Positions 1-64,000 of a DNA stretch of 64,000 bases are shown here, piece after piece. This DNA is from Bacteroidia bacterium. GTDB taxonomy: Bacteria > Bacteroidota > Bacteroidia > B-17B0 > Aurantibacillaceae. Below the pieces are notes generated by a model, which had not been told where the DNA came from, did not search any database, and saw nothing but the letters and a program-made list of their open reading frames with translations. The translations under genes and the position numbers were made by a program. Positions within the stretch are counted from its first letter, which is position 1. Each line of letters opens with the position of its first letter. The stretch is from NCBI GenBank assembly GCA_022841465.1, contig JALHRL010000019.1, positions 1-64,000 on the forward strand, written 5' to 3'.

Positions 1-259
1 TGAACAAAACATGGGTGATGTTGTAGGTGACTTAAACCGTCGCCGCGGACAAATAGAAGGAATGGATAGCAAAGGAAATTCACAAGTAATTAAAGCTAAA
101 GTTCCACTTTCTGAAATGTTTGGTTACGTAACACAATTACGTACTTTAACTTCAGGTCGTGCTACTTCAACAATGGAATTTAGCCACTACAACGAAGCTC
201 CTGCAAACATTGCAGCAGATGTAATTGCAAAATCAAAAGGTAAAACAGCAAAAGTTTAA
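1..259 (+). CDS. fusA: Elongation factor G, C-terminal end (5' truncated by window)
   Basis: Only the last 86 codons are inside the window; the frame is open from base 2. The segment [18 protein letters not shown] is the conserved domain V motif of EF-G, the GTPase that drives ribosomal translocation. The GTPase domain lies upstream, outside the window. fusA directly before rpsJ is the usual str-to-S10 junction, and the 30-bp gap to rpsJ suggests co-transcription. The ATG at 11 is an internal methionine, not a start. Confidence 0.95.
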
Positions 260-289
260 TAAACACTAAATAAAAAAAGATCGTTCTTT

Positions 290-595
290 ATGAGCCAAAG
301 GATAAGAATAAAACTGAAATCGTACGATTACAACCTGGTTGATAAATCAGCTGAAAAAATCGTAAAAACCGTTAAGTCTACCGGTGCTGTTGTTAATGGT
401 CCAATTCCATTACCAACTAACAAAAAAATATTTACTGTGTTAAAATCACCACACGTTAATAAAAAGGCGCGTGACCAATTTCAACTTTGTTCATATAAGC
501 GTTTATTAGATATTTACAGTTCATCATCAAAAACAGTTGATGCTTTAATGAAGTTAGAATTACCTAGCGGAGTAGAAGTAGAGATTAAAGTTTAG
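290..595 (+). CDS. rpsJ: 30S ribosomal protein S10
   Basis: 101 residues, the normal S10 length, beginning [20 protein letters not shown]. The family signature with the conserved [10 protein letters not shown] segment is clear. S10 binds the 3' domain of 16S rRNA in the 30S head and, in other bacteria, also joins NusB in antitermination. It heads the S10 gene block here. A 61-bp AT-rich gap separates it from rplC. Confidence 0.97.
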
Positions 596-656
596 TAGAG
601 TTGAGCGAAGAAAAATTATAGAATAATTTAAAAACAAATAATAAAAACAAAATAAA

Positions 657-1280
657 ATGTCTGGAATAATTGGTAAAAAAATAGGAATGACCAGTTTCTT
701 CGATGCCAATGGTAAATACATACCATGCACAGTTATTGAAGCGGGTCCTTGCGTTGTTACGCAAGTAAAAACCAATGAAAAGGATGGATACACTGCTTTA
801 CAATTATCATTTGATGAGAAAAAAGAAAAAAACACATCAGGTGCAATGAAAGGGCATTTTGCTTTAGCAAAAACTACCCCAAAGCGTAAAGTTGTTGAAT
901 TCCGTCATTTTGAAGAACAAAAAAACTTAGGCGATACTATAACAGTAGAATCGTTTGCTGCGGGTGATTTTGTAGATGTAGTTGGAACATCAAAAGGTAA
1001 AGGTTTTCAAGGTGTTGTTAAGCGTCACGGCTTCAGTGGAGTTGGACACGCAAACAAATCACATGGTCAGCACGATCGTGAAAGAGCTCCTGGTTCATTA
1101 GGTGCCTCTTCTGATCCTTCACGTGTATTACCGGGTATGAGAATGGCCGGCAGAATGGGTGGTAACCGTAAAAAAGTTCAAAACCTTGAAGTAGTTAAAG
1201 TAATGCCTGAGAAAAACGTTATCCTTGTTAAGGGTTCTGTTCCGGGCGCAAAAGGGTCTTACTTAATAATTGAGAAGTAA
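657..1280 (+). CDS. rplC: 50S ribosomal protein L3
   Basis: 207 residues. It starts [15 protein letters not shown] and contains the extended loop [16 protein letters not shown] that reaches the peptidyl-transferase centre. Where E. coli L3 has the methylated Gln of GSIGQ, this protein has Ala (GSLGA), so that modification is probably absent (inference from family knowledge). The stop is 2 bp before rplD, indicating translational coupling. Confidence 0.97.
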
Positions 1281-1282
1281 TC

Positions 1283-1912
1283 ATGCAAGTAGAAGTATTA
1301 AATATAAGTGGTAAAAAAACAGCAAAGAAAGTTGATCTAGTTGATTCTATTTTCGCAGCTGAACCAAACGATCATTGTATTTATCTTGATGTTAAGCAAT
1401 TTTTAGCAAATCAACGTCAAGGTACTCACAAATCTAAAGAACGTGCCGAAGTAGCACGCACCACAAAAAAGTTAAAGCGTCAAAAAGGTACTGGTGGAGC
1501 TCGTGCGGGTTCTATGAAGTCTCCTTTGTTTATTGGTGGTGGTACCGTTTTTGGTCCTCGTCCACGCGATTACTCTTTCAAATTAAATAAAAAAGTAAAA
1601 AACGTAGCACGTAAATCGGCTTTATCATACAAAGCAAAAGATAACGCTATTACAGTTCTTGAAGATTTTAATTTTGAAGCTCCGAAAACAAAGAATTTTG
1701 TTGACTTAATTAAAAATTTAAACCTAAGCGATAAAAAAACGCTTGTGGTTTTAGGTTCAAATAATCCTAATGTTTATTTATCATCTCGTAATTTACAAAA
1801 ATCAAAAGTTATTAACGCTTCTGATATTAACACTTACGACATTTTAAATGCTGATAATGTTATTTTAGCCGAGAGTTCAGTAAAAGTAATTGAAACAATT
1901 TTAAATAAATAA
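1283..1912 (+). CDS. rplD: 50S ribosomal protein L4
   Basis: 209 residues. The central basic loop ([16 protein letters not shown]) is the part that lines the exit tunnel in L4/uL4. In E. coli L4 represses its own operon, but no equivalent leader can be judged here because the operon start is not near. The gene is packed between rplC (2 bp) and rplW (1 bp). Confidence 0.97.
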
Positions 1913-1913
1913 A

Positions 1914-2204
1914 ATGGAAATTTTAGTTAAGCCTATCATTACCGAAAAAATGACCTCTCAAACAGAGAAGTTAAATCGTTACGGTTTTGTAGTAGATAAA
2001 AGGGCTAATAAATTACAAATAAAAGAAGCTGTTGAAAAAATGTATGGCGTTAAAGTAGAAAACGTAAATACACAACAGTATGTTGGTAAAGTAAAAACGC
2101 GTAACACAACTCGTGGTTTAGCTGTTGGTAGAGTTAACCGTCATAAAAAAGCGGTGGTTACTTTAAAAGACGGAGAAATTATTGATTTTTACGCAAGTGT
2201 ATAA
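1914..2204 (+). CDS. rplW: 50S ribosomal protein L23
   Basis: 96 residues. It opens with the family motif VKPIITEKMT and includes the YGVKVENVNT segment typical of uL23. The protein sits at the tunnel exit and is the docking site for trigger factor and SRP. It starts 1 bp after rplD ends and is followed by rplB after 20 bp. Confidence 0.96.
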   Translation: MEILVKPIITEKMTSQTEKLNRYGFVVDKRANKLQIKEAVEKMYGVKVENVNTQQYVGKVKTRNTTRGLAVGRVNRHKKAVVTLKDGEIIDFYASV

Positions 2205-2224
2205 TTTTATAAAAATTTACTAAA

Positions 2225-3049
2225 ATGGGATTAAAAAAATATAGGCCACTTACACCAAGTTTACGTTACAAGATAACGGGTGATTTCGCAGAAATTACTG
2301 CAGACAGGCCTGAGAAAAGTTTGGTTGTTTCAACCAAAAATTCCGGAGGTAGAAATAATACCGGAAAAATGACCATTCGTTACATTGGTGGTGGTCATAA
2401 AAAAGCACTTCGATTAATCGATTTTAAGAGAGATAAAGACGGAATTGAAGGAATAGTAAAAACAATTGAGTACGATCCAAATCGTTCAGCTCGTATTGCT
2501 TTAGTGTTTTATAAAGACGGTGAAAAACGTTACATAATTGCACCACAAGGTTTAAAGGTGGGTCAAAAAATAAGTTCAGGTACCGGTTCAGCTCCTGAAA
2601 TTGGAAACTGTTTATTATTATCTGAAATTCCTTTAGGAACCATTATTCATAATATTGAGTTACGTCCTGGTCAAGGCGCTGCATTAGCGCGTTCTGCAGG
2701 TACTTATGCTCAGTTAACGGCTCGTGAAGGGAAATACGCAGTATTACGTATGCCTTCTGGTGAAGTTCGTATGATTTTAATTACCTGTAAAGCTACAGTT
2801 GGTGCAGTTTCAAACCCTGACCATAACCTAGAAGTACATGGTAAAGCTGGCCGCCGCCGTTGGTTAGGCCGTCGTCCTAGAAACAGACCAGTTGCGATGA
2901 ACCCTGTTGATCATCCTATGGGTGGTGGTGAAGGAAGAGCTTCAGGAGGTCATCCTCGTTCTCGTAAAGGTATCCCAGCAAAAGGATTTAAAACCCGTTA
3001 CAAGGCAAAGGCTTCTAATAAACATATTATAGAAAGAAGAAAGAAATAA
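2225..3049 (+). CDS. rplB: 50S ribosomal protein L2
   Basis: 274 residues, the standard uL2 length. The conserved MNPVDHP motif holds the histidine linked to 23S rRNA assembly and peptidyl-transferase function in E. coli; the next position is Met here instead of His. The RNA-binding OB-fold and SH3-like halves are both present, with a basic C-terminal tail (HIIERRKK). It is followed by a 78-bp spacer with a 9-bp inverted repeat before rpsS. Confidence 0.97.
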
Positions 3050-3065
3050 TAATTAACGTTTAATG

Positions 3066-3106
3066 CACTGAAGTAGAAACTCACTAACGTTCGCTTCACT
3101 TCAGTG
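3066..3106 (+). promoter_or_regulatory. Inverted repeat between rplB and rpsS
   Basis: A perfect 9-bp inverted repeat, CACTGAAGT at 3066-3074 and ACTTCAGTG at 3098-3106, with a 23-nt loop. No T-run follows, so it does not look like a terminator. It may be an mRNA structure that tunes processing or translation of rpsS, or a small intergenic repeat. Function is not known. Confidence 0.5.
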
Positions 3107-3127
3107 TCACAACAAAAAACAAATAAA

Positions 3128-3397
3128 ATGGCAAGATCACTAAGAAAAGGACCTTTTATCGACCATAACTTGGCCGGAAAAGTAGACAAAATGAATGCCG
3201 GAGGAAAAAAATCGGCAATTAAAACATGGGCACGTCGTTCAACTATTCCACCGGAATTTGTTGGTCATACGTTTGCTGTGCATAACGGAGCAAAATTTAT
3301 TCCGGTTTATGTTACAGAAAACATGGTAGGACACAAATTAGGAGAGTTTGCACCTACGCGTGTATTTAATGGTCTTGCAGGTCAAAATAAAAAATAA
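3128..3397 (+). CDS. rpsS: 30S ribosomal protein S19
   Basis: 89 residues from the ATG at 3128: [15 protein letters not shown] is the canonical N-terminus. A longer in-frame reading from GTG 3104 would add eight residues and begin inside the hairpin, so it is rejected. S19 binds 16S rRNA in the 30S head and contacts S13. The conserved EFAPTR motif is near the C-terminus. rplV follows after 19 bp. Confidence 0.97.
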
Positions 3398-3416
3398 TTG
3401 AAAAAGACTAGAAATC

Positions 3417-3809
3417 ATGGGTAAAAGAAAAAGGTTAGTTGCCGAAAAAAGAAAAGAAGCCAACAAAACATCATATTTTGCAAAGCTTAATAATTGTCCT
3501 ACTTCACCTCGTAAAATGAATCAGGTAGCTGATTTAGTAAGGGGTTTAGATGTGTACCAAGCATTAAATATTTTAAAATTTAATACGCGTGAAGCATCAA
3601 ATCGTTTAGAGAAATTATTAAAGTCAGCAATTGCTAACTACGAAGCAAAAGCAGAAACAAGAGTAGAAGAAAATACTTTGTTTATTAAGAATATTGTAGT
3701 TGATAGTGCAATGATGGCAAAACGTTTACGTACTGCACCTCAAGGTCGTGGATACCGTATCAGAAAGCGTTCAAATCATGTAACATTAGTTTTAGATAAA
3801 AAAAATTAA
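3417..3809 (+). CDS. rplV: 50S ribosomal protein L22
   Basis: 130 residues, slightly longer than the 110 of E. coli because of a basic N-terminal extension ([19 protein letters not shown]). The uL22 core ([14 protein letters not shown]) and the beta-hairpin segment that lines the exit tunnel ([20 protein letters not shown]) are intact. rpsC starts 8 bp downstream. Confidence 0.96.
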
Positions 3810-3817
3810 GATAAAAA

Positions 3818-4567
3818 ATGGGACAAAAAGTAAATCCAATTGGCTTTAGATTAGGTGTCATCAAAGGATGGGATTCTAACTGGTATGGTGGAAAAGACTA
3901 TTCAGAAAAGTTAGTAGAAGACGAAAAAATCAGAGGCTACTTAAAAGCACGTTTGCCTAAAGGCAGTATTTCAAAAATAGTTATTGAAAGAACGTTGAAA
4001 TTAATTACAGTAACTATCAATACAGCTCGCCCTGGTATTATTATCGGAAAAGGTGGTAAAGAAGTTGATAAATTAAAAGAAGAGTTAAAGAAATTAACTA
4101 AAAAAGAAATTCAAATCAACATATTTGAAATTAAACGCCCTGAACTTGACGCAAGATTAGTTGCAGATAGCATTGCACGCCAAATTGAAGGCCGTATCTC
4201 TTTCCGTAGAGCTGCGAAAATGTCAATGTCTAGTACTATGCGCTTAGGTGCTGAAGGGATCAAAATAAAAGTAAGCGGTCGTTTGGGCGGCGCTGAAATG
4301 GCAAGAACAGAAGGATATAAAGAGGGTCGTACTCCGTTACATACGATTCGTGCTGATATAGACTATGCTGTTGCTGAAGCACACACATCATACGGTAGAA
4401 TTGGTGTAAAGGTGTGGATTTGCCGTGGTGAAGTTTTTGGAAAGCGTGATTTATCACCTAACATTGGCTTGATGAAAGATAAAAAAGGCAGTGGATCAGG
4501 TTCAGGTAATGAAGATCGTGGAGGAAAATTCGGAGCCAAAAGAAGAACAAAAAGAGAAGACAAGTAA
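3818..4567 (+). CDS. rpsC: 30S ribosomal protein S3
   Basis: 249 residues. The N-terminus [13 protein letters not shown] is canonical. A type-II KH domain with [10 protein letters not shown] lies near residues 68-77, and the C-terminal uS3 domain follows. The tail is Gly/Ser-rich then basic (residues about 227-249), a common variable extension. S3 forms part of the mRNA entry site and helicase activity. rplP follows after 23 bp. Confidence 0.97.
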
Positions 4568-4590
4568 TAACGTTAAAAGGAATTTGAGAA

Positions 4591-5019
4591 ATGTTACAAC
4601 CTAAAAGAACAAAATTCAGGAAGTCTCAGAAAATGAAGATGAAAGGTAATGCCAAGCGTGGCGACCAATTAGCCTTCGGTTCGTTTGGGATTAAAGCTAC
4701 AGAACAATGCCGTGTGAATGCACGTCAAATTGAAGCTGCCCGTATTGCCATTACACGTTACATGAAACGTGAAGGGCAAGTATGGATTAGAATATTCCCA
4801 GATCGTCCTGTAACTTCTAAACCTGCTGAAGTACGTATGGGTAAAGGTAAAGGTGCTCCAGAATATTGGATGACTCCTGTAAAACCAGGCCGTATATTAT
4901 TTGAAGCAGACGGAGTTCCATTAGACGTTGCTAAAGAAGCATTACGTCTTGCTGCACAAAAACTTCCTGTAACAACAAAGTTTATTGTTAGAAGAGATTA
5001 TGTAGCAACTGAGGCTTAA
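4591..5019 (+). CDS. rplP: 50S ribosomal protein L16
   Basis: 142 residues. Family motifs [11 protein letters not shown] and [12 protein letters not shown] are present, as is the basic loop that contacts the A-site tRNA elbow and 5S/23S rRNA. It sits in the usual place between rpsC and rpmC and the spacing (17 bp to rpmC) indicates one transcript. Confidence 0.97.
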
Positions 5020-5036
5020 TTAAAAAAATTAAAACA

Positions 5037-5234
5037 ATGAAAAACAAAGAAATACAAGCTTTATCAGAACAAGACCTTGATGTAAAAATTAAGGAAGAAA
5101 AAGCGGCATTATACAAGTTGGGATTAAACCATGCGGTATCTCCAATAGATAACCCTACCTCAATTCGTAATAACCGTCGTTTAATAGCTAAGTTAACTAC
5201 CGAGCTAAATAAACGTAAAGCATCTAAAAAATAA
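5037..5234 (+). CDS. rpmC: 50S ribosomal protein L29
   Basis: 65 residues of mostly helical sequence, with the family SPIDNPTSIRNNRRLIAKL segment. L29 is a small helical-hairpin protein next to L23 at the tunnel exit. Identity rests on this motif and the fixed gene order rplP-rpmC-rpsQ. The gap to rpsQ is 11 bp. Confidence 0.95.
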   Translation: MKNKEIQALSEQDLDVKIKEEKAALYKLGLNHAVSPIDNPTSIRNNRRLIAKLTTELNKRKASKK

Positions 5235-5245
5235 TTGCTTAAGAA

Positions 5246-5500
5246 ATGGAAAGAAATTTAAGAAAAGAAAAAACCGGTATTGTTACCAGTAATAAAATGG
5301 ACAAAAGTATTGTTGTGGCTGTAATGCGTAAAGTAAAACATCCGAAATACGGTAAGTTCGTTAATAAAACCAGTAAGTTTGTTGCTCACGATGAGAAAAA
5401 CGAATGTAGTATTGGTGATACCGTAACTATTGCAGAAACGCGCCCTTTAAGTAAAACTAAAAACTGGCGTTTGGTAGCAATTGTTGAGAAAGTTAAATAA
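5246..5500 (+). CDS. rpsQ: 30S ribosomal protein S17
   Basis: 84 residues with the OB-fold signature [16 protein letters not shown] and the [13 protein letters not shown] motif near the C-terminus. S17 is a primary binder of the 16S 5' domain. Placed between rpmC and rplN as in nearly all bacteria. Confidence 0.97.
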
Positions 5501-5529
5501 TTAGTGATTATCCTTAAAATAAACAGGAA

Positions 5530-5898
5530 ATGATACAAAACGAATCAAGATTAGCAGTAGCGGATAACAGTGGCGCTAAAGAAGTACTGGTAATACGTGT
5601 TTTAGGTGGTACCAGAAAGCGTTATGCCTCAATTGGTGATAAAGTGGTGGTTACTGTTAAACATGCCTTACCTAGCGGAAACGTTAAAAAAGGTACTGTT
5701 AGCAAAGCAGTAATTGTTAGAACAAAAAAAGAAATAAGCCGTAACGACGGTTCTTATATCCGTTTTGACGATAATGCTGTTGTATTACTAAATGCAACAG
5801 ATGAAATAAGAGGTACCCGTATTTTCGGGCCTGTAGCAAGAGAATTGCGTGATAAACAATTCATGAAAATCATTTCCCTTGCTCCGGAAGTATTATAA
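5530..5898 (+). CDS. rplN: 50S ribosomal protein L14
   Basis: 122 residues, exactly the typical length. [19 protein letters not shown] and the C-terminal GPVARELR are diagnostic of uL14, which forms intersubunit bridges and the RsfS binding face. The start ATG follows an AT-rich 29-bp gap without a Shine-Dalgarno sequence. Confidence 0.97.
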
Positions 5899-5914
5899 TT
5901 AAAGAAATTAAAAA

Positions 5915-6232
5915 ATGGGAAAGTTAATATTAAAAAAAGGAGATGTTGTTAAGGTCATTTCTGGCGAAGCCAGAGGCCAAGAAGGAAAGATCATCTCTAT
6001 AGATGTAAAAAAACAACGTGCCATTGTAGAAGGTGTGAATATGATTAGCAAAAGCGAAAAGCCAAATGCTAAAAACACCAACGGTGGTATCGTTAAAAAA
6101 GAAGGTTCAATCCATATCTCAAACTTAATGTTTGTAGAAGGTGGAAAAACCGTTCGTTTAGGTCGTCGTACTAACGAAAAGACAGGAAAATCTGAACGTT
6201 ATTCAAAAAAATCAAAGGAGGCAGTTAAATAA
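5915..6232 (+). CDS. rplX: 50S ribosomal protein L24
   Basis: 105 residues with the KOW motif near the N-terminus ([20 protein letters not shown]) and the conserved [14 protein letters not shown] segment. L24 starts 50S assembly by binding 23S domain I. Its stop overlaps the rplE start by one base (TAATG). The last codons contain AAAGGAGG at 6214-6221, which may serve as a ribosome binding site for rplE. Confidence 0.97.
6214..6221 (+). promoter_or_regulatory. Shine-Dalgarno-like AAAGGAGG before rplE
   Basis: AAAGGAGG lies inside the 3' end of rplX, 10 nt before the rplE ATG. Bacteroidota mRNAs usually lack such sites because the anti-SD is occluded on the ribosome, so this is notable. It also encodes Lys-Glu-Ala in rplX, so chance cannot be excluded. 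Confidence 0.45.
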
Positions 6233-6789
6233 TGGCAACAACAACTTATCAACCGCGTTTAAAAAATAAATACCGCGAAGAAATTGTAAAGAATCTACAA
6301 TCTCAGTTTCAATACAAATCTGTTATGCAGGTACCTCGTTTAAAGAAAATTTGTATTAACCAAGGTGTTGGAGATGCAGTTTCTGATAAAAAATTAATTG
6401 AATCTGCAGTAAAGGAAATGACAACCATAACCGGACAAAAAGCAGTTCCAACATATTCTACAAAAGATATCTCAAACTTTAAATTACGTAAAGGTGTTGC
6501 CATTGGTGTACGTGTTACCTTGCGTGGTGATAAAATGTACGAGTTTTTAGATCGTTTAATTGCGTCTTCTTTACCTCGTATTCGTGATTTTAAAGGTGTT
6601 AACAACAAAGGATTTGATGGACATGGTAACTACACATTAGGTGTTACCGAGCAAATTATTTTCCCGGAAATTGATATTGACAAGGTAACTAAAATACAAG
6701 GGATGGATATTACCTTTGTAACATCAGCTCCAACTGATAAAGAAGCACACGCATTATTAACTGAATTTGGTATTCCATTCAAAAAATAA
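6232..6789 (+). CDS. rplE: 50S ribosomal protein L5
   Basis: 185 residues. Motifs [16 protein letters not shown] and FPEIDIDKV are characteristic of uL5, which binds 5S rRNA and contacts the P-site tRNA. The start overlaps the rplX stop by one base, typical of coupled translation. rpsN follows after 9 bp. Confidence 0.97.
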
Positions 6790-6798
6790 AACACAAAA

Positions 6799-7068
6799 AT
6801 GGCAAAAGAATCAATGAAGGCCCGCGAGGTCAAAAGAAAAAAATTAGTAGACAAATACGCGGCAAAAAGAGAAGAACTTAAAAAAGCAGGAGATTATGAT
6901 GCTTTGCAAAAGTTACCTCGTAATTCATGCAAGGTGCGTATGCGTAACCGCTGCAAGTTAACAGGCCGTCCAAGAGGCTATATGCGTACTTTTGGTGTAA
7001 GCCGCGTTACTTTCAGAGAAATGGTTTTATTCGGATTAATTCCGGGTTTAACCAAATCAAGTTGGTAG
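6799..7068 (+). CDS. rpsN: 30S ribosomal protein S14, zinc-free form
   Basis: 89 residues, the long (C-minus) S14 type. The C-terminal segment [21 protein letters not shown] lacks the paired CxxC zinc ligands of the short form. S14 binds late in the 30S head. It ends a tightly packed run; a 151-bp gap with a promoter follows. Confidence 0.97.
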
Positions 7069-7107
7069 AATGTTTTCTATTGCTTTTTAGCGAAAGAAAA
7101 TAATAAT

Positions 7108-7138
7108 TTTGGAAGTTGGCTAAAGTTTATTATCTTTG
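7108..7138 (+). promoter_or_regulatory. Bacteroidota-type promoter upstream of rpsH
   Basis: TTTG at 7108-7111, 19-nt spacer, then TATCTTTG at 7131-7138: an exact match to the Bacteroidota sigma-A pattern TTTG-N19-21-TAnnTTTG. It lies in the largest gap of the first half of the operon (7069-7219), about 80 bp before rpsH. It would give rpsH and downstream genes an independent transcript. Confidence 0.75.
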
Positions 7139-7219
7139 CCGGCTCTTTTAAAGAGAACAAATATATTGTTTAATATAATTACCCCGATTTATCGGAGTAA
7201 CATATAAACTAGAAAAAAA

Positions 7220-7618
7220 ATGACAGATACAGTATCAGACTACTTAACACGCGTTCGTAACGCTATTAAGGCTAATCACAGAGTAGTAGAGGTTCCGGCC
7301 TCTAACCTAAAAAAAGAAATCACTAAGATTCTTTTCGAAAAAGGTTACATCTTAAACTACAAATTCGAGGAAACTCCAAACAAACAAGGTTTAATTAAAA
7401 TAGCACTTAAATACCATCCGGTATCTATGCTTCCTGCTATTCGTACCTTAGACAGGGTTTCTTCTCCAGGTTTAAGAAAATATGCCGGAGTAGATAAGCT
7501 TCCAAAAGTATTAAACGGCCTAGGTATTGCCATTATTTCTACTTCAAAAGGTGTTATGACCGATAAAGAAGCCAAGAAATTAAAAGTTGGTGGTGAGGTT
7601 TTATGTTATATTTCATAA
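7220..7618 (+). CDS. rpsH: 30S ribosomal protein S8
   Basis: 132 residues. Motifs DYLTRVRNAIKANH at the start and STSKGVMTDKEAKKLKVGGE near the end are typical of uS8, a central-domain 16S binder and, in E. coli, the spc-operon repressor. It is the first gene after the 151-bp gap with the internal promoter. Confidence 0.97.
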   Translation: MTDTVSDYLTRVRNAIKANHRVVEVPASNLKKEITKILFEKGYILNYKFEETPNKQGLIKIALKYHPVSMLPAIRTLDRVSSPGLRKYAGVDKLPKVLNGLGIAIISTSKGVMTDKEAKKLKVGGEVLCYIS

Positions 7619-7623
7619 TTAAT

Positions 7624-7630
7624 AAGGAGG
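7624..7630 (+). promoter_or_regulatory. Strong Shine-Dalgarno sequence before rplF
   Basis: AAGGAGG sits 7 nt before the rplF ATG (7638) in a 19-bp intergenic gap, a textbook SD at textbook spacing. Almost no other gene in this window has one, and SD use is rare in Bacteroidota, so it may mark special translational control of L6. Confidence 0.8.
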
Positions 7631-7637
7631 ATTTAAC

Positions 7638-8192
7638 ATGTCGCGTATAGGAAATGCCCCAATAACATTACCAAACGGTGTAGAAGTAACAATCACCAAA
7701 GGTTCTGTAACAGTAAAAGGCCCAAAGGGTACTTTAACTCAAGATATTGATCCGGATATAACCGTTTCATTAGATAACAATGTAATTACATTAACCCGCC
7801 CTACAGATCAAAAACGTCATAGATCATTACATGGTTTATACCGTTCTTTAATCAACAATATGGTTAAAGGTGTAAGCGAAGGCTATAAAACCGAGCAAGA
7901 ATTAGTTGGTGTTGGTTATCGTGCAGCTAATAAAGGTCAATTATTAGAATTGTCCTTAGGTTACTCTCATAACGTAGCAATAGAATTACCTAAAGAAATT
8001 AAGGTAACAACTACTTCAGAAAAAGGTCAAAACCCTAAAATTATTATGGAAAGCCATGATAAACAATTAATAGGTTTGGTTGCTGCAAAAATTCGTAGTT
8101 TACGTAAACCTGAACCATACAAAGGAAAAGGTATTAAGTTTACCGGCGAAGTTTTACGTAGAAAAGCAGGTAAGTCAGCTTCTAAAAAATAA
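7638..8192 (+). CDS. rplF: 50S ribosomal protein L6
   Basis: 184 residues in two repeated alpha/beta domains. MSRIGNAPITLPNGVEV opens the protein and PEPYKGKGIKFTGEVLRRKAG closes it; both are family hallmarks. L6 lies near the factor-binding site. Unlike its neighbours it has a full AAGGAGG ribosome binding site. Confidence 0.97.
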   Translation: MSRIGNAPITLPNGVEVTITKGSVTVKGPKGTLTQDIDPDITVSLDNNVITLTRPTDQKRHRSLHGLYRSLINNMVKGVSEGYKTEQELVGVGYRAANKGQLLELSLGYSHNVAIELPKEIKVTTTSEKGQNPKIIMESHDKQLIGLVAAKIRSLRKPEPYKGKGIKFTGEVLRRKAGKSASKK

Positions 8193-8230
8193 TAATTAAA
8201 TAATTAATCATCTTTAAAGATTAAAGTAAG

Positions 8231-8587
8231 ATGGCACTAAGTAAAGAAGGAAAAAGAGTAAGGTTAAAAAAGAGAATCAGAAAAGCTCTGAAGTCAACCG
8301 AAAGACAGCATAGATTAACTGTTTTTAAAAGTAATGCCGGTATTTATGTACAGATTGTATCTGACAAAGAAGGTAAAACTTTGCTTTCAGCTGGTTCAGA
8401 CGATAAAAGTTTAAAATCAACTAAAGGAACAAAAACAGAAAAAGCAATATTAGTAGGCAAGCTAATTGCTGAAAGAGCTTTAGCAGCCGGTATTAGTGAA
8501 ATCGTTTTCGATAGAAACGGATTCTTATATCACGGTCGTATTAAAGCCTTAGCTGATAGCGCACGTGAAAATGGTTTAAAATTCTAA
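8231..8587 (+). CDS. rplR: 50S ribosomal protein L18
   Basis: 118 residues with a basic N-terminus ([15 protein letters not shown]) and the conserved C-terminal [25 protein letters not shown]18 brings 5S rRNA to the 50S together with L5. Gene order rplF-rplR-rpsE is standard. Confidence 0.97.
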
Positions 8588-8607
8588 CAAGAAAAAACAC
8601 TAGAAAA

Positions 8608-9126
8608 ATGTCAAAAGAAATAGTAAAACGCGTTAAATCAAGCGACATAGAGTTAAAAGATAAATTAGTTGCTGTTCAACGTGTAACCAAGGTTACAAAA
8701 GGGGGGCGCCATTTTAGCTTTGCTGCAATTGTTGTAGTTGGAAACGAAAAAGGAATTATTGGACATGGCCTTGGTAAAGCAAATGAAGTTACAGATGCAA
8801 TTACAAAAGGCATAGAAGACGCTAAGAAAAGTTTAGTTAAAGTTGCTATTCTTAACGGAACTGTTCCTCATAAACAAGAAGGTAAATTTGGTGGTGCTCA
8901 TGTATTACTTAAACCTGCTTCTCATGGTACAGGTGTAATTGCAGGTGGTGCAATGCGTGCAGTTTTAGAAAGCGTTGGTGTAACCGATGTATTAGCAAAA
9001 TCAAAAGGTTCAAGTAATCCTCATAATGTTGTAAAAGCTACTGTTGATGCATTAACAAAAATGCGTGATCCAATTTCAGTTGCACAGCAAAGAGGAATTA
9101 GCTTAGATAGAGTGTTTAACGGATAA
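8608..9126 (+). CDS. rpsE: 30S ribosomal protein S5
   Basis: 172 residues. The dsRBD-like N-terminal domain ([18 protein letters not shown]) and the C-terminal domain with [20 protein letters not shown] are intact. S5 takes part in decoding fidelity and mRNA unwinding at the entry site. rpmD begins 11 bp later. Confidence 0.97.
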
Positions 9127-9137
9127 TATTTTTTGAA

Positions 9138-9317
9138 ATGGCAAAAGTAAAATTAACATTGGTAAAAGGCGTTTCAAAAAGGACTCCTGCTCAAAGAGCA
9201 ACAGTTACTGCCTTAGGTTTTAAAAGAACTAACCAAGTAATAGAAAAAGAAGTTAGTCCCGCTGTTACAGGCATGATTAATAAGGTAAAACATTTATTAA
9301 AAGTAGAAAATATATAA
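9138..9317 (+). CDS. rpmD: 50S ribosomal protein L30
   Basis: A short 59-residue frame from ATG 9138 to TAA 9317. It reads MAKVKLTLVKGVSKRTPAQR and continues with TALGFKRTNQ, the L30/uL30 pattern (start, conserved TLxxLGLxRxN-like stretch, and IxGMINKVKHLL). Position between rpsE and rplO confirms it. L30 is a small 50S protein found in most but not all bacteria. Confidence 0.95.
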   Translation: MAKVKLTLVKGVSKRTPAQRATVTALGFKRTNQVIEKEVSPAVTGMINKVKHLLKVENI

Positions 9318-9326
9318 TTTTTTAAG

Positions 9327-9776
9327 ATGAAACTTAACTCTTTAAAACCTTCAAAAGGTTCAGTAAAAAACAACTACCGTCGTGGTCGTGGACAAGGTTC
9401 TGGTGGTGGAGGAACAGCTACGCGTGGTCATAAGGGTGCACAATCACGTTCAGGTCACTCTAAGAAGCGTGGTTTTGAAGGTGGTCAAATGCCTTTACAA
9501 CGTCGTATTCCAAAGTTTGGTTTTAAAAACATTAATAAAGTGGAGTACCGTGGTATTAACTTAAGTTTGATTCAACAATTGGTTGACAAAACAAAAGCTA
9601 GCGAAATTACACTTGACTTATTAGTGAAAAATGGTTTAGCAAGCAAAAACGACCTAGTTAAAATATTAGGTAATGGCGAGTTAAAAACAAAAGTAGATAT
9701 TAAAGTTCATGCGTTTACAGCAACTGCTAAAAAAGCAATTGAAGATAAAGGTGGCGCAGCAACACAAGTAAAATAA
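9327..9776 (+). CDS. rplO: 50S ribosomal protein L15
   Basis: 149 residues. A Gly/Arg-rich N-terminal extension (RRGRGQGSGGGGTATRGHKG) threads into 23S rRNA; the globular C-terminal domain follows. The stop is 1 bp before the secY ATG, as in the spc operon of many bacteria. Confidence 0.97.
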   Translation: MKLNSLKPSKGSVKNNYRRGRGQGSGGGGTATRGHKGAQSRSGHSKKRGFEGGQMPLQRRIPKFGFKNINKVEYRGINLSLIQQLVDKTKASEITLDLLVKNGLASKNDLVKILGNGELKTKVDIKVHAFTATAKKAIEDKGGAATQVK

Positions 9777-9777
9777 T

Positions 9778-11112
9778 ATGAAGCGTTTTTTAGATACTTT
9801 ACGCAATATTTGGGCAATTGAAGAATTAAGACAACGCATCTTGCTTACATTGGCATTGGTGTTGGTTTACCGTCTTGGTTCTTACGTTGTATTACCGGGC
9901 ATTGATATTAATGCACTCGATGATGCCAGAAGCAAAGCAGGTGATTCGGGTGGTTTAGTTGGTTTAATAAATATGTTTGCAGGAGGTGCGTTTTTACGTG
10001 CATCTGTGTTTGGTTTAGGAATTATGCCTTACATTACAGCCTCAATCATCATTCAGTTATTGGGTATGGCCGTGCCGTATTTTCAAAAACTACAACGTGA
10101 TGGAGAAAGCGGGCGTAAAAAAATAAATCAATTTACTCGTTTATTAACTATTGCAGTTACAGCAGTTCAAGCTCCTGGTTATATTGCATCAATTAAGCAA
10201 ACAGCCCCAAATGCTTTTACCGATTCTTCAACATTTTGGTGGATGCAAACAATTTTAATTCTTGTAACCGGTACTATGTTTGTAATGTGGTTAGGAGAAA
10301 GAATTACAGATAAAGGTTTGGGTAACGGAATTTCCTTAATTATTATGATTGGAATTATTTCTCGTTTACCTTTTGCTTTCTTATCAGAAGTAAAATCAAG
10401 AATGTCTGGTAATGGTGGTTTAATTATCTTTTTAATCGAAATTGTTTTATTATTAATGGTAATTGTTGGATGTATTTTATTAGTTCAAGGTACACGAAGA
10501 ATTCCAGTACAGTTTGCAAAGAAAATTGTTGGTAACAAACAATATGGTGGTGTTCGTCAGTATATCCCATTAAAAGTAAATGCGGCCGGTGTAATGCCAA
10601 TCATTTTTGCACAAGCTATTATGTTTATTCCTTCAGCAATTGCAGGTTTCTCTAGTTCAACTAGTGGAATTTTTCAAGAGCGTTATGGTTTTTGGTACAA
10701 TTTTATTTTCGCTGTGTTAATCATAATGTTTACCTATTTCTATACTGCAATTATGGTAAATCCAAAAAACCTTGCAGACGATATGAAGCGTAACGGTGGT
10801 TTTATTCCTGGTGTTAAACCCGGAAATAAAACAGCAGAATTTATTGATGCGGTAATGAATAGAATTACGCTACCTGGTTCCATGTTTTTAGCATTGGTTG
10901 CTGTTATGCCTGCTTTTGCTCAAAAACTTGGTGTTAACTCAGCTTTTGCAGATTTTTACGGAGGAACTTCTTTATTAATTTTAGTAGGGGTGGTATTGGA
11001 TACACTACAACAAATAGAAACATACTTGTTAAACCGCCATTATGATGGCTTAATGAAATCAGGTAGAATAAAGGGTAGAGGAGCAAATGCAATGATGGTT
11101 CAACAAAGCTAA
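9778..11112 (+). CDS. secY: Protein translocase subunit SecY
   Basis: 444 residues with about ten membrane helices. It is the channel of the Sec translocon in the inner membrane. Visible hallmarks are the plug/TM2 region (GGAFLRASVFGLGIMPYITA), the GERITDKGLGNGIS segment, and the cytosolic loop with PGNKTAEFID. All exported proteins in this window, including T9SS cargo with Sec signals, would pass through it. infA follows after 8 bp; no map gene intervenes. Confidence 0.97.
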   Translation: MKRFLDTLRNIWAIEELRQRILLTLALVLVYRLGSYVVLPGIDINALDDARSKAGDSGGLVGLINMFAGGAFLRASVFGLGIMPYITASIIIQLLGMAVPYFQKLQRDGESGRKKINQFTRLLTIAVTAVQAPGYIASIKQTAPNAFTDSSTFWWMQTILILVTGTMFVMWLGERITDKGLGNGISLIIMIGIISRLPFAFLSEVKSRMSGNGGLIIFLIEIVLLLMVIVGCILLVQGTRRIPVQFAKKIVGNKQYGGVRQYIPLKVNAAGVMPIIFAQAIMFIPSAIAGFSSSTSGIFQERYGFWYNFIFAVLIIMFTYFYTAIMVNPKNLADDMKRNGGFIPGVKPGNKTAEFIDAVMNRITLPGSMFLALVAVMPAFAQKLGVNSAFADFYGGTSLLILVGVVLDTLQQIETYLLNRHYDGLMKSGRIKGRGANAMMVQQS

Positions 11113-11120
11113 AATAAAAT

Positions 11121-11339
11121 ATGTCGAAACAAGCAAACATTGAAGTTGACGGTACTATTATAGAAGCTTTAAGCAATGCAATGTTTAGAGTGGAGTTGGA
11201 GAATGGACATATTGTTGTAGCACATATTTCAGGTAAAATGAGGATGCATTACATCAAAATTTTACCGGGCGATAAAGTGAAAATGGAAATGAGCCCATAT
11301 GATTTAACAAAAGGAAGAATAACATTTAGGTACAAATAA
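11121..11339 (+). CDS. infA: Translation initiation factor IF-1
   Basis: 72 residues, the exact usual length, with the S1-like OB fold ([20 protein letters not shown]) and the C-terminal [13 protein letters not shown]-1 occupies the A site during initiation. It lies between secY and rpmJ as in other bacteria. Confidence 0.97.
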
Positions 11340-11350
11340 AACTTATAAAA

Positions 11351-11467
11351 ATGAAAGTAAGAGCATCCATAAAAAAGAGAAGCGTTGATTGCAAAATTGT
11401 GCGTCGTAAGGGAAGATTGTATGTAATAAACAAGAAGACGCCTAAGTTTAAGCAAAGACAAAAATAA
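11351..11467 (+). CDS. rpmJ: 50S ribosomal protein L36, zinc-free form
   Basis: A 38-residue frame from ATG 11351 to TAA 11467: [10 protein letters not shown], then [13 protein letters not shown] and PKFKQRQK, matching L36/bL36. The usual Cys3-His zinc ribbon is lost: only one Cys remains, with Ser, Asn and Phe near the other ligand positions. This is the C-minus paralogue type. It is placed between infA and rpsM as usual. Confidence 0.95.
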
Positions 11468-11497
11468 AACATTAATAACAATATTAATTAATATAAA

Positions 11498-11875
11498 ATG
11501 GCACGTATAGCTGGTATAGATTTACCAAAAAACAAAAGAGGAGTTATAGGTTTAACTTATATCTACGGAATTGGCCCTAGCAGATCTGCAAAGATTCTAG
11601 ATGAAATTGGTGTAGATCATAATAAAAAAGTATCTGAGTGGACAGACGATGAGCAAAATGCAATTCGTACAATCATCAACAACAGTTTTAAAGTTGAAGG
11701 TGTATTACGCTCAGAAACACAATTAAACATTAAACGTTTAGTAGATATTAACTCTTTCCGTGGTGTTCGTCACCGTTCAGGTTTACCTGTTCGTGGACAA
11801 CGTACAAAAACAAATGCACGTACACGTAAAGGTCGTCGTAAAACTATTGCTAACAAAAAAATGGCAGCTAAATAA
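11498..11875 (+). CDS. rpsM: 30S ribosomal protein S13
   Basis: 125 residues. [20 protein letters not shown] starts the protein and [20 protein letters not shown] is the canonical S13 signature. The basic tail reaches the P-site tRNA. It opens the alpha block rpsM-rpsK-rpsD-rpoA-rplQ. Confidence 0.97.
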
Positions 11876-11899
11876 TAATTAAGTTTACTAGAATATAAA

Positions 11900-12310
11900 A
11901 TGGCAAAACAACAAGCAACAGCATCTACAGCAAAAACAACTACACGTAAAAGAGTTGTTAAAGTTGAGGCAAGCGGTGAAGCGCATATAAACGCTACATT
12001 TAATAACATTATCATTTCATTAACCAACTCTGCAGGTCAAGTAATTTCTTGGAGCAGCGCAGGTAAAATGGGATTCAGAGGTTCTAAGAAAAACACTCCT
12101 TATGCTGCTCAAATGGCAGCGTCTGATTGTGGAAAAGTAGCATTTGAATCTGGTTTACGTAAAGTAAAAGTTTATGTAAAAGGTCCGGGTGCTGGTAGAG
12201 AAAGCGCTATCAGAAGCTTAGCAGGCGCAGGAATAGAAGTAACGGAAATTGTAGACATTACTCCAATGCCTCACAATGGTTGCCGTCCTCCAAAAAGAAG
12301 AAGAGTTTAA
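11900..12310 (+). CDS. rpsK: 30S ribosomal protein S11
   Basis: 136 residues. After a basic Ala/Thr-rich extension, the core has the conserved [11 protein letters not shown] and [18 protein letters not shown] motifs of uS11, a platform protein near the Shine-Dalgarno helix. A 139-bp structured spacer follows before rpsD. Confidence 0.97.
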
Positions 12311-12316
12311 AACAAC

Positions 12317-12425
12317 AGCCGGTCTTGTTAAGTTAAATACTTACAAGATTTGGAGTTATTAACCTATAGGGTTTTTAACTTAAATAATAATAACAACCGG
12401 TGAAATAAAAAATTAAAATTTCACC
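12317..12425 (+). promoter_or_regulatory. Structured leader upstream of rpsD
   Basis: Two overlapping inverted repeats fill the rpsK-rpsD gap. The first is long and interrupted: CCGG (12319-12322) with TTGTT and AAGTTAAA pairs with TTTAACTT, AACAA and CCGG (ending 12400). The second is a perfect 8-bp stem, GGTGAAAT (12399-12406) with ATTTCACC (12418-12425). They share bases 12399-12400, so they could be alternative structures. S4 autoregulates its operon in other bacteria through leader structure; a similar role here is inference. Confidence 0.5.
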
Positions 12426-12449
12426 ACTAAAGAAAAACAATTATTTAAA

Positions 12450-13055
12450 ATGGCAAGGTACACAGGTCCAAAGTCGAAAATCGCCCGCAAATTCAAGGAA
12501 CCAATATTCGGTCCTGATAAGGCATTAGAAAAAAAGAATTACCCTCCGGGGCAACATGGTGCAGGAAAAAAACGCGCTAAACAAAGTGAGTATGCTGTTC
12601 AGTTACAAGAAAAGCAAAAAGCAAAATACACTTACGGTATTTTAGAAAAACAATTCGCTAGAATATTTGATAAAGCAGCGAGAGCTAACGGTATTACCGG
12701 TGAAGTTTTATTACAATTAATAGAAAGCCGTTTAGACAATGTAGTTTACAGAATGGGAATTGCTCCTAGTCGTAGAGCTGCACGTCAATTGGTTTCTCAT
12801 GCGCACATAAATGTAAATGGTGCAGTTGTAAACGTTTCATCATTTACCTTAAAACCGGGTGATGTAATTGAGGTTCGCGAAAAATCAAAATCATTAGAGG
12901 CCATCGTTAATTCGGTTTCCGGTGCAGTAAATAAATACCCTTGGTTAGATTTTGATAAATCTGCCATGCAAGGTAAGTTTATCAATCGTCCTGAAAGATC
13001 TCAGATTCCTGAGAACATTAAGGAACAATTGATAGTGGAACTTTACTCGAAATAA
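12450..13055 (+). CDS. rpsD: 30S ribosomal protein S4
   Basis: 201 residues. It has the S4 N-terminal domain and an S4 RNA-binding domain around residues 92-155 ([20 protein letters not shown]). No zinc-binding cysteines occur near the N-terminus. S4 nucleates 30S body assembly and is a translational repressor of the alpha operon in E. coli. The long leader before it is unusual within this compact operon. Confidence 0.97.
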
Positions 13056-13088
13056 TAATTAATTATAAACATAATAATATAAAAGAAT

Positions 13089-14081
13089 ATGGCTATTTTA
13101 AATTTCGTAAAACCTGACAAGGTTATTATGATTAACTCTACTGAAACTGAAGGGCAATTTGAGTTCCGACCTCTAGAGCCTGGTTTTGGTATCACAATAG
13201 GAAACTCATTACGTCGTATATTATTGTCATCATTAGAAGGTTTTGCCATAACCAGTGTAAAAATTGAAGGTGTTGACCATGAATTTTCTACCATTAAAGG
13301 TGTTGTTGAAGATGTTACTGAAATAATTTTAAACCTTAAACAAGTAAGATTTAAAAAGCAAATTGATAACCATGATATAGAAAAAGTGGTGGTTCATTTT
13401 GCCGGTTCAGAAAAATTTACCGCAGGTGATATTGGAAAATACATTAACGGTTTTCAAATTTTAAACCCGGATTTAGTAATTTTTAATTGCGACTCTTCTG
13501 TTAGATTAAAGTTAGAAATTACCGTAGAAAGAGGTCGTGGTTATATTCCTGCTGAAGAAAATAAATCAAACAGCGCTCCAAACGGAACTATTTTTATTGA
13601 TTCAATTTATACACCAATAAAAAATGTAAAATATACTATTGAAAACTATCGTGTTGAGCAAAAAACCGACTACGAGCGATTGATATTAGATATTGTTACA
13701 GATGGTTCAATTCATCCAAAAGATGCATTAAAAGAAGCCGCTAAAATTTTAATTTTCCATTTTATGTTATTCTCTGACGAGAAAATTACATTAGATGCTG
13801 AAGAAAAGCGCAGCGAAGAAGAGTTTGATGAAACAAGCTTGCACATGCGTCAATTATTAAAAACAAAATTGGTTGATATGGATCTTTCTGTTCGTGCTTT
13901 AAATTGTTTAAAAGCAGCAGATGTTGAAACATTAGGCGAGTTAGTGTCTTTCAATAAAAATGATCTTTTAAAGTTCCGTAATTTTGGAAAAAAATCATTA
14001 ACCGAATTAGAAGACCTAGTTCAAACTAAAGGTTTACAATTTGGTATGAATGTTGTAAAATATAAATTAGATAAAGATTAA
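13089..14081 (+). CDS. rpoA: DNA-directed RNA polymerase alpha subunit
   Basis: 330 residues. The N-terminal dimerisation domain contains the conserved [20 protein letters not shown] segment; a linker rich in Glu precedes the C-terminal domain (about residues 260-330) with helix-hairpin-helix [19 protein letters not shown]. It assembles the RNA polymerase core and contacts UP elements. rplQ follows after 78 bp. Confidence 0.98.
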
Positions 14082-14123
14082 TTAAATTAGGTTTCAGGTT
14101 TATATTTTGGAATTTAATTTTCG

Positions 14124-14151
14124 AAATCTTAAATCTTAAATCTTAAATCAT
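14124..14151 (+). repeat. Short heptamer tandem repeat before rplQ
   Basis: AAATCTT occurs three times in perfect tandem (14124-14144), followed by one imperfect copy (AAATCAT). It fills the untranslated gap just before the rplQ start. It is probably a slippage product with little effect beyond keeping the start region unstructured. Confidence 0.7.
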
Positions 14152-14159
14152 AAATTAAA

Positions 14160-14645
14160 ATGAGACACGGAGATAAAATAAATAATTTAGGTAGAAAAAC
14201 AGCGCACAGACATTCGTTGTTAACTAACTTGGCTATTTCGCTAATTGAGCACAAGCGTATTTTTACAACATTAGCTAAGGCAAAAGCTTTAAGATTATTT
14301 GTTGAACCTATAATTACAAAAGGAAAAACAGACAGTCAGCACAATCGCAGAACAGTTTATTCTTACCTTCAAAATAAAGAAGCAGTAACTACCTTGTTTA
14401 AGGAAATTGCTGAGAAGGTTGGAGATAGAAAAGGTGGATATACCCGCATTATTAAAACAGGGAATCGCCAAGGTGATGCTGCAGAGATGGCAATGATAGA
14501 ATTAGTAGATTTTAATGAAATTTACACCAATTCTAAATCAGGTGGAGCAGAGAAAAAAGCTAAAACAACTCGTCGTAGTCGTGCTAAAAAATCTTCAGCA
14601 AAAACTGAAGGTACTACTGATGCAACTTCAGAAGAAAACAGTTAA
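14160..14645 (+). CDS. rplQ: 50S ribosomal protein L17
   Basis: 161 residues. The first ~125 residues form the L17 core ([20 protein letters not shown], then [24 protein letters not shown]). A basic and Ser/Thr-rich tail of about 35 residues ([17 protein letters not shown]) extends beyond the E. coli length, as is common in Bacteroidota. It is the last gene of the superoperon and is followed by a terminator. Confidence 0.97.
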
Positions 14646-14666
14646 GTAAATTGAGATTAAATTTTT

Positions 14667-14696
14667 AAAAGCCGCCTTTATGGGTGGCTTTTTTTT
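14667..14696 (+). terminator. Rho-independent terminator of the ribosomal superoperon
   Basis: AAAAGCCGCC, loop TTTATG, then GGTGGCTTTT followed by more T (14667-14696). The stem has one G-T pair. It lies 22 bp after rplQ and separates the housekeeping operon from the surface-adhesin operon. Confidence 0.9.
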
Positions 14697-14788
14697 GCAC
14701 TTATAAAAACTTTCAAATAATTGAATTTCGCGAAAGATTGTTAATAAACATGTCGAAAAAATTATTACTTTTTCATACAATTTAAATA

Positions 14789-17700
14789 ATGAAACAAATT
14801 TTAAAATCTCGTTTTTTCATAGCCTTATTTTTGGTTTTCACATCATCTATAGGTTATGCATCACACGCGCTGCCGCTTGTGAATTTTAATTACACAGTAG
14901 GGCCTACAGGTGTTACAATTTCAGCGTTTTCAAACTCTGCAACTTGTGGTGGCGGACCATATTGGATGCAAGTAGAAGTTTCATGTACGCCGTTTGGATT
15001 AAACGGTAATATGCCTCCGTGTTTATCTAATACATTAACAAATTGGACAAACCCAAGCACAAGTTATGTAAGCTATCCTTTTTTCAATTCATTATTAAAT
15101 GTTCCTAATTACACACAAGCAAATGGATGGCCTGATCAATGTATAAACGAACCATATAACAATGTGTTTATTCCTCATGGTTATTTTTGTCCTGGTCAAG
15201 TAATGTATTTTAGAGCTCGCGAAATTGTAATGCTAAACAGCAGTTTAGGCCCATGGACCAGCGTGTTTTCATTTACAGTGCCCGGAACTCCACCGGCTGT
15301 TTGTTCCCCATCACTTACGCATTCTCCTGCAACAACGGTTTCTTCACCAATGTGTCCGGGTTCTACGTTACTATCAATTTTAAATCCTAATTGTCCCTTG
15401 GCTTGCAGTGCTACTTTAGCGCCAAGTTGTATTACCTCTACTGTATATTACAAGTATTATTCTTCTGCAAGTACCACGCCAACTATAACCACATCAACAA
15501 CCTTATCAATACCATCGGTTACAGCAACCACAACATTTACAGTTTTTAAAACAGATTCTTGTGGAGGCACTGGTTTTTGTCCACCAAAAAGTAATTGTAA
15601 TTTACCCGGTGGTGGTTGGCCAATAGTAACAACTGTTTTTGTATCAACACCTGTTTTAAATCTAAGTGCAAGTAGTAACAGTATTTGTTCTGGTAATTCT
15701 GTAACCTTAACCGCTAGCGGGGCCACTTCCTACACATGGCTGCCGGGGAGTTTAACGGGTAGTACAGTAGTTGTAAACCCAACTAGTACTACAGTTTATT
15801 CTGTTACGGGAGCAAACATAAATTGTTCGGTTACAGAAACAATTTCAATTTCTGTGAGCACAGGTCCAACAATTACACCAACAGCTTCCTCAACTTTAAT
15901 TTGTAGTGGATTATCAACAACCTTATCTGCTAGCGGTGCCTCCAGTTATACTTGGTTTCCCGGTAATTTATCCGGAACGAGTGTAGTGGTTAGTCCCACT
16001 TCTACAACACAGTATACGGTTACAGGAACAGCTACTACAAGCTGTATTGGATCTAGTGTTATAACGGTTTCTGTAATAAACACACCCACCATAAATATTA
16101 ATTCAAATCCACCCACTGTATGTTTAGGTGGATCAGCAACATTAACAGCAAGCGGTGCCACATCCTATACTTGGATGCCGGGCAGTGTAATTGGTTCCAG
16201 TATGGTAGTAACTCCTACCATCAGCACACTTTATACCATTTTTGGTGCTATTGCTACCTGTACCAACTCTAATAGTATTGGTGTTTCTGTTTTTCCCGTA
16301 CCAACTGTTAGTGCTTCTGCCAGTCAAACAAATATTTGTATTGGAGATGCTATTGTATTAAACGCTTCTGGTTCTGCAAGTAGTTATACATGGTACCCGG
16401 GAGGTTTTACAGGATCAAGTATTTTGGTAGCCCCATCTTCTAATACAACATATACTGTAATTGGGACTAATTTAACGTGTACCAACTCATCAACCGTTTC
16501 GGTTATCGTAAACTCTTTACCTATAGTTAGTGCTGTAAGTAATCCAACCGGAATTTGCGAAGGAAGCGGATCTAGCGCAACATTATCTGCATCCGGAGCT
16601 TCTAGTTATACTTGGATTCCCGGAAATATTGTTTCATCAAGTATTGTGGTTACACCAACTGTTTCTACAAGCTATACTGTTTCCGGAACTTCTGCGGCCG
16701 GTTGCGTTTCAAATAACACAACGGTAACAATTTTTGTTGTCCCTGTTCCCACTGTTAACGCCACCTCATCATCAACTGCAATATGTGCAGGTTCAAGTGC
16801 TACTTTAAGTGCAAGTGGTGCACTAGCTTATACATGGCAACCCGGTAATTTAAACAGTAGTTCAATTATTGTTTCACCTTTAGTAAGCACCATTTATACG
16901 GTTACAGGTTTAAACGGAAATTGTACAGATATTTTTACATTAAGTTTAGTGGTTAATCCTAATCCAGCTGTTAACGCCAGTGCTTCACCAACTTTAATTT
17001 GTAGTGGTGAGGGTAGTACCTTAACAGCTTTGGGTGCAATTAGCTATACTTGGAATCCCGGAAACATCACAGGAAGTAGCGTAGGGGTAAGCCCGCTTAC
17101 AACAAGCCAGTATACACTTACCGGATCTAATGCTTTTGGTTGCATTTCAACAGCTGTTGTAAATGTTTCTGTAAACGCAACACCAACAATTATTTTATCA
17201 AGTAATCCAACAGTTTTATGTATTGGAAATACAGCAACCTTAAGTGCAAGTGGCGCAAGTAATTTTACATGGAACCCCGGAAACTTAAATGCAAGTTCTG
17301 TTACTGTTTCTCCTTTAGCAAATACAATTTATACAGTTACTGGGGAAAGCAATAACTGTACTTCAAGTAATACTTTAAATTTAAATGTAAGTCCATTCCC
17401 TACAGTTACTGCAAGTGCAAGTCCAACATTAATTTGTGCAAGTGGATCAGCAACATTAAGCGGATTAGGCGCAACAAGCTATACTTGGAATCCTGGAAAT
17501 TTAATAGGAGCTAATGTAGTTGTTAATCCTACGGTTTTAACTACATATACTGTAACAGGAAGCAATGGTTTTTGTTCCAATACGGCCACTGTAGTAGTTA
17601 ATACAAATGCTACACCTACAATAATTACAAATGCAACACCTACAAACATTTGTTCCGGTTCAAATTCAACTGTTGGTTTAAGCGCAAGTGGAGCCACAAG

Positions 17701-20700
17701 TTATACATGGAATCCGGGTTCATTAAGTGGCAGCGCAATAACGGTTACTCCAAATACCACCACTGTTTATACAGTTACAGGTACTTCAACTGCGGGTTGT
17801 TTAGGAACTCAAACTGTTTCTGTTTTAGTTTCTCCAACCCCAACCATAAATGTAAGTTCAACTTCTACGGCTGTTTGCGTTGGCAATACAGTTGGTGTTT
17901 CTGCAATTGGAGCAACAACTTATACTTGGAACCCGGGTAATTTAACCGGAAGCAATGTAACCGTAAATCCAACATCAACCACCGTTTATACTGTTGTTGG
18001 TAATACCGGAATTTGCAGTTCAAGTAATACAATAAGTATTTTAGTAAACCCTAATCCAACCGTTTCTGCAACAAGTAATCCTACAATTATTTGTGCAGGA
18101 AATAATGCAACACTAACTGGTATTGGTGCCAGTTCTTACACATGGATGCCGGGTTTATTAACCGGAACATCGGTGGTAGTTTCTCCAACAACAACAACCA
18201 TTTACACAGTTACGGGCTTTAATGGAACTTGTTTTGGTACCAATACGGTTGCTGTAAACATTAATCCGTCTCCAAGCATGACCATGTTTGTTACACCTAC
18301 AGTAATTTGCCAAGGTAGTAATGTATTGTTTAATTTCTTAGGTGTAGTATCTGCAACATTACAACCGGGTAATTTAACGGGTACTTCTGTAATTTCTGCA
18401 TTACCATCTTCAAGCACAATATATACTTTAACCGGTTCAAATTCTTTTGGTTGTACAGATACTAAAACCGCACAAATTATTGTTAATCCGAACCCAACCA
18501 TAACAGTTATGAATGGGGCATTTCCATTTTTAACAGGTACCGTTTGTGCTGGTTCAAGTTTAACTTTAACTGCGTTTGGAGCTACTAATTATACTTGGTC
18601 TCCAATAATGATTACAAACTCTGTAGCAGTTGTTTCTCCAACTATCAACACAACTTATGTTGTAACAGGCTCTCATACTACGGGATGTAGTTCATTTTTA
18701 ACCGTAACAGTAAATGTTGTGCCTTTACCAACAATAGCAGCGGTAGCAAGTCCAACACTAAAATGTTCAAATGTAAGTTCAACTTTAACGGCTACCGGAG
18801 GTGTAACATACATTTGGTATCCTGGTGCTTTACCAGGTGGCACAGTGGTGGTTAATCCATTAACAACAACAAATTACACCGTTGTTGGAAGCAATGGTAC
18901 CTGTACAAATTCTGCTATTGTTACATTATCGGTTATTCCAAGTCCAACCATTAACACTTTTGGGTTTCCACCAAACATATGTAGTGGTTCAAGTGGAACA
19001 ATTGGTGCAAATGGGGCAATAAGTTATACTTGGTTCCCTGGAGCAATAAACAGTCAAACAATAGTTGTTACTCCAACTGCAACTACAATATATACTGTTT
19101 TAGGAACAAATGGATTTGGTTGTACAGGAACGGCAACGCGAACAGTAAACGTTATACCAACTCCAACCATAAATCCTATTGCAACACCAAGTTTAATATG
19201 TGGTAGTGGTTCCTCTACATTAACAGTTACAGGTGCAAACAATTACACTTGGAATCCAGGACCATTAACCGGATCTGTTGTAATAGTTTCTCCAACCTTA
19301 AGCACAACTTATACAGTTACTGGAAATGTAGGGCCATGTTCAAACACAAGAACTGTAACGGTTACTGTAAGTCCTGTTCCAACATTAGCTGTTAGTTCAA
19401 GCTTTACCTCGGCCTGTGCTAATACAAGTAATACTTTAACGGCAAGTGGAGCATTAACTTACACCTGGATGCCAGGAGCATCCACAGGCTCGTCTATAGT
19501 GATAGCTCCTTTGGTTAGTACTACTTATTCCGTTACAGGTGCAAATGCAGCGGGTTGTACAACAACAAGTTTAATTACAATAAATGTTATATCAGGCCCA
19601 ACTGTTTCCCTTTCGGCATCTAATAATACCATTTGTTCCGGTAACACAACTACTATTACACCTAGTGGTGCAAGTAATTATACATTATTGCCCGGCGCAT
19701 TAAGCGGAACTATATTTACAGTAACACCAAGTGTAACTACAACATATACTGTATTTGGTGAGAACTTAAACGGATGTCCGGGTATTAATACCATACAAAT
19801 TGTTGTTGTTCCAATTCCAACAATAAATATTTCAGCTTCTTCAAGCGGAATTTGTATTGGCAATACCGTAACATTAACTGCTAGTGGTGCATCTTCTTAT
19901 ACATGGTTGCCGCCTGTAGCAGCTGTAACCCCGACAATAACAGATACACCAACAATTACCACAACGTATTCAGTTGTTGGTTCAAATAGTTTAGGATGTA
20001 CTTCAAGCGCTACAATTACTGTTACTGTAACTCCTTTGCCAATAATTACCGCTTTAAGTTCTGCAACTTTGGTGTGCGAAAATTCACCTCTAACTTTAAT
20101 TGCAATGGGAGCTACCAATTACACTTGGATGCCGGGAAGTTTAAGTGGTGGTACAGTTGTAGCTAATCCAAGCGTTTCAACAACATATACTGTTTTTGGT
20201 AACAATGGAGGATGTAATGCAAGCGCCACAGTTCAAGTAAATGTTACACCGGGGCCGCAAAGTGTTACTGCATCTACCACCGGAAGTATAACCTGTTTAG
20301 TTTCTAATGTTGGATTATTGGGTAATACTACTAGTACAAACGTAAGCTATTTGTGGAGTGGACCATCAGCTTTCACATCAACATTACAAAGTCCTACCAA
20401 TGTTACAGTTACCGGAACATACAGTTTAACGGTGACCGATATTAATACCGGTTGTTCAATCACAGCTACAACGGCAGTAATTGCCAATACAACTATTCCA
20501 AATTTCTCGGTAACATCGTCTGGTAATTTGGGATGTATAAACACGGTAACTTTATTTGCTACATCTTCTACATCAGCGGGTATAACATATACTTGGAGCG
20601 GGCCTTCAAGTTTTACTTCCGCAATTCAGAATCCTACAATAAATGTTGCAGGTGATTATACGGTAAGTGCATTTGATTTCTCAAGCGGCTGCGTAAATAG

Positions 20701-22282
20701 TTTAACCATTTCTGTTATTTCAAATACAGATGTGCCGGCATTTACAGCAACAATACTGCCTGCAACATGTAATGGTACCAACACCAATAACGATGGTACA
20801 ATTTTAATTTCAGGCAATGGGGTAAAATATGATTATGTAAGCGGAACAAGCTATACCGGCACAGCTACTTATGTAACCGCAACAAATATACCTACCACAG
20901 GAATTGTAACTAATACCCTAACAAATCCAACAGGTATTGAGCCTTATACTTTAAGAATTTATGGCAGTAATGGTTGCTTTAAAGATACAACCTTGTACTT
21001 AACACCGGTTAATTGCAACAACACTGTTTTTGGTTTAACCAAGGCCGCAGGAACTCCAAGTTTGGTGAATAATAAATATCAAATAACATACACTATAACA
21101 CTTGTAAATGCTTCATTAACCGATAACTTAACCAATGTTGCATTAACAGAAAATTTAAGTGTCACATTCCCGCTTCCTACAAGTTATAGTGTAATTAGTG
21201 CGCCAGCAATTACATCTATGGGTAGCAGTTTAACTATAAATCCTTTGTTTGATGGTAACACTGATGTTAATTTAACAACCGCTGCTAACAGCACTTTATT
21301 GGCAAATAAACGAGATACGATTGTATTTACCGTTGAAATTACACCAAATGGCTTCTTTGGTCCGTTTGTAAATTCAGTAATTGGAACTGCGTTAGATATA
21401 AATAGCTTAACAGTTGCAGATAGCAGTAACGATGGTTTTAGTTGGGATCCTGATGCAGATGGAAGTCCAACAAACAACAACATTCCTACAGTGGTTAATT
21501 TAAATCCAAACTCTGTATTGGGTGTTGCAAAGGCAGGAATGTTATCTGAAAAATTAACGGATAACACCTACGATGTAACTTACATTGTAACCGTAAAAAA
21601 CTTTGGAAATGATACACTAAGCAATGTTCAGGTAAAAGACAATTTAACGATAACCGTGCCTTTACCTGCACAATACAGTTTAAAGAGTGGGCCTATAGTA
21701 ACAGGTACGCTGTTAACAGCAAACAGCAGTTTTAACGGAGCAAGCAATACAGATTTATTAGTTGCAAACTTAAGTAAACTAGCACCGGGCGCTTCAGATA
21801 CAATAAGGTTTACCATAAATGTAAGTCCTGATACGGTTTCTGTTTTGGTGAATAGTGCTTTTGCTTCTGCAACCAATCAATTTACAACAACCGTAAGAGA
21901 TACTTCAGAAACAGGATACAATGCCGATCCGAATGGAAACGGAAATCCTAATGAAACAAACGAATCAAATCCAACCATAGTAAAAATACCGGATACTAAT
22001 TTTATAATCCCTGAAGTGTTTACACCTAATGGAGATGGTAAAAACGATTTTTTTGTAGTGAAAGGATTAAACGGTAGGAAAATTAAATTAATTGTGTTTA
22101 ACCGATGGGGGAATAAGGTATTTGAACAAACCGAATACGATAATACTTGGGATGGAACAGCAAATGTTAGCTCTTTGGTAATTGGCAAAAATAAATTACC
22201 TGTAGGCACCTATTATTACGTGTTAGAATTTTTAGATGGTGAAGATAAAGCTAAAACCGGATTTGTTGTATTGCAGTATTAA
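14789..22282 (+). CDS. Giant T9SS-exported adhesin with 21 Ig/PKD-like repeats
   Basis: 2497 residues. A Sec signal peptide (residues 1-24) is followed by a Cys-rich N-terminal region. About 21 tandem modules (residues ~290-1820, mean period about 219 bp or 73 residues) follow the pattern ICSGxxxTLxASGAxxYTWxPG ... TTxYTVTG ... C. Each has one Cys near the start and one near the end, suggesting one disulfide per module. Two divergent SGPS-type modules come next, then two DUF11-like domains (from ~2079 and ~2244). The end is a CHU_C/gliding-motility C-terminal domain (~2405-2497; EVFTPNGDGKNDFF, VFNRWGNKVFE). By family knowledge this domain targets proteins to the T9SS, often with a PorP/SprF partner, and such a gene follows directly. 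Role as a motility or attachment adhesin (SprB-like) is inferred. Confidence 0.9.
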   Translation: MKQILKSRFFIALFLVFTSSIGYASHALPLVNFNYTVGPTGVTISAFSNSATCGGGPYWMQVEVSCTPFGLNGNMPPCLSNTLTNWTNPSTSYVSYPFFNSLLNVPNYTQANGWPDQCINEPYNNVFIPHGYFCPGQVMYFRAREIVMLNSSLGPWTSVFSFTVPGTPPAVCSPSLTHSPATTVSSPMCPGSTLLSILNPNCPLACSATLAPSCITSTVYYKYYSSASTTPTITTSTTLSIPSVTATTTFTVFKTDSCGGTGFCPPKSNCNLPGGGWPIVTTVFVSTPVLNLSASSNSICSGNSVTLTASGATSYTWLPGSLTGSTVVVNPTSTTVYSVTGANINCSVTETISISVSTGPTITPTASSTLICSGLSTTLSASGASSYTWFPGNLSGTSVVVSPTSTTQYTVTGTATTSCIGSSVITVSVINTPTININSNPPTVCLGGSATLTASGATSYTWMPGSVIGSSMVVTPTISTLYTIFGAIATCTNSNSIGVSVFPVPTVSASASQTNICIGDAIVLNASGSASSYTWYPGGFTGSSILVAPSSNTTYTVIGTNLTCTNSSTVSVIVNSLPIVSAVSNPTGICEGSGSSATLSASGASSYTWIPGNIVSSSIVVTPTVSTSYTVSGTSAAGCVSNNTTVTIFVVPVPTVNATSSSTAICAGSSATLSASGALAYTWQPGNLNSSSIIVSPLVSTIYTVTGLNGNCTDIFTLSLVVNPNPAVNASASPTLICSGEGSTLTALGAISYTWNPGNITGSSVGVSPLTTSQYTLTGSNAFGCISTAVVNVSVNATPTIILSSNPTVLCIGNTATLSASGASNFTWNPGNLNASSVTVSPLANTIYTVTGESNNCTSSNTLNLNVSPFPTVTASASPTLICASGSATLSGLGATSYTWNPGNLIGANVVVNPTVLTTYTVTGSNGFCSNTATVVVNTNATPTIITNATPTNICSGSNSTVGLSASGATSYTWNPGSLSGSAITVTPNTTTVYTVTGTSTAGCLGTQTVSVLVSPTPTINVSSTSTAVCVGNTVGVSAIGATTYTWNPGNLTGSNVTVNPTSTTVYTVVGNTGICSSSNTISILVNPNPTVSATSNPTIICAGNNATLTGIGASSYTWMPGLLTGTSVVVSPTTTTIYTVTGFNGTCFGTNTVAVNINPSPSMTMFVTPTVICQGSNVLFNFLGVVSATLQPGNLTGTSVISALPSSSTIYTLTGSNSFGCTDTKTAQIIVNPNPTITVMNGAFPFLTGTVCAGSSLTLTAFGATNYTWSPIMITNSVAVVSPTINTTYVVTGSHTTGCSSFLTVTVNVVPLPTIAAVASPTLKCSNVSSTLTATGGVTYIWYPGALPGGTVVVNPLTTTNYTVVGSNGTCTNSAIVTLSVIPSPTINTFGFPPNICSGSSGTIGANGAISYTWFPGAINSQTIVVTPTATTIYTVLGTNGFGCTGTATRTVNVIPTPTINPIATPSLICGSGSSTLTVTGANNYTWNPGPLTGSVVIVSPTLSTTYTVTGNVGPCSNTRTVTVTVSPVPTLAVSSSFTSACANTSNTLTASGALTYTWMPGASTGSSIVIAPLVSTTYSVTGANAAGCTTTSLITINVISGPTVSLSASNNTICSGNTTTITPSGASNYTLLPGALSGTIFTVTPSVTTTYTVFGENLNGCPGINTIQIVVVPIPTINISASSSGICIGNTVTLTASGASSYTWLPPVAAVTPTITDTPTITTTYSVVGSNSLGCTSSATITVTVTPLPIITALSSATLVCENSPLTLIAMGATNYTWMPGSLSGGTVVANPSVSTTYTVFGNNGGCNASATVQVNVTPGPQSVTASTTGSITCLVSNVGLLGNTTSTNVSYLWSGPSAFTSTLQSPTNVTVTGTYSLTVTDINTGCSITATTAVIANTTIPNFSVTSSGNLGCINTVTLFATSSTSAGITYTWSGPSSFTSAIQNPTINVAGDYTVSAFDFSSGCVNSLTISVISNTDVPAFTATILPATCNGTNTNNDGTILISGNGVKYDYVSGTSYTGTATYVTATNIPTTGIVTNTLTNPTGIEPYTLRIYGSNGCFKDTTLYLTPVNCNNTVFGLTKAAGTPSLVNNKYQITYTITLVNASLTDNLTNVALTENLSVTFPLPTSYSVISAPAITSMGSSLTINPLFDGNTDVNLTTAANSTLLANKRDTIVFTVEITPNGFFGPFVNSVIGTALDINSLTVADSSNDGFSWDPDADGSPTNNNIPTVVNLNPNSVLGVAKAGMLSEKLTDNTYDVTYIVTVKNFGNDTLSNVQVKDNLTITVPLPAQYSLKSGPIVTGTLLTANSSFNGASNTDLLVANLSKLAPGASDTIRFTINVSPDTVSVLVNSAFASATNQFTTTVRDTSETGYNADPNGNGNPNETNESNPTIVKIPDTNFIIPEVFTPNGDGKNDFFVVKGLNGRKIKLIVFNRWGNKVFEQTEYDNTWDGTANVSSLVIGKNKLPVGTYYYVLEFLDGEDKAKTGFVVLQY
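15650..20250 (+). repeat. In-frame tandem Ig/PKD-like repeat array (21 units)
   Basis: The YTW core recurs from about 15728 to 20117 in 21 copies at a mean spacing of about 219 bp. Copies are clearly homologous in protein but diverged in DNA, so the array is old and not freshly expanded. Copies 13 (no Trp), 14 (YTWSP), 19 (YTLLP) and 20 (YTWLPP) deviate most in the core. Confidence 0.9.
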
Positions 22283-22300
22283 TAAATAGAGAAATTGAAG

Positions 22301-23251
22301 ATGAAAAAAACAAATAAAATAAAATTTAGTATTGTAATTACAATATTGATTTTAGCAAATGTAAACCTTAAAGCACAGTACGATGCCATGTTTACACAGT
22401 ATATGTTTAATGAAATGTTTATTAATCCTGCAGTTGCCGGTAGCAAAGAAGCAATGAATGTTACCATGTTGCACCGTCAGCAATGGTTAAACTTTCCGGG
22501 AAGACCTGTTACAACTACATTTGCACTGCATGGGCCGTTAATGAACAATAAAATGGGCTTAGGCTTAAGTGTTTTAAATGAGCGTATAGGTAAATTAAAC
22601 AGAAATTTGGTTTATGCAACTTATGCTTACCGTGTAAAAATTGATAAAAAAAGTACATTATCGTTTGGTTTAAATGGCGGTATTCACAATCAAATTAATA
22701 AACTTTCAGAGCTAAAAGCTATAGAAGAAGGTGATTTGCAAACTTCACAAAACACACCCAGTTTATTGGCTCCTAATTTTGGATTTGGTACATATTACAG
22801 TTCTGATAAATGGTACGTTGGTTTATCGATACCTCGTATGATAGATGATGCCTACGTTTTTGAGCAAAACGGAAATGTAAAACAAACCATTAGTGTTAAA
22901 CCTGAAAAATTTCATTACTATTTAACCGGTGGTTACGTGTTTACATTAAGCGAAAGTTTAAAATTAAAATCGCAGGCAATGGTTAAAATGGTTCAAAATG
23001 CACCTATACAATTTGAAGTAAATGCAAATTTCTTAATTAAAGAAATTATTTGGGCTGGTGCTTCTTACCGCAGTGGTTCTAACGTAGCGGCAATTTTAGG
23101 TGTACAAGTTAGTCCGCAATTTCTTGCCACTTATTCTTTTGATTACGGTTTAAACGCCATTCAAAAATATTCACAAGGTTCACACGAGATTGCATTATCC
23201 TATTTGTTTGCTTATAAAGGAAAGAAAATTGTAACACCACGTTATTTTTAA
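22301..23251 (+). CDS. PorP/SprF family outer-membrane protein
   Basis: 316 residues from the ATG at 22301; a TTG six bases upstream is in frame but adds only two residues before the signal peptide. The mature start QYDAMFTQYMFNEMFINPAVAG is the PorP/SprF hallmark. The family is a beta-barrel; SprF of Flavobacterium is needed for secretion of the adhesin SprB and is encoded next to it. The gene lies 18 bp after the giant CHU_C adhesin and 7 bp before the OmpA-like gene, so it probably serves the adhesin specifically. Confidence 0.93.
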   Translation: MKKTNKIKFSIVITILILANVNLKAQYDAMFTQYMFNEMFINPAVAGSKEAMNVTMLHRQQWLNFPGRPVTTTFALHGPLMNNKMGLGLSVLNERIGKLNRNLVYATYAYRVKIDKKSTLSFGLNGGIHNQINKLSELKAIEEGDLQTSQNTPSLLAPNFGFGTYYSSDKWYVGLSIPRMIDDAYVFEQNGNVKQTISVKPEKFHYYLTGGYVFTLSESLKLKSQAMVKMVQNAPIQFEVNANFLIKEIIWAGASYRSGSNVAAILGVQVSPQFLATYSFDYGLNAIQKYSQGSHEIALSYLFAYKGKKIVTPRYF

Positions 23252-23258
23252 TTGAATT

Positions 23259-25454
23259 ATGAAAAGAAATTTTATTTATACCCTTTTGTTTGTTTTTTTC
23301 GGCGTTACAATAAACGCACAATCAAAAGTAATTGCTAAAGCCGATAAGCTTTTTGCAATGCAAGCTTATGCAGAGGCAATACCCTTGTACGAAAAAGCAT
23401 TAAAAAAAGATGAAAACAATACTAATATATTGGCAAATCTTGGCGATTGTTACCGATTAACAAACAACATACAAGGGCAAATTAAATGTTACGGTAAATT
23501 AATTACCGCCGGTAGTGCAAAAGACATTCATAAATTATATTACGGACAAGCATTAACAGAAATCGGACAAAGAGAAAACGCTACAAAATACTTTGAAGAA
23601 TATTTAGCAGATGCGCGTGGAAAAACCTTGGCTTCCTCTGCCGCAAAAATGAAAATGTATACTAAAAATGCAGATGCTTATCAACTAACTTTAGCCGGAT
23701 TTAATTCAGAGCAAAATGATTTTTCTGCGGTAAAATTTATGGATGAAGTTATTTTTGTTTCATCTCGAAGCAAAACCAAATGGATTAACACAAAACATGC
23801 ATGGACAGGAGAAAGCTTTACTAAAGTTTATACCTATCAAAGTGCCGGAGATAATTACGAGAATGTGGTGAAATTATTTATGGGCGATTTAAATTCTAAA
23901 TACAACGATGGTCCTGTTTGTTTTTCTGATGAAGGAAGAAAAGTATATTTTACAAGAAATAATTTTGGAAGCAAATACAAATCAAAAGATGGTACTTATA
24001 AATTGAAAATATTTGAAGCGAGTTTAAACTACTCAGGTTTTGATAGCGTAGCCATTATGTCGTTTGTTACGAACGATGATAATTTTGCGCATCCAACTGT
24101 TAGCAAAGATGGTAACACCATGTATTTTGTAAGCGACATGCCCGGAGGTTTTGGTGGATTGGATATTTATGTTTGTAAACGTGAAGCTAATGGCGAGTGG
24201 GGCGGATGTACTAATTTAGGAATGAAGGTTAATACGCCGGGTAACGAAATGTTTCCTTTTATTGCCGATGATGGTAAATTGTATTTTTCTTCAAACGGAC
24301 ACGATGGTTTAGGAGGATTAGATGTGTACGAAGCAAAAATGAAAGACGATAAAGCCGTTAAAATATACAATATGGGAGAGCCCGTAAATAGTGTACACGA
24401 CGATTTTTCTTATTGGTTAGATGAAACAGGAACAAAAGGATTTGTTAGTTCTAACAGAAAAAACGGCGGTATGGATGATGATGTTTATAACCTAACTGTT
24501 TTAAGAAAAGTATCGCGCGGAAAAAATGTAACTTTTGTTTTAAAAGATAAAGATAATGGTGAAGTAATTCCTAACGTAAAACTTCAAATTAATGGCGATA
24601 CAGGAACCACTAATGAAAAAGGGGAGTTTGCTTATTTGTTGGAAGATGATGTTGAATATTCTGTAGCAGTCAATAACGAAAAGTATTTTGTAGCAAAAGA
24701 TTCTTTAAACACAAAAGTATCAGAAGAAGAAGAATTTACCAGAGAAATTAAGTTAGAGAAAGATCCCAAATTATCGTTTTTGGCTTTTGTAACCGATGTA
24801 AAAAGTAAGCAAGGGTTAGAGGGCGTTAAAATTGAAATTAAAGATTTATTTGCTAATACTGTTTTTGATAATACCACTACCGGCGCAAATGGCGAATATC
24901 GCAAATCTTTAAAAGGAATGAAAATTGGCGATAAGGTGGCATTTTCAATTAAATTATCAAAAGAAGGTTATGTAACCAACGAATTAAATTTTACTACTGA
25001 AATTAAACAAGAGGGTGAAATTAAATTGCACGAGATATTAAATATGGCTTTGGGTAAAGTAGAAGTTGGTATGGACTTATCTAAAATGATAGATTTAAAA
25101 CCTATTTATTTTGATATGGGAAAATCAGTTGTTCGTAAAGATGCCGCTATTGAATTAGATAAAATTGTGAAAGTAATGAATGAGTACCCAAATATGATTA
25201 TTGAATTAGGTGCCCATACCGATTGCAGAGGTGTTGCAAAATCTAACCTAACACTTTCCGATAAACGCGCAAAAGCATCTGCTGCTTACATTATTAAAAA
25301 GGGAATTAAAAAAGATAGAATTGCAGGTAAAGGTTACGGAGAAACAAAACTATTAAATGCTTGCGCCTGCGAAGGAAAAGTACAGCCAAAATGTTCTGAA
25401 GAAGAACACAGCGCTAACCGCCGCACAGAATTTATTATTACTAAATTAAAGTAA
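23259..25454 (+). CDS. TPR/PD40/OmpA-domain envelope protein (PorE-like architecture)
   Basis: 731 residues. Signal peptide 1-21 ends in AQ; no lipobox is seen. TPR-like helices follow (~22-135), then four or more PD40 beta-propeller strands (for example VSKDGNTMYFVSDMPGGFGG and IADDGKLYFSSNGHDGLGG), then two carboxypeptidase-regulatory-like domains (~425-580). A C-terminal OmpA domain (~610-731) has the peptidoglycan-binding residues in HTDCRG and NRRTEF. This order matches PorE of Porphyromonas, which ties the T9SS to peptidoglycan, but several Bacteroidota paralogues share it. Likely role: periplasmic anchor for the adhesin/SprF pair. Confidence 0.85.
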   Translation: MKRNFIYTLLFVFFGVTINAQSKVIAKADKLFAMQAYAEAIPLYEKALKKDENNTNILANLGDCYRLTNNIQGQIKCYGKLITAGSAKDIHKLYYGQALTEIGQRENATKYFEEYLADARGKTLASSAAKMKMYTKNADAYQLTLAGFNSEQNDFSAVKFMDEVIFVSSRSKTKWINTKHAWTGESFTKVYTYQSAGDNYENVVKLFMGDLNSKYNDGPVCFSDEGRKVYFTRNNFGSKYKSKDGTYKLKIFEASLNYSGFDSVAIMSFVTNDDNFAHPTVSKDGNTMYFVSDMPGGFGGLDIYVCKREANGEWGGCTNLGMKVNTPGNEMFPFIADDGKLYFSSNGHDGLGGLDVYEAKMKDDKAVKIYNMGEPVNSVHDDFSYWLDETGTKGFVSSNRKNGGMDDDVYNLTVLRKVSRGKNVTFVLKDKDNGEVIPNVKLQINGDTGTTNEKGEFAYLLEDDVEYSVAVNNEKYFVAKDSLNTKVSEEEEFTREIKLEKDPKLSFLAFVTDVKSKQGLEGVKIEIKDLFANTVFDNTTTGANGEYRKSLKGMKIGDKVAFSIKLSKEGYVTNELNFTTEIKQEGEIKLHEILNMALGKVEVGMDLSKMIDLKPIYFDMGKSVVRKDAAIELDKIVKVMNEYPNMIIELGAHTDCRGVAKSNLTLSDKRAKASAAYIIKKGIKKDRIAGKGYGETKLLNACACEGKVQPKCSEEEHSANRRTEFIITKLK

Positions 25455-25457
25455 GAA

Positions 25458-28280
25458 ATGAAGCGTAATATCGCATTTTATTTATTTCTCTTTTTTAATT
25501 TAAAATTATTTCCCCAAGTAATTACAAGCAGTTTTATTGCTCCTGATACGGTTTGTGTTGGAGAAACATTTACCATCCAAAATACATCAACAGGGCCTGT
25601 AAATAGTACTTATTGGAATTTTTGTAATCCAACTACGGCTCAAGTTTTTTCAATGAACATTGGTGGAGTAGTTAATTCACCTGTATTTATGTCAATTGTA
25701 AAAGATGGAGGAAACCATTATGCATTTGTTTCTGAAAATTCTCCCGGGGCTTTAACAAGACTTGACTTTGGAAATACCATGACCAACCAATTTCCTGCCA
25801 CTACAAATTTTGGTAATTTGGGAGGGCAAATTCCTGGTAATGGAGAAGGAATTTTTATAGAAAAGGAAGGTTCTAATTGGTATGGTGTAATGGTTGGAGG
25901 CCCCTTAGGATCAATAGCTCGGTTAAATTTTGGAACAAACATAACCAATACACCTAATGTAGTGAATATGGGGAACATTGGCGGAATGTCATATCCACAT
26001 CGAATAAAAATAGTTCACTCTTCAGGAAATAAATATGGATTTACAGTAAACAGAAATAACAATACAATAACAAGATTTAATTTTGGTAATTCTCTAAACA
26101 ATGTACCATTAGGCACAAATCTTGGAAACTTAGGAGGGTTATCTAGTCCGAATGATTTTGATATTATTTGCTATAATGGAAATTGGCATATGTATATAAC
26201 AAATAATGGAAATAATACTCTTGTGCGTTTAGATTTTGGAAATAGTTTATTAAATACACCAATTGCAACTAATTTAGGAAATATTGGAGTTAATCAATTA
26301 AGAGCTATTTCAATTGATTTAAGCTGTGGGTCAATTAAAGGGCAAGTTACCAGTCAAATTAGCGGTTTATATGATTTAAGTTTTCCTACAGGTCCTACAG
26401 GAATTCCAACCACATCATTTGTAAGTAATACAATTTTTTCATTTCCTCATTCAATTGAAAAATTCAGAGAAGGAGATCAGTTAAACGCTTTTATTTGTAA
26501 TGCTATAGGAAATTATATATCAAGAATAACCTATACCAATTGTGCCTTTTTAATTGCAAATCAAAGTACGCTTACACCAACTCCTATTTCGTTTTCAATA
26601 CCCGGAATTTATACACTAAGTGTCCATAATAATAGTGCGCAATACAATCAATCTGTATATTGTAAAACAATAGCGGTTTTACCGGGTTTATTATCCGTTA
26701 GCGCAACGCCTACAGTTGGTTGCAGTAACACTGGATTTACTACTACTTTAAGTGCTAATGGAATTGGAAGTTTTACTTGGGAGCCCGGAAGCATTGTTGG
26801 AAGTACGGTTGTTGTTTCGCCAACTATTAGCACTATTTATACGGTTTCTACAACATCTTCTTTAACCTGTGGTAATATAAACACAATAGGCATCCAAGTA
26901 ATTCCAACACCAAGCCTTGTTCTTAATGTAAATTCAGCTACTGTTTGTTCAGGAAACTCACTAAACTTAAATGCTTCTGGTGCTTCATCATTTACATGGA
27001 ATCCGGGTGCGATTATGGGAAACAGTATTGTTATAACACCAACCTCAAGTAGTATTTATACAGTAACAGGTTCCGATGGTATTTGTACAGATAGTAAAAC
27101 AATTCAAGTGAATGTAAATCCCTCTCCAGATTTAGGAATTGGTGCAGCACCCATGCAGCTTTGTTCGGGTCAAAGTACCACGCTTAATGCAAGCGGAGCA
27201 AATTCTTATACATGGATTCCTGGTGGAACTAATAATTCAATATTTATTGTAAATCCTGCAATCACAACAACCTATACCGTAATAGGAAGTATTGGTTCTT
27301 GTTCAACCGAAGCGTCTATTCAAATTTCTGTTACTCCAACTCCAAGCATAAATGTTAATCCTTTTACAAGCAGTCTATGTATAGGAAGTAGTCAAACTTT
27401 TTCTGCAAATGGTGCGAATACTTTTACTTGGTTGCCTTTTGCTATATCCGGTAATTCAATTATAATTTCTCCTACCGTAAACACAACTTATACAATTATT
27501 GGAGAAAATGGTAATTGCATTGAAACGAAAACAATTTCAATTTTTGTTTTTCCAACCCCCACATTACAATTAAATAGTTCAGCGGGTGGGGCTTGTCTTG
27601 AATATTTACAAAACGCTACACTTACAGCAAGTGGTGCCGATACTTACACCTGGTATCCTATTCCGTTTAATCAAGCTTCTGTAATTGTAAATCCTAGTGT
27701 TTCCCTTGTATATACTGTAACTGGTTCAAATACGTTTTCCTGCAACGCAAGTAACACCATTCAAATTAATGTAACACCCAATTTACAATCTTCTATTAGT
27801 AGTAGTGTAATTTGTAAAGGTAGCAGTGTTCAATTAAAAGCCAATGGCGCCGATTACTACAATTGGTTTCCTATTCTACAAGGCGGAAATGAATTAACCA
27901 TTTTTCCTGAATTAAGCACTACTTATACCGTTCAAGGAGGTAGTGGCCCTTGCGTAAAAGAAAATTATCTATCAGTAGAAGTTTTAGATAATCCTATTGT
28001 TGAAATTCCGGAAGTTATTACTCCTAATGATGATGGAAAAAACGATCGCTTTGAAATTAAAACCAAGGCACCGGCAAAAATTGATATAAAAGTTTTTAAT
28101 AGATGGGGCGCGGAAGTTTATGCAAATTCAGAATACGATAACAGTTGGAATGGAACTTCTAATACCAATTTACTATCCATAGGAAATGGTAAATTGCCCC
28201 AAGGAACGTATTATTTTGTTATTACTATTGAATCTTGCATAAATAAAGTGGTTACTGGTTTTGTAGTGATTCAATATTAA
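25458..28280 (+). CDS. Second CHU_C adhesin with propeller-like and Ig-like repeats
   Basis: 940 residues. A Sec signal peptide ends near residue 20. Residues ~95-290 hold four units with the recurring words RLDFGN, NLGN(L/I)GG, suggesting beta-propeller blades. From ~415 to 830 there are six modules of the same ASGAxxYTWxPG type as in the giant adhesin, again with paired Cys. The C-terminus (EVITPNDDGKNDRFEIK, VFNRWGAEVYA) is a CHU_C T9SS domain. It starts 3 bp after the OmpA gene and probably shares its secretion partner. Ligand is unknown. Confidence 0.88.
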   Translation: MKRNIAFYLFLFFNLKLFPQVITSSFIAPDTVCVGETFTIQNTSTGPVNSTYWNFCNPTTAQVFSMNIGGVVNSPVFMSIVKDGGNHYAFVSENSPGALTRLDFGNTMTNQFPATTNFGNLGGQIPGNGEGIFIEKEGSNWYGVMVGGPLGSIARLNFGTNITNTPNVVNMGNIGGMSYPHRIKIVHSSGNKYGFTVNRNNNTITRFNFGNSLNNVPLGTNLGNLGGLSSPNDFDIICYNGNWHMYITNNGNNTLVRLDFGNSLLNTPIATNLGNIGVNQLRAISIDLSCGSIKGQVTSQISGLYDLSFPTGPTGIPTTSFVSNTIFSFPHSIEKFREGDQLNAFICNAIGNYISRITYTNCAFLIANQSTLTPTPISFSIPGIYTLSVHNNSAQYNQSVYCKTIAVLPGLLSVSATPTVGCSNTGFTTTLSANGIGSFTWEPGSIVGSTVVVSPTISTIYTVSTTSSLTCGNINTIGIQVIPTPSLVLNVNSATVCSGNSLNLNASGASSFTWNPGAIMGNSIVITPTSSSIYTVTGSDGICTDSKTIQVNVNPSPDLGIGAAPMQLCSGQSTTLNASGANSYTWIPGGTNNSIFIVNPAITTTYTVIGSIGSCSTEASIQISVTPTPSINVNPFTSSLCIGSSQTFSANGANTFTWLPFAISGNSIIISPTVNTTYTIIGENGNCIETKTISIFVFPTPTLQLNSSAGGACLEYLQNATLTASGADTYTWYPIPFNQASVIVNPSVSLVYTVTGSNTFSCNASNTIQINVTPNLQSSISSSVICKGSSVQLKANGADYYNWFPILQGGNELTIFPELSTTYTVQGGSGPCVKENYLSVEVLDNPIVEIPEVITPNDDGKNDRFEIKTKAPAKIDIKVFNRWGAEVYANSEYDNSWNGTSNTNLLSIGNGKLPQGTYYFVITIESCINKVVTGFVVIQY

Positions 28281-28315
28281 TTATTTCTATAGCTTTGTGT
28301 TTATTATAAAATACA

Positions 28316-29737
28316 TTGCAAACCATTTTAAATAAATTTACACAAAGCATTCATTCTGCTTTACCTTTTACTGCTAATACACAACAGGCGAATGCCATTG
28401 ATTTATTGGCTCAATTTATTTTAAACCCGGAAAGTAATAGCTTGTTTATTTTAAAAGGCTATGCGGGCACCGGTAAAACTAATTTAATGGCCGCAGTAAC
28501 ACAAGCCTTATTAAGCATAAAAGTAAAAAGTGTTTTAATGGCACCTACCGGCCGCGCAGCAAAAGTTTTGGCTGGTTTTTCAGGTAAACAAGCCGTAACC
28601 ATTCATAAAAAAATATTCAGTAAAGCTATTAGTGATGAAGGCGGTGTTGTTTTTGGTTTGGCCGATAACAATCATACCAATACCATTTTTATTGTTGATG
28701 AAGCTTCTATGATTGGTGCCGATAACGATTCTAGTTTCGGCGGAAACGGTTTACTTGAATCTTTGTTTGAATATGTTTACAGCGGTGAAAATTGTAAATT
28801 AATTTTTATTGGCGACAATGCGCAGCTTCCTCCGGTTGGTTGTAATCAAAGTCCTGCTTTAGATGCTGACTTTCTGCGTAAATCTTATTCCATTAACATT
28901 CATTTTTTTGAGCTAACAGAAGTGGCTCGTCAGAAATCGGAGAGCGGTATTTTATACAATGCCACCAAGCTAAGAATTACTTTATTAAACGAAGTATTTG
29001 AATTACCTCAATTAGAATTAACCAATGATGTAATTGCAGTGAATGGCGAAGAATTAGAAGATTGTTTGAATTCTGCCTATTCTAATTACGGAAATGAAAA
29101 TGTTTTAATTGTTACACGAAGCAACAAACGCGCCAATTTATTTAATCAAAATATTAGAAATCGTGTTTTTTATCGCGATGATGATTTATGTGCGGGCGAT
29201 AAATTAATGATTGTAAAAAATAATTATTTTTGGTTAGACGAAAAGAAAACGGAAGCTAATTTTATTGCCAATGGCGATGTTGCTGTTATAAATAAAATAA
29301 TTCGACGTGAAAAAATGTATGGATTTGAATTTGCTGAATGCGCAATTCGTTTAGAAGATTATGAAAATTTGACAGACCTTCAAGTAAAAATTTTATGTGA
29401 TACCCTCACTTCAGAAGCCCCAAGCCTTACACCCGATAAACAAAAATTATTGTTTGATGAAGTAATGTACGATTGCCAAGAAATTCCTGAAAAATGGAAA
29501 AAAATGTTGTACCTAAAACAAAGTCCGTTTTACAACGCTCTGCAAGTTAAATTCAGTTACGCAGTTACCTGCCACAAATCACAAGGCGGACAATGGCCGT
29601 GTGTGTTTATAGACCATGGTTACCTTACCGATGAAATGATGGATAAAAACTTTATTCGTTGGCTTTACACGGCTTTAACCAGAGCAACAGAAAAGGTGTT
29701 TCTAATTAATTTTAGCCCTAAACTCCTGAGTAATTAA
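28316..29737 (+). CDS. ATP-dependent DNA helicase, RecD/Dda-like (SF1)
   Basis: 473 residues starting at TTG 28316; an in-frame stop at 28307 and the absence of an ATG before the Walker A box make this the best start. Walker A is GYAGTGKT (residues 48-55), Walker B IFIVDEASMIG, motif III FIGDNAQLPPVG, and the C-terminal UvrD-like motif YAVTCHKSQGGQW is present. These are SF1B 5'-3' helicase features. The protein is short, resembling single-chain Dda/RecD2-like helicases without a RecBC partner nearby. It may resolve replication or repair intermediates. Confidence 0.9.
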   Translation: MQTILNKFTQSIHSALPFTANTQQANAIDLLAQFILNPESNSLFILKGYAGTGKTNLMAAVTQALLSIKVKSVLMAPTGRAAKVLAGFSGKQAVTIHKKIFSKAISDEGGVVFGLADNNHTNTIFIVDEASMIGADNDSSFGGNGLLESLFEYVYSGENCKLIFIGDNAQLPPVGCNQSPALDADFLRKSYSINIHFFELTEVARQKSESGILYNATKLRITLLNEVFELPQLELTNDVIAVNGEELEDCLNSAYSNYGNENVLIVTRSNKRANLFNQNIRNRVFYRDDDLCAGDKLMIVKNNYFWLDEKKTEANFIANGDVAVINKIIRREKMYGFEFAECAIRLEDYENLTDLQVKILCDTLTSEAPSLTPDKQKLLFDEVMYDCQEIPEKWKKMLYLKQSPFYNALQVKFSYAVTCHKSQGGQWPCVFIDHGYLTDEMMDKNFIRWLYTALTRATEKVFLINFSPKLLSN

Positions 29738-29824
29738 CAATTACATGCTATTAACTTGCGAATTTAACGTAGCAGTATAGTATTTTTTACGTAAATTTGG
29801 CAGAATTGATTTAACTATCTCTTA

Positions 29825-30772
29825 ATGAGAAGAATACTTTACATTATATCAATAAGTTTATTTGTAGGTAATATAGCTGCACAACGCTCTACGCGTGCTA
29901 AAGAGTGGCTTAAATACCGTAATGAATTTATTTTTGGTATTGGAAGTTCTCATTTTCTTGGTGATTTAGGAGGAAGAGATAAAATTGGACAAGATTATAC
30001 ACCAGCAGATTTAGACCTTCAATCTACCCGCATGGCTGTTTCTGCCGGACATCGTTACAAAATAAAAAAGTGGATGAATGTAACAAACAAGTTATCATAC
30101 ATTGCTTTATACGGTAATGATGCCTTAACAAACGAAAAATACCGTAACAACAGAAATTTAAATTTTAAAAACAACTTATTTGAATATACCGGAACCATAG
30201 AGTTTGGTTATGTAAGCAGCCGTATAAAAAGTAAATATTCCGTTAAACGCACTTTAACACAACGTATGAGTAACCGTACCTGGAGCGCTTTTGCTTATAC
30301 CGGCATTGGTGTTTTTTATCATAACCCCAAAGGTAAAGTGCCGGATAATGGTGCTTGGGTAAAATTAAGACCTTTACATACAGAGGGACAAGGTTTAGCG
30401 GGTGGCCCTAAACAATACAAAAGAGTTAGCGTTAATATTCCTTTAGGTGCTTATTTTAAATTTACGTATCACAAGGTGTGGACCGTTGCATTGGATGTTT
30501 GTATTCGTAAAACATTTACAGATTATATTGATGATGTTGGAAGTAATTATTATAACCCTGCTGCACTAAGATCCAACTTTGGCGATTTATCAATGGTGAT
30601 GAGCGACCCTAACAAAGGTAACATTGCCGGATTCTCTTCTCCTGCTGCCGATGGTAGTCCTGCCGTTAGAGGTGATAACAATAAAGATACCTACTTTACA
30701 GTACAAGTTACAGCGGGTTATGTTCTTAAAAAACGTAATCGTAAAAAAGCCCGCTTACGTAGTAAATTCTAA
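29825..30772 (+). CDS. Outer-membrane beta-barrel protein, DUF6089-like
   Basis: 315 residues with a signal peptide ending AAQ. The mature region (FIFGIGSSHFLGDLGGRD, then many alternating hydrophobic strands and a basic C-terminus) fits the DUF6089 family of Bacteroidota barrel proteins; the assignment is from memory of the family. A TAAATTTG -7-like box at 29792-29799 lies 25 bp upstream, without a well-placed -33 element. Function unknown. Confidence 0.75.
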   Translation: MRRILYIISISLFVGNIAAQRSTRAKEWLKYRNEFIFGIGSSHFLGDLGGRDKIGQDYTPADLDLQSTRMAVSAGHRYKIKKWMNVTNKLSYIALYGNDALTNEKYRNNRNLNFKNNLFEYTGTIEFGYVSSRIKSKYSVKRTLTQRMSNRTWSAFAYTGIGVFYHNPKGKVPDNGAWVKLRPLHTEGQGLAGGPKQYKRVSVNIPLGAYFKFTYHKVWTVALDVCIRKTFTDYIDDVGSNYYNPAALRSNFGDLSMVMSDPNKGNIAGFSSPAADGSPAVRGDNNKDTYFTVQVTAGYVLKKRNRKKARLRSKF

Positions 30773-30855
30773 TACTTCAGCCCCTTTGTCATTTTGTCAT
30801 TTTAATGTGCTTTGGCATGGTTTTTACTATACCTTAGCCGTAAAATTTTATAGCC

Positions 30856-32751
30856 ATGAGTACAGGAAAAATTAACGTACAAACAGAAAACATCTTCCCC
30901 ATAATTAAAAAATTTCTTTACAGCGACAACGAAATTTTTTTACGCGAATTAGTTAGTAACGCCACTGATGCCACCCAAAAATTAAAAGCATTATCATCAA
31001 TGGGTGAAGCCACCGGCGATCTTGGTGATTTAAAAATTGAAGTAGAAGTTGATAAATCATCTAAAACCATTACCATTAAAGATAAAGGTATTGGTATGAC
31101 AAAAGATGAAGTAGAGAAATACATTACACAAATTGCATTTAGCGGCGCAGAAGAATTTGTAACCAAGTATAAAGATAAAGTAGATAAAAATGTTGTAATT
31201 GGTCATTTTGGTTTAGGGTTTTACAGCGCTTTTATGGTAGCAAAAAAAGTAGAAATTTTTTCTCTTTCATACAAAGCCGGAAGCCAAGGTGTACATTGGG
31301 AGTGCGATGGCAGCCCCGAATATAAAATTGAAGAAATTGGCAACCGCACCCAACGCGGAACAAATATTGTGTTACACATTGCCGACGATTGCGAAGAGTA
31401 TTTAGAAAACCATAAAATAGAAGGCTTACTAAAAAAATACTGTAAGTTTTTACCGGTAGAAATAAAATTTGGTACACGCAAAACCTGGGAACCTACAGGT
31501 GAAAAAGATGATAAAGGTGAAGATAAAACCAAAGAAGTTGAAGTAGATAATATTATTAATAACCCCAACCCGGCATGGACAAAAAAACCGGCCGATTTAA
31601 CCGACGAAGATTACAAAGCATTTTACCGAGAGCTCTACCCCATGCAGTTTGATGAGCCTTTGTTTCATATTCATTTAAATGTTGATTACCCTTTTAATTT
31701 AACCGGTATTTTGTATTTCCCTAAGTTAAGTAACAAGTTGGAAATGCCTAAAGACAGAATACAATTGTACAGCAACCAGGTGTTTGTTACCGATAATGTA
31801 GAAAACATTGTACCTGATTTTTTAACCCTGTTGCGCGGGGTAATTGATAGTCCGGATATTCCGTTAAACGTATCGCGTAGTTATTTGCAAGCAGATGGCA
31901 ACGTAAAAAAAATAAGCGGACACATTACCAAAAAAGTAGCAGATAAATTAGAGGAATTATTTAAAAAAGAGCGTGCTGATTTTGAGAAGAAGTGGGACGA
32001 TATTAAAATATTTGTGCAGTACGGCATGATTAGCGATGAGAAGTTTTACGAGAAGGCCGTTAAATTTGCTTTGGTAAAAACTACCGATGGTACTTACCAT
32101 ACTTTTGAAGAATATGAAAACAAAGTAAAAGCAAATCAAACTGATAAAGACAAAAAAGTAATTTTCTTATATGCTACCAATGTAGCAGAACAACATGCTT
32201 ATATTGATGCAGCTAAAAGCAGAGGTTACGACGTTATTTTGATGGATACCATGTTAGACCCACATTACATTAACCACTTGGAAAGTAAATTGAAAGACGT
32301 TTCGTTTGTGCGTGTAGATGCTGATACTATTGATAAGTTAATTAAGAAAGACGAAAACACTGTAAGTAAATTAAGCGAAGAGCAGGTAAATGAATTAAAA
32401 CCAATTGTAGAAAGCGCGGTAAGTAAAGACCAATTTATGGTAGTGTTTGAAAATTTAAGCGAAACCGATGCGCCCATGTTAATTACGCGCCCTGAGTTTA
32501 TGCGCCGTATGAAAGACATGAACCAGTTGGGTGGGGGAGGAGCCATGGGCTTTTATGGCAATATGCCTGATATGTATAATTTGGTAGTTAACAGCAACCA
32601 CCCTTTAATTAGCAGAATATTAAACGAGAAAGATGCTGATAAGCAAAAGAACTTAACCAAACAAACAACCGATTTGGCATTGCTTTCGCAAGGGTTATTG
32701 AAAGGGGAAGGTTTAACCAACTTTATAAAACGCAGCGTTGAGTTAATTTAA
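30856..32751 (+). CDS. htpG: Molecular chaperone HtpG (Hsp90)
   Basis: 631 residues. The GHKL ATPase motifs are intact: ELVSNATDA, DKGIGM and GHFGLGFYS. Middle-domain and C-terminal dimerisation domains follow at the usual length. A short acidic/lysine linker (EKDDKGEDKTKEVEVD) appears between the N and middle domains, where bacterial HtpG usually has a short link. HtpG folds or maintains client proteins in the cytoplasm. A strong terminator follows directly. Confidence 0.97.
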   Translation: MSTGKINVQTENIFPIIKKFLYSDNEIFLRELVSNATDATQKLKALSSMGEATGDLGDLKIEVEVDKSSKTITIKDKGIGMTKDEVEKYITQIAFSGAEEFVTKYKDKVDKNVVIGHFGLGFYSAFMVAKKVEIFSLSYKAGSQGVHWECDGSPEYKIEEIGNRTQRGTNIVLHIADDCEEYLENHKIEGLLKKYCKFLPVEIKFGTRKTWEPTGEKDDKGEDKTKEVEVDNIINNPNPAWTKKPADLTDEDYKAFYRELYPMQFDEPLFHIHLNVDYPFNLTGILYFPKLSNKLEMPKDRIQLYSNQVFVTDNVENIVPDFLTLLRGVIDSPDIPLNVSRSYLQADGNVKKISGHITKKVADKLEELFKKERADFEKKWDDIKIFVQYGMISDEKFYEKAVKFALVKTTDGTYHTFEEYENKVKANQTDKDKKVIFLYATNVAEQHAYIDAAKSRGYDVILMDTMLDPHYINHLESKLKDVSFVRVDADTIDKLIKKDENTVSKLSEEQVNELKPIVESAVSKDQFMVVFENLSETDAPMLITRPEFMRRMKDMNQLGGGGAMGFYGNMPDMYNLVVNSNHPLISRILNEKDADKQKNLTKQTTDLALLSQGLLKGEGLTNFIKRSVELI

Positions 32752-32772
32752 AAAACAAATTCTCTCTATTAC

Positions 32773-32810
32773 AAAACCCGATGTTTCAACAAGCATCGGG
32801 TTTTTGTTTT
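32773..32810 (+). terminator. Terminator of htpG
   Basis: AAAACCCGATG (32773-32783) pairs perfectly with CATCGGGTTTT (from 32794); a T-rich tract (TTTTTGTTTT) follows. Stem of 11 bp, 22 bp after the htpG stop. Part of the T-tract is also the -33 box of a possible promoter. Confidence 0.9.
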
Positions 32811-32833
32811 AATGAATTCAATGGTTATATTTG
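32803..32833 (+). promoter_or_regulatory. Orphan Bacteroidota-type promoter after htpG
   Basis: TTTG (32803-32806), 19-nt spacer, TATATTTG (32826-32833): full consensus. No real gene follows; the first ATG (32843) opens only seven codons. It may drive a short RNA across 32840-32940, or be a remnant of a lost gene. Confidence 0.5.
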
Positions 32834-32943
32834 ATATACGCGATGGAAAAGAGTTTATCTTGTTAAAACTACAAGATTAACGCATATAAGCAAGAACGTT
32901 ACCACTCATAGCGCAGACGATTCACCCTTATGAAATCAGGACA

Positions 32944-32975
32944 TTTGGATATTTCGATTATTATACGTATATTTG
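32944..32975 (+). promoter_or_regulatory. vapBC promoter with palindromic operator
   Basis: TTTG at 32944-32947, 20-nt spacer, TATATTTG at 32968-32975. A perfect 10-bp palindrome TATACGTATA (32962-32971) overlaps the -7 box. The start codon at 32993 is 17 bp downstream. The placement fits autorepression by the antitoxin or toxin-antitoxin complex. Confidence 0.75.
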
Positions 32976-32992
32976 GAATAAATACACGTGCA

Positions 32993-33238
32993 ATGACAAC
33001 CAAATTAACACTGACAGTTGAAAAGACAGTTATCGAAAAGGCCAAATCCTATGCAAAACGGACTGGCAGAAGTCTTTCTGAGCTTATCGAAAAATATCTT
33101 GAGAGCATAACTAACGACGAGAAAAATGACACTCAAATTTCTCCTAAGCTTAGAAAAATAGTAGGTTCTGTTAAACTTCCTAAAAATTTCGACGAGGAAA
33201 AGGAATTGAGAACTTATCTTGAAAAGAAACACCTATGA
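32993..33238 (+). CDS. VapB-type antitoxin, DUF6364/RHH-like
   Basis: 81 residues from ATG 32993. An upstream in-frame ATG at 32930 lies before the promoter and is rejected. The N-terminus MTTKLTLTVEKTVIEKAKSYA followed by RTGRSLSELIEKYLESI is the DUF6364/ribbon-helix-helix pattern of antitoxins. The tail (KLPKNFDEEKELRTYLEKKH) probably wraps the toxin. Its stop overlaps the toxin start by four bases (ATGA), the standard toxin-antitoxin arrangement. Confidence 0.88.
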   Translation: MTTKLTLTVEKTVIEKAKSYAKRTGRSLSELIEKYLESITNDEKNDTQISPKLRKIVGSVKLPKNFDEEKELRTYLEKKHL

Positions 33239-33648
33239 AAAAGGTATTTGTTGATACTAATATTTTAGTTGACCTAATTGCAGACAGAAGACCTTTCAGT
33301 AAGTTCGCCATTCAAATATTTTCTAAAGCCGAAGAAAGAAAAATAAAACTTTATACATCTTCTCATTCAATTGCAACGACACATTATCTGCTAAAAAAAT
33401 ACATTGACGAAAAAGAATTGCGAGATATTCTGCATAACATTTTAGACTATTTAAATATTGTTGCAATCGACCAAGACGTTATTAAAAAAGGACTTAAATC
33501 TAAGCATAAAGACTTTGAGGACGCAATTCAAATAATAAGTGCTTATTCGATTGAAAAATTGGACTGTATCGTGACAAGGAATATCAAAGACTTTAAAGGC
33601 TCTGAAATTCTTGTTCTTACTCCTGACGAATTAATAAAACATTTATAA
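33235..33648 (+). CDS. VapC-type PIN-domain toxin (ribonuclease)
   Basis: 137 residues. PIN motifs: FVDTNILVD (Asp7, Asp13), KHKDFEDAIQ (Asp93, Asp96) and TRNIKDF (Asp119). PIN toxins cleave RNA with metal ions held by these acidic residues. The usual Glu of the second acidic motif is not seen in SSHSIATTHYLL, as in some PIN subfamilies. It is translated by overlap with the antitoxin. RNA target cannot be told. Confidence 0.9.
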   Translation: MKKVFVDTNILVDLIADRRPFSKFAIQIFSKAEERKIKLYTSSHSIATTHYLLKKYIDEKELRDILHNILDYLNIVAIDQDVIKKGLKSKHKDFEDAIQIISAYSIEKLDCIVTRNIKDFKGSEILVLTPDELIKHL

Positions 33649-33822
33649 AAACTTTGTGTGCGCTACAATTGGTAACATCAAACAAGTGACCATGGGTAAA
33701 GTTTTCGTAAAAATAATTATTTGTATATTTAATTATCGCTAGTGCAAACAAACAGAGGCGGGTTCTTATGCCCGCTGGAATATTGAATGCAAAACGTTAT
33801 AAGCAATTATTATAAACACTAT
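33649..33822 (+). other. Hairpin-bearing spacer after vapBC
   Basis: The 174-bp gap holds no gene. GCGGG (33758-33762) and CCCGC (33771-33775) form a hairpin in otherwise AT-rich DNA, followed by ACGTTATAAGCAA at 33794-33806. ATAAGCAA also occurs upstream of the vapBC promoter (32886-32893). This could be the boundary of an acquired module. Confidence 0.35.
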
Positions 33823-35076
33823 ATGAAAAATAAATTTTTAATATTCACAATGTCTTTTCTTTCGATTATCGGAAAAATTAGTGCGCAATACTGCACCAAC
33901 GACACACGATACACTGAAGTGGCATATTTTGACTCAACCGAAATTTCAGTTGCAGCAAATGTTCAATTCGGCAGTGCGTTAGACCACTTAGGAAATGCCT
34001 ACACATTAAGAATGGACATATACTATCCAAACCTTACAATCGACCTCTCTCCGAAACGACCATTTGTTATGCTTTTTCATAGCGGTGGGTTCTCATCAGG
34101 AGACAAACAATCAGGCGACATAAAAGATTTGTGTATACACATGGCTAGAAGAGGCTTCGTTTGCGCCACTGTAAATTATAGACTTGGATACAACTTTACC
34201 GAATATGGTCAGTATAAAGCAAGATACAGAGCTATACAAGATGGACACGCTGCAATGCGACATATCGTTAATAATGCAAATGCCATTAGAGTTGATACCA
34301 GCTGGATTTTTGTTGGTGGACAAAGTGCGGGATCGTTACTTGCTTTGGGTATGGTTTATGCAGACCCATTTGAACTCGATAGTGTGTCATTGTTATACAA
34401 TGCAACTGCTGTTAGTGCAGAATTAGGGAATCTTTATACATCTGGTAATAATTTAACTAATACTTATTCTTTTAAAGGGATTTTTAATAATTGGGGCGCG
34501 ATAACTAAAACGGAAGTGGATTTCAATGAAATGCTTCCAACTGTATCTTTCCATGGAGAACTTGACACTACTGTTAAAATAGATGCAGATAATTCCTTTC
34601 TACATTATACATTAAATGGCTCCAGAGCTATACACAATGACTTAATAACAAAAAATATTTGTAGCGAACTAACTGTTGATACAATTGGAGGGCACGGAAT
34701 TTTCAGAAATGCTAGTAGCGTTTTTAGAGCGGGACGAGCAAGCTGCTTTTTTAAAAGTGTTTTTTGTAACACTTGCTCCAACTTTTACACAACTGACTCT
34801 ATACCTTCAACTTGTTCCATCCCTCAAAGTGTTGGCGAAAATAATTTAGGTTCATCCATAAAAGTTTATCCAAATCCTTTTGAAAATGTATTTAAAATTG
34901 AAGGTGTGGAGGGTGTGTTTACTGTATCCATTTACAATTATTTAGGTCAATTGTTGCACCAAAGCGAAACCATTAACGGAATTATTCAAACTAATTTAAA
35001 GCCCGGAATTTATTTTCTGAACATAAAACAAGTTGATTCAGAAAAAACATTCACAACTAAACTTATTAAAAATTAG
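33823..35076 (+). CDS. T9SS-exported alpha/beta hydrolase (BD-FAE/esterase-like)
   Basis: 417 residues from ATG 33823, chosen because MKNKFLIFTMSFLSIIGKIS gives a proper signal peptide; an ATG 36 bp upstream would precede it with polar residues. The hydrolase core has an HSGGF oxyanion-hole motif, the nucleophile elbow GGQSAG, a likely Asp in HGELDT and His in GGHGIF. The C-terminus (IKVYPNPFENVFKIEG, then YLGQLLHQ and LIKN) is a type-A T9SS sorting domain. The substrate is unknown. It stands alone between two structured spacers. Confidence 0.85.
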   Translation: MKNKFLIFTMSFLSIIGKISAQYCTNDTRYTEVAYFDSTEISVAANVQFGSALDHLGNAYTLRMDIYYPNLTIDLSPKRPFVMLFHSGGFSSGDKQSGDIKDLCIHMARRGFVCATVNYRLGYNFTEYGQYKARYRAIQDGHAAMRHIVNNANAIRVDTSWIFVGGQSAGSLLALGMVYADPFELDSVSLLYNATAVSAELGNLYTSGNNLTNTYSFKGIFNNWGAITKTEVDFNEMLPTVSFHGELDTTVKIDADNSFLHYTLNGSRAIHNDLITKNICSELTVDTIGGHGIFRNASSVFRAGRASCFFKSVFCNTCSNFYTTDSIPSTCSIPQSVGENNLGSSIKVYPNPFENVFKIEGVEGVFTVSIYNYLGQLLHQSETINGIIQTNLKPGIYFLNIKQVDSEKTFTTKLIKN

Positions 35077-35249
35077 CAGCACACAACCCACCTTTATTTG
35101 CCAGCTAGTGTTATGACGAATGTCTTTCCATTAGCTGACAATTATCATTAGCCTAAAAGAGGTAAAAACTCAATTTTGTAAGGTAATAACTTAATTACTT
35201 TTATTATCAAACGTGCAGCGTCAGCACCCTAAAAACTGACAGCCTATAA
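35077..35249 (+). other. Intergenic spacer with short inverted repeats
   Basis: No gene seen. It contains CAGCTA/TAGCTG separated by about 30 bp and GTCAG/CTGAC flanking an 11-nt loop just before the next gene. TTTG-N17-TACTTTTA around 35177-35205 is a poor promoter match. Confidence 0.3.
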
Positions 35250-36413
35250 ATGAAAAAAACTTTACTACTTTCCATAGCCTTATTAAGCTTTACATCTATT
35301 GTAAAAGCGCAGTGGGTACAAACAAGTTCTAATCAAAATATTTACGCATTGGCTTCAGATGGCACTAATATTTTTGCCGGAACGGGCAGTGCGGGTATAG
35401 ATTGGACTAACAACAACGGCAGCAGCTGGTCGTCTGTAAATAATGGTTTAACAAGTACAGGCATTAATGCAATAGCTATAAATGGGTCAACTATTTATGC
35501 CGGTGGTTCAGGTATATTTTCATCAAGCAACAATGGTGGCTTATGGAATTCAGCAAGCAGCGGTTTAACCAATACCGTTGTAAATGCATTAGCTATTAGC
35601 GGTACTACTATTTTTGCCGGTACCAATGGTGGAGTGTTTGCGTCTACCAACAATGGAGGTTCGTGGTCGTCATCCAGCAGCGGAATAAGCGTATCACAAA
35701 TTATTTCCTTTGCGGTAAATGGTTCTACCTTGTATGCAGGTACCAGCAATGGCGGCGTATTTTCTTCTACTAACAATGGCGCCACGTGGTCAGCTAAAAA
35801 CAATGGTTTAACTACCAATAATGTTACTTCCTTTGCTGTAAACGGTTCAACCATTTTTGCAGGAACAGATGGGGGAGGAGTATTTATATCGAGTAACGCC
35901 GGCGGTTTGTGGGCTCCGGTAAATAGCGGTTTAAGTAATTTAAAAGTACATTCGTTAGTTTATAGCGGCCTAGATTTAATTGCAGGAACAGATGATGGGG
36001 TATTTCTTTCAAACAACAACGGCAGTAGCTGGAGTTCAATAAGCACCGGTTTTCCGGCAAACACACAAGTGTGGACTTTGTTAATTAGCGGAACTAATAT
36101 TTTTGCCGGAACACGTTTAGGTCCTTATGGTGTTTGGAAAAGACCTTTATCTGAAATAGTAACCGGTGTAAAGGAGTGGAGTATAAATTCAACATTTAAT
36201 ATATATCCAAACCCAAGCGCAGGAATTTATGAATTGGAATTGGAGGGCAATGCAAATGTAATTGTAACAGATATGATGGGAAATGTAGTTTATAAACAAC
36301 AAGTACAAAAAGGAAACACTCAATTAAACCTTGAAAAGGTAAAAAACGGAATTTACATATTAAGAGTTGAAGAAAACGGAAATTATAGAACGATGAAACT
36401 GGTGAAAGAGTAA
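35250..36413 (+). CDS. T9SS-exported beta-propeller (BNR/sialidase-like) protein
   Basis: 387 residues. Signal peptide ends at KAQ (~residue 21). About seven repeats of some 40 residues follow the pattern xGxTIFAGTxGGVFxSxNNGxxW, the Asp-box-like BNR/photosystem II stability factor type. The type-A T9SS domain (FNIYPNPSAGIYELELEG, then NGIYILRVEENG and KLVKE) closes the protein. It probably folds into one beta-propeller at the cell surface or is released. No catalytic residues can be named. A terminator follows 18 bp after the stop. Confidence 0.87.
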   Translation: MKKTLLLSIALLSFTSIVKAQWVQTSSNQNIYALASDGTNIFAGTGSAGIDWTNNNGSSWSSVNNGLTSTGINAIAINGSTIYAGGSGIFSSSNNGGLWNSASSGLTNTVVNALAISGTTIFAGTNGGVFASTNNGGSWSSSSSGISVSQIISFAVNGSTLYAGTSNGGVFSSTNNGATWSAKNNGLTTNNVTSFAVNGSTIFAGTDGGGVFISSNAGGLWAPVNSGLSNLKVHSLVYSGLDLIAGTDDGVFLSNNNGSSWSSISTGFPANTQVWTLLISGTNIFAGTRLGPYGVWKRPLSEIVTGVKEWSINSTFNIYPNPSAGIYELELEGNANVIVTDMMGNVVYKQQVQKGNTQLNLEKVKNGIYILRVEENGNYRTMKLVKE

Positions 36414-36431
36414 AATCTTAATTTAAATTTT

Positions 36432-36464
36432 AAAACCTCTTGCCGTTTAGCAAAAGGTTTTTTG
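36432..36464 (+). terminator. Terminator after the BNR-repeat gene
   Basis: AAAACCTCTTGC, loop CGTTTA, then GCAAAAGGTTTT with further T. One mismatch in a 12-bp stem. Confidence 0.85.
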
Positions 36465-36525
36465 TATGGTTTGATTTTAATAATTTATAATTTGATATGT
36501 ATAAAATCATTAGAATAACTTCCAC

Positions 36526-36620
36526 CACATAAGCATGTGCAACGGTAGGCGGGTAAATGTTTCGGTAAACAGACAAGGGAAGCTTAGAAAACCCGCCCTT
36601 TGCAAGGACGCCAAACGTTA
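36526..36620 (+). repeat. Nested inverted-repeat element upstream of the DUF4239 gene
   Basis: The gap 36414-36711 holds, beside the terminator, a compact structured block. CACAT/ATGTG forms a stem at 36526-36539. AACG (36541-36544) faces CGTT (36616-36619). Inside, GGCGGGT (36548-36554) pairs with ACCCGCC (36591-36597), and TGTTT/AAACA (36558-36571) forms a nested stem. The element is GC-rich against its surroundings. Layout resembles a recombination site such as an integron attC, but the match is not decisive. Confidence 0.4.
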
Positions 36621-36711
36621 AACCAACCTAATAACAAGCAAGTAACTCTAATCTTCTTTGAGTTGTTTTATTTTGTAACTTAATAACCCAAACAAGTAAA
36701 ACATTAAGAGA

Positions 36712-37512
36712 GTGACTGAAGAAATTTTATATATCATACCACAGTGGATTATTGGAATTGTTACACTTGTTCTATTGATGATTTCAGTTGAAATAGGTTA
36801 TTGGATAGGATTAAAGGCCAAGGTTGAAATGACACAACCAATGAGAGCTCAAATTTCTACGATACAAACTGCTATATTAACCATTTTTACATTTCTTTTA
36901 GGATTTACATTTGCCATGGCACTTTCGCGTTTTGATAACAGAAAACAAATGGTTGTTAAGGAATCTAATGCTATAGGTACCGCAGTATTAAGATCAAAAC
37001 TGTTGCCTGAAAACCAGCGAACAAAAATGAATGAATTATTTAAGCAATATGTTAATGTTGAATTTAGCATAACATCTAGAGCAAATGTGCCATTAAAAGA
37101 AAGAAATGAACAAAACCTGGAAGCAAAGCGGCTTCAATCATTATTGTGGGATGAAGCATTTGCAGCCACTGAAAACAATCCGCTTTCAGTTCCTGCAGGG
37201 TTATTTGCAACATCCATTAATCAACTTATAGATATTAAAACAGAGCGAGATATTGCTATTTCTAATCATGTTCCTGAAATAGTTTTATTAGGTCTATTAC
37301 TTTTTGCAGCTTTAGCAATAGGAATACTGGGATATGGTAATGGTTTAGCGGCTACACACGCGCGTTATCCGGCAATAATTTTATGCATTGTAATTACAAT
37401 TTCATTCATACTTATCATTGACCTTGACAGACCTAATCGTGGACTTACAAAAGTTAGCCAAGAAAGTATGATTGATTTAATGTCAATTATTAACCAGGTT
37501 AGTAAAAAATAA
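36712..37512 (+). CDS. DUF4239-like membrane protein (bestrophin-like)
   Basis: 266 residues from GTG 36712; a stop at 36697 bounds the frame and no ATG is available before the first membrane helix. Four helices are visible: two near the N-terminus (residues ~12-35 and ~50-72), two near the C-terminus (~190-210 and ~222-245), with a soluble middle of ~115 residues. This layout fits the DUF4239 family. No transport substrate is known. Confidence 0.75.
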   Translation: MTEEILYIIPQWIIGIVTLVLLMISVEIGYWIGLKAKVEMTQPMRAQISTIQTAILTIFTFLLGFTFAMALSRFDNRKQMVVKESNAIGTAVLRSKLLPENQRTKMNELFKQYVNVEFSITSRANVPLKERNEQNLEAKRLQSLLWDEAFAATENNPLSVPAGLFATSINQLIDIKTERDIAISNHVPEIVLLGLLLFAALAIGILGYGNGLAATHARYPAIILCIVITISFILIIDLDRPNRGLTKVSQESMIDLMSIINQVSKK

Positions 37513-37587
37513 ATACAAGTATTAAATAATAAATATTGAAAAAAACAAACAAGAGGAGTATTCATATTTAACTATTAATTATTAAAA

Positions 37588-37995
37588 ATGACAAAACAAA
37601 TTTTCATCAACTTAGCAGTAAAAGACCCTAAAAAATCTATGGATTTTTATACGGCAATGGGTTTTAGCAATAATCCAAAATTTTCTGACGATGAAGGGAA
37701 ATGCATGGTATGGAGCGATAGCATTTATGTAATGCTTTTATCGTACAAAAAGTTTGAAAGCTTTGCAACAAAACCGTTAGCAGATACCAAATCAAAACTG
37801 GCAGGTCTTTTTTCTTTATCGGTAAACAGTTTAAAAGAGGTAAATAGTATTACCGAAAAGGCCTTAAAGGCAGGCGGTGTAGAGCCGCATGAAATAAGAG
37901 ATTACGGCTTTATGCAACAACGCAGCATAGAAGATTTTGACGGCCACACCTGGGAAATTTTCTATATGGACATGTCGAAAATGCCTGCGGAATAA
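37588..37995 (+). CDS. VOC-superfamily (glyoxalase/bleomycin-resistance-like) protein
   Basis: 135 residues with the paired beta-alpha-beta-beta-beta modules of the VOC fold. The opening QIFINLAVKDPKKSMDFYTAMGF is typical, as is the closing GFMQQRSIEDFDGHTWEIFYMD. The metal ligand set is incomplete by eye (no clear first-module His), so a catalytic role is uncertain. Related proteins are often lactoylglutathione-lyase-like paralogues of unknown substrate. Confidence 0.85.
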   Translation: MTKQIFINLAVKDPKKSMDFYTAMGFSNNPKFSDDEGKCMVWSDSIYVMLLSYKKFESFATKPLADTKSKLAGLFSLSVNSLKEVNSITEKALKAGGVEPHEIRDYGFMQQRSIEDFDGHTWEIFYMDMSKMPAE

Positions 37996-38144
37996 TTTTA
38001 CTTTGAAGGGCTTAAAGCCTATATTTTCACCACTTATTGCTTTAAACGAGCCGTTTATTAGTTTGCTGAGTAAATAAACAATTGCTGTAGTTACCTTCAA
38101 TTAAGCAATTTGAAAAATTATTTATTTAAACTAAAACTTTAAGC

Positions 38145-39500
38145 ATGAAAAAACTACTACTCATATTTCCATTGATATTTCAAATATCAATGGTCTTAAA
38201 GGCACAAATAAACCCTGCACTTGCTGCGCAATTACAGCAAATTTTAGATAATCGTGTATTAATTAATGGCGACAAAGGTGTATCAGCATGTTTAATTATG
38301 CAAAATGGAGATACCTGGAAAGGAACAGCGGGTGTTGGCCAAAATAGCATAGCCATTACAGATACCACTGTTTTTCATGGAGCCAGTATTACTAAGGCCA
38401 ATGTAGCAACCCTAATACTTTTGCTGGCAGAAAATAATTATTTGCATTTAGATTCGGCATGGACAAAATACATCAGTTTAAATGCAAATTTTAACCCATC
38501 TATTACCATTCGTCAGTTGCTTAACCACACTAGTGGAATAAAAGATTACCTGGAAACGCCATCTGCCGGAACTTTAATCACAAGCAATTACAATTATTCA
38601 TTTACTCCATTTGAAATTCTTGAAAACGTTGCAGATGATAGTCCACTTTTTGCTCCGGGAACTAATTTTTCATACGCTACTACCAATTACGCATTACTTT
38701 CTTTAATTGCACAAACCGTTACAGGCAATCCGGTTGAACAAGAATTACGTACTAGAATTTGGAACCCTTTGGGTATGACACACACTTATTTTGGAGGATA
38801 TGAAAATTATACGGAGCCAAAAGCCGGCATTTGGTGGGATTTTGGAATGGGCTTGCAAAATTACAGCAACCAACCTTATACATCTATGTTAACCTTTGGT
38901 TATGGTGGAGCCAATATTGTTACTACCCCTTATGATTTGGCAAAGTTTGCACGTGCCGTTTATACCGGAACTGTATTAACATCCTCTTCTTTCAACCAAA
39001 TGAAAACTTTTACTACAAACAGCTATCCGTTTTGGAACGGTTATGGTTTAGGTGCCCACAGAATGTATAGTGGCACGGTAAATACTCTTGGACATGATGG
39101 ATATTACACCAATTTGTCCGATATGTTCCACAGTTTTGATTATGGTTTTACTTTGGTAACGATGACAAATACCCAAACACAAATTTTTGCAATTTATAAA
39201 GCCATGTACACTGCTATAAAAAACTTTATTACAACAGGCCAAGTGGAGAATATGAAAAGTGATGTGATAAGCATTTCACCAAACCCTGCCTACAAAAACA
39301 TTTCAGTGCGTTTGAATTCAAATTATTCAGATACCGAAATAAACATTATGGATATAAGCGGTAAAATAGTTTATAAAGAAGCAAATATTAAATCTAATTC
39401 CTTTGAAGTTAATCTCGAACATTTACAGGAAGGAATTTATTTTGTAAAAATTATAACACCCGAAGCTGTTTCAACAAAAAAACTTATACTAACCAGGTAA
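38145..39500 (+). CDS. T9SS-exported serine hydrolase, beta-lactamase/DD-peptidase family
   Basis: 451 residues. Signal peptide ends at KAQ (~residue 21). The class C fold has the SxxK motif Ser81-Ile-Thr-Lys84, the family LLNHTSGIKDYL segment, and a Tyr motif in FSYATTNYALL. The C-terminus (ISISPNPAYKNISVRLNS, then EGIYFVKIITPE) is a type-A T9SS sorting domain, so the enzyme is placed on the surface rather than in the periplasm. It may be an esterase or D-amino-acid peptidase; true beta-lactamase activity is not implied. Confidence 0.88.
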   Translation: MKKLLLIFPLIFQISMVLKAQINPALAAQLQQILDNRVLINGDKGVSACLIMQNGDTWKGTAGVGQNSIAITDTTVFHGASITKANVATLILLLAENNYLHLDSAWTKYISLNANFNPSITIRQLLNHTSGIKDYLETPSAGTLITSNYNYSFTPFEILENVADDSPLFAPGTNFSYATTNYALLSLIAQTVTGNPVEQELRTRIWNPLGMTHTYFGGYENYTEPKAGIWWDFGMGLQNYSNQPYTSMLTFGYGGANIVTTPYDLAKFARAVYTGTVLTSSSFNQMKTFTTNSYPFWNGYGLGAHRMYSGTVNTLGHDGYYTNLSDMFHSFDYGFTLVTMTNTQTQIFAIYKAMYTAIKNFITTGQVENMKSDVISISPNPAYKNISVRLNSNYSDTEINIMDISGKIVYKEANIKSNSFEVNLEHLQEGIYFVKIITPEAVSTKKLILTR

Positions 39501-39632
39501 ATAAGTTTTTACGTATTGCAAGGAAAATGTAGTTGTAATTAATTATATTTAGTTTATTATTTTAAAACCCGAAAGTGACAGGTATGTCTGCATTTTATGG
39601 TCAAATAAATAATAAAGTAAATTTAGTTACAA

Positions 39633-40520
39633 ATGAAAAATGTACTTTTTTTGATAATTCTATACGTAAAAATTTACGGTCAAAAAAGCGACAACTATTT
39701 AAAATATTATCAACTTTGTAATCAGGCCAAGCAATTTTACAATACAAAAGATTATAATTCGGCATTAAAAAAATACGATTCGGCCTTTAAACTCGTTCAT
39801 TACAGGCATGTTTCTAGTCTTTTAAATGCCGCAGTTACATCCTTAAAAATAGAGAATAAAAAAAAGGCTACACTTTTATTACATGAGGCAATAATGAATG
39901 GTTTATCTATAAGTGAACTTAAAAGCAATAATTTTAAAGAATTAAATAGTTTCAAACCTTTTCAACAGCTAAATGATAGCGCGTATATTTTAAGAGATAA
40001 ATACCTTTCAAGAATAAATAGAGCTTATGCGCGTGAAGCAGATAGTTTGTTTTATGTTGATCAGGTAATTATTAGAAATGTAAAAACATTAAATAACGCA
40101 TTTAATGTGAATTTTTATGTTTACGCATCTGAACGTCAGAAATACGATTCACTCAATTTTCAATATCTGTTAAAGTTAATTGATAAATATGGTTTTCCAT
40201 CAGAAGAGAAAATAGGGCCGGAAAGCTACAATGCAATAAAATTGGTAATTCATCACAGTGCCCGAATGCCAATAAACAAAGATAAAATTGAACTGTTTAG
40301 AACCGCACTTTTTAAAGGCGAGTATTTGCCGGTTGATTTTGTCTGGATGTATGATCAATTAAAAATGAACTTAGGAGAATCTCCATTCTTTTACTTTCAG
40401 GTTAGGGATATATCAAAACTATCTGAAAACGAAAAAGAGAAAATAGATAAGAACAGACAAGAATACGGAGTAGGATTATTGAAAGATGATAAATTAACAA
40501 ATAATGAATTCAAGAAATGA
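39633..40520 (+). CDS. Hypothetical protein, TPR-like N-terminus and DUF6624-like domain
   Basis: 295 residues. A short hydrophobic N-terminus ending in YGQ may be a signal peptide. Residues ~20-80 look like a TPR pair ([20 protein letters not shown]). The C-terminal half with [21 protein letters not shown] and [13 protein letters not shown] resembles DUF6624. Its stop overlaps the next start by four bases, implying coupled translation with the DUF2200 gene. Function unknown. Confidence 0.7.
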
Positions 40521-40867
40521 AAAACACCAAAATATTTAAAATGCCCTTTGCAAGTGTTTACCCGCATTACATTGTAAAGGCAGAGAAAAAAGGGCGCAGT
40601 AAAGAAGAGGTGGATTCTATTATTTATTGGCTAACCGGTTATAATAAACAAGAGTTAGAAATAATATTAACCAACAAAACTGATTTTGAAACATTTTTTA
40701 ATAAAGCGCCACAAATAAATCCTAATGTATCAAAAATTACAGGTGTAATTTGTGGTTATAGGGTAGAGGAAATAGAAGATAAACTAATGCAGCAAATACG
40801 CTATTTAGATAAATTAATAGACGAGTTAGCAAAAGGTAAAGCAATAGACAAAATTTTTAGGAAGTGA
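40517..40867 (+). CDS. DUF2200 family protein
   Basis: 116 residues. [20 protein letters not shown], then [12 protein letters not shown] and the closing [19 protein letters not shown] are the family pattern of the DUF2200 cytosolic proteins. It overlaps the upstream gene by ATGA. No function is established for this family. A small CCTGAA/TTCAGG hairpin (40875-40890) lies between it and the convergent next gene. Confidence 0.85.
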
Positions 40868-40902
40868 AGGGACTCCTGAACAATTTCAGGGTTATACGTT
40901 CA

Positions 40903-41298
40903 TTACTTCTTACCCTTTGCCACCACTTTCTTTAAAAATATTCCTTCGGCTCTAAACACACCATCTTTTAATTTAAATTCACTTAATAAATCGCCTCCTT
41001 TATCATCTCCCATTGAAAAGTTAAGGCGTATAACTCCGTCTTCGGCATTCCATGTGCCGGTAATTTTAGTTGTTCCTTTTGCGGGTGTTCCATCGGGGTT
41101 AACAGTATTTGCGATGGTCCAAACTCCCTTACCATCGGGTGTTAACACATATTTATCTGTAGTAGATGTAACTTTTTCACCTTCGGCTAACATGTGGTAA
41201 GTACCGGCGTATTTCTTTAAAAAAGTTTTGTCTTGTGCCTTTATAATCACAGGAGAAAGTAATAGAATAAGACTGAATAGTTTAATAATGTTTTTCAT
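40903..41298 (-). CDS. Small exported protein of unknown function
   Basis: 131 residues from the ATG at 41298; an upstream in-frame ATG at 41346 would add 16 polar residues before the signal peptide and is less likely. After the signal peptide (ending KAQ) a lipocalin-like beta-rich region is seen (YAGTYHMLAEGEKVTS, GTWNAEDGVIRLNF). It may be a periplasmic or surface beta-barrel-like protein; no family is certain. Confidence 0.7.
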   Translation of the reverse strand: MKNIIKLFSLILLLSPVIIKAQDKTFLKKYAGTYHMLAEGEKVTSTTDKYVLTPDGKGVWTIANTVNPDGTPAKGTTKITGTWNAEDGVIRLNFSMGDDKGGDLLSEFKLKDGVFRAEGIFLKKVVAKGKK

Positions 41299-41492
41299 GT
41301 GTTTTAATTTAACAGTAATATTAGTGTATATATGTGAATGTTGCAAAATTTGAATCTACAAATGAGTAAAACTATCTTTTCAGTTTTTAAATAAATTGGT
41401 AACTTTAGAATACAATTAAAATTCCTTTCAAACTTTTAAATATAGGCGTTATTGAAGAAAACAAGTTTAAAATTCAAGTTAAATAATTAAGT

Positions 41493-42116
41493 ATGACAGA
41501 TAGAAATTACCTACAAAACTTAAGAACACCTACCAAAGAAAATCCATTACGAATATTAATGAGCGCCTGTTTAACTGGGGTAATGTGCGGATACGATGGA
41601 ACTGCAAATGGCGAATACCCAAGTGCTTTAAAATTATTAAACTATAATACTGTTAAAATAATAAAATTTTGTCCGGAAGAGTTTTCGTTTGGTTCGCCAC
41701 GCGAAATGTGTGATATACATGGGGGAACCGGTTTAGACGTGTTAAACGGAAAAGCTAAACTTTTAAGTGAAAGCGGGAAAGATTGGACAGAAGGAATTAT
41801 AAAAGCATCTGAAAAAATGCTGGAAATTGCTTTAGCCGAAAAAGTAGAGCTGGCGGTAATGATGGATATAAGTGCGGCTTGCGGCAGCCAAGTAATTTAT
41901 AACGGCAATCGTTTTGCGGAAAATAAAGTGTATCAAATTGGCGCAGGGGTGTGTGCTGCTCAATTAATGCGAAATGGTATAAAAGTAATTAGTCAGAGAG
42001 ATTACGGTTCATTGGAAATTTTATATTCTAAAATGGATAATCAACACAAAATAGATTCAAGCAAAATTGATCACCATGAAACAGAATGGTATATAAATTA
42101 TTTTAAAACAGAATAG
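41493..42116 (+). CDS. DUF523 / 2-thiouracil desulfurase-like (TudS) protein
   Basis: 207 residues. The conserved SACLTGVMCGYDG motif supplies Cys26 and Cys32; further conserved spots are Cys60 (FCPEE), GSPREMCDIHGG and Cys130 (ISAACGSQ). TudS enzymes hold a [4Fe-4S] cluster on three cysteines and remove sulfur from thiouracils; whether this protein acts on thio-nucleobases is inferred. It stands alone with 194 and 152 bp flanks. Confidence 0.82.
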   Translation: MTDRNYLQNLRTPTKENPLRILMSACLTGVMCGYDGTANGEYPSALKLLNYNTVKIIKFCPEEFSFGSPREMCDIHGGTGLDVLNGKAKLLSESGKDWTEGIIKASEKMLEIALAEKVELAVMMDISAACGSQVIYNGNRFAENKVYQIGAGVCAAQLMRNGIKVISQRDYGSLEILYSKMDNQHKIDSSKIDHHETEWYINYFKTE

Positions 42117-42268
42117 AACTTTAGTACCTGAAAGAATTAATTACTCTCCAAAAATATACTTTGTATAAAATGTATTATCATTGAGAAGAATCAGATAAAT
42201 CACTTTATTAAAGAGTAATTCAACAAATTAATGTATAACTTCGTTATATATTAATAAATTAAAATTTA

Positions 42269-42673
42269 ATGGTTATGAAAGGATTTAAAAGTAAAATAGA
42301 GCACGATACAGTTACAAATATTAATTTCAGAAAAGTTTTATACACCGGCAACCATATGCAATTGGTATTAATGAGTTTAAAACCCGGAGAAGAAATTGGC
42401 ATGGAGATTCATAAAGATAACGACCAATTTTTTAGATTTGAAGCAGGTCATGGCAGATGTTTAATTGACGACCATGAGTATGAAGTTACCGATGGCGATG
42501 CGATTGTGATTCCTTGCGGTGCAAAACATAACATCATAAATTTAAGTAACGATCACGATTTAAAAATGTACACCATTTACGCTCCTCCGCATCATAAAGA
42601 TGGAATTGTGAGGGTAAGCAAAGAAGAGGCGGTGCAAAATGAAGCAGACTTTAATGGTGAAACTACGGAGTAA
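42269..42673 (+). CDS. Cupin-domain protein
   Basis: 134 residues; a second in-frame ATG at 42275 is an equally possible start. Cupin motif 1 is PGEEIGMEIHKDNDQFFRFE and motif 2 is DGDAIVIPCGAKHNIIN. The single beta-barrel would hold a metal through His and Glu residues. The substrate cannot be told. Its stop is 2 bp before the next gene, so the two form an operon. Confidence 0.87.
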   Translation: MVMKGFKSKIEHDTVTNINFRKVLYTGNHMQLVLMSLKPGEEIGMEIHKDNDQFFRFEAGHGRCLIDDHEYEVTDGDAIVIPCGAKHNIINLSNDHDLKMYTIYAPPHHKDGIVRVSKEEAVQNEADFNGETTE

Positions 42674-42675
42674 AC

Positions 42676-43335
42676 ATGAAAGTAATTATTACAGGCGCCA
42701 CAGGAATGGTTGGTAAGGGGGTTTTGTTAGAATGTATTGAAGACAATAGAATAAGTGAAGTTTTATTGATTAACAGAATTTCTTGTGATGTAAAACATCG
42801 GAAAGTAAAAGAAATACTGCATGCCGATTTTTTTAATATAAAAGAATTGGAAGATAAAACAGCTGGTTACGATGCTTTCTTTTTTTGTATGGGCGTTTCA
42901 TCAGCAGGAATGAATGAAGAAAAATATTACCAATTAACCTATACTTTAACAATGGGTTTTGCAAATTTAATGAGCAAAGTAAATCCAAATTCAACTTTTT
43001 GTTATGTTTCAGGTGCAGGTACTGATAGCAGTGAGAAAAAAAGCGGCTGGGCAAAAGTGAAAGGTAAAACAGAGAATGCAATTCTTGCGCTTCCTTTTAA
43101 AGCTGCATATATGTTCAGACCGGGTTACATTCAACCCATGAAAGGCATAAAATCTAAAACAGCATTGTACAATACGCTGTACGTAATTTTTAAACCCCTT
43201 TACTTTTTAATTAAACCCTTTAAAAGTATAGCTACTGATTCGGTTACCCTTGGCAAAGCCATGATTAATGCAGCTATAAAAGGATACGATACAAAAATTA
43301 TAGAAAGTAAGGATATTTTTTTACTTGCTAAATAA
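42676..43335 (+). CDS. NAD(P)-binding Rossmann protein (atypical SDR/epimerase-like)
   Basis: 219 residues. The N-terminal GATGMVGKG (residues 7-15) is the dinucleotide-binding motif of NmrA/epimerase-like proteins. YVSGAGTDSSEK and GKTENAI replace the classic YxxxK active site, so it is an atypical member. It is co-transcribed with the cupin gene. Substrate unknown. Confidence 0.83.
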   Translation: MKVIITGATGMVGKGVLLECIEDNRISEVLLINRISCDVKHRKVKEILHADFFNIKELEDKTAGYDAFFFCMGVSSAGMNEEKYYQLTYTLTMGFANLMSKVNPNSTFCYVSGAGTDSSEKKSGWAKVKGKTENAILALPFKAAYMFRPGYIQPMKGIKSKTALYNTLYVIFKPLYFLIKPFKSIATDSVTLGKAMINAAIKGYDTKIIESKDIFLLAK

Positions 43336-43408
43336 GCAAAACTTGCATTTAATTTAATTCAGGTCTTTAATTAAAGTGTTATCTTTAAGAGGATATAATT
43401 GAACTTTA

Positions 43409-43945
43409 ATGAAACCAAAAAAATCGTTTTTAACTACCTTAACAGGAGGCTTAACATCGGCAGCTCCTATTTTATTATCGTGTTGTAAAAGCGGTGCCTG
43501 TGTAGGAGTTTGCGCCAGTCCTATTGCGTCCTTATTCGGTATTTCATCTGCTAGTTTAGCTGCTTCGCCAATAGTTAGTGCAATAGAACCTATTTTAATT
43601 GCCATAAGTGCGGTATCATTTACAGTTTCTTACTACACTTTGTATGTGCTTCCAAAATACAATTGTGGTACCGGTAATGATTGTAATTGCGCACCCGACC
43701 CAAAGGAAATTAGAAAAACCAAATTGAATAAATTTATGTTTTGGTTTGGATTAATTTTAAGCATTGGTTTTTTAAGTTATTTTGAAATAACCAAATATCA
43801 AGCGGCTACAAATGCAGCGGCATGCGTTACAGAATGTGCAGTGCCAACAGATGCTTGCTGTGAAGAAGGAGATACAAACGCCTGTGCCAAGCCTTCAGAA
43901 GAAGCTTGCTGTGCTGAGGGTGATAAGGCAGAGTGTGAAAAGTAA
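43409..43945 (+). CDS. MerT-like Cys-rich membrane transport protein
   Basis: 178 residues with three predicted membrane helices. A Cys pair in the first helix region (LLSCCKSGACVGVC), the segment IEPILIAISAVSFTVSYYTL followed by LPKYNCGTGNDCNC, and a last helix (FWFGLILSIGFL) match the order of MerT mercuric transporters. A Cys-rich acidic tail (DACCEEGD, EACCAEGD) could bind metal before transfer. No merA, merP or merR is adjacent, so the metal and purpose are unclear. It lies 3 bp before the NDH-2-like gene. Confidence 0.6.
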   Translation: MKPKKSFLTTLTGGLTSAAPILLSCCKSGACVGVCASPIASLFGISSASLAASPIVSAIEPILIAISAVSFTVSYYTLYVLPKYNCGTGNDCNCAPDPKEIRKTKLNKFMFWFGLILSIGFLSYFEITKYQAATNAAACVTECAVPTDACCEEGDTNACAKPSEEACCAEGDKAECEK

Positions 43946-43948
43946 AAT

Positions 43949-45208
43949 ATGAAAAAAAAAGTAATAGTAATAGGCGCGGGATTTGCTGGTGTTCAACTGG
44001 TTCGAAATTTAAATGAACAATTGTTTGATGTTTTATTAATTGACAAAATAAACCACCATCAATTTCAACCACTTTTTTATCAAGTAGCCACTTCACAAAT
44101 TGAACCCTCTAGTATTTCCTTTCCAATTCGTAACATCTTTAAGGGAAAAAAGAATGTTCAGATAAGAATGACAGAAGTACAAAAAATTGATTCAGATAAC
44201 AATAAAGTAATTACCGGTATAGGTGAATTTAATTACGATTACTTAATAATTGCTATTGGCTGTACTACCAATTTTTTTGGAAACGAAAACATTGCTAGCA
44301 ATGTACTTACTTTAAAATCTACCTATGAAGCTATTAACGTACGAAATCACATTTTACAGATTTTTGAAAAAATAATTTCATTACCTGAAACTGAAAAAGA
44401 GGCATATTTAAATTTAGTAATTGTTGGGGCAGGGCCTACAGGCGTTGAATTGGCAGGTGCTTTTGCCGAAATAAAAAAATATATTTTACCCAAAGATTAT
44501 CCGGGAATTGATTTTTCTAAGTTTAATATTAGTTTGGTAGAAGGAAGTAAGCATACTTTAAATAACATGAGCACGAATGCTAAAACCAACTCAGAAAAAT
44601 ATTTAAAGGAAATGGGTGTTTCTTTGATTACAGAAACATTTGTAAAAAATTACGATGGTAAAACACTTGAATTAAGCAGCGGCAAAACAATTCCTACTAA
44701 AACCGTTATTTGGGCAGCTGGTGTAATTGGTAATAAAATTGAGGGCTTACCACAAGAAAGTATAACAATTGGAAATAGATTTAAGGTTAACAGAAATAAT
44801 AAAGTAAATAACACTAAAAATATTTACGCCATTGGTGATATTTGTTTAATGGAAACGCCACTCTACCCAAAAGGTCACCCTCAAGTAGCCAATGTAGCAA
44901 TTAACCAAGCAAAAAATTTGGCAAAAAATTTGGAGAACATAATTAAAGGGAAAGCATTAACCGACTTCGAGTACAAAGATTTAGGTTCAATGGCCACAAT
45001 AGGTAGAAACAAAGCAGTTGTTGATTTAAAGTTTATGAAAATGAAAGGTTATTTTGCTTGGCTAATTTGGATGTTTTTACATTTAATGCTTATTTTAAGT
45101 GTAAAAAATAAACTCATTATTTTTATAAATTGGGCTTGGGCATATATTACAAAAGATTCTTCCTTACGTTTAATATTAACTCCAACATCAAAAAACAATG
45201 CAAAGTAA
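43949..45208 (+). CDS. Type II NADH dehydrogenase-like flavoprotein
   Basis: 419 residues. FAD-binding GAGFAG (residues 9-14), the second Rossmann motif VIVGAGPTGVELAG for NADH, and the AIGDICL motif near residue 293 are all present. A C-terminal hydrophobic segment (WLIWMFLHLMLILSV) anchors the enzyme to the membrane. NDH-2 oxidises NADH and reduces quinone without pumping ions. Its end overlaps the next gene by 11 bp. Confidence 0.9.
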   Translation: MKKKVIVIGAGFAGVQLVRNLNEQLFDVLLIDKINHHQFQPLFYQVATSQIEPSSISFPIRNIFKGKKNVQIRMTEVQKIDSDNNKVITGIGEFNYDYLIIAIGCTTNFFGNENIASNVLTLKSTYEAINVRNHILQIFEKIISLPETEKEAYLNLVIVGAGPTGVELAGAFAEIKKYILPKDYPGIDFSKFNISLVEGSKHTLNNMSTNAKTNSEKYLKEMGVSLITETFVKNYDGKTLELSSGKTIPTKTVIWAAGVIGNKIEGLPQESITIGNRFKVNRNNKVNNTKNIYAIGDICLMETPLYPKGHPQVANVAINQAKNLAKNLENIIKGKALTDFEYKDLGSMATIGRNKAVVDLKFMKMKGYFAWLIWMFLHLMLILSVKNKLIIFINWAWAYITKDSSLRLILTPTSKNNAK

Positions 45209-45656
45209 AGCAGCTACACCCGATGAATATTACAAGCAATTGCCTGAAGATAGAAAAGAGGCCATGCTAAAATTGCGTAAAGCAATTTTAAAAAATATAC
45301 CCAAAGGCTTTAAAGAAGAAATGGGCTACGGAATGGTAGGATTTGTAGTTCCTCACTCGATTTATCCTGATGGTTATCATTGTGACCCTAAGCAACCCTT
45401 ACCATTTATGGGATTGGCTTCACAGAAAAATTTTATTGCCATTTACCACATGGGAATTTATGCCGATAAAAAATTACACGATTGGTTTATTAAAGAATAC
45501 TCAAAATTATACCCAAAAAAATTAGATATGGGCAAAAGCTGTTTGCGATTTAAAAAACCGGAAAACATTCCCTTTGATTTAATTGGTGAATTAGCTTCAA
45601 AAATGACTACGAAAGATTGGATTACCATTTACGAGAAAAACTACAAAAAAAAATAA
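45198..45656 (+). CDS. DUF1801 domain protein
   Basis: 152 residues. TPDEYYKQLPEDRKEAMLKL and KEEMGYGMVGF, then ASQKNFIAIYHMGIYADKKL, fit the YdhG/DUF1801 fold, a small alpha/beta domain of unknown function. It overlaps the dehydrogenase gene by 11 bp and is 1 bp from the next gene, so the three share a transcript. Confidence 0.85.
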   Translation: MQSKAATPDEYYKQLPEDRKEAMLKLRKAILKNIPKGFKEEMGYGMVGFVVPHSIYPDGYHCDPKQPLPFMGLASQKNFIAIYHMGIYADKKLHDWFIKEYSKLYPKKLDMGKSCLRFKKPENIPFDLIGELASKMTTKDWITIYEKNYKKK

Positions 45657-45657
45657 A

Positions 45658-46167
45658 ATGAAGAAGTATTCTATTGAAATAAAATGGGCGCTTTTACACA
45701 TTGCAATGTATTTGGTTTGGATGATTTTAGAAAGGGCTTTAGGTTTTCATGATGAATATTTAGAGAAACAGCCTGTTGTTACTATGTTTGTTTTAATTCC
45801 ATCTATCTTATTTTATGTTTTAGCTTTACTTCAAAAACGTAATAAGTTTTACGGTGGTTACATGAGCTACAGGCAAGGTTTTGTAAGCGGTGTAATTTTA
45901 TCGGCAATTATTACCTTATTTACTCCTTTGTTGCAAGTAATAATTTCATTAGTAATTACGCCCAACTACTTTAATAAAGTAATAGATTATGTGGTAACAC
46001 ACGGTATGTTTACACAAGAGCAAGCAGAAGCACAATTCAATTTAAATAATTACATTATACAGAGTACCATTTGGGCTTTGGTGTTTGGTGTTGTTATAAC
46101 TGCCATTGTAGCCATTTTTACCATCAAAAAAAATAAAAGCACAATAGGAAATAAGAATGAGAGGTGA
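45658..46167 (+). CDS. DUF4199 membrane protein
   Basis: 169 residues with four membrane helices (near residues 10-30, 40-60, 80-105 and 133-155). The region GGYMSYRQGFVSGVILS and the amphipathic segment between helices 3 and 4 (THGMFTQEQAEAQFN) are typical of DUF4199 of Bacteroidota. No function is known. It ends the operon and faces the PorU-like gene on the other strand. Confidence 0.85.
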   Translation: MKKYSIEIKWALLHIAMYLVWMILERALGFHDEYLEKQPVVTMFVLIPSILFYVLALLQKRNKFYGGYMSYRQGFVSGVILSAIITLFTPLLQVIISLVITPNYFNKVIDYVVTHGMFTQEQAEAQFNLNNYIIQSTIWALVFGVVITAIVAIFTIKKNKSTIGNKNER

Positions 46168-46185
46168 TAGAAATTACCGAATAGA

Positions 46186-49100
46186 CTAGCGCATAATTAC
46201 CATTTTACCGAATTCTTTCACAAAATATTTTTCGGTTCCTGTTTCAGCCTTTTCAATAGATTCGTTATTTAATTTAATAATTACCTTATACAAATAAACT
46301 CCATTTGCCAGTTTATCACCAAAATCATCTTTTCCATTCCACGCGTAATCTGTAATATTTCTTCCAATTTTAATTGCACCTAATTCTTCTTTGGTAATTT
46401 CTTTTACAACTTTTCCGCTAATAGTCATAATTTGTATAGTGAATACTTCCGGTATTTCGCTGCCTGTTAATGTAAACACAAATCGTGTACTTGTACTAAA
46501 TGGGTTAGGGTAATTTAAAACATTGGTAACGCTTGGTTTGTTTTTAATTTCAAACTGAATCCTGTATTCTGTAAAACCCGATCGGTTTAAACTTCGGTCT
46601 TTCCCTTGAACAGTTAACTGATAAATACCGTCTTCTAACAAATCCGGATTAAAGTTTATTTTACAACTGTTATTAGGTAAACTAGCAGGCGTAAAAATTA
46701 AATCGTTTCCAAAGTATATGGGAACGGAATTAGACTGGTTTGGATATTTTAACGATACAGAAAACGCGGACGTATCATTTAATGCCAAAAATTTATTTTC
46801 GTCTTTTAAGGTTATTAAAATATTTGGTTTTGCAGAAACTAAATCTCCATTTAAAATTCTAACACCATCAAAGGTAACGTCCAACAAAGGATTGGTTATA
46901 TCTTTTTGAACACTAAAAGCTAAACGGCCAATGTTATTAAAACTTTCTTGTTCTTTTTGATACCGTGCGTTTGTTGGAGGATTAACATAAATCCATACAG
47001 CATTATTTCCTAAGTACTGATAGCTGTTTAATGCAATGGTATCGTAAATTATTTGTCCTGGTAAAAAATTATTCAGTTTTAATTTTTGAGGTAAAGGATG
47101 TATCACTTTATTGTTGTCTTCTAACCAATAAGTAACTACTAAACTATCGTTAAAAGGAATAGTGCCAATGTTTTCAATTGGAATTCTGAATTTGGCAACA
47201 TCACCCTCCATTAAACTATCGTTAATAGCAACAAAACCTTTTGCAGGATTTAAAGCACATTCAGGAACCTGATCATATAAAACTTGCCATTTTCTTAACT
47301 GTGGAGATGTACGATTAATGTTATCTTTCATAACAGCTACCAATTGTACAAAAGGGTAGGTAGAAGCGTTCACATAATTGTAAAGTGCTAAAACATCTGT
47401 ACTGTCTTTTACAAAGCTGGCAAGTGTATCTTTTTCTCCATTAGATTTTATACCAATTACTTTTAAAATAGTAGTATCGCCAGCTAAAGCATCGTAAGGT
47501 TTAAGTTGCCAATGCAAACTGTTCCATTTAAAGGCCGGACCAATTATTTCGGATGCAATGTATCCCGAATTCCATCTCGATTTAATGCTGTCGTTTAAAT
47601 AAATGATATCAGATTTTTTGCTTCCTATAACTTCATTTGCTTGTCCAATGTTCATTCCTTTTCTACCAAAAATTATATACGGAACAGTATCGGAAAGGGT
47701 TCTTATATTGGCAGACCCAAAACTTTCAAACGCAGTATATAAGGCGTTGTTGTAGGTAGTAATTTGAGCATAGCCCGGCGACAATGCTCCCATAGTATAT
47801 CCTAAAATGTAATTGTTAGGCGCAACTGCATTTAAAAATGCCTGCATGTCGTTTTTCCAATTACCAAATCCGCAATAATTATTTTGTCCAAAAGAATACA
47901 CCCAAAGCACCTGATTATCTACACACACACAATTACTGTATGTACCCGGCCCTAATAATGGCCAATTAACCGATACAACCGATTGAGGCTCGCCACTTAT
48001 AGAATCAAAAACAGCAAAATTCCAACCATCGGGTGAGCAACCCCAATTTGATAAACCATTTCCATTAAAGAAAAAATTAATTGCTACCGGAGAAATATTC
48101 GGATAAATTCCGTTACGAACACCAATTGAATGAACGTTATTAAAAAAATCAAATTTGCGTAATTGATTGTTATATTTTACAAATCGATACGTATTTCTTT
48201 TAAACTGATTAAAATGAGCCTGACTCCATCCCACTTTATTTCCTATTGTTTGAAATGAACTTTCGCGCCAAATAAAATTATCTGTACTTAAAACAGAATC
48301 TCTACTTACTCGCCAAAAATAAACAGTGCTATCGGCAAAAGGTAAATTAACATTCCACTCTAAAACACCACCTGAACTGGTAATATACGTTTGTTGTATT
48401 GGGTTTGTAAATTTATCGCAGGTATCTAACTGAAATTTATAAGTTGCTGTTTTTGCAAAGGGGTCTGTTGTACTGGCCTTTAAAGTGATGGTGTTTGATA
48501 AGGGAACAATAGCATATTTATAAGGAAAAACAGGAACAACATCCCCACCAGGAATAAATAAATCAACTGTGCCGTTTGTTGCGTTATTTGTTTTTAAAGT
48601 TTCAACAGTTTGATTAAACTGATCTAGTTTTACTTTAAATTTATTTAATCCAATTCCACGAACAAAATCAAGCGGAATATAAAATTTCAAACTGTCTTTG
48701 TAATAAGGGGCAACAACTTGCTTAAGAATGGTTATAGAATCGTTATTGGCAAAATATCTTTCTATTTGAACAAAAAACGAATCTTTTACTGCTTTGCCAA
48801 TATTTTTGTAATTAATAATAATACCAATTGAATCGGTATATTTTTTAGTATCAAAACGTACGTAGTTATTTTTTATTTCATAATCGGGCAATAGTCCGGC
48901 ATCTATTTTTATGGAAGGGTCTCCATGAAGCGTAATATCTAATGCTTGATAACGATTTAATCGTATCATGTTAATAGATGATAGATAGGTAGTTGATTTT
49001 ATAAAATCGCCCAATCCTTTACCATAATCATTAACTCCCATGTTTTGATAAAAGTTGGTTGAGTAGAAATGCAAAGCACTTGCATAACCTGAACCGGCAG

Positions 49101-51201
49101 AAGAAAGAAAACCAATTGCGCCTTTTTGATTTGCGAAAACAAATTTTTCACTAACCGACTGATTGTTGGTTGTGAAAATATCTCCTGAATAACACGAATT
49201 AGCAAAAACAAGCGGATACTTACCCGCATTATTGTAATCATCGGGGTTATCAATTGCCTGATCAAAACCTGCACTAGAACCATGTCCGAAAAAAGTAATT
49301 AAAGAAGCGCCGTTATTTATCGCATCTTTTATACTATCACTAATTACATATTGTATTGGAGCAGTGGTATTCTTAACAAATGTTTTTACTTCTGCACCCG
49401 TATATACTCCTTCAATAATTGCTTCATAACTTCCCATATAAGATGATAGAACATTTGTTAAACTGGGTGTATCTCCTCCCACAAAATGTAAAACTTTTTT
49501 CTTCCATTCTACTTGTCCTGTTGCTTCGTGTTGTTGTACTTTTGATAAATAAATATTTACATCGGCATCTTTTAAAGCAGCAATTCTACCAATGGGAATT
49601 TCAGGATAATTGGCAAGTGAGTTTGTAATTCCTGCGGTTAATAACACATCGCTGCTTGGAATACCGAACACCGGAATTAAATTTGCCGTTTGCGATGAAG
49701 CCGATAAATAATTATAATCAATTCCTTTTCCAATAAGTAATACATACTTTGGTGGAGTTGGTAATGAATCGTGTAAATATTTTATAAAGTTGCGTATTGC
49801 TTGTGGGTGTTTATTAATACCGTAACCAAAGTGATCGTACAATTCATTTATGTTTGCTGATATTACCTGATATGCTCCTCCTGCCGAAGATTCTCTATAC
49901 GTTTTATAATTATTAGCAGAAGCGGCTAAAGAAGGATGATAAATAATTACAAAAGGATTATTAGCGGTAGCAGAAATAAAATTTGAAAATGAACTACCGA
50001 TATTTAAATTATTTAATTGTGTAATGTTGGTGATGGATGATTCTGCACTTACAACTACTAATTTTTGCGAACCGGAATTTGGCACTACCATTCGTGCGTT
50101 TCCTCCTAATAAATAAACCGGTAACTTTTTACCATTACTAATATCGTAAGCTACTAAAGAATTGGTTGTTCCGGCATTGGGATTTGAAAGTACAAAGCTT
50201 TGTTTTGTTGTAAGGGTGTTATCATCAATAAATAACTTATTAAACAGTAGGCTACTTAAGGTAGGTGTTTTAGGATATTTAAATTGAAAATAATGCAATA
50301 GGGTTTGGTTGCTAAATGTTGAGAAAGATGGATTATTAACAGAAAGAACATTAAAATTGGTGTTATTTCCAATTTGTGAATTATTAATAACATAACTTCT
50401 TCTTATAGGCGAGTAACTGTAAAAGGCAGTATCGGTTAGTAATACTGAGTTGTTTAAATGATTGGTATATGAAATTTGCAATTGATGATCGATAAAATAA
50501 TATAAATTCATACTAAACCCCGATAGGTTTATGTTAAAGTAGCAGGGTAGGTTAGAGCCGGTAAAAACAGAATGATTCGCAAAAGGAGTAGTTAATTGTC
50601 CTCCTTTAGCAAACGCTAGTCCAAATCCTTCTGATTGTGTATATCGGGCATCACTGGCTTCGTTGTTATAATCAGGAACTTTGTTGTAATGGCTAACAGG
50701 ACTATAAACTAATTCATTGTAATAATAATCGGCTAAAGGATAATTTGCAATGGTGCTATCTGTTTCAATTTGGTATCTTTTATTTACTACAGAAGTATTT
50801 ACTGTAATATAAGCGTAAAGTGTATCATTAATTAAAGGCCTGTAGGGGTTAGGTAGATATTTTATTTCAGAATACATTAACGAATCGTATTCACGTCGGT
50901 AATGATTAGAATAAAACTCTATATAATCATTGGTGTTAAATTGATTGTCGGCTTCACCTTCAATAAACAAATATTGTTCTTCGCCTTTTACAAAAATTTG
51001 AAATTGTTTTGGATTAATGGTTAGTAAATTAAATTTTGTAGCAAGTGTAGCAGAATCTATTCTAAAAATGCCTTCTTTGGTAATAGGAAATTTAAAATAG
51101 GTTTTACTGTTGTCTATCCATTCGTTACAATATTTTTGACTTTTGCTTAAAAAACAAATAAAAATTAAGAATACGGAAAAGTATAATTTCCTGTTTAACA
51201 T
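46186..51201 (-). CDS. Long C25-family cysteine peptidase, PorU/PorU2-like T9SS sortase
   Basis: 1671 residues; signal peptide ends at KSQ (~22). The N-terminal region (FKFPITKEGIFRIDS, EYDSLMYSEIKY) resembles the PorU prodomain. A gingipain-type C25 domain (~415-770) has the catalytic His640 in FFGHGS and Cys670 in NSCYSG. Ig-like and CBM-like segments follow, and the end has NYPNPF and a FlgD-like TISGKVVKEI segment with KMVIMR. PorU cleaves T9SS C-terminal signals and attaches cargo to lipopolysaccharide. This long form is probably the PorU2-type paralogue, since true PorU is shorter. It starts 1 bp after the PorV/PorQ-like gene. Confidence 0.85.
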   Translation of the reverse strand: MLNRKLYFSVFLIFICFLSKSQKYCNEWIDNSKTYFKFPITKEGIFRIDSATLATKFNLLTINPKQFQIFVKGEEQYLFIEGEADNQFNTNDYIEFYSNHYRREYDSLMYSEIKYLPNPYRPLINDTLYAYITVNTSVVNKRYQIETDSTIANYPLADYYYNELVYSPVSHYNKVPDYNNEASDARYTQSEGFGLAFAKGGQLTTPFANHSVFTGSNLPCYFNINLSGFSMNLYYFIDHQLQISYTNHLNNSVLLTDTAFYSYSPIRRSYVINNSQIGNNTNFNVLSVNNPSFSTFSNQTLLHYFQFKYPKTPTLSSLLFNKLFIDDNTLTTKQSFVLSNPNAGTTNSLVAYDISNGKKLPVYLLGGNARMVVPNSGSQKLVVVSAESSITNITQLNNLNIGSSFSNFISATANNPFVIIYHPSLAASANNYKTYRESSAGGAYQVISANINELYDHFGYGINKHPQAIRNFIKYLHDSLPTPPKYVLLIGKGIDYNYLSASSQTANLIPVFGIPSSDVLLTAGITNSLANYPEIPIGRIAALKDADVNIYLSKVQQHEATGQVEWKKKVLHFVGGDTPSLTNVLSSYMGSYEAIIEGVYTGAEVKTFVKNTTAPIQYVISDSIKDAINNGASLITFFGHGSSAGFDQAIDNPDDYNNAGKYPLVFANSCYSGDIFTTNNQSVSEKFVFANQKGAIGFLSSAGSGYASALHFYSTNFYQNMGVNDYGKGLGDFIKSTTYLSSINMIRLNRYQALDITLHGDPSIKIDAGLLPDYEIKNNYVRFDTKKYTDSIGIIINYKNIGKAVKDSFFVQIERYFANNDSITILKQVVAPYYKDSLKFYIPLDFVRGIGLNKFKVKLDQFNQTVETLKTNNATNGTVDLFIPGGDVVPVFPYKYAIVPLSNTITLKASTTDPFAKTATYKFQLDTCDKFTNPIQQTYITSSGGVLEWNVNLPFADSTVYFWRVSRDSVLSTDNFIWRESSFQTIGNKVGWSQAHFNQFKRNTYRFVKYNNQLRKFDFFNNVHSIGVRNGIYPNISPVAINFFFNGNGLSNWGCSPDGWNFAVFDSISGEPQSVVSVNWPLLGPGTYSNCVCVDNQVLWVYSFGQNNYCGFGNWKNDMQAFLNAVAPNNYILGYTMGALSPGYAQITTYNNALYTAFESFGSANIRTLSDTVPYIIFGRKGMNIGQANEVIGSKKSDIIYLNDSIKSRWNSGYIASEIIGPAFKWNSLHWQLKPYDALAGDTTILKVIGIKSNGEKDTLASFVKDSTDVLALYNYVNASTYPFVQLVAVMKDNINRTSPQLRKWQVLYDQVPECALNPAKGFVAINDSLMEGDVAKFRIPIENIGTIPFNDSLVVTYWLEDNNKVIHPLPQKLKLNNFLPGQIIYDTIALNSYQYLGNNAVWIYVNPPTNARYQKEQESFNNIGRLAFSVQKDITNPLLDVTFDGVRILNGDLVSAKPNILITLKDENKFLALNDTSAFSVSLKYPNQSNSVPIYFGNDLIFTPASLPNNSCKINFNPDLLEDGIYQLTVQGKDRSLNRSGFTEYRIQFEIKNKPSVTNVLNYPNPFSTSTRFVFTLTGSEIPEVFTIQIMTISGKVVKEITKEELGAIKIGRNITDYAWNGKDDFGDKLANGVYLYKVIIKLNNESIEKAETGTEKYFVKEFGKMVIMR

Positions 51202-51202
51202 T

Positions 51203-52285
51203 TTACTTATCTGTTTTTTTATTAAAATCTATTTTAAGTGAGAAGATGTTTGAATAAAGTGCAATAGACCTATCACCAATATCCGTTAAAGCATAATCTA
51301 AAGAGAAAATTCTGTATTTGATACCTACACCAATATTTGGCTGAAAAGTGGTAACTTGATTTGTGCCGCTAACATCAAACTGCTTTTGTATGTTTCCCAT
51401 ACCAAATCTTAAAAACACAAAACCTTTGTAACCCACTTCTCCACCAAGCGCCGGTTCCATGCTCCACAATCCTGTTTTCACAACGGTATTTCTTTCCCCG
51501 TCAAAAGTGTTTATTAAATTTAATTCACCCAAAACAGAAATTCGTTCTTTCCAAAAGAAAAATGTTTTTGAAGAGCCTAATATTAACTTAGGCATGGTTA
51601 CCTCTAAAGAATTGGTAGGAATTTCGTTTCCGGTTTGTTGAAATACAGCCTTATAATTGTCGCTTAAATTATAACTCCAGGCATTAAATGTTCCTGTAAT
51701 ATCTCTTCCTAAAGCGCCAAATTGCCAGCCTTTATAATTGTATCTAATGCCGGCATCTAAACCAAAACCCCAGGCACCGCCAAACTCTCCTAACTTTCTT
51801 CTAATAATTTTAAAATTACCTCCAAGCTCAATTCCTTTTAATTGAGGAATTACTCTGGCGTAACTTAACAAAGCAGCAAAATCAACTGCATTAAATGTTT
51901 TAATTTTACTATAATCTACATTTCCGTTAGCATCCACTAAATCTAATGTGTTTGGAATATTATCTACGCCAAAACGCAACATGGTTAATCCTGCTACGCT
52001 ATTACTATCAATTCTTTTCGTTAGTCCAATAAAATCATATTTAGCAATTCCGGCAAAATATTCTGCATGCATTAATGCAACTTCTAAATCACTTTTTTGT
52101 TGAAGTAAACCTGCCGGGTTCCAATAACCTGCATAAGCCCCTGTAGTGGAAGCAACGCCGGTATTACCCATTCCTAAAGCGCGGGCGCCAACACCAATGT
52201 TTAAAAATTCGTTACTGTATTTTGCAATTTGTCCGTTTACAACGGCTGCCAAGAATATAGAAAGTGTTAAAAAATACGATTTCAT
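51203..52285 (-). CDS. PorV/PorQ family outer-membrane protein
   Basis: 360 residues. Signal peptide ends near VNGQ. The mature start FLNIGVGARALGMGNTGVAS and WNPAGLLQQKSDLE are hallmarks of the PorV/PorQ barrel family (FadL-like fold). PorV and PorQ hand T9SS cargo from the translocon to the PorU sortase. The gene order PorV-like then PorU-like with 1-bp spacing supports a dedicated pair. It cannot be decided by eye whether this is PorV, PorQ or a third paralogue. Confidence 0.87.
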   Translation of the reverse strand: MKSYFLTLSIFLAAVVNGQIAKYSNEFLNIGVGARALGMGNTGVASTTGAYAGYWNPAGLLQQKSDLEVALMHAEYFAGIAKYDFIGLTKRIDSNSVAGLTMLRFGVDNIPNTLDLVDANGNVDYSKIKTFNAVDFAALLSYARVIPQLKGIELGGNFKIIRRKLGEFGGAWGFGLDAGIRYNYKGWQFGALGRDITGTFNAWSYNLSDNYKAVFQQTGNEIPTNSLEVTMPKLILGSSKTFFFWKERISVLGELNLINTFDGERNTVVKTGLWSMEPALGGEVGYKGFVFLRFGMGNIQKQFDVSGTNQVTTFQPNIGVGIKYRIFSLDYALTDIGDRSIALYSNIFSLKIDFNKKTDK

Positions 52286-52327
52286 CTACAGTTTAAATTT
52301 AGGTGTTTTTGGCCAATTTTTATAGCT

Positions 52328-53272
52328 CTAAAACGCCTTTTTTTGAAATTTATTGCTGAATTTTTGTGCAAAGCTTATGCTAAACAAATTAGCCCCTAAA
52401 TAGTTCATATGAAAATGGTCAACAAACAACTCTTCTCTTTGATTATACTGGGCAGAGAGCATGTTCCAGTGTTCTATTTTGTTTGCTAAAGCTATGTTGT
52501 TTACTTGGTTTAACATGCTTTCCATGTTGCTAACATCTTTGTTTCCTCCTTTAAACATGGGAGAAGTAATAAGTGCAATTTGAATGGAATTTTCTTTACA
52601 TAATTGAATAATAGAATCTAAATAGGCTCTGTTTTTGGGTTCAAAATAATTAAAGTAAGGCTTTACCGTATCTTTTTCAATTAACTGAGAATGAAAATTA
52701 TCCTTTATGTATCCTTTAAAAAACAAGGCGTCGTATTTATCTTCTTTCCCCAGCCATCCATGAAGAGATGAGCTAATATTTTTAATGCCAATATATGGCC
52801 AAGAGTAATAAGGGTTATAATAAAAATGCTTAAACCTATTATCAATTTTATTGAATTCATTTAAGAGTGTTTTATTCTTTAAAAACGGAAAGTAATTATT
52901 AAACTCTTTAATATCATTTGTATTAAATTTCACAAAATGTAAATCGGTTTCATAAAACAAATACAAGGGAGCTTTGTGATTTGCCAAATAGGTTTTTAGG
53001 GCGGCAAATGCAAGTGGAGAATTTGCTCCGCTTAAGGATAAGTTAAAGGAATTAAAACCGGTAATGGAATCAAATACAAATGTATTGAAGTGCATGGCCA
53101 CGCGCGATGAGCCTAAAAAAACTACATCGTAAGGCGTATTTCCAAAAAAAGCCTCGGTGTACTTTGCGTAATAGCCTTTTTTATGCATTAACAATCCTTT
53201 ATAATGCAATGCTCGCAAAGCATACAAACTAAGCGTAATGAGTAGAAAATATATAACTGCCTTTTTTATCAA
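52328..53272 (-). CDS. Membrane-anchored SGNH/DltD-like O-acyl transfer protein
   Basis: 314 residues with one N-terminal membrane helix (4-22). SGNH hydrolase block I is FLGSSRVAMHF with Ser55 as the likely nucleophile; the last block has Asp285 and His288 in DHFHMNYLG. This is the pattern of DltD/AlgX/PatB-type proteins, which work with MBOAT acyltransferases to transfer acyl groups to cell-surface polymers. Its start overlaps the MBOAT stop by four bases, supporting a two-component system. Confidence 0.8.
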   Translation of the reverse strand: MIKKAVIYFLLITLSLYALRALHYKGLLMHKKGYYAKYTEAFFGNTPYDVVFLGSSRVAMHFNTFVFDSITGFNSFNLSLSGANSPLAFAALKTYLANHKAPLYLFYETDLHFVKFNTNDIKEFNNYFPFLKNKTLLNEFNKIDNRFKHFYYNPYYSWPYIGIKNISSSLHGWLGKEDKYDALFFKGYIKDNFHSQLIEKDTVKPYFNYFEPKNRAYLDSIIQLCKENSIQIALITSPMFKGGNKDVSNMESMLNQVNNIALANKIEHWNMLSAQYNQREELFVDHFHMNYLGANLFSISFAQKFSNKFQKKAF

Positions 53273-54681
53273 AACTGAAAATAGATGAAAGTGTTTGCAT
53301 TAAAATCACCAAAAATGAAAATAGTAATTACCAATAGAATATAAAATACAGGCTTTAATAGGTTGTAAAGAGCAGGACGCTTGTTTACCAAAGCATACTC
53401 TTCATTTAATTCTTTTAATACCAAAACAAGTATAAAAAACACCATTAGCAAATAGTAGAATCTATCTTGAAGCAGCGTATAATTACTTAAGCTAAAAGTA
53501 AACGTTTCCAAACTAAAAATACGATGGTAAATGAACCCTAAATCACTTATTGTATTTGCCCTAAAGGCTATTAAGGAAATGGTGTGAAATAGTAATAAAT
53601 AGATATGTCCGATTAATTTGGGAGGTACAATGTTTGGAAATTTTTTTCTTAAAACGCTTTCTAAAATAAAAACCAAGCCATGCATTGCGCCCCAAACTAA
53701 AAAAGTGGAATTAGCGCCGTGCCATAAACCACTTATAACAAACACTAAAAAAATATTTAAGAGCCAACGGCTATAATTTACACGATTGCCTCCTAAGCCA
53801 ATGTATAAATAGTCTCTAAACCAAGTAGTAATACTAATATGATTTCTTTGCCAAAATTCGGTTAATGTTTTAGATAATAATGGTCTGCGCCAATTTAAAC
53901 TAAAATTAATATTAAATAATTTGGCAATTCCGGTTGCAATATCGCTGTAACCACTAAAATCGCAATAAACTTGTATAACAAATAAGAAACCGGCAAGTAA
54001 TAATTCAAATCCATGGAAATTATTTACATTATCAAAAACGGGACTCACTACACTGTTTAAATTATCGGCAATTACCAATTTTTTAAAATACCCCCAGGTA
54101 ACTAATTGCGCAAAGGCTCCCCAATTAATGTTTTTAAAATAACTGATACTTTTTAATTGAGGCATTAAATTGTTGTAACGTACAATGGGGCCGGCTACCA
54201 TATGCGGAAAAAAGGAAACAAAAAGTAAAAAGTCAGAAAGTGTATCGTTTGGTTTGTATTTTCCTCTGTAAACATCAACTACATAACTAATAGATTGAAA
54301 AGTGTAAAAAGATAAGCCGGCAGGTATAATTAAATTTTCCATTAATGCGTAATTGGCATTGTTTACATTATTTAAAATGGCAACCCCGCTATTAAACAAA
54401 AATGCAGAATATTTAAAAACAACTAATACACCCAAATTAGAAATTAAGCTTAAGGCTAAAAAACTTTTTTTATAGTGCGTTTTACTTTCAATTTGCTTGG
54501 CACACCAAAAATCAAAAACAGAAGTACCAATTAGTAACAACAAAAAATAGGGGTTGTACGAAAAATAAAAATAATAAGACGCTAGTAATAACCAATAATT
54601 TCTGAAACGGATAGGTGATAACCAATAGCCTATAAAAACTATAGGTAAAAACAGGGTAAATATTAACGAATTAAACAGCAC
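53269..54681 (-). CDS. MBOAT-family membrane O-acyltransferase (AlgI/DltB-like)
   Basis: 470 residues with about 11 membrane helices. The catalytic His321 lies in SGLWHGANSTFLVWG; the conserved NRHWRR-like LNWRRPLLSKTLTEFWQRNH and YSDIATG segments are present. AlgI/DltB members carry acyl groups across the inner membrane for transfer to polysaccharide or teichoic acid. The paired SGNH gene follows immediately. The acceptor here is unknown. Confidence 0.92.
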   Translation of the reverse strand: MLFNSLIFTLFLPIVFIGYWLSPIRFRNYWLLLASYYFYFSYNPYFLLLLIGTSVFDFWCAKQIESKTHYKKSFLALSLISNLGVLVVFKYSAFLFNSGVAILNNVNNANYALMENLIIPAGLSFYTFQSISYVVDVYRGKYKPNDTLSDFLLFVSFFPHMVAGPIVRYNNLMPQLKSISYFKNINWGAFAQLVTWGYFKKLVIADNLNSVVSPVFDNVNNFHGFELLLAGFLFVIQVYCDFSGYSDIATGIAKLFNINFSLNWRRPLLSKTLTEFWQRNHISITTWFRDYLYIGLGGNRVNYSRWLLNIFLVFVISGLWHGANSTFLVWGAMHGLVFILESVLRKKFPNIVPPKLIGHIYLLLFHTISLIAFRANTISDLGFIYHRIFSLETFTFSLSNYTLLQDRFYYLLMVFFILVLVLKELNEEYALVNKRPALYNLLKPVFYILLVITIFIFGDFNANTFIYFQF

Positions 54682-55789
54682 TTTCTTTAATACTTGATTT
54701 TACTCCGTGAATAACATAAGCAGAGCCTAAAAACAGAAATGGGAAAATTACAGCAGTATAACGCTCTGTCCATTCATTAAAAAAAAGCACAACTACGAAG
54801 GCGTGTGCAATTATAATTGCTTGAATGAATAATAAAACATTAAAATGAAACATTCGTTTTTGTTTAAATGAATTCCACAATGCCATTATATTTAGAACAA
54901 AAAAAACAATATGCGCTCCGTTTATAATGTTATGGAAATTAGAGTAATAAGGGCGCGTTAAAGTAAAAAATGAAATAAACTTTAAGCCTATTAATTTAAA
55001 CACTTCCAATATCCCTTCTTTTTCAAAAAGAAGTTGATAAGTGTTAAATAATGTAAGTTCAGCTGGTGTATAAACCGTATTGTTTGTTGGGAAACCGCAT
55101 ATAACCGACCCCGTTAAAATTACATTTGCCACACCGCTAAAATGTAGTTTCACAAAAAAGAAAACGAATAAAAACAAGGCCAAGCCTATTGTTGTATAAT
55201 AGAACAACGTTTTTTTAATACCCCATTTACCTGTACAATGAAGTTTATAAGTTACAAATGCTAATAAAATGATTATACCGGTGGGTTTGCTTAATAGTAA
55301 TAGGAGAGCATAAATAAAAATACGCTTCAATGGAATGGTGCCAACAAATAACTCGTAAGCAAAAAGCAAATAAATGGCTATAAAAAAACTTTCAGAATAT
55401 AAACTCAGGTTCCAGGTAAGTAAAAGCGGACAAAACAACATAAAAAACAACCACCAATTGGCGAGCTTATTATTAAACTTTAGATGAAGTAAAGAATAAA
55501 ACTTATAATAAGCCGCAAGTGAAACAGAATGGGTAATTAGTATAATTGCTGCTTTAGAAAATCCTAATTTAATAAATACCGCTAAATAAAAAATATACGA
55601 AAGATTAAGCAATTGAAATTGAAAAATTTCTTTTGCCTTTTCGCTAAACAATTGTTGGGCTTCCGAAAAAAACTTTTCGCCTTCACCCGTAAAATTAAAT
55701 CCTTTGGTAAATATTAAAAAAGTAAACAGTACAAGATGTAAAGAGTAGAGTAGAAGTACCGTTTTATTTTTTTGTAAAAAAGAATTCAT
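54671..55789 (-). CDS. Polytopic membrane protein, GT-C glycosyltransferase-like
   Basis: 372 residues with about nine hydrophobic segments. The layout (long first loop GFNFTGEGEKFFSEAQ, then paired helices, ending with FNEWTERYTAVIFPFLFLG) resembles lipid-linked-sugar transferases of the GT-C type, but no DxD catalytic motif is clear, so the call is tentative. Its end overlaps the MBOAT start by 11 bp, so it belongs to the acylation operon. Confidence 0.65.
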   Translation of the reverse strand: MNSFLQKNKTVLLLYSLHLVLFTFLIFTKGFNFTGEGEKFFSEAQQLFSEKAKEIFQFQLLNLSYIFYLAVFIKLGFSKAAIILITHSVSLAAYYKFYSLLHLKFNNKLANWWLFFMLFCPLLLTWNLSLYSESFFIAIYLLFAYELFVGTIPLKRIFIYALLLLLSKPTGIIILLAFVTYKLHCTGKWGIKKTLFYYTTIGLALFLFVFFFVKLHFSGVANVILTGSVICGFPTNNTVYTPAELTLFNTYQLLFEKEGILEVFKLIGLKFISFFTLTRPYYSNFHNIINGAHIVFFVLNIMALWNSFKQKRMFHFNVLLFIQAIIIAHAFVVVLFFNEWTERYTAVIFPFLFLGSAYVIHGVKSSIKESAV

Positions 55790-55796
55790 TGATAGT

Positions 55797-56207
55797 TTAA
55801 TCCATCTTTTTGCGAAGTTTCTTTTTTTCGCTAATAAGTATTTTGGTTGATTTCTTTTTTAATTTACTGGCTTTTGTTGGTGCGGTTGCCAGTCTTTTTT
55901 TAGGTTTTACAAATAGTTTTTTAAGTAATTTACCAAAGCGCTCGGTAACCTCTTTCTTATTTTGTAATTGTGTTCTGAATTTATCTCCCGCTAATACAAT
56001 AGCACCTTCTTTGGTAAGATGCTTGTAGTTTTTTTTTATCGTCCACTTTTCCTCATCATTTAATATACGTGAAAGATGTATGTTAAATTCTAAATGAACC
56101 TTTGTTTCAACCTTGTTTACATTTTGGCCGCCTTTACCGCCTGAATGTGAGGTAGTATATACAACTTCTTGCTTTAGAATTTGAGCTATTTTACTATCTG
56201 TTAACAA
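55797..56207 (-). CDS. arfB: Alternative ribosome-rescue factor ArfB (ICT1-like)
   Basis: 136 residues. The release-factor motif GGQ is at residues 26-28 in HSGGKGGQNVNKVETKVHLEF, and the basic C-terminal tail (KKRLATAPTKASKLKKKS) would enter the empty mRNA channel of stalled ribosomes. ArfB releases the nascent chain without a stop codon. It begins a - strand run and is divergent from the amidase gene. The 7-bp gap to the next gene may still allow co-transcription. Confidence 0.93.
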   Translation of the reverse strand: MLTDSKIAQILKQEVVYTTSHSGGKGGQNVNKVETKVHLEFNIHLSRILNDEEKWTIKKNYKHLTKEGAIVLAGDKFRTQLQNKKEVTERFGKLLKKLFVKPKKRLATAPTKASKLKKKSTKILISEKKKLRKKMD

Positions 56208-56273
56208 AACCCTATTAATTAATACATTGAATATACAAATTTAATAAATGTTAAATGCTTTAACTTTGATACA

Positions 56274-57539
56274 ATGCGTTATTTATTAATAGTTTTATTG
56301 TTTAGTACTTCTGTAAAAGGCCAAACTATAGCCGAGTGTAAAAAACGCTTTGATAGTTATTTAAACTTTAATAATTCACTTAGTCATTTAGTAAGGTTTG
56401 AAAACGAGCAAATTTGTATTTATAATAAATCAGGGAAAAAAGAATTTACTGCATATCAAAAAGAGCTTCCATTGCTGGCTGCATATTTTGAAAACATGCA
56501 TCCGGAGGACCTAGAAAAATTTTATATAAAAAAAGGAAACAAGGCCTTAAGCAAACATAACCGTGATAGTTTACAAAAACTGGCTTTAAAAAACGCGCGT
56601 AAACCTGCTAAAGTTCTGTCGGGCATGCGAATTGCTATAGATCCCGGACATTTGGCGGGAAATTTTACCGAAGCCATGAACGAGCAAAAGTTTTTATATT
56701 TTGTAAAAGACAGTATTAACCATCCTTATGACAGTATTAAAATTTTTGAATCGGAACTTACATTTAAAACTGCTTTGTTGCTTAAAAAGATGGTAGAGGG
56801 GCAGGGGGGGAAGGTGTTTTTTAGCAGAAAAGAACAAGGTTTATCTTCTTTTGGCATAAGTTACCACACTTGGTTTGTAAACAGAAAAGAAAAGGTAATA
56901 GATAGCTTGTTTGCAACAAATAAAATAGATAAAAAAGAGCATAAAAAGTTAAGCACATTAAGCGAATACGATTTTTTTTGGTCGTTTTTTAGAGATTATG
57001 AATTATTAAACAGAGCCAGAGTAATAAATGAATATAAACCCGATTTATGTTTAATTATTCACTACAACGTTGATGAAAAAAACGAGCCCTGGAAAAAAAC
57101 TACACCCAATAATTTCACCATGGCTTTTATAGGTGGTTCGTATACTGCCGATAGACTAGATAAACCGGATAGTAAAATGAATTTTTTACGAATGCTGTTT
57201 TCTAATCAAATAAACGAATCGGAAAGGTTGAGTGGCGCAGTAGTGGCAGAGTGTTCTAAAAACTTAAATGTTCCAATCGCAAAAAATACCGATGCACTTT
57301 ATTTAAAAAACAATTGTAAAAAATTAGCGTGTAGCGGAGTATTTAGCCGACAATTAATTTTATGCAACAGAATTAATGCGCCCTTGGTTTATGGCGAAAG
57401 TTTGTATCAGGATAACGAAAAGGAGTGCGAGTTATTAATGAAAAACACCAATCAGTATTACGGCATTGAAACAAACGAGCGTGTTTATTTAGTAGCTAAA
57501 AGTTATTACAATGCCATACTTCAATATTTAGGTAAATAA
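56274..57539 (+). CDS. Divergent N-acetylmuramoyl-L-alanine amidase (Amidase_3-like)
   Basis: 421 residues; short signal peptide ends at KGQ. The amidase motif IAIDPGHLAGN supplies the first zinc His, SELTFKTALLLKKM the Glu, and CLIIHYNVDE the second His. The fold is expanded by inserts compared with AmiA/LytC catalytic domains, so substrate and activity are uncertain. A TAACTTTG box ends 5 bp before the ATG, so the mRNA may be leaderless. It would act in the periplasm on peptidoglycan. Confidence 0.8.
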   Translation: MRYLLIVLLFSTSVKGQTIAECKKRFDSYLNFNNSLSHLVRFENEQICIYNKSGKKEFTAYQKELPLLAAYFENMHPEDLEKFYIKKGNKALSKHNRDSLQKLALKNARKPAKVLSGMRIAIDPGHLAGNFTEAMNEQKFLYFVKDSINHPYDSIKIFESELTFKTALLLKKMVEGQGGKVFFSRKEQGLSSFGISYHTWFVNRKEKVIDSLFATNKIDKKEHKKLSTLSEYDFFWSFFRDYELLNRARVINEYKPDLCLIIHYNVDEKNEPWKKTTPNNFTMAFIGGSYTADRLDKPDSKMNFLRMLFSNQINESERLSGAVVAECSKNLNVPIAKNTDALYLKNNCKKLACSGVFSRQLILCNRINAPLVYGESLYQDNEKECELLMKNTNQYYGIETNERVYLVAKSYYNAILQYLGK

Positions 57540-57540
57540 A

Positions 57541-57564
57541 AAATCCCGAAGCAATTCGGGATTT
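57541..57564. terminator. Bidirectional terminator between amidase and L31
   Basis: AAATCCCGAA, loop GCAA, TTCGGGATTT: a perfect 10-bp stem with A/T runs on both sides, lying directly after the amidase stop and before the L31 gene end on the other strand. Confidence 0.9.
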
Positions 57565-57587
57565 TAAATATTATTTAAGTGTTGTAA

Positions 57588-57839
57588 TTATTTCTTTTTT
57601 GAATAACGTGTGCGGAATTTATCAACGCGACCCGCTGTATCTACTAATACTTGCTTACCTGTATAAAATGGGTGAGAAGTCATTGAAATATCTAATTTAA
57701 CCAATGGGTATTCATTCCCATCTTCCCACTTTAAAGTTTCTTTTGTTTCTGCACAAGAACGAGTAAGGAAGGTGAAACCGTTGCTCATGTCTTTAAACAC
57801 GCATAATCTGTAGCTTTCTGGATGTATCTCTTTTTTCAT
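57588..57839 (-). CDS. rpmE2: 50S ribosomal protein L31 type B (zinc-free)
   Basis: 83 residues from ATG 57839, with [17 protein letters not shown] as the canonical start; a longer frame to 57878 is rejected. The central insert ([20 protein letters not shown]) and HPFYTGKQ motif define type B L31. The two cysteines are not in CxxC pairs, so it needs no zinc. L31 bridges the subunits at the head. It stands alone, away from the ribosomal operon. Confidence 0.95.
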
Positions 57840-57998
57840 AACGAAATGTATATAAGTTGCTGAATTTTCGGAGGACAAATATAAGGCATAATTGCTAATT
57901 CGCCAAATAATTTTAATTAACTAATAATCAAATAGTTGTATTGATTTAGGATAAAGATAATAGGGGAGTGTTAGAACACTTAAAACTACCTGAATTTC

Positions 57999-59321
57999 TT
58001 ATTTTTCCTGACTCATGCGCAAACTTTCTCTGTAAAGAAACTTTTCCTGAGTACTTTCAAAGGGTCTATAAATGTAATAGGCGTAACCATCTTTAATTTT
58101 TATTTGCGTGGCACTTGGATTTAAAAATTTGTAAGAGCCTTCCACTTTTCCGTTTAAATAATTTATTCTTTTCAACTGAACGTTTGGTCCGTTTTTATAC
58201 AAAGCATACACTTTACATTCGGCTTCATCAAAATACAATTGTTTTTTCCAGGTTTTCCAGTTTTTAGGGTGATGGTATTTTATTTCTACACTATCTATTA
58301 ATTTATTTTTATTACTGTAATGATAAATATAATTGGAGTGGTGATTAAAAACACAAATAGTGTCTTTTATAATAAACATAGGAGCATATAGTGGTTGATA
58401 AAACATAGATTTTGTAAAACCACTCATAATAGCAGCCACAACAGCTTTGTCTACTTTTAATTCACGCGCAATTCTGTTTACTTCTAATCGTGCGCGCGGC
58501 GGTAAAAAATAATATTCCATTCGGTACATATCCATTAATTGCGGATCGGTAACGGTGTTTAAAATTTTTCTGTTCTCCGGATTATCAAACGAAAAATAAT
58601 TGTAATTAAACAAAGGATATTCTTCAAACTGATTGGAATAGTATAAATTATTATTAGCGGTATCTTTTACCGGCTGCACACTGTTCTCAAATTGTTGTTT
58701 AGAAACACCGTTGGCAATTATTAAATCGTTAATTACCTCTAACCTAAAAACGCTATCCTTACAAATTACCATGGTATAGCCCAAGTAATCATGAAAAAAG
58801 GCTTTGGCTTCACCTGCTTCCGTGGGTAAAATATGTGTTGAATAAATTTTACCGCTATAATCAGCTAATTTCACTTCGGCTTTTTGTAATGATTTTTTGG
58901 CTGTTAGCAGTATTAGTTTATCCTCAAAAAAATCAAAATCATAAATACTGTAATCGGGCTTTCCTACAAGCGTTTCGGGCTTGTTGGTTGAAACAATAGT
59001 TATATCTTCCAACATATTTACTTTTTCTTTCAACACAATTTTTAAATAAAAAGTATCTTTATTTCCGGTATTAAACTGAGTAAAATATCCATTGTATGCT
59101 AAATGTCTTGCTGTAACTGAGTAATAACTTTCTTTATTTAATTTGCAATTAAACTCGCCGTACTTATTAGAAAAAACAGGGGCTTGTTTGTTAATAGAAA
59201 TATTTACCAACTCTATAACTTTTCCGTTGTCATTAACCACTTTGCCAATAATAACGCAACTGTTTTGAGCCAGCATGAGCTTTCCAAATGATAAAAGGAG
59301 TATGGTAAAAAGGGCTTTCAT
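57999..59321 (-). CDS. Exported protein with carboxypeptidase-regulatory-like domain
   Basis: 440 residues; signal peptide ends at LAQ (~19). Residues ~22-100 form a CarboxypepD-reg-like domain (IIGKVVNDNGKVIELVNISI, KYGEFNCKL), common at the start of TonB-dependent receptors and surface proteins. The rest may be a beta-propeller-like sensor (repeated DYLGYTMVICKDSVFRLE-type strands), but no family is recognised. No receptor gene is adjacent. Confidence 0.75.
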   Translation of the reverse strand: MKALFTILLLSFGKLMLAQNSCVIIGKVVNDNGKVIELVNISINKQAPVFSNKYGEFNCKLNKESYYSVTARHLAYNGYFTQFNTGNKDTFYLKIVLKEKVNMLEDITIVSTNKPETLVGKPDYSIYDFDFFEDKLILLTAKKSLQKAEVKLADYSGKIYSTHILPTEAGEAKAFFHDYLGYTMVICKDSVFRLEVINDLIIANGVSKQQFENSVQPVKDTANNNLYYSNQFEEYPLFNYNYFSFDNPENRKILNTVTDPQLMDMYRMEYYFLPPRARLEVNRIARELKVDKAVVAAIMSGFTKSMFYQPLYAPMFIIKDTICVFNHHSNYIYHYSNKNKLIDSVEIKYHHPKNWKTWKKQLYFDEAECKVYALYKNGPNVQLKRINYLNGKVEGSYKFLNPSATQIKIKDGYAYYIYRPFESTQEKFLYRESLRMSQEK

Positions 59322-59373
59322 TAAAAACTAGACGAAAATAATTTCAAATTCCATACAATTATACTAAAATAAA

Positions 59374-59404
59374 AAATCCCATAAAGAATTGCTTTATGGG
59401 ATTT
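59374..59404 (-). terminator. Perfect hairpin terminator in a divergent gap
   Basis: AAATCCCATAAAG (59374-59386) pairs perfectly with CTTTATGGGATTT (59392-59404); read on the - strand a T-rich tract follows. It lies upstream of the - strand gene and upstream of the + strand gene, so neither neighbour needs it. It would end a short - strand transcript from 59405-59513. Confidence 0.7.
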
Positions 59405-59420
59405 AAAAAAGGGAATAAAA

Positions 59421-59486
59421 TTACTCAATTTGTTGTAAACGTGTAGGTAACTTCTGTTTGTTAAAAGGATTCCCACCCTTATTTTA
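59421..59486 (-). pseudogene. Possible C-terminal gene remnant or start-less small frame
   Basis: On the - strand 20 sense codons between two stops read like a real protein end, GGNPFNKQKLPTRLQQIE then TAA, 16 bp before the perfect terminator hairpin. No ATG, GTG or TTG start occurs in the frame. It may be the leftover 3' end of a lost gene or part of a small RNA. Evidence is suggestive only. Confidence 0.3.
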
Positions 59487-59513
59487 ACGGAATATTATTT
59501 TAAACTAATTTCT

Positions 59514-60851
59514 ATGGTATCTAAAAAAGCATTAGTGGTTATACTTTTAAGTTTATTTACAAAAGGTGTTTTTAGTCAGGAAGAAATGCATCCATACAAA
59601 AAACTCACCAAAAAATTTATTGGAGCGGTAAAAAGAAACGAACCTTATAAAAATTACAAGTTTTTTGATACTACTGTTTACGGGCGAATGGCAGAGGCAC
59701 AAACAGAAAGCATGATTGATAAGTTTATTAAAAAACACGGACCCATTGTTGCCATTGAAAAAACAGAAGTAGATACACAGGGTTGTAAAATGGCTACAGC
59801 AACGGCTATTAAGGTAAAAGACGGGAAATACCTTTGGTATCATTACTACGATCAGGCATATTATATACAGCGCTTTGAAATTGATACTTTTATAAAAGAC
59901 AATTGGTTTTATAAACCGGAAGTAATTGAAAACGTAAATTTCACCAAAAAAGAAATATTAATTAGAACCAGCGCATTTATTCAATTACCCGGAACTTTGT
60001 TTTTACCAAACGGAAATAAAAAAAGTCCGCTTGTTATTTTAGTTCACGGAAGTGGGCCACACGATAGAAACGAAACCATGGGAAAAAACAAAATATTTTA
60101 TGATATAGCGCAACATTTGGCACAAAAAGGAATTGCGGTTTTAGCGTACGATAAAAGAACCTATGTATATCAATTTAGCAGCCCTTTTCCTATAGATAGC
60201 ATGGATTACAATACCGAAACAGTTGAGGATGCAGTAGAGGCATTTAACCTTGCAAAAACTTTTAAAGAAATTGATACCACTAAAATATATGTTGCAGGCC
60301 ATAGCTTAGGCGGTATGTGCGCGCCTTTAATTGCCAAACAATGCAGAGGTTTAAAAGGATTAATTTTATTAGCAGCACCGGGCAGAAACTTGCTGGAAAT
60401 TTTACCCGAACAAATGGATTATATTTTAAGTATTGCTCCGGCAGATAAAAAAGAGGAAACCGAAAAAATAGTTACATCTATAAAATGGCAAGTTAACAAC
60501 GCTTTAAAACCCGATTTAACTTTAAAAAGTAAGGTAATGTTGCCCTTTGGCGCACGAGCTAAATATTGGTTGTTTGACAGGAATTACAAAGTGTTGGAAG
60601 AAGCTAAAACTTTAAAAATGCCCATTTTACTAGTTCAGGGTGGTAGAGATTACAACGTAACAAAAAAAGATTTTGATTTATGGAACAATGCAATGAATGG
60701 CAAATCTAATTTTAAATCAGTTTGGATTGAAAATGTTGATCATTCATTTTTTGAAGGCTCAGGCATGGCAAAACCGGCCGATGTAAGTACTCCGGGACAT
60801 GTTTCACAGAAAATAATTTCGCAAATAGAGACTTTTGTTAAAACGAAATAG
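59514..60851 (+). CDS. Exported alpha/beta hydrolase (esterase/dienelactone-hydrolase-like)
   Basis: 445 residues; signal peptide ends at FSQ (~22). After an N-terminal DUF3887-like region (~25-150), the hydrolase domain has the oxyanion motif VHGSGPHDRN, nucleophile elbow GHSLGG, acid in GGRDYNVT and His in VDHSFFEG. This domain order is known from Bacteroidota surface or periplasmic esterases. A weak promoter (TTTG 59457-59460, N19, TATTTTAA) precedes it. Substrate unknown. Confidence 0.87.
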   Translation: MVSKKALVVILLSLFTKGVFSQEEMHPYKKLTKKFIGAVKRNEPYKNYKFFDTTVYGRMAEAQTESMIDKFIKKHGPIVAIEKTEVDTQGCKMATATAIKVKDGKYLWYHYYDQAYYIQRFEIDTFIKDNWFYKPEVIENVNFTKKEILIRTSAFIQLPGTLFLPNGNKKSPLVILVHGSGPHDRNETMGKNKIFYDIAQHLAQKGIAVLAYDKRTYVYQFSSPFPIDSMDYNTETVEDAVEAFNLAKTFKEIDTTKIYVAGHSLGGMCAPLIAKQCRGLKGLILLAAPGRNLLEILPEQMDYILSIAPADKKEETEKIVTSIKWQVNNALKPDLTLKSKVMLPFGARAKYWLFDRNYKVLEEAKTLKMPILLVQGGRDYNVTKKDFDLWNNAMNGKSNFKSVWIENVDHSFFEGSGMAKPADVSTPGHVSQKIISQIETFVKTK

Positions 60852-60962
60852 GTTTATAAGAGCCGGATTTATTAACAAATTAACGAAATGTTAATACTTT
60901 TTGTTTTAAAAAATTAAATAAATAAATTATATTTACCACACTTAAAAATCTTAACCTTAATT

Positions 60963-61088
60963 ATGAAAAAGTTATTTATTGCAATTGTTGCTTTAGCTGT
61001 AGTAGGGGTATCTTTTACATCTTGCAAAAGTCATGAAAAATGTCCGGCTTACTCAAAAGTAAATACCGAATCTAAGAAAAGTATTTAA
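60963..61088 (+). CDS. Small lipoprotein, 41 residues
   Basis: MKKLFIAIVALAVVGVSFTS then Cys21: a signal peptide with lipobox FTSC and a mature part of only 21 residues (CKSHEKCPAYSKVN, then a short Lys/Ser tail). The frame is short but has a good start, composition and terminator (61097-61120) right after. Similar tiny lipoproteins occur in Bacteroidota; function unknown. Confidence 0.75.
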   Translation: MKKLFIAIVALAVVGVSFTSCKSHEKCPAYSKVNTESKKSI

Positions 61089-61096
61089 TGATAATA

Positions 61097-61120
61097 AAGT
61101 AACCCGTTATGGGTTATTTT
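61097..61120 (+). terminator. Terminator after the small lipoprotein gene
   Basis: AAAGTAACCC, loop GTTAT, GGGTTATTTT: ten pairs with one G-T, ending in T. It begins 9 bp after the lipoprotein stop. Confidence 0.85.
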
Positions 61121-61211
61121 GTTAGAATTTCTATTTAACATAATATTAATTATAGTGATTTGCATACGCACTGAAACCACGCACTTAAAAAATTCAATAT
61201 AATAAACATTA

Positions 61212-61272
61212 TGTCTGCGGACTCCCGTCCTTGCCCTTCGGGTAAATAGATCCTGCGCTACTAGCGCGCCTT
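61212..61272 (+). repeat. GC-rich hairpin cluster in an AT-rich gap
   Basis: Within the gap 61121-61304 a short GC-rich block holds CCC-TTC-GGG (about 61234-61242) and the perfect hairpin GCGCT-ACT-AGCGC (61255-61267). It contrasts with the surrounding AT-rich DNA and resembles dispersed REP-like intergenic repeats. No second copy was found in this window. Confidence 0.45.
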
Positions 61273-61304
61273 TGAGTATTAGGCTAAATTTGTATATTAG
61301 AAGA

Positions 61305-61814
61305 ATGGAAAGCGAGTTTAAAAAACAACTAATATTTAAAGTATTAGACAAGTTAAAAACTGGCAGTGGAAATTGGTCGTTAGATTCTGTAATAACACAT
61401 GTTAATAATGGCATTAAATTAAGTGATTTGCATTATGACGAAATTAGAGAGTTTCTTGATGATAACGGATTAACTGATCACCATATATCTAATACTGATC
61501 AAATTCATTTAAAGCCAAAAGGTAATAAGTTTACACTTGAACAATATGAAGAGATTGTAAATCCCAAAAAAGAAACATTAGCAAATCCTCTATTTAACAT
61601 AGGAACAGTTGAACAATTCGCATATTCAAAGTCAGGCGAAATAAATCAAGTTAAAATAGAAGATAATACAATAAAAAAAAGAACTTCATTAGTTGAGAAA
61701 ATTTGGTTCATTATTTCTGAAAATCCATTAATAAGTAGTATCATAAGTTTTTTTATTTGCGCAATTGTATTCGCTTTTATTAAATCAAAATATCCTTTTT
61801 TTCCGTATTTTTAG
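61305..61814 (+). CDS. Hypothetical protein with C-terminal membrane helix
   Basis: 169 residues from ATG 61305; an in-frame TTG at 61272 is rejected because a TAAATTTG box (61285-61292) lies between. The first ~85 residues are helical and charged and might form a winged-helix-like domain (WSLDSVITHVNNGIKLSDLH). A membrane helix (~146-164, ISSIISFFICAIVFAFI) leaves a tiny tail. No family is recognised. Confidence 0.65.
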   Translation: MESEFKKQLIFKVLDKLKTGSGNWSLDSVITHVNNGIKLSDLHYDEIREFLDDNGLTDHHISNTDQIHLKPKGNKFTLEQYEEIVNPKKETLANPLFNIGTVEQFAYSKSGEINQVKIEDNTIKKRTSLVEKIWFIISENPLISSIISFFICAIVFAFIKSKYPFFPYF

Positions 61815-61867
61815 ACGCAGTAATCGCGGCCAACACATCTTTCACTTAATACATTTACGGCACATTT

Positions 61868-62551
61868 ATGCGTACCATTTTTATAGTTGAAGACGAAAAA
61901 GCAATTGCTGATACCCTTAAATTAAACCTTGAATTAGAGGGTTATTCGGTAATTGAAGCCAATGCCGGTAAACGCGCCTTGCAACTTTTTAACGAACATA
62001 AAAACAAAATAAATCTGGTTTTATTAGATGTAATGCTACCCGAAATAAACGGCTATGATTTGTACAAAGAGTTTAAAAAAACAAAGCCCAACACCCCCAT
62101 TATATTTTTAACCGCCAAAAACCAAAGTATCGATAAAATTACCGGATTAAAATTAGGTGCCGACGATTATTTAACCAAGCCCTTTGATCTAGAAGAATTG
62201 TTGCTTAGAATTAATAATGTTGTAAAACGCTACACCCCCGAAAACAAAAACCAATTTGAGTTTAATACCGGTAAAATAAATTTTGAAACTTTTGAAATTA
62301 CCGATATCAACAAGAATAAAACTACTTTATCTAAACGTGAAATTGGCTTACTTCAATTGCTTACTTCTCAACCAAATAAAGTTGTTTCGCGCGATGAAAT
62401 AATTGAAAAATTATGGACGATAGATGAAAATCCATCGTCCAGAACCATTGATAATTACATTTTAAATTTCAGGAAGTATTTCGAGCAAAATCCAAAAGAA
62501 CCTATACATTTTCACTCCATTCGCGGAGTTGGTTATAAGTTTACTACTTAG
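61868..62551 (+). CDS. OmpR/PhoB-family response regulator
   Basis: 227 residues. Receiver domain (1-120) with acidic pair Glu8-Asp9, phospho-acceptor Asp54 in LLDVMLP, Thr82 and Lys104 in TKPF. A C-terminal winged-helix DNA-binding domain (~130-227; LSKREIGLLQLLTSQPNKVV, GVGYKFTT) follows. No histidine kinase gene is next to it in the window. It converges on the DUF4476 gene with an 8-bp overlap. Confidence 0.93.
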   Translation: MRTIFIVEDEKAIADTLKLNLELEGYSVIEANAGKRALQLFNEHKNKINLVLLDVMLPEINGYDLYKEFKKTKPNTPIIFLTAKNQSIDKITGLKLGADDYLTKPFDLEELLLRINNVVKRYTPENKNQFEFNTGKINFETFEITDINKNKTTLSKREIGLLQLLTSQPNKVVSRDEIIEKLWTIDENPSSRTIDNYILNFRKYFEQNPKEPIHFHSIRGVGYKFTT

Positions 62552-63359
62552 GTTGCTTTTTAACGTATTCAGATAATTCGTTTTTGCTGCGAGTAAATGT
62601 TAATGCATCATTTACTTTATAGTAATTCTTTTTATCTAAGGTTTTGTTATACGCATATTTTGCAAAAGCTAATTTTTTATCATCAAACGAAAAAAGTTTC
62701 ACAACTGTAATTACCTGTCCGGTGGTAAAATATTCTTCATCAAAAACTTGTTTTGCTCTTTTTAATTTATCGTCATCAAAACTTTCTTTTTTAACGGCAT
62801 CACATCTGTCGTTAAAGTCTTGCGCAGTCATAGCCGTTATGGTATTGGTAACTGCCGTAACCGTTCCTGACATTCCGCCTGTAGGTGGCGCATAAGTGGT
62901 GGTTGGTACTGTTTTAACACCTACCTCAGTAGATGCAGGAGTAACACCCACTTTAGGAGTTGCTACCGGTTGCACTGTATTTGTTGGTACTGAAGGTGTA
63001 GTTTGTGGCGCAACTTCTTCGTCTAACATTAGCGATTTGCTTTCTAAAATAATATTGTAGTTTCCAAAATTATCTTTTGTTACTACATATTTAGATAAGT
63101 ATTTAGGTTCGCTGCTTAAGGTATAATTTAAAACAGTTGATGAACCAGAGAGTAATAATTTAACGCGATAACTGTAATCATCTAAATAATTAAAAGTAAT
63201 ATTTGGCACATATTCGTTATTTAATCTTACCCCGTTTAACGAGGCAATAAATTTTGGAATAGTTGTGTTGGCCGTTCTAATGGTAATTTTGCCCAAATCT
63301 TGAGCATTAAAAGCTGTAAATACTACTGCTAATAATAAAGTGTAAAGGTTTTTTTTCAT
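62544..63359 (-). CDS. Exported DUF4476-domain protein
   Basis: 271 residues. Signal peptide ends at NAQ (~20). A beta-rich N-terminal region (~20-115) is joined by a Pro/Thr/Val-rich linker (~118-170) to a C-terminal DUF4476 domain (~180-268; DDDKLKRAKQVF, TGQVITVVKLFSFDDKKLAFAK). The linker suggests an extended spacer. Role unknown. Confidence 0.85.
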   Translation of the reverse strand: MKKNLYTLLLAVVFTAFNAQDLGKITIRTANTTIPKFIASLNGVRLNNEYVPNITFNYLDDYSYRVKLLLSGSSTVLNYTLSSEPKYLSKYVVTKDNFGNYNIILESKSLMLDEEVAPQTTPSVPTNTVQPVATPKVGVTPASTEVGVKTVPTTTYAPPTGGMSGTVTAVTNTITAMTAQDFNDRCDAVKKESFDDDKLKRAKQVFDEEYFTTGQVITVVKLFSFDDKKLAFAKYAYNKTLDKKNYYKVNDALTFTRSKNELSEYVKKQPK

Positions 63360-63578
63360 GTTATTGTTTTAATTTAATATTATTCAAGTACCGTGCTGCT
63401 TTTTTAATTCTACTCTTAAAATTTCTTAAATATAAACATTTAAAATTATTATTCTTAGGTAATATTATTCGGAATGGTTGACTAGCAGTGTTTTATGTTT
63501 AATACTTCTAGCATTAATTCAAATACATTTTCCTTATATTTAATGCATTCATTATTACATTAAACACAAAAATACTAT

Positions 63579-64000
63579 ATGAACCAGTTACAAAATTACG
63601 CTTGCGGCCAATGGCTTTCAGGTACCGATAAAGGACAAGAATTATTTAACGCCATTACCGGCGATGTAGTTGCAACCGCATCAAGCAAAGGGTTAGATTT
63701 TGGTAAAATGTGCGAATACGCACGCAATGTTGGCGGGCCCAATCTTAGAAAAATGACTTTTCAGGAAAGAGGTATGATGTTAAAAGCCTTAGCCACTCAC
63801 CTACTCTCTAAAAAAGATATTTTTTATAAAATTAGTTGGGCTACAGGCGCTACCAAAGCCGATAGTTGGGTAGATATTGAAGGCGGTATTGGAAATTTAT
63901 TTACATATGCCTCTTTACGTCGCCAATTCCCCAACGAAACTTATTGTTACGATGGTGATGCTGTTCGCTTATCTAAAAACGGAACTTTTATTGGACACCA
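63579..64000 (+). CDS. paaZ: PaaZ, phenylacetate-pathway ring-opening enzyme, N-terminal part
   Basis: Frame from ATG 63579 runs off the window end after 140 codons. MNQLQNYACGQWLSGTDKGQ, then FNAITGDVVATASSKGLDFG and LRKMTFQERGMMLKALATHL match the aldehyde-dehydrogenase domain of bifunctional PaaZ, which opens the oxepin-CoA ring and oxidises the aldehyde. The hydratase domain would lie beyond the window, so bifunctionality is not shown. Upstream 219 bp hold no gene. Confidence 0.88.
   Translation, partial: MNQLQNYACGQWLSGTDKGQELFNAITGDVVATASSKGLDFGKMCEYARNVGGPNLRKMTFQERGMMLKALATHLLSKKDIFYKISWATGATKADSWVDIEGGIGNLFTYASLRRQFPNETYCYDGDAVRLSKNGTFIGH

Follow-up and report, generated by a model that had tools for sequence, protein, structure and literature searches.

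PorU is the enzyme for which LPS transfer is described among the components of the T9SS, PorZ is an A-LPS delivery protein, and gldN/porN is a ring gene of the same system. The Wbp/Vim proteins of Porphyromonas gingivalis are cytoplasmic nucleotide-sugar enzymes. The linking sugars themselves vary among T9SS species and their synthesis is partly unknown, according to the accessible part of PMC11969387. Among MBOAT-dependent acylation systems, PatA and DltX bear the acyl group on the tyrosine of an FXYXXF motif, and a shuttle motif fused to the MBOAT is associated with acyl-CoA donors, as described in the available sections of PMC12148441.

Here we analyze a stretch of 64,000 nucleotides (the window), contig C19 of a 3.77 Mb genome assembled in 125 contigs, in which an MBOAT acyltransferase and an SGNH partner are encoded immediately ahead of PorV2 and PorU2, a second sortase-like pair. 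The recurrence of this gene row among uncultured Bacteroidia suggests that the acyltransferase pair decorates cell-surface material to which proteins are anchored. A literature search, confined to titles and displayed abstracts and with most subscription journals outside its scope, returned no paper describing a link between an MBOAT-SGNH pair and PorU2.

Gene order at the locus

Six genes form a single row on the minus strand, listed here from 5' to 3' along that strand together with the one sizable gap.

55797-56207, minus strand: ArfB ribosome-rescue hydrolase, the row's first gene (NF006718, 109 bits, cut-off 100)
54671-55789, minus strand: polytopic membrane protein, possibly GT-C-like; 11 bp overlap with the MBOAT gene
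53269-54681, minus strand: MBOAT O-acyltransferase (PF03062, 62.2 bits, cut-off 27) with His321 and FIYFQF (Tyr467)
52328-53272, minus strand: SGNH acyltransferase partner, 314 aa, assigned from conserved residues and predicted fold; one N-terminal membrane helix
52286-52327, minus strand: 42 bp gap between the SGNH and PorV2 genes
51203-52285, minus strand: PorV2, a PorV/PorQ-family outer-membrane barrel (NF052325, 454.3 bits, cut-off 325)
46186-51201, minus strand: PorU2, a C25 sortase-like peptidase of 1671 aa (NF052324, 663.5 bits, cut-off 450) with His640 and Cys670

A previous sequence-only reading had placed five of these genes on one strand with at most 42 bp between neighbors, and both the coordinates and the spacing are confirmed: the intergenic distances from ArfB to PorU2 are, in order, 7, -11, -4, 42 and 1 bp. 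ArfB, which lies within the same interval but was left unnamed in that reading, is probably an unrelated passenger. The genes flanking the row on both sides are on the plus strand. The MBOAT and SGNH genes do overlap by 4 bp as proposed, but the overlap reads TTGA rather than ATGA, with TTG as the SGNH start codon; TTGA occurs at this junction in 32 of 36 loci. Overlaps of 4 bp are found between MBOAT and SGNH in 32/36 loci and between PorV2 and PorU2 in 28/35.

A site scan marked no terminator-like sites in the 42 bp gap between SGNH and PorV2, in agreement with the initial expectation that no terminator separates the two gene groups. The scan as a whole yielded no excess of promoter-like sites (50 vs 56.9 in shuffles) or terminator-like sites (8 vs 7.6), and it does not cover Bacteroidota promoters. 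A promoter or terminator splitting the row was dropped as an explanation on the strength of the gap, the promoter scan being uninformative for this phylum. No RNA element from Rfam matched at the gathering score between 45000 and 58000.

The GT-C-like label given to the polytopic membrane protein is weakly supported. Neither Pfam nor NCBIfam returned a match to the protein encoded at 54671-55789, a profile search of PDB sequences returned none, and its predicted model is poor (pLDDT 64, built on three sequences), with no significant fold match. The homologue at locus L087 scores 17.4 bits against Glyco_transf_22 (Alg9-like), below the cut-off of 23.8. Odd genes appear in or beside the row in single lineages (L068, 9321-10301; L081, 12789-13664); in one, a gene for a transglutaminase-like protein precedes the GT-C-like gene, and in another, ArfB and MBOAT are separated by a fructosamine kinase gene.

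PorV2 and PorU2 form a second sortase-like pair

The barrel and the peptidase were initially described as PorV/PorQ-like and PorU-like. Their membership of the PorV family and of the C25 peptidases stands, but curated NCBIfam cut-offs rule out canonical PorU/PorV identity and assign both to paralogous families, PorV2 and PorU2. The barrel scores 42.5 bits against the canonical PorV model NF033710 (cut-off 250), falls far under the canonical PorQ cut-off of NCBIfam, and narrowly exceeds that of Pfam PorV (27.5 bits, cut-off 27). The peptidase reaches 223.4 bits against the canonical PorU model NF033707 (cut-off 420) and 212 bits against Pfam Peptidase_C25 (cut-off 23). His640 and Cys670 of the C25 domain are retained in all 114 aligned PorU2 sequences, 87 of them distinct, in an alignment restricted to sequences longer than 1250 aa. 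The C-terminal sorting domain of PorU2 itself scores slightly below cut-off (19.8 vs 23, 25.2 vs 27). A PDB sequence search yielded no match for PorU2 and one weak PorV match for PorV2. In the accessible part of PMC10994853, the string 'PorV2' looks like PorV followed by reference number 23.

The canonical proteins are encoded elsewhere in the same genome: PorU (1252 bits) and PorV (460 bits) adjoin each other on contig C3, PorQ (321 bits) lies on C4, and PorZ (536 bits, cut-off 260) lies on C1. The pair in the window is thus a second sortase-like pair. The C25 proteins of this genome number three, the third, besides PorU and PorU2, being a shorter protein on C9 (G000:C9:96354-97388; L135, 8661-10934). 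This protein is 757 aa long, with a type A sorting domain that scores over cut-off; no PorV-family gene adjoins it within the stretch examined.

The MBOAT-SGNH pair

In sequence the pair looks like a functional acyltransferase, with a catalytic histidine, a shuttle tyrosine and a Ser/Asp/His set. His321 and Tyr467 of the MBOAT are invariant in 16/16 sequences. The C-terminal FIYFQF fits the FXYXXF acyl-shuttle motif, which is present in all 69 MBOAT ORFs of the examined loci (41 distinct). In the SGNH protein, GSSR (Ser55/Ser56), Asp285 and His288 are invariant in 34/34 sequences. Pfam returned no match to this protein, and its structure model is confident (pLDDT 93). The top Foldseek rows are DltD chains, with E values from 2.2e-5 and TM-scores of 0.36-0.48. 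VIA-align gives Z scores of up to 17.1 over 168 residues against SGNH enzymes. TesA ranks first there, and the leading rows are of TesA type or belong to other GDSL enzymes; PatB has a Z of 14.2, and the 50 entries listed include no DltD. These matches of a predicted model indicate the fold rather than the substrate.

A profile search of the PDB with the MBOAT matched DltB only, but the score against the DltB model (115.8 bits) is below the cut-off of 375. No DltA over cut-off was found in the genome, the best candidate scoring 54.5 bits against a cut-off of 559.85, and D-alanylation of the Dlt type was dropped on that ground. Given the lack of a DltA over cut-off and the association of MBOAT-fused shuttle motifs with acyl-CoA donors, the pair is likely, by analogy, to catalyze acetylation or some other simple acylation.

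Conservation of the gene block

PorV2 is over cut-off in 87/87 genomes of the family (f1), the window's own counted. Sequence of up to 20 kb surrounding PorV2 was taken from 86 relatives, which give 87 loci because one genome is split, and from 40 genomes that belong to eight other families. With the window included there are 88 family loci: 38 have SGNH as the gene immediately ahead of PorV2, 9 have a GT-C-like gene but no pair, and the other 41, several of them truncated at contig ends, have neither. A genome-wide search with a threshold of 220 bits or more identified an SGNH orthologue in 46 of the 87 family genomes, beside PorV2 in 38 and elsewhere in 8. This count leaves out matches of 172-188 bits (G043, G045) and weaker ones, as well as an SGNH gene in G063 (L204), approximately 4.6 kb upstream of PorV2, which was found with a local profile at 78 bits.

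Approached from the SGNH side, a scan of named genomes found 36 loci, 34 with PorV2 next. Thirty-one belong to the same family genomes, and the additional five (L234-L237, L240) come from outside the family and keep the order MBOAT-SGNH-PorV2-PorU2. At one of these (L235, 5820-7463), two tandem pssA-like genes adjoin the block. The PorV2 tree places 85 of 86 family rows in one starred clade that excludes the five outside loci; the four-gene order is therefore likely older than the family. In ten block-bearing loci, hand-chosen with one per lineage, the genes common to 10/10 are exactly MBOAT, SGNH, PorV2 and PorU2, and a pssA-like gene is shared by 7/10. The neighborhood is thus conserved in related genomes, as had been anticipated from the window alone.

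The association is far from obligate. To explain where the pair is present, the PorV2 tree needs 17 changes, 11 of which starred branches force, vs 36.2 in shuffles; the pair is therefore clustered yet often lost. PorU2 is over cut-off in 77/87 family genomes vs 46/87 for the SGNH orthologue, which excludes strict co-occurrence; many genomes retain PorU2 but have no pair, so the pair cannot be essential to it. No MBOAT or SGNH was labelled in the 40 PorV2 loci of the eight other families. Three of these (f3, f9, f10) have PorV2-PorU2 without the pair in 17/17 loci, and in f5 and f7 PorU2 is over cut-off in 0/13 (f5 0/12). At two loci with PorV2-PorU2 and no pair (L117, 10458-13178; L120, 6579-9296), the gene immediately upstream encodes a protein of some 905 aa; that of L117, the only one scanned, carries SprB repeats and a CHU_C sorting domain.

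Genus g4 is represented by three genomes, and in all of them (3/3) SGNH lies away from PorV2 and 42-60 bp upstream of gldN/porN (TIGR03523, 193-206 bits, cut-off 85.9; L190, 7850-9685; L192, 8395-10203; L193, 9225-11006). This SGNH keeps its catalytic motifs and has no MBOAT directly adjoining. A PorV-family barrel gene also lies close upstream in 2/3 of these genomes, and in the third the contig ends. As the three genomes represent one lineage, the linkage is probably a single event; it is nonetheless the best separate sign of a tie to the T9SS. With g4 included, 41 of 46 SGNH orthologues lie directly upstream of a T9SS gene. The remaining five genomes carry displaced pairs away from PorV2, beside ArfB in G019, G021 and G022 and beside pssA in G050 and G075, and a scan of further neighbors in four of these five recognized no T9SS gene.

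A proposed optional acylation module and its alternatives

We favor the reading that the pair is an optional accessory that tailors an envelope glycan which the PorV2/PorU2 branch encounters or uses, and that it is encoded with this branch in one operon, and give it a probability of about one half. An optional, T9SS-associated glycan O-acylation module is the best description of the data, and it may act on the PorU2 acceptor. The reading draws on the catalytic residues of all three enzymes, which are invariant in aligned relatives; on the position of SGNH directly upstream of PorV2 in 38/46 family genomes and 34/36 loci found from its own side; on the four genes shared by every chosen lineage and the five loci that keep their order beyond the family; on the 4 bp overlaps; on the block's two upstream contexts, ArfB and divergent pssA; on the g4 linkage to gldN; and on the presence of PorU, PorV, PorQ and PorZ in the window's genome. 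Counting against a tight link are the wider distribution of PorU2 than of SGNH, the 5/46 pairs away from PorV2, the 40 other-family loci without the pair, the pssA synteny of f5 considered below, the 17 changes on the tree, and the restriction of the gldN linkage to one lineage whose SGNH has no directly adjoining MBOAT. The original proposal that acylation modifies the glycan receiving PorU cargo is accordingly upheld in its gene linkage and revised in its enzyme, which is PorU2 and not PorU, and for which the pair is dispensable.

In the mechanism that we propose, the GT-C-like, MBOAT, SGNH, PorV2 and PorU2 genes would be transcribed together. The MBOAT would accept an acyl group, probably acetyl from acetyl-CoA judging from its homologues, and His321 would promote its loading onto Tyr467 of FIYFQF. 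The membrane-anchored SGNH protein would then take the acyl group onto its active serine and donate it to a hydroxyl group on the presumed target, a glycan in the periplasm or at the surface. PorV2 may act as the shuttle for a set of T9SS cargo, and PorU2 may carry out the processing and anchoring of that set.

The chief rival, which we regard as a genuine though doubtful prospect, holds that the pair has an ordinary envelope polymer as its O-acylation substrate and owes its place beside PorV2 to descent, with no functional tie to cargo anchoring; MBOAT-SGNH would have been inserted between an old pssA gene and PorV2 and later inherited or lost. A divergent pssA-like gene does lie close upstream of PorV2 or the block in 11/12 loci of f5 (L158-L167, L169), in the single locus of f7 (1/1; L175) and in 19/87 loci of f1 (L065, L099 and 17 others), and no MBOAT is labelled at the f5 and f7 loci in question. 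Because f5 has pssA without MBOAT and without PorU2 over cut-off, the pssA-PorV2 neighborhood is partly old synteny, and the conserved order may in part be inherited around pssA or ArfB. The displaced pairs that stay beside one or the other of these genes, and the ability of PorU2 to manage without the pair, also fit such a history. So does the slot upstream of PorV2, which a POT transporter fills in three family loci; with ArfB directly upstream of PorV2 in a further 10, the notion that this slot always holds a glycan enzyme was rejected. Descent alone, however, sits less easily with the two contexts in which the block is found: the gene ahead of it is ArfB in 19 family loci and a divergent pssA in 12, so that the co-directional genes stayed together as their context differed. 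The block's four genes are moreover the only ones common to all ten chosen lineages, and the SGNH gene of g4 has come to lie directly upstream of gldN. A second table of 13 loci was picked for bearing pssA, and the pssA shared there is so by construction.

Two further alternatives change the chemistry of the acceptor. PorU2 might join cargo to an amine lipid, for example phosphatidylethanolamine, derived from the pssA that lies nearby in many relatives, with the pair tuning that lipid or a glycolipid. The recurrence of pssA near PorV2 in f1, f5 and f7 and in 7/10 of the chosen block loci points this way, as does a gene that follows PorV2 in the two f5 loci examined (L158, 8111-9247; L161, 7911-9254) and whose product combines an Lnb N-terminal domain with an Lnb membrane domain. 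We nevertheless consider amine-lipid anchoring improbable: pssA is a household gene, PorU2 over cut-off is missing from f5 and f7, none of the 27 loci of the other six families has a pssA-like gene near PorV2, no decarboxylase is encoded next to pssA in the two loci examined, one from g10 and one from f5, the window's genome carries pssA on a different contig and not by the block, and PorZ is present in this genome. A precedent for a sortase working with pssA has been proposed for archaeosortase in the portion of PMC7157517 available. Alternatively, the pair might act in the manner of DltB/DltD and add an amino acid to a sugar, which would supply an amine nucleophile for the sortase. The accessible parts of PMC7468200 and PMC11969387 describe linking sugars that bear Ser, Gly or Ala, and DltB is the only PDB profile match of the MBOAT and DltD the top Foldseek match of the SGNH protein, albeit with low TM-scores. 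Against aminoacylation stand the lack of a DltA over cut-off, the DltB score far below cut-off, the fusion of the shuttle motif to the MBOAT, an arrangement associated with acyl-CoA donors (PMC12148441, available sections), and the attachment of the amino acid on the known linking sugar as an N-linked amide and not an ester (PMC11969387, accessible part). This makes aminoacylation very improbable indeed.

A bolder reading, which we judge unlikely, treats PorV2/PorU2 as a dedicated anchoring branch of its own, the second in the T9SS. Its acceptor would be distinct from the known A-LPS linking sugar and would be modified by interchangeable neighbors, namely MBOAT-SGNH, the GT-C-like protein and, in many relatives, phosphatidylserine synthase, so that lineages would swap the anchor by replacing the genes in the slot ahead of PorV2. 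Conserved linkage of an acyltransferase pair with a little-studied sortase pair indicates where the chemistry of the acceptor might be varied, and it makes the role of PorU2/PorV2 directly testable.

Comparison with known systems

The MBOAT-SGNH pair resembles PatA/PatB, AlgI/AlgX and DltB/DltD in the catalytic histidine and C-terminal FXYXXF of its MBOAT, in its membrane-anchored SGNH protein with Ser/Asp/His, and in its overlapping genes; unlike those systems, it stands in one gene row with PorV2/PorU2. The scanned partners of three other MBOATs in the genome are of ALGX or GDSL type and 422-435 aa long, whereas the SGNH protein of the window has 314 aa. Like the T9SS attachment complex PorU/PorV/PorQ/PorZ, the locus combines a C25 sortase-like peptidase, its His and Cys kept, with a PorV-family barrel, but the two are the paralogues PorU2 and PorV2 in a genome that also holds the canonical set elsewhere.

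Archaeosortase ArtA, which is non-homologous to PorU2, offers a parallel with its PssA/PssD in that a sorting-system gene lies near pssA in some relatives of the window; here, however, pssA is outside the row, and f5 lacks PorU2 over cut-off. The Wbp/Vim linking-sugar pathway of P. gingivalis resembles the proposed module as glycan chemistry that serves a T9SS sortase, and differs in that it consists of cytoplasmic nucleotide-sugar enzymes and not of an MBOAT-SGNH pair.
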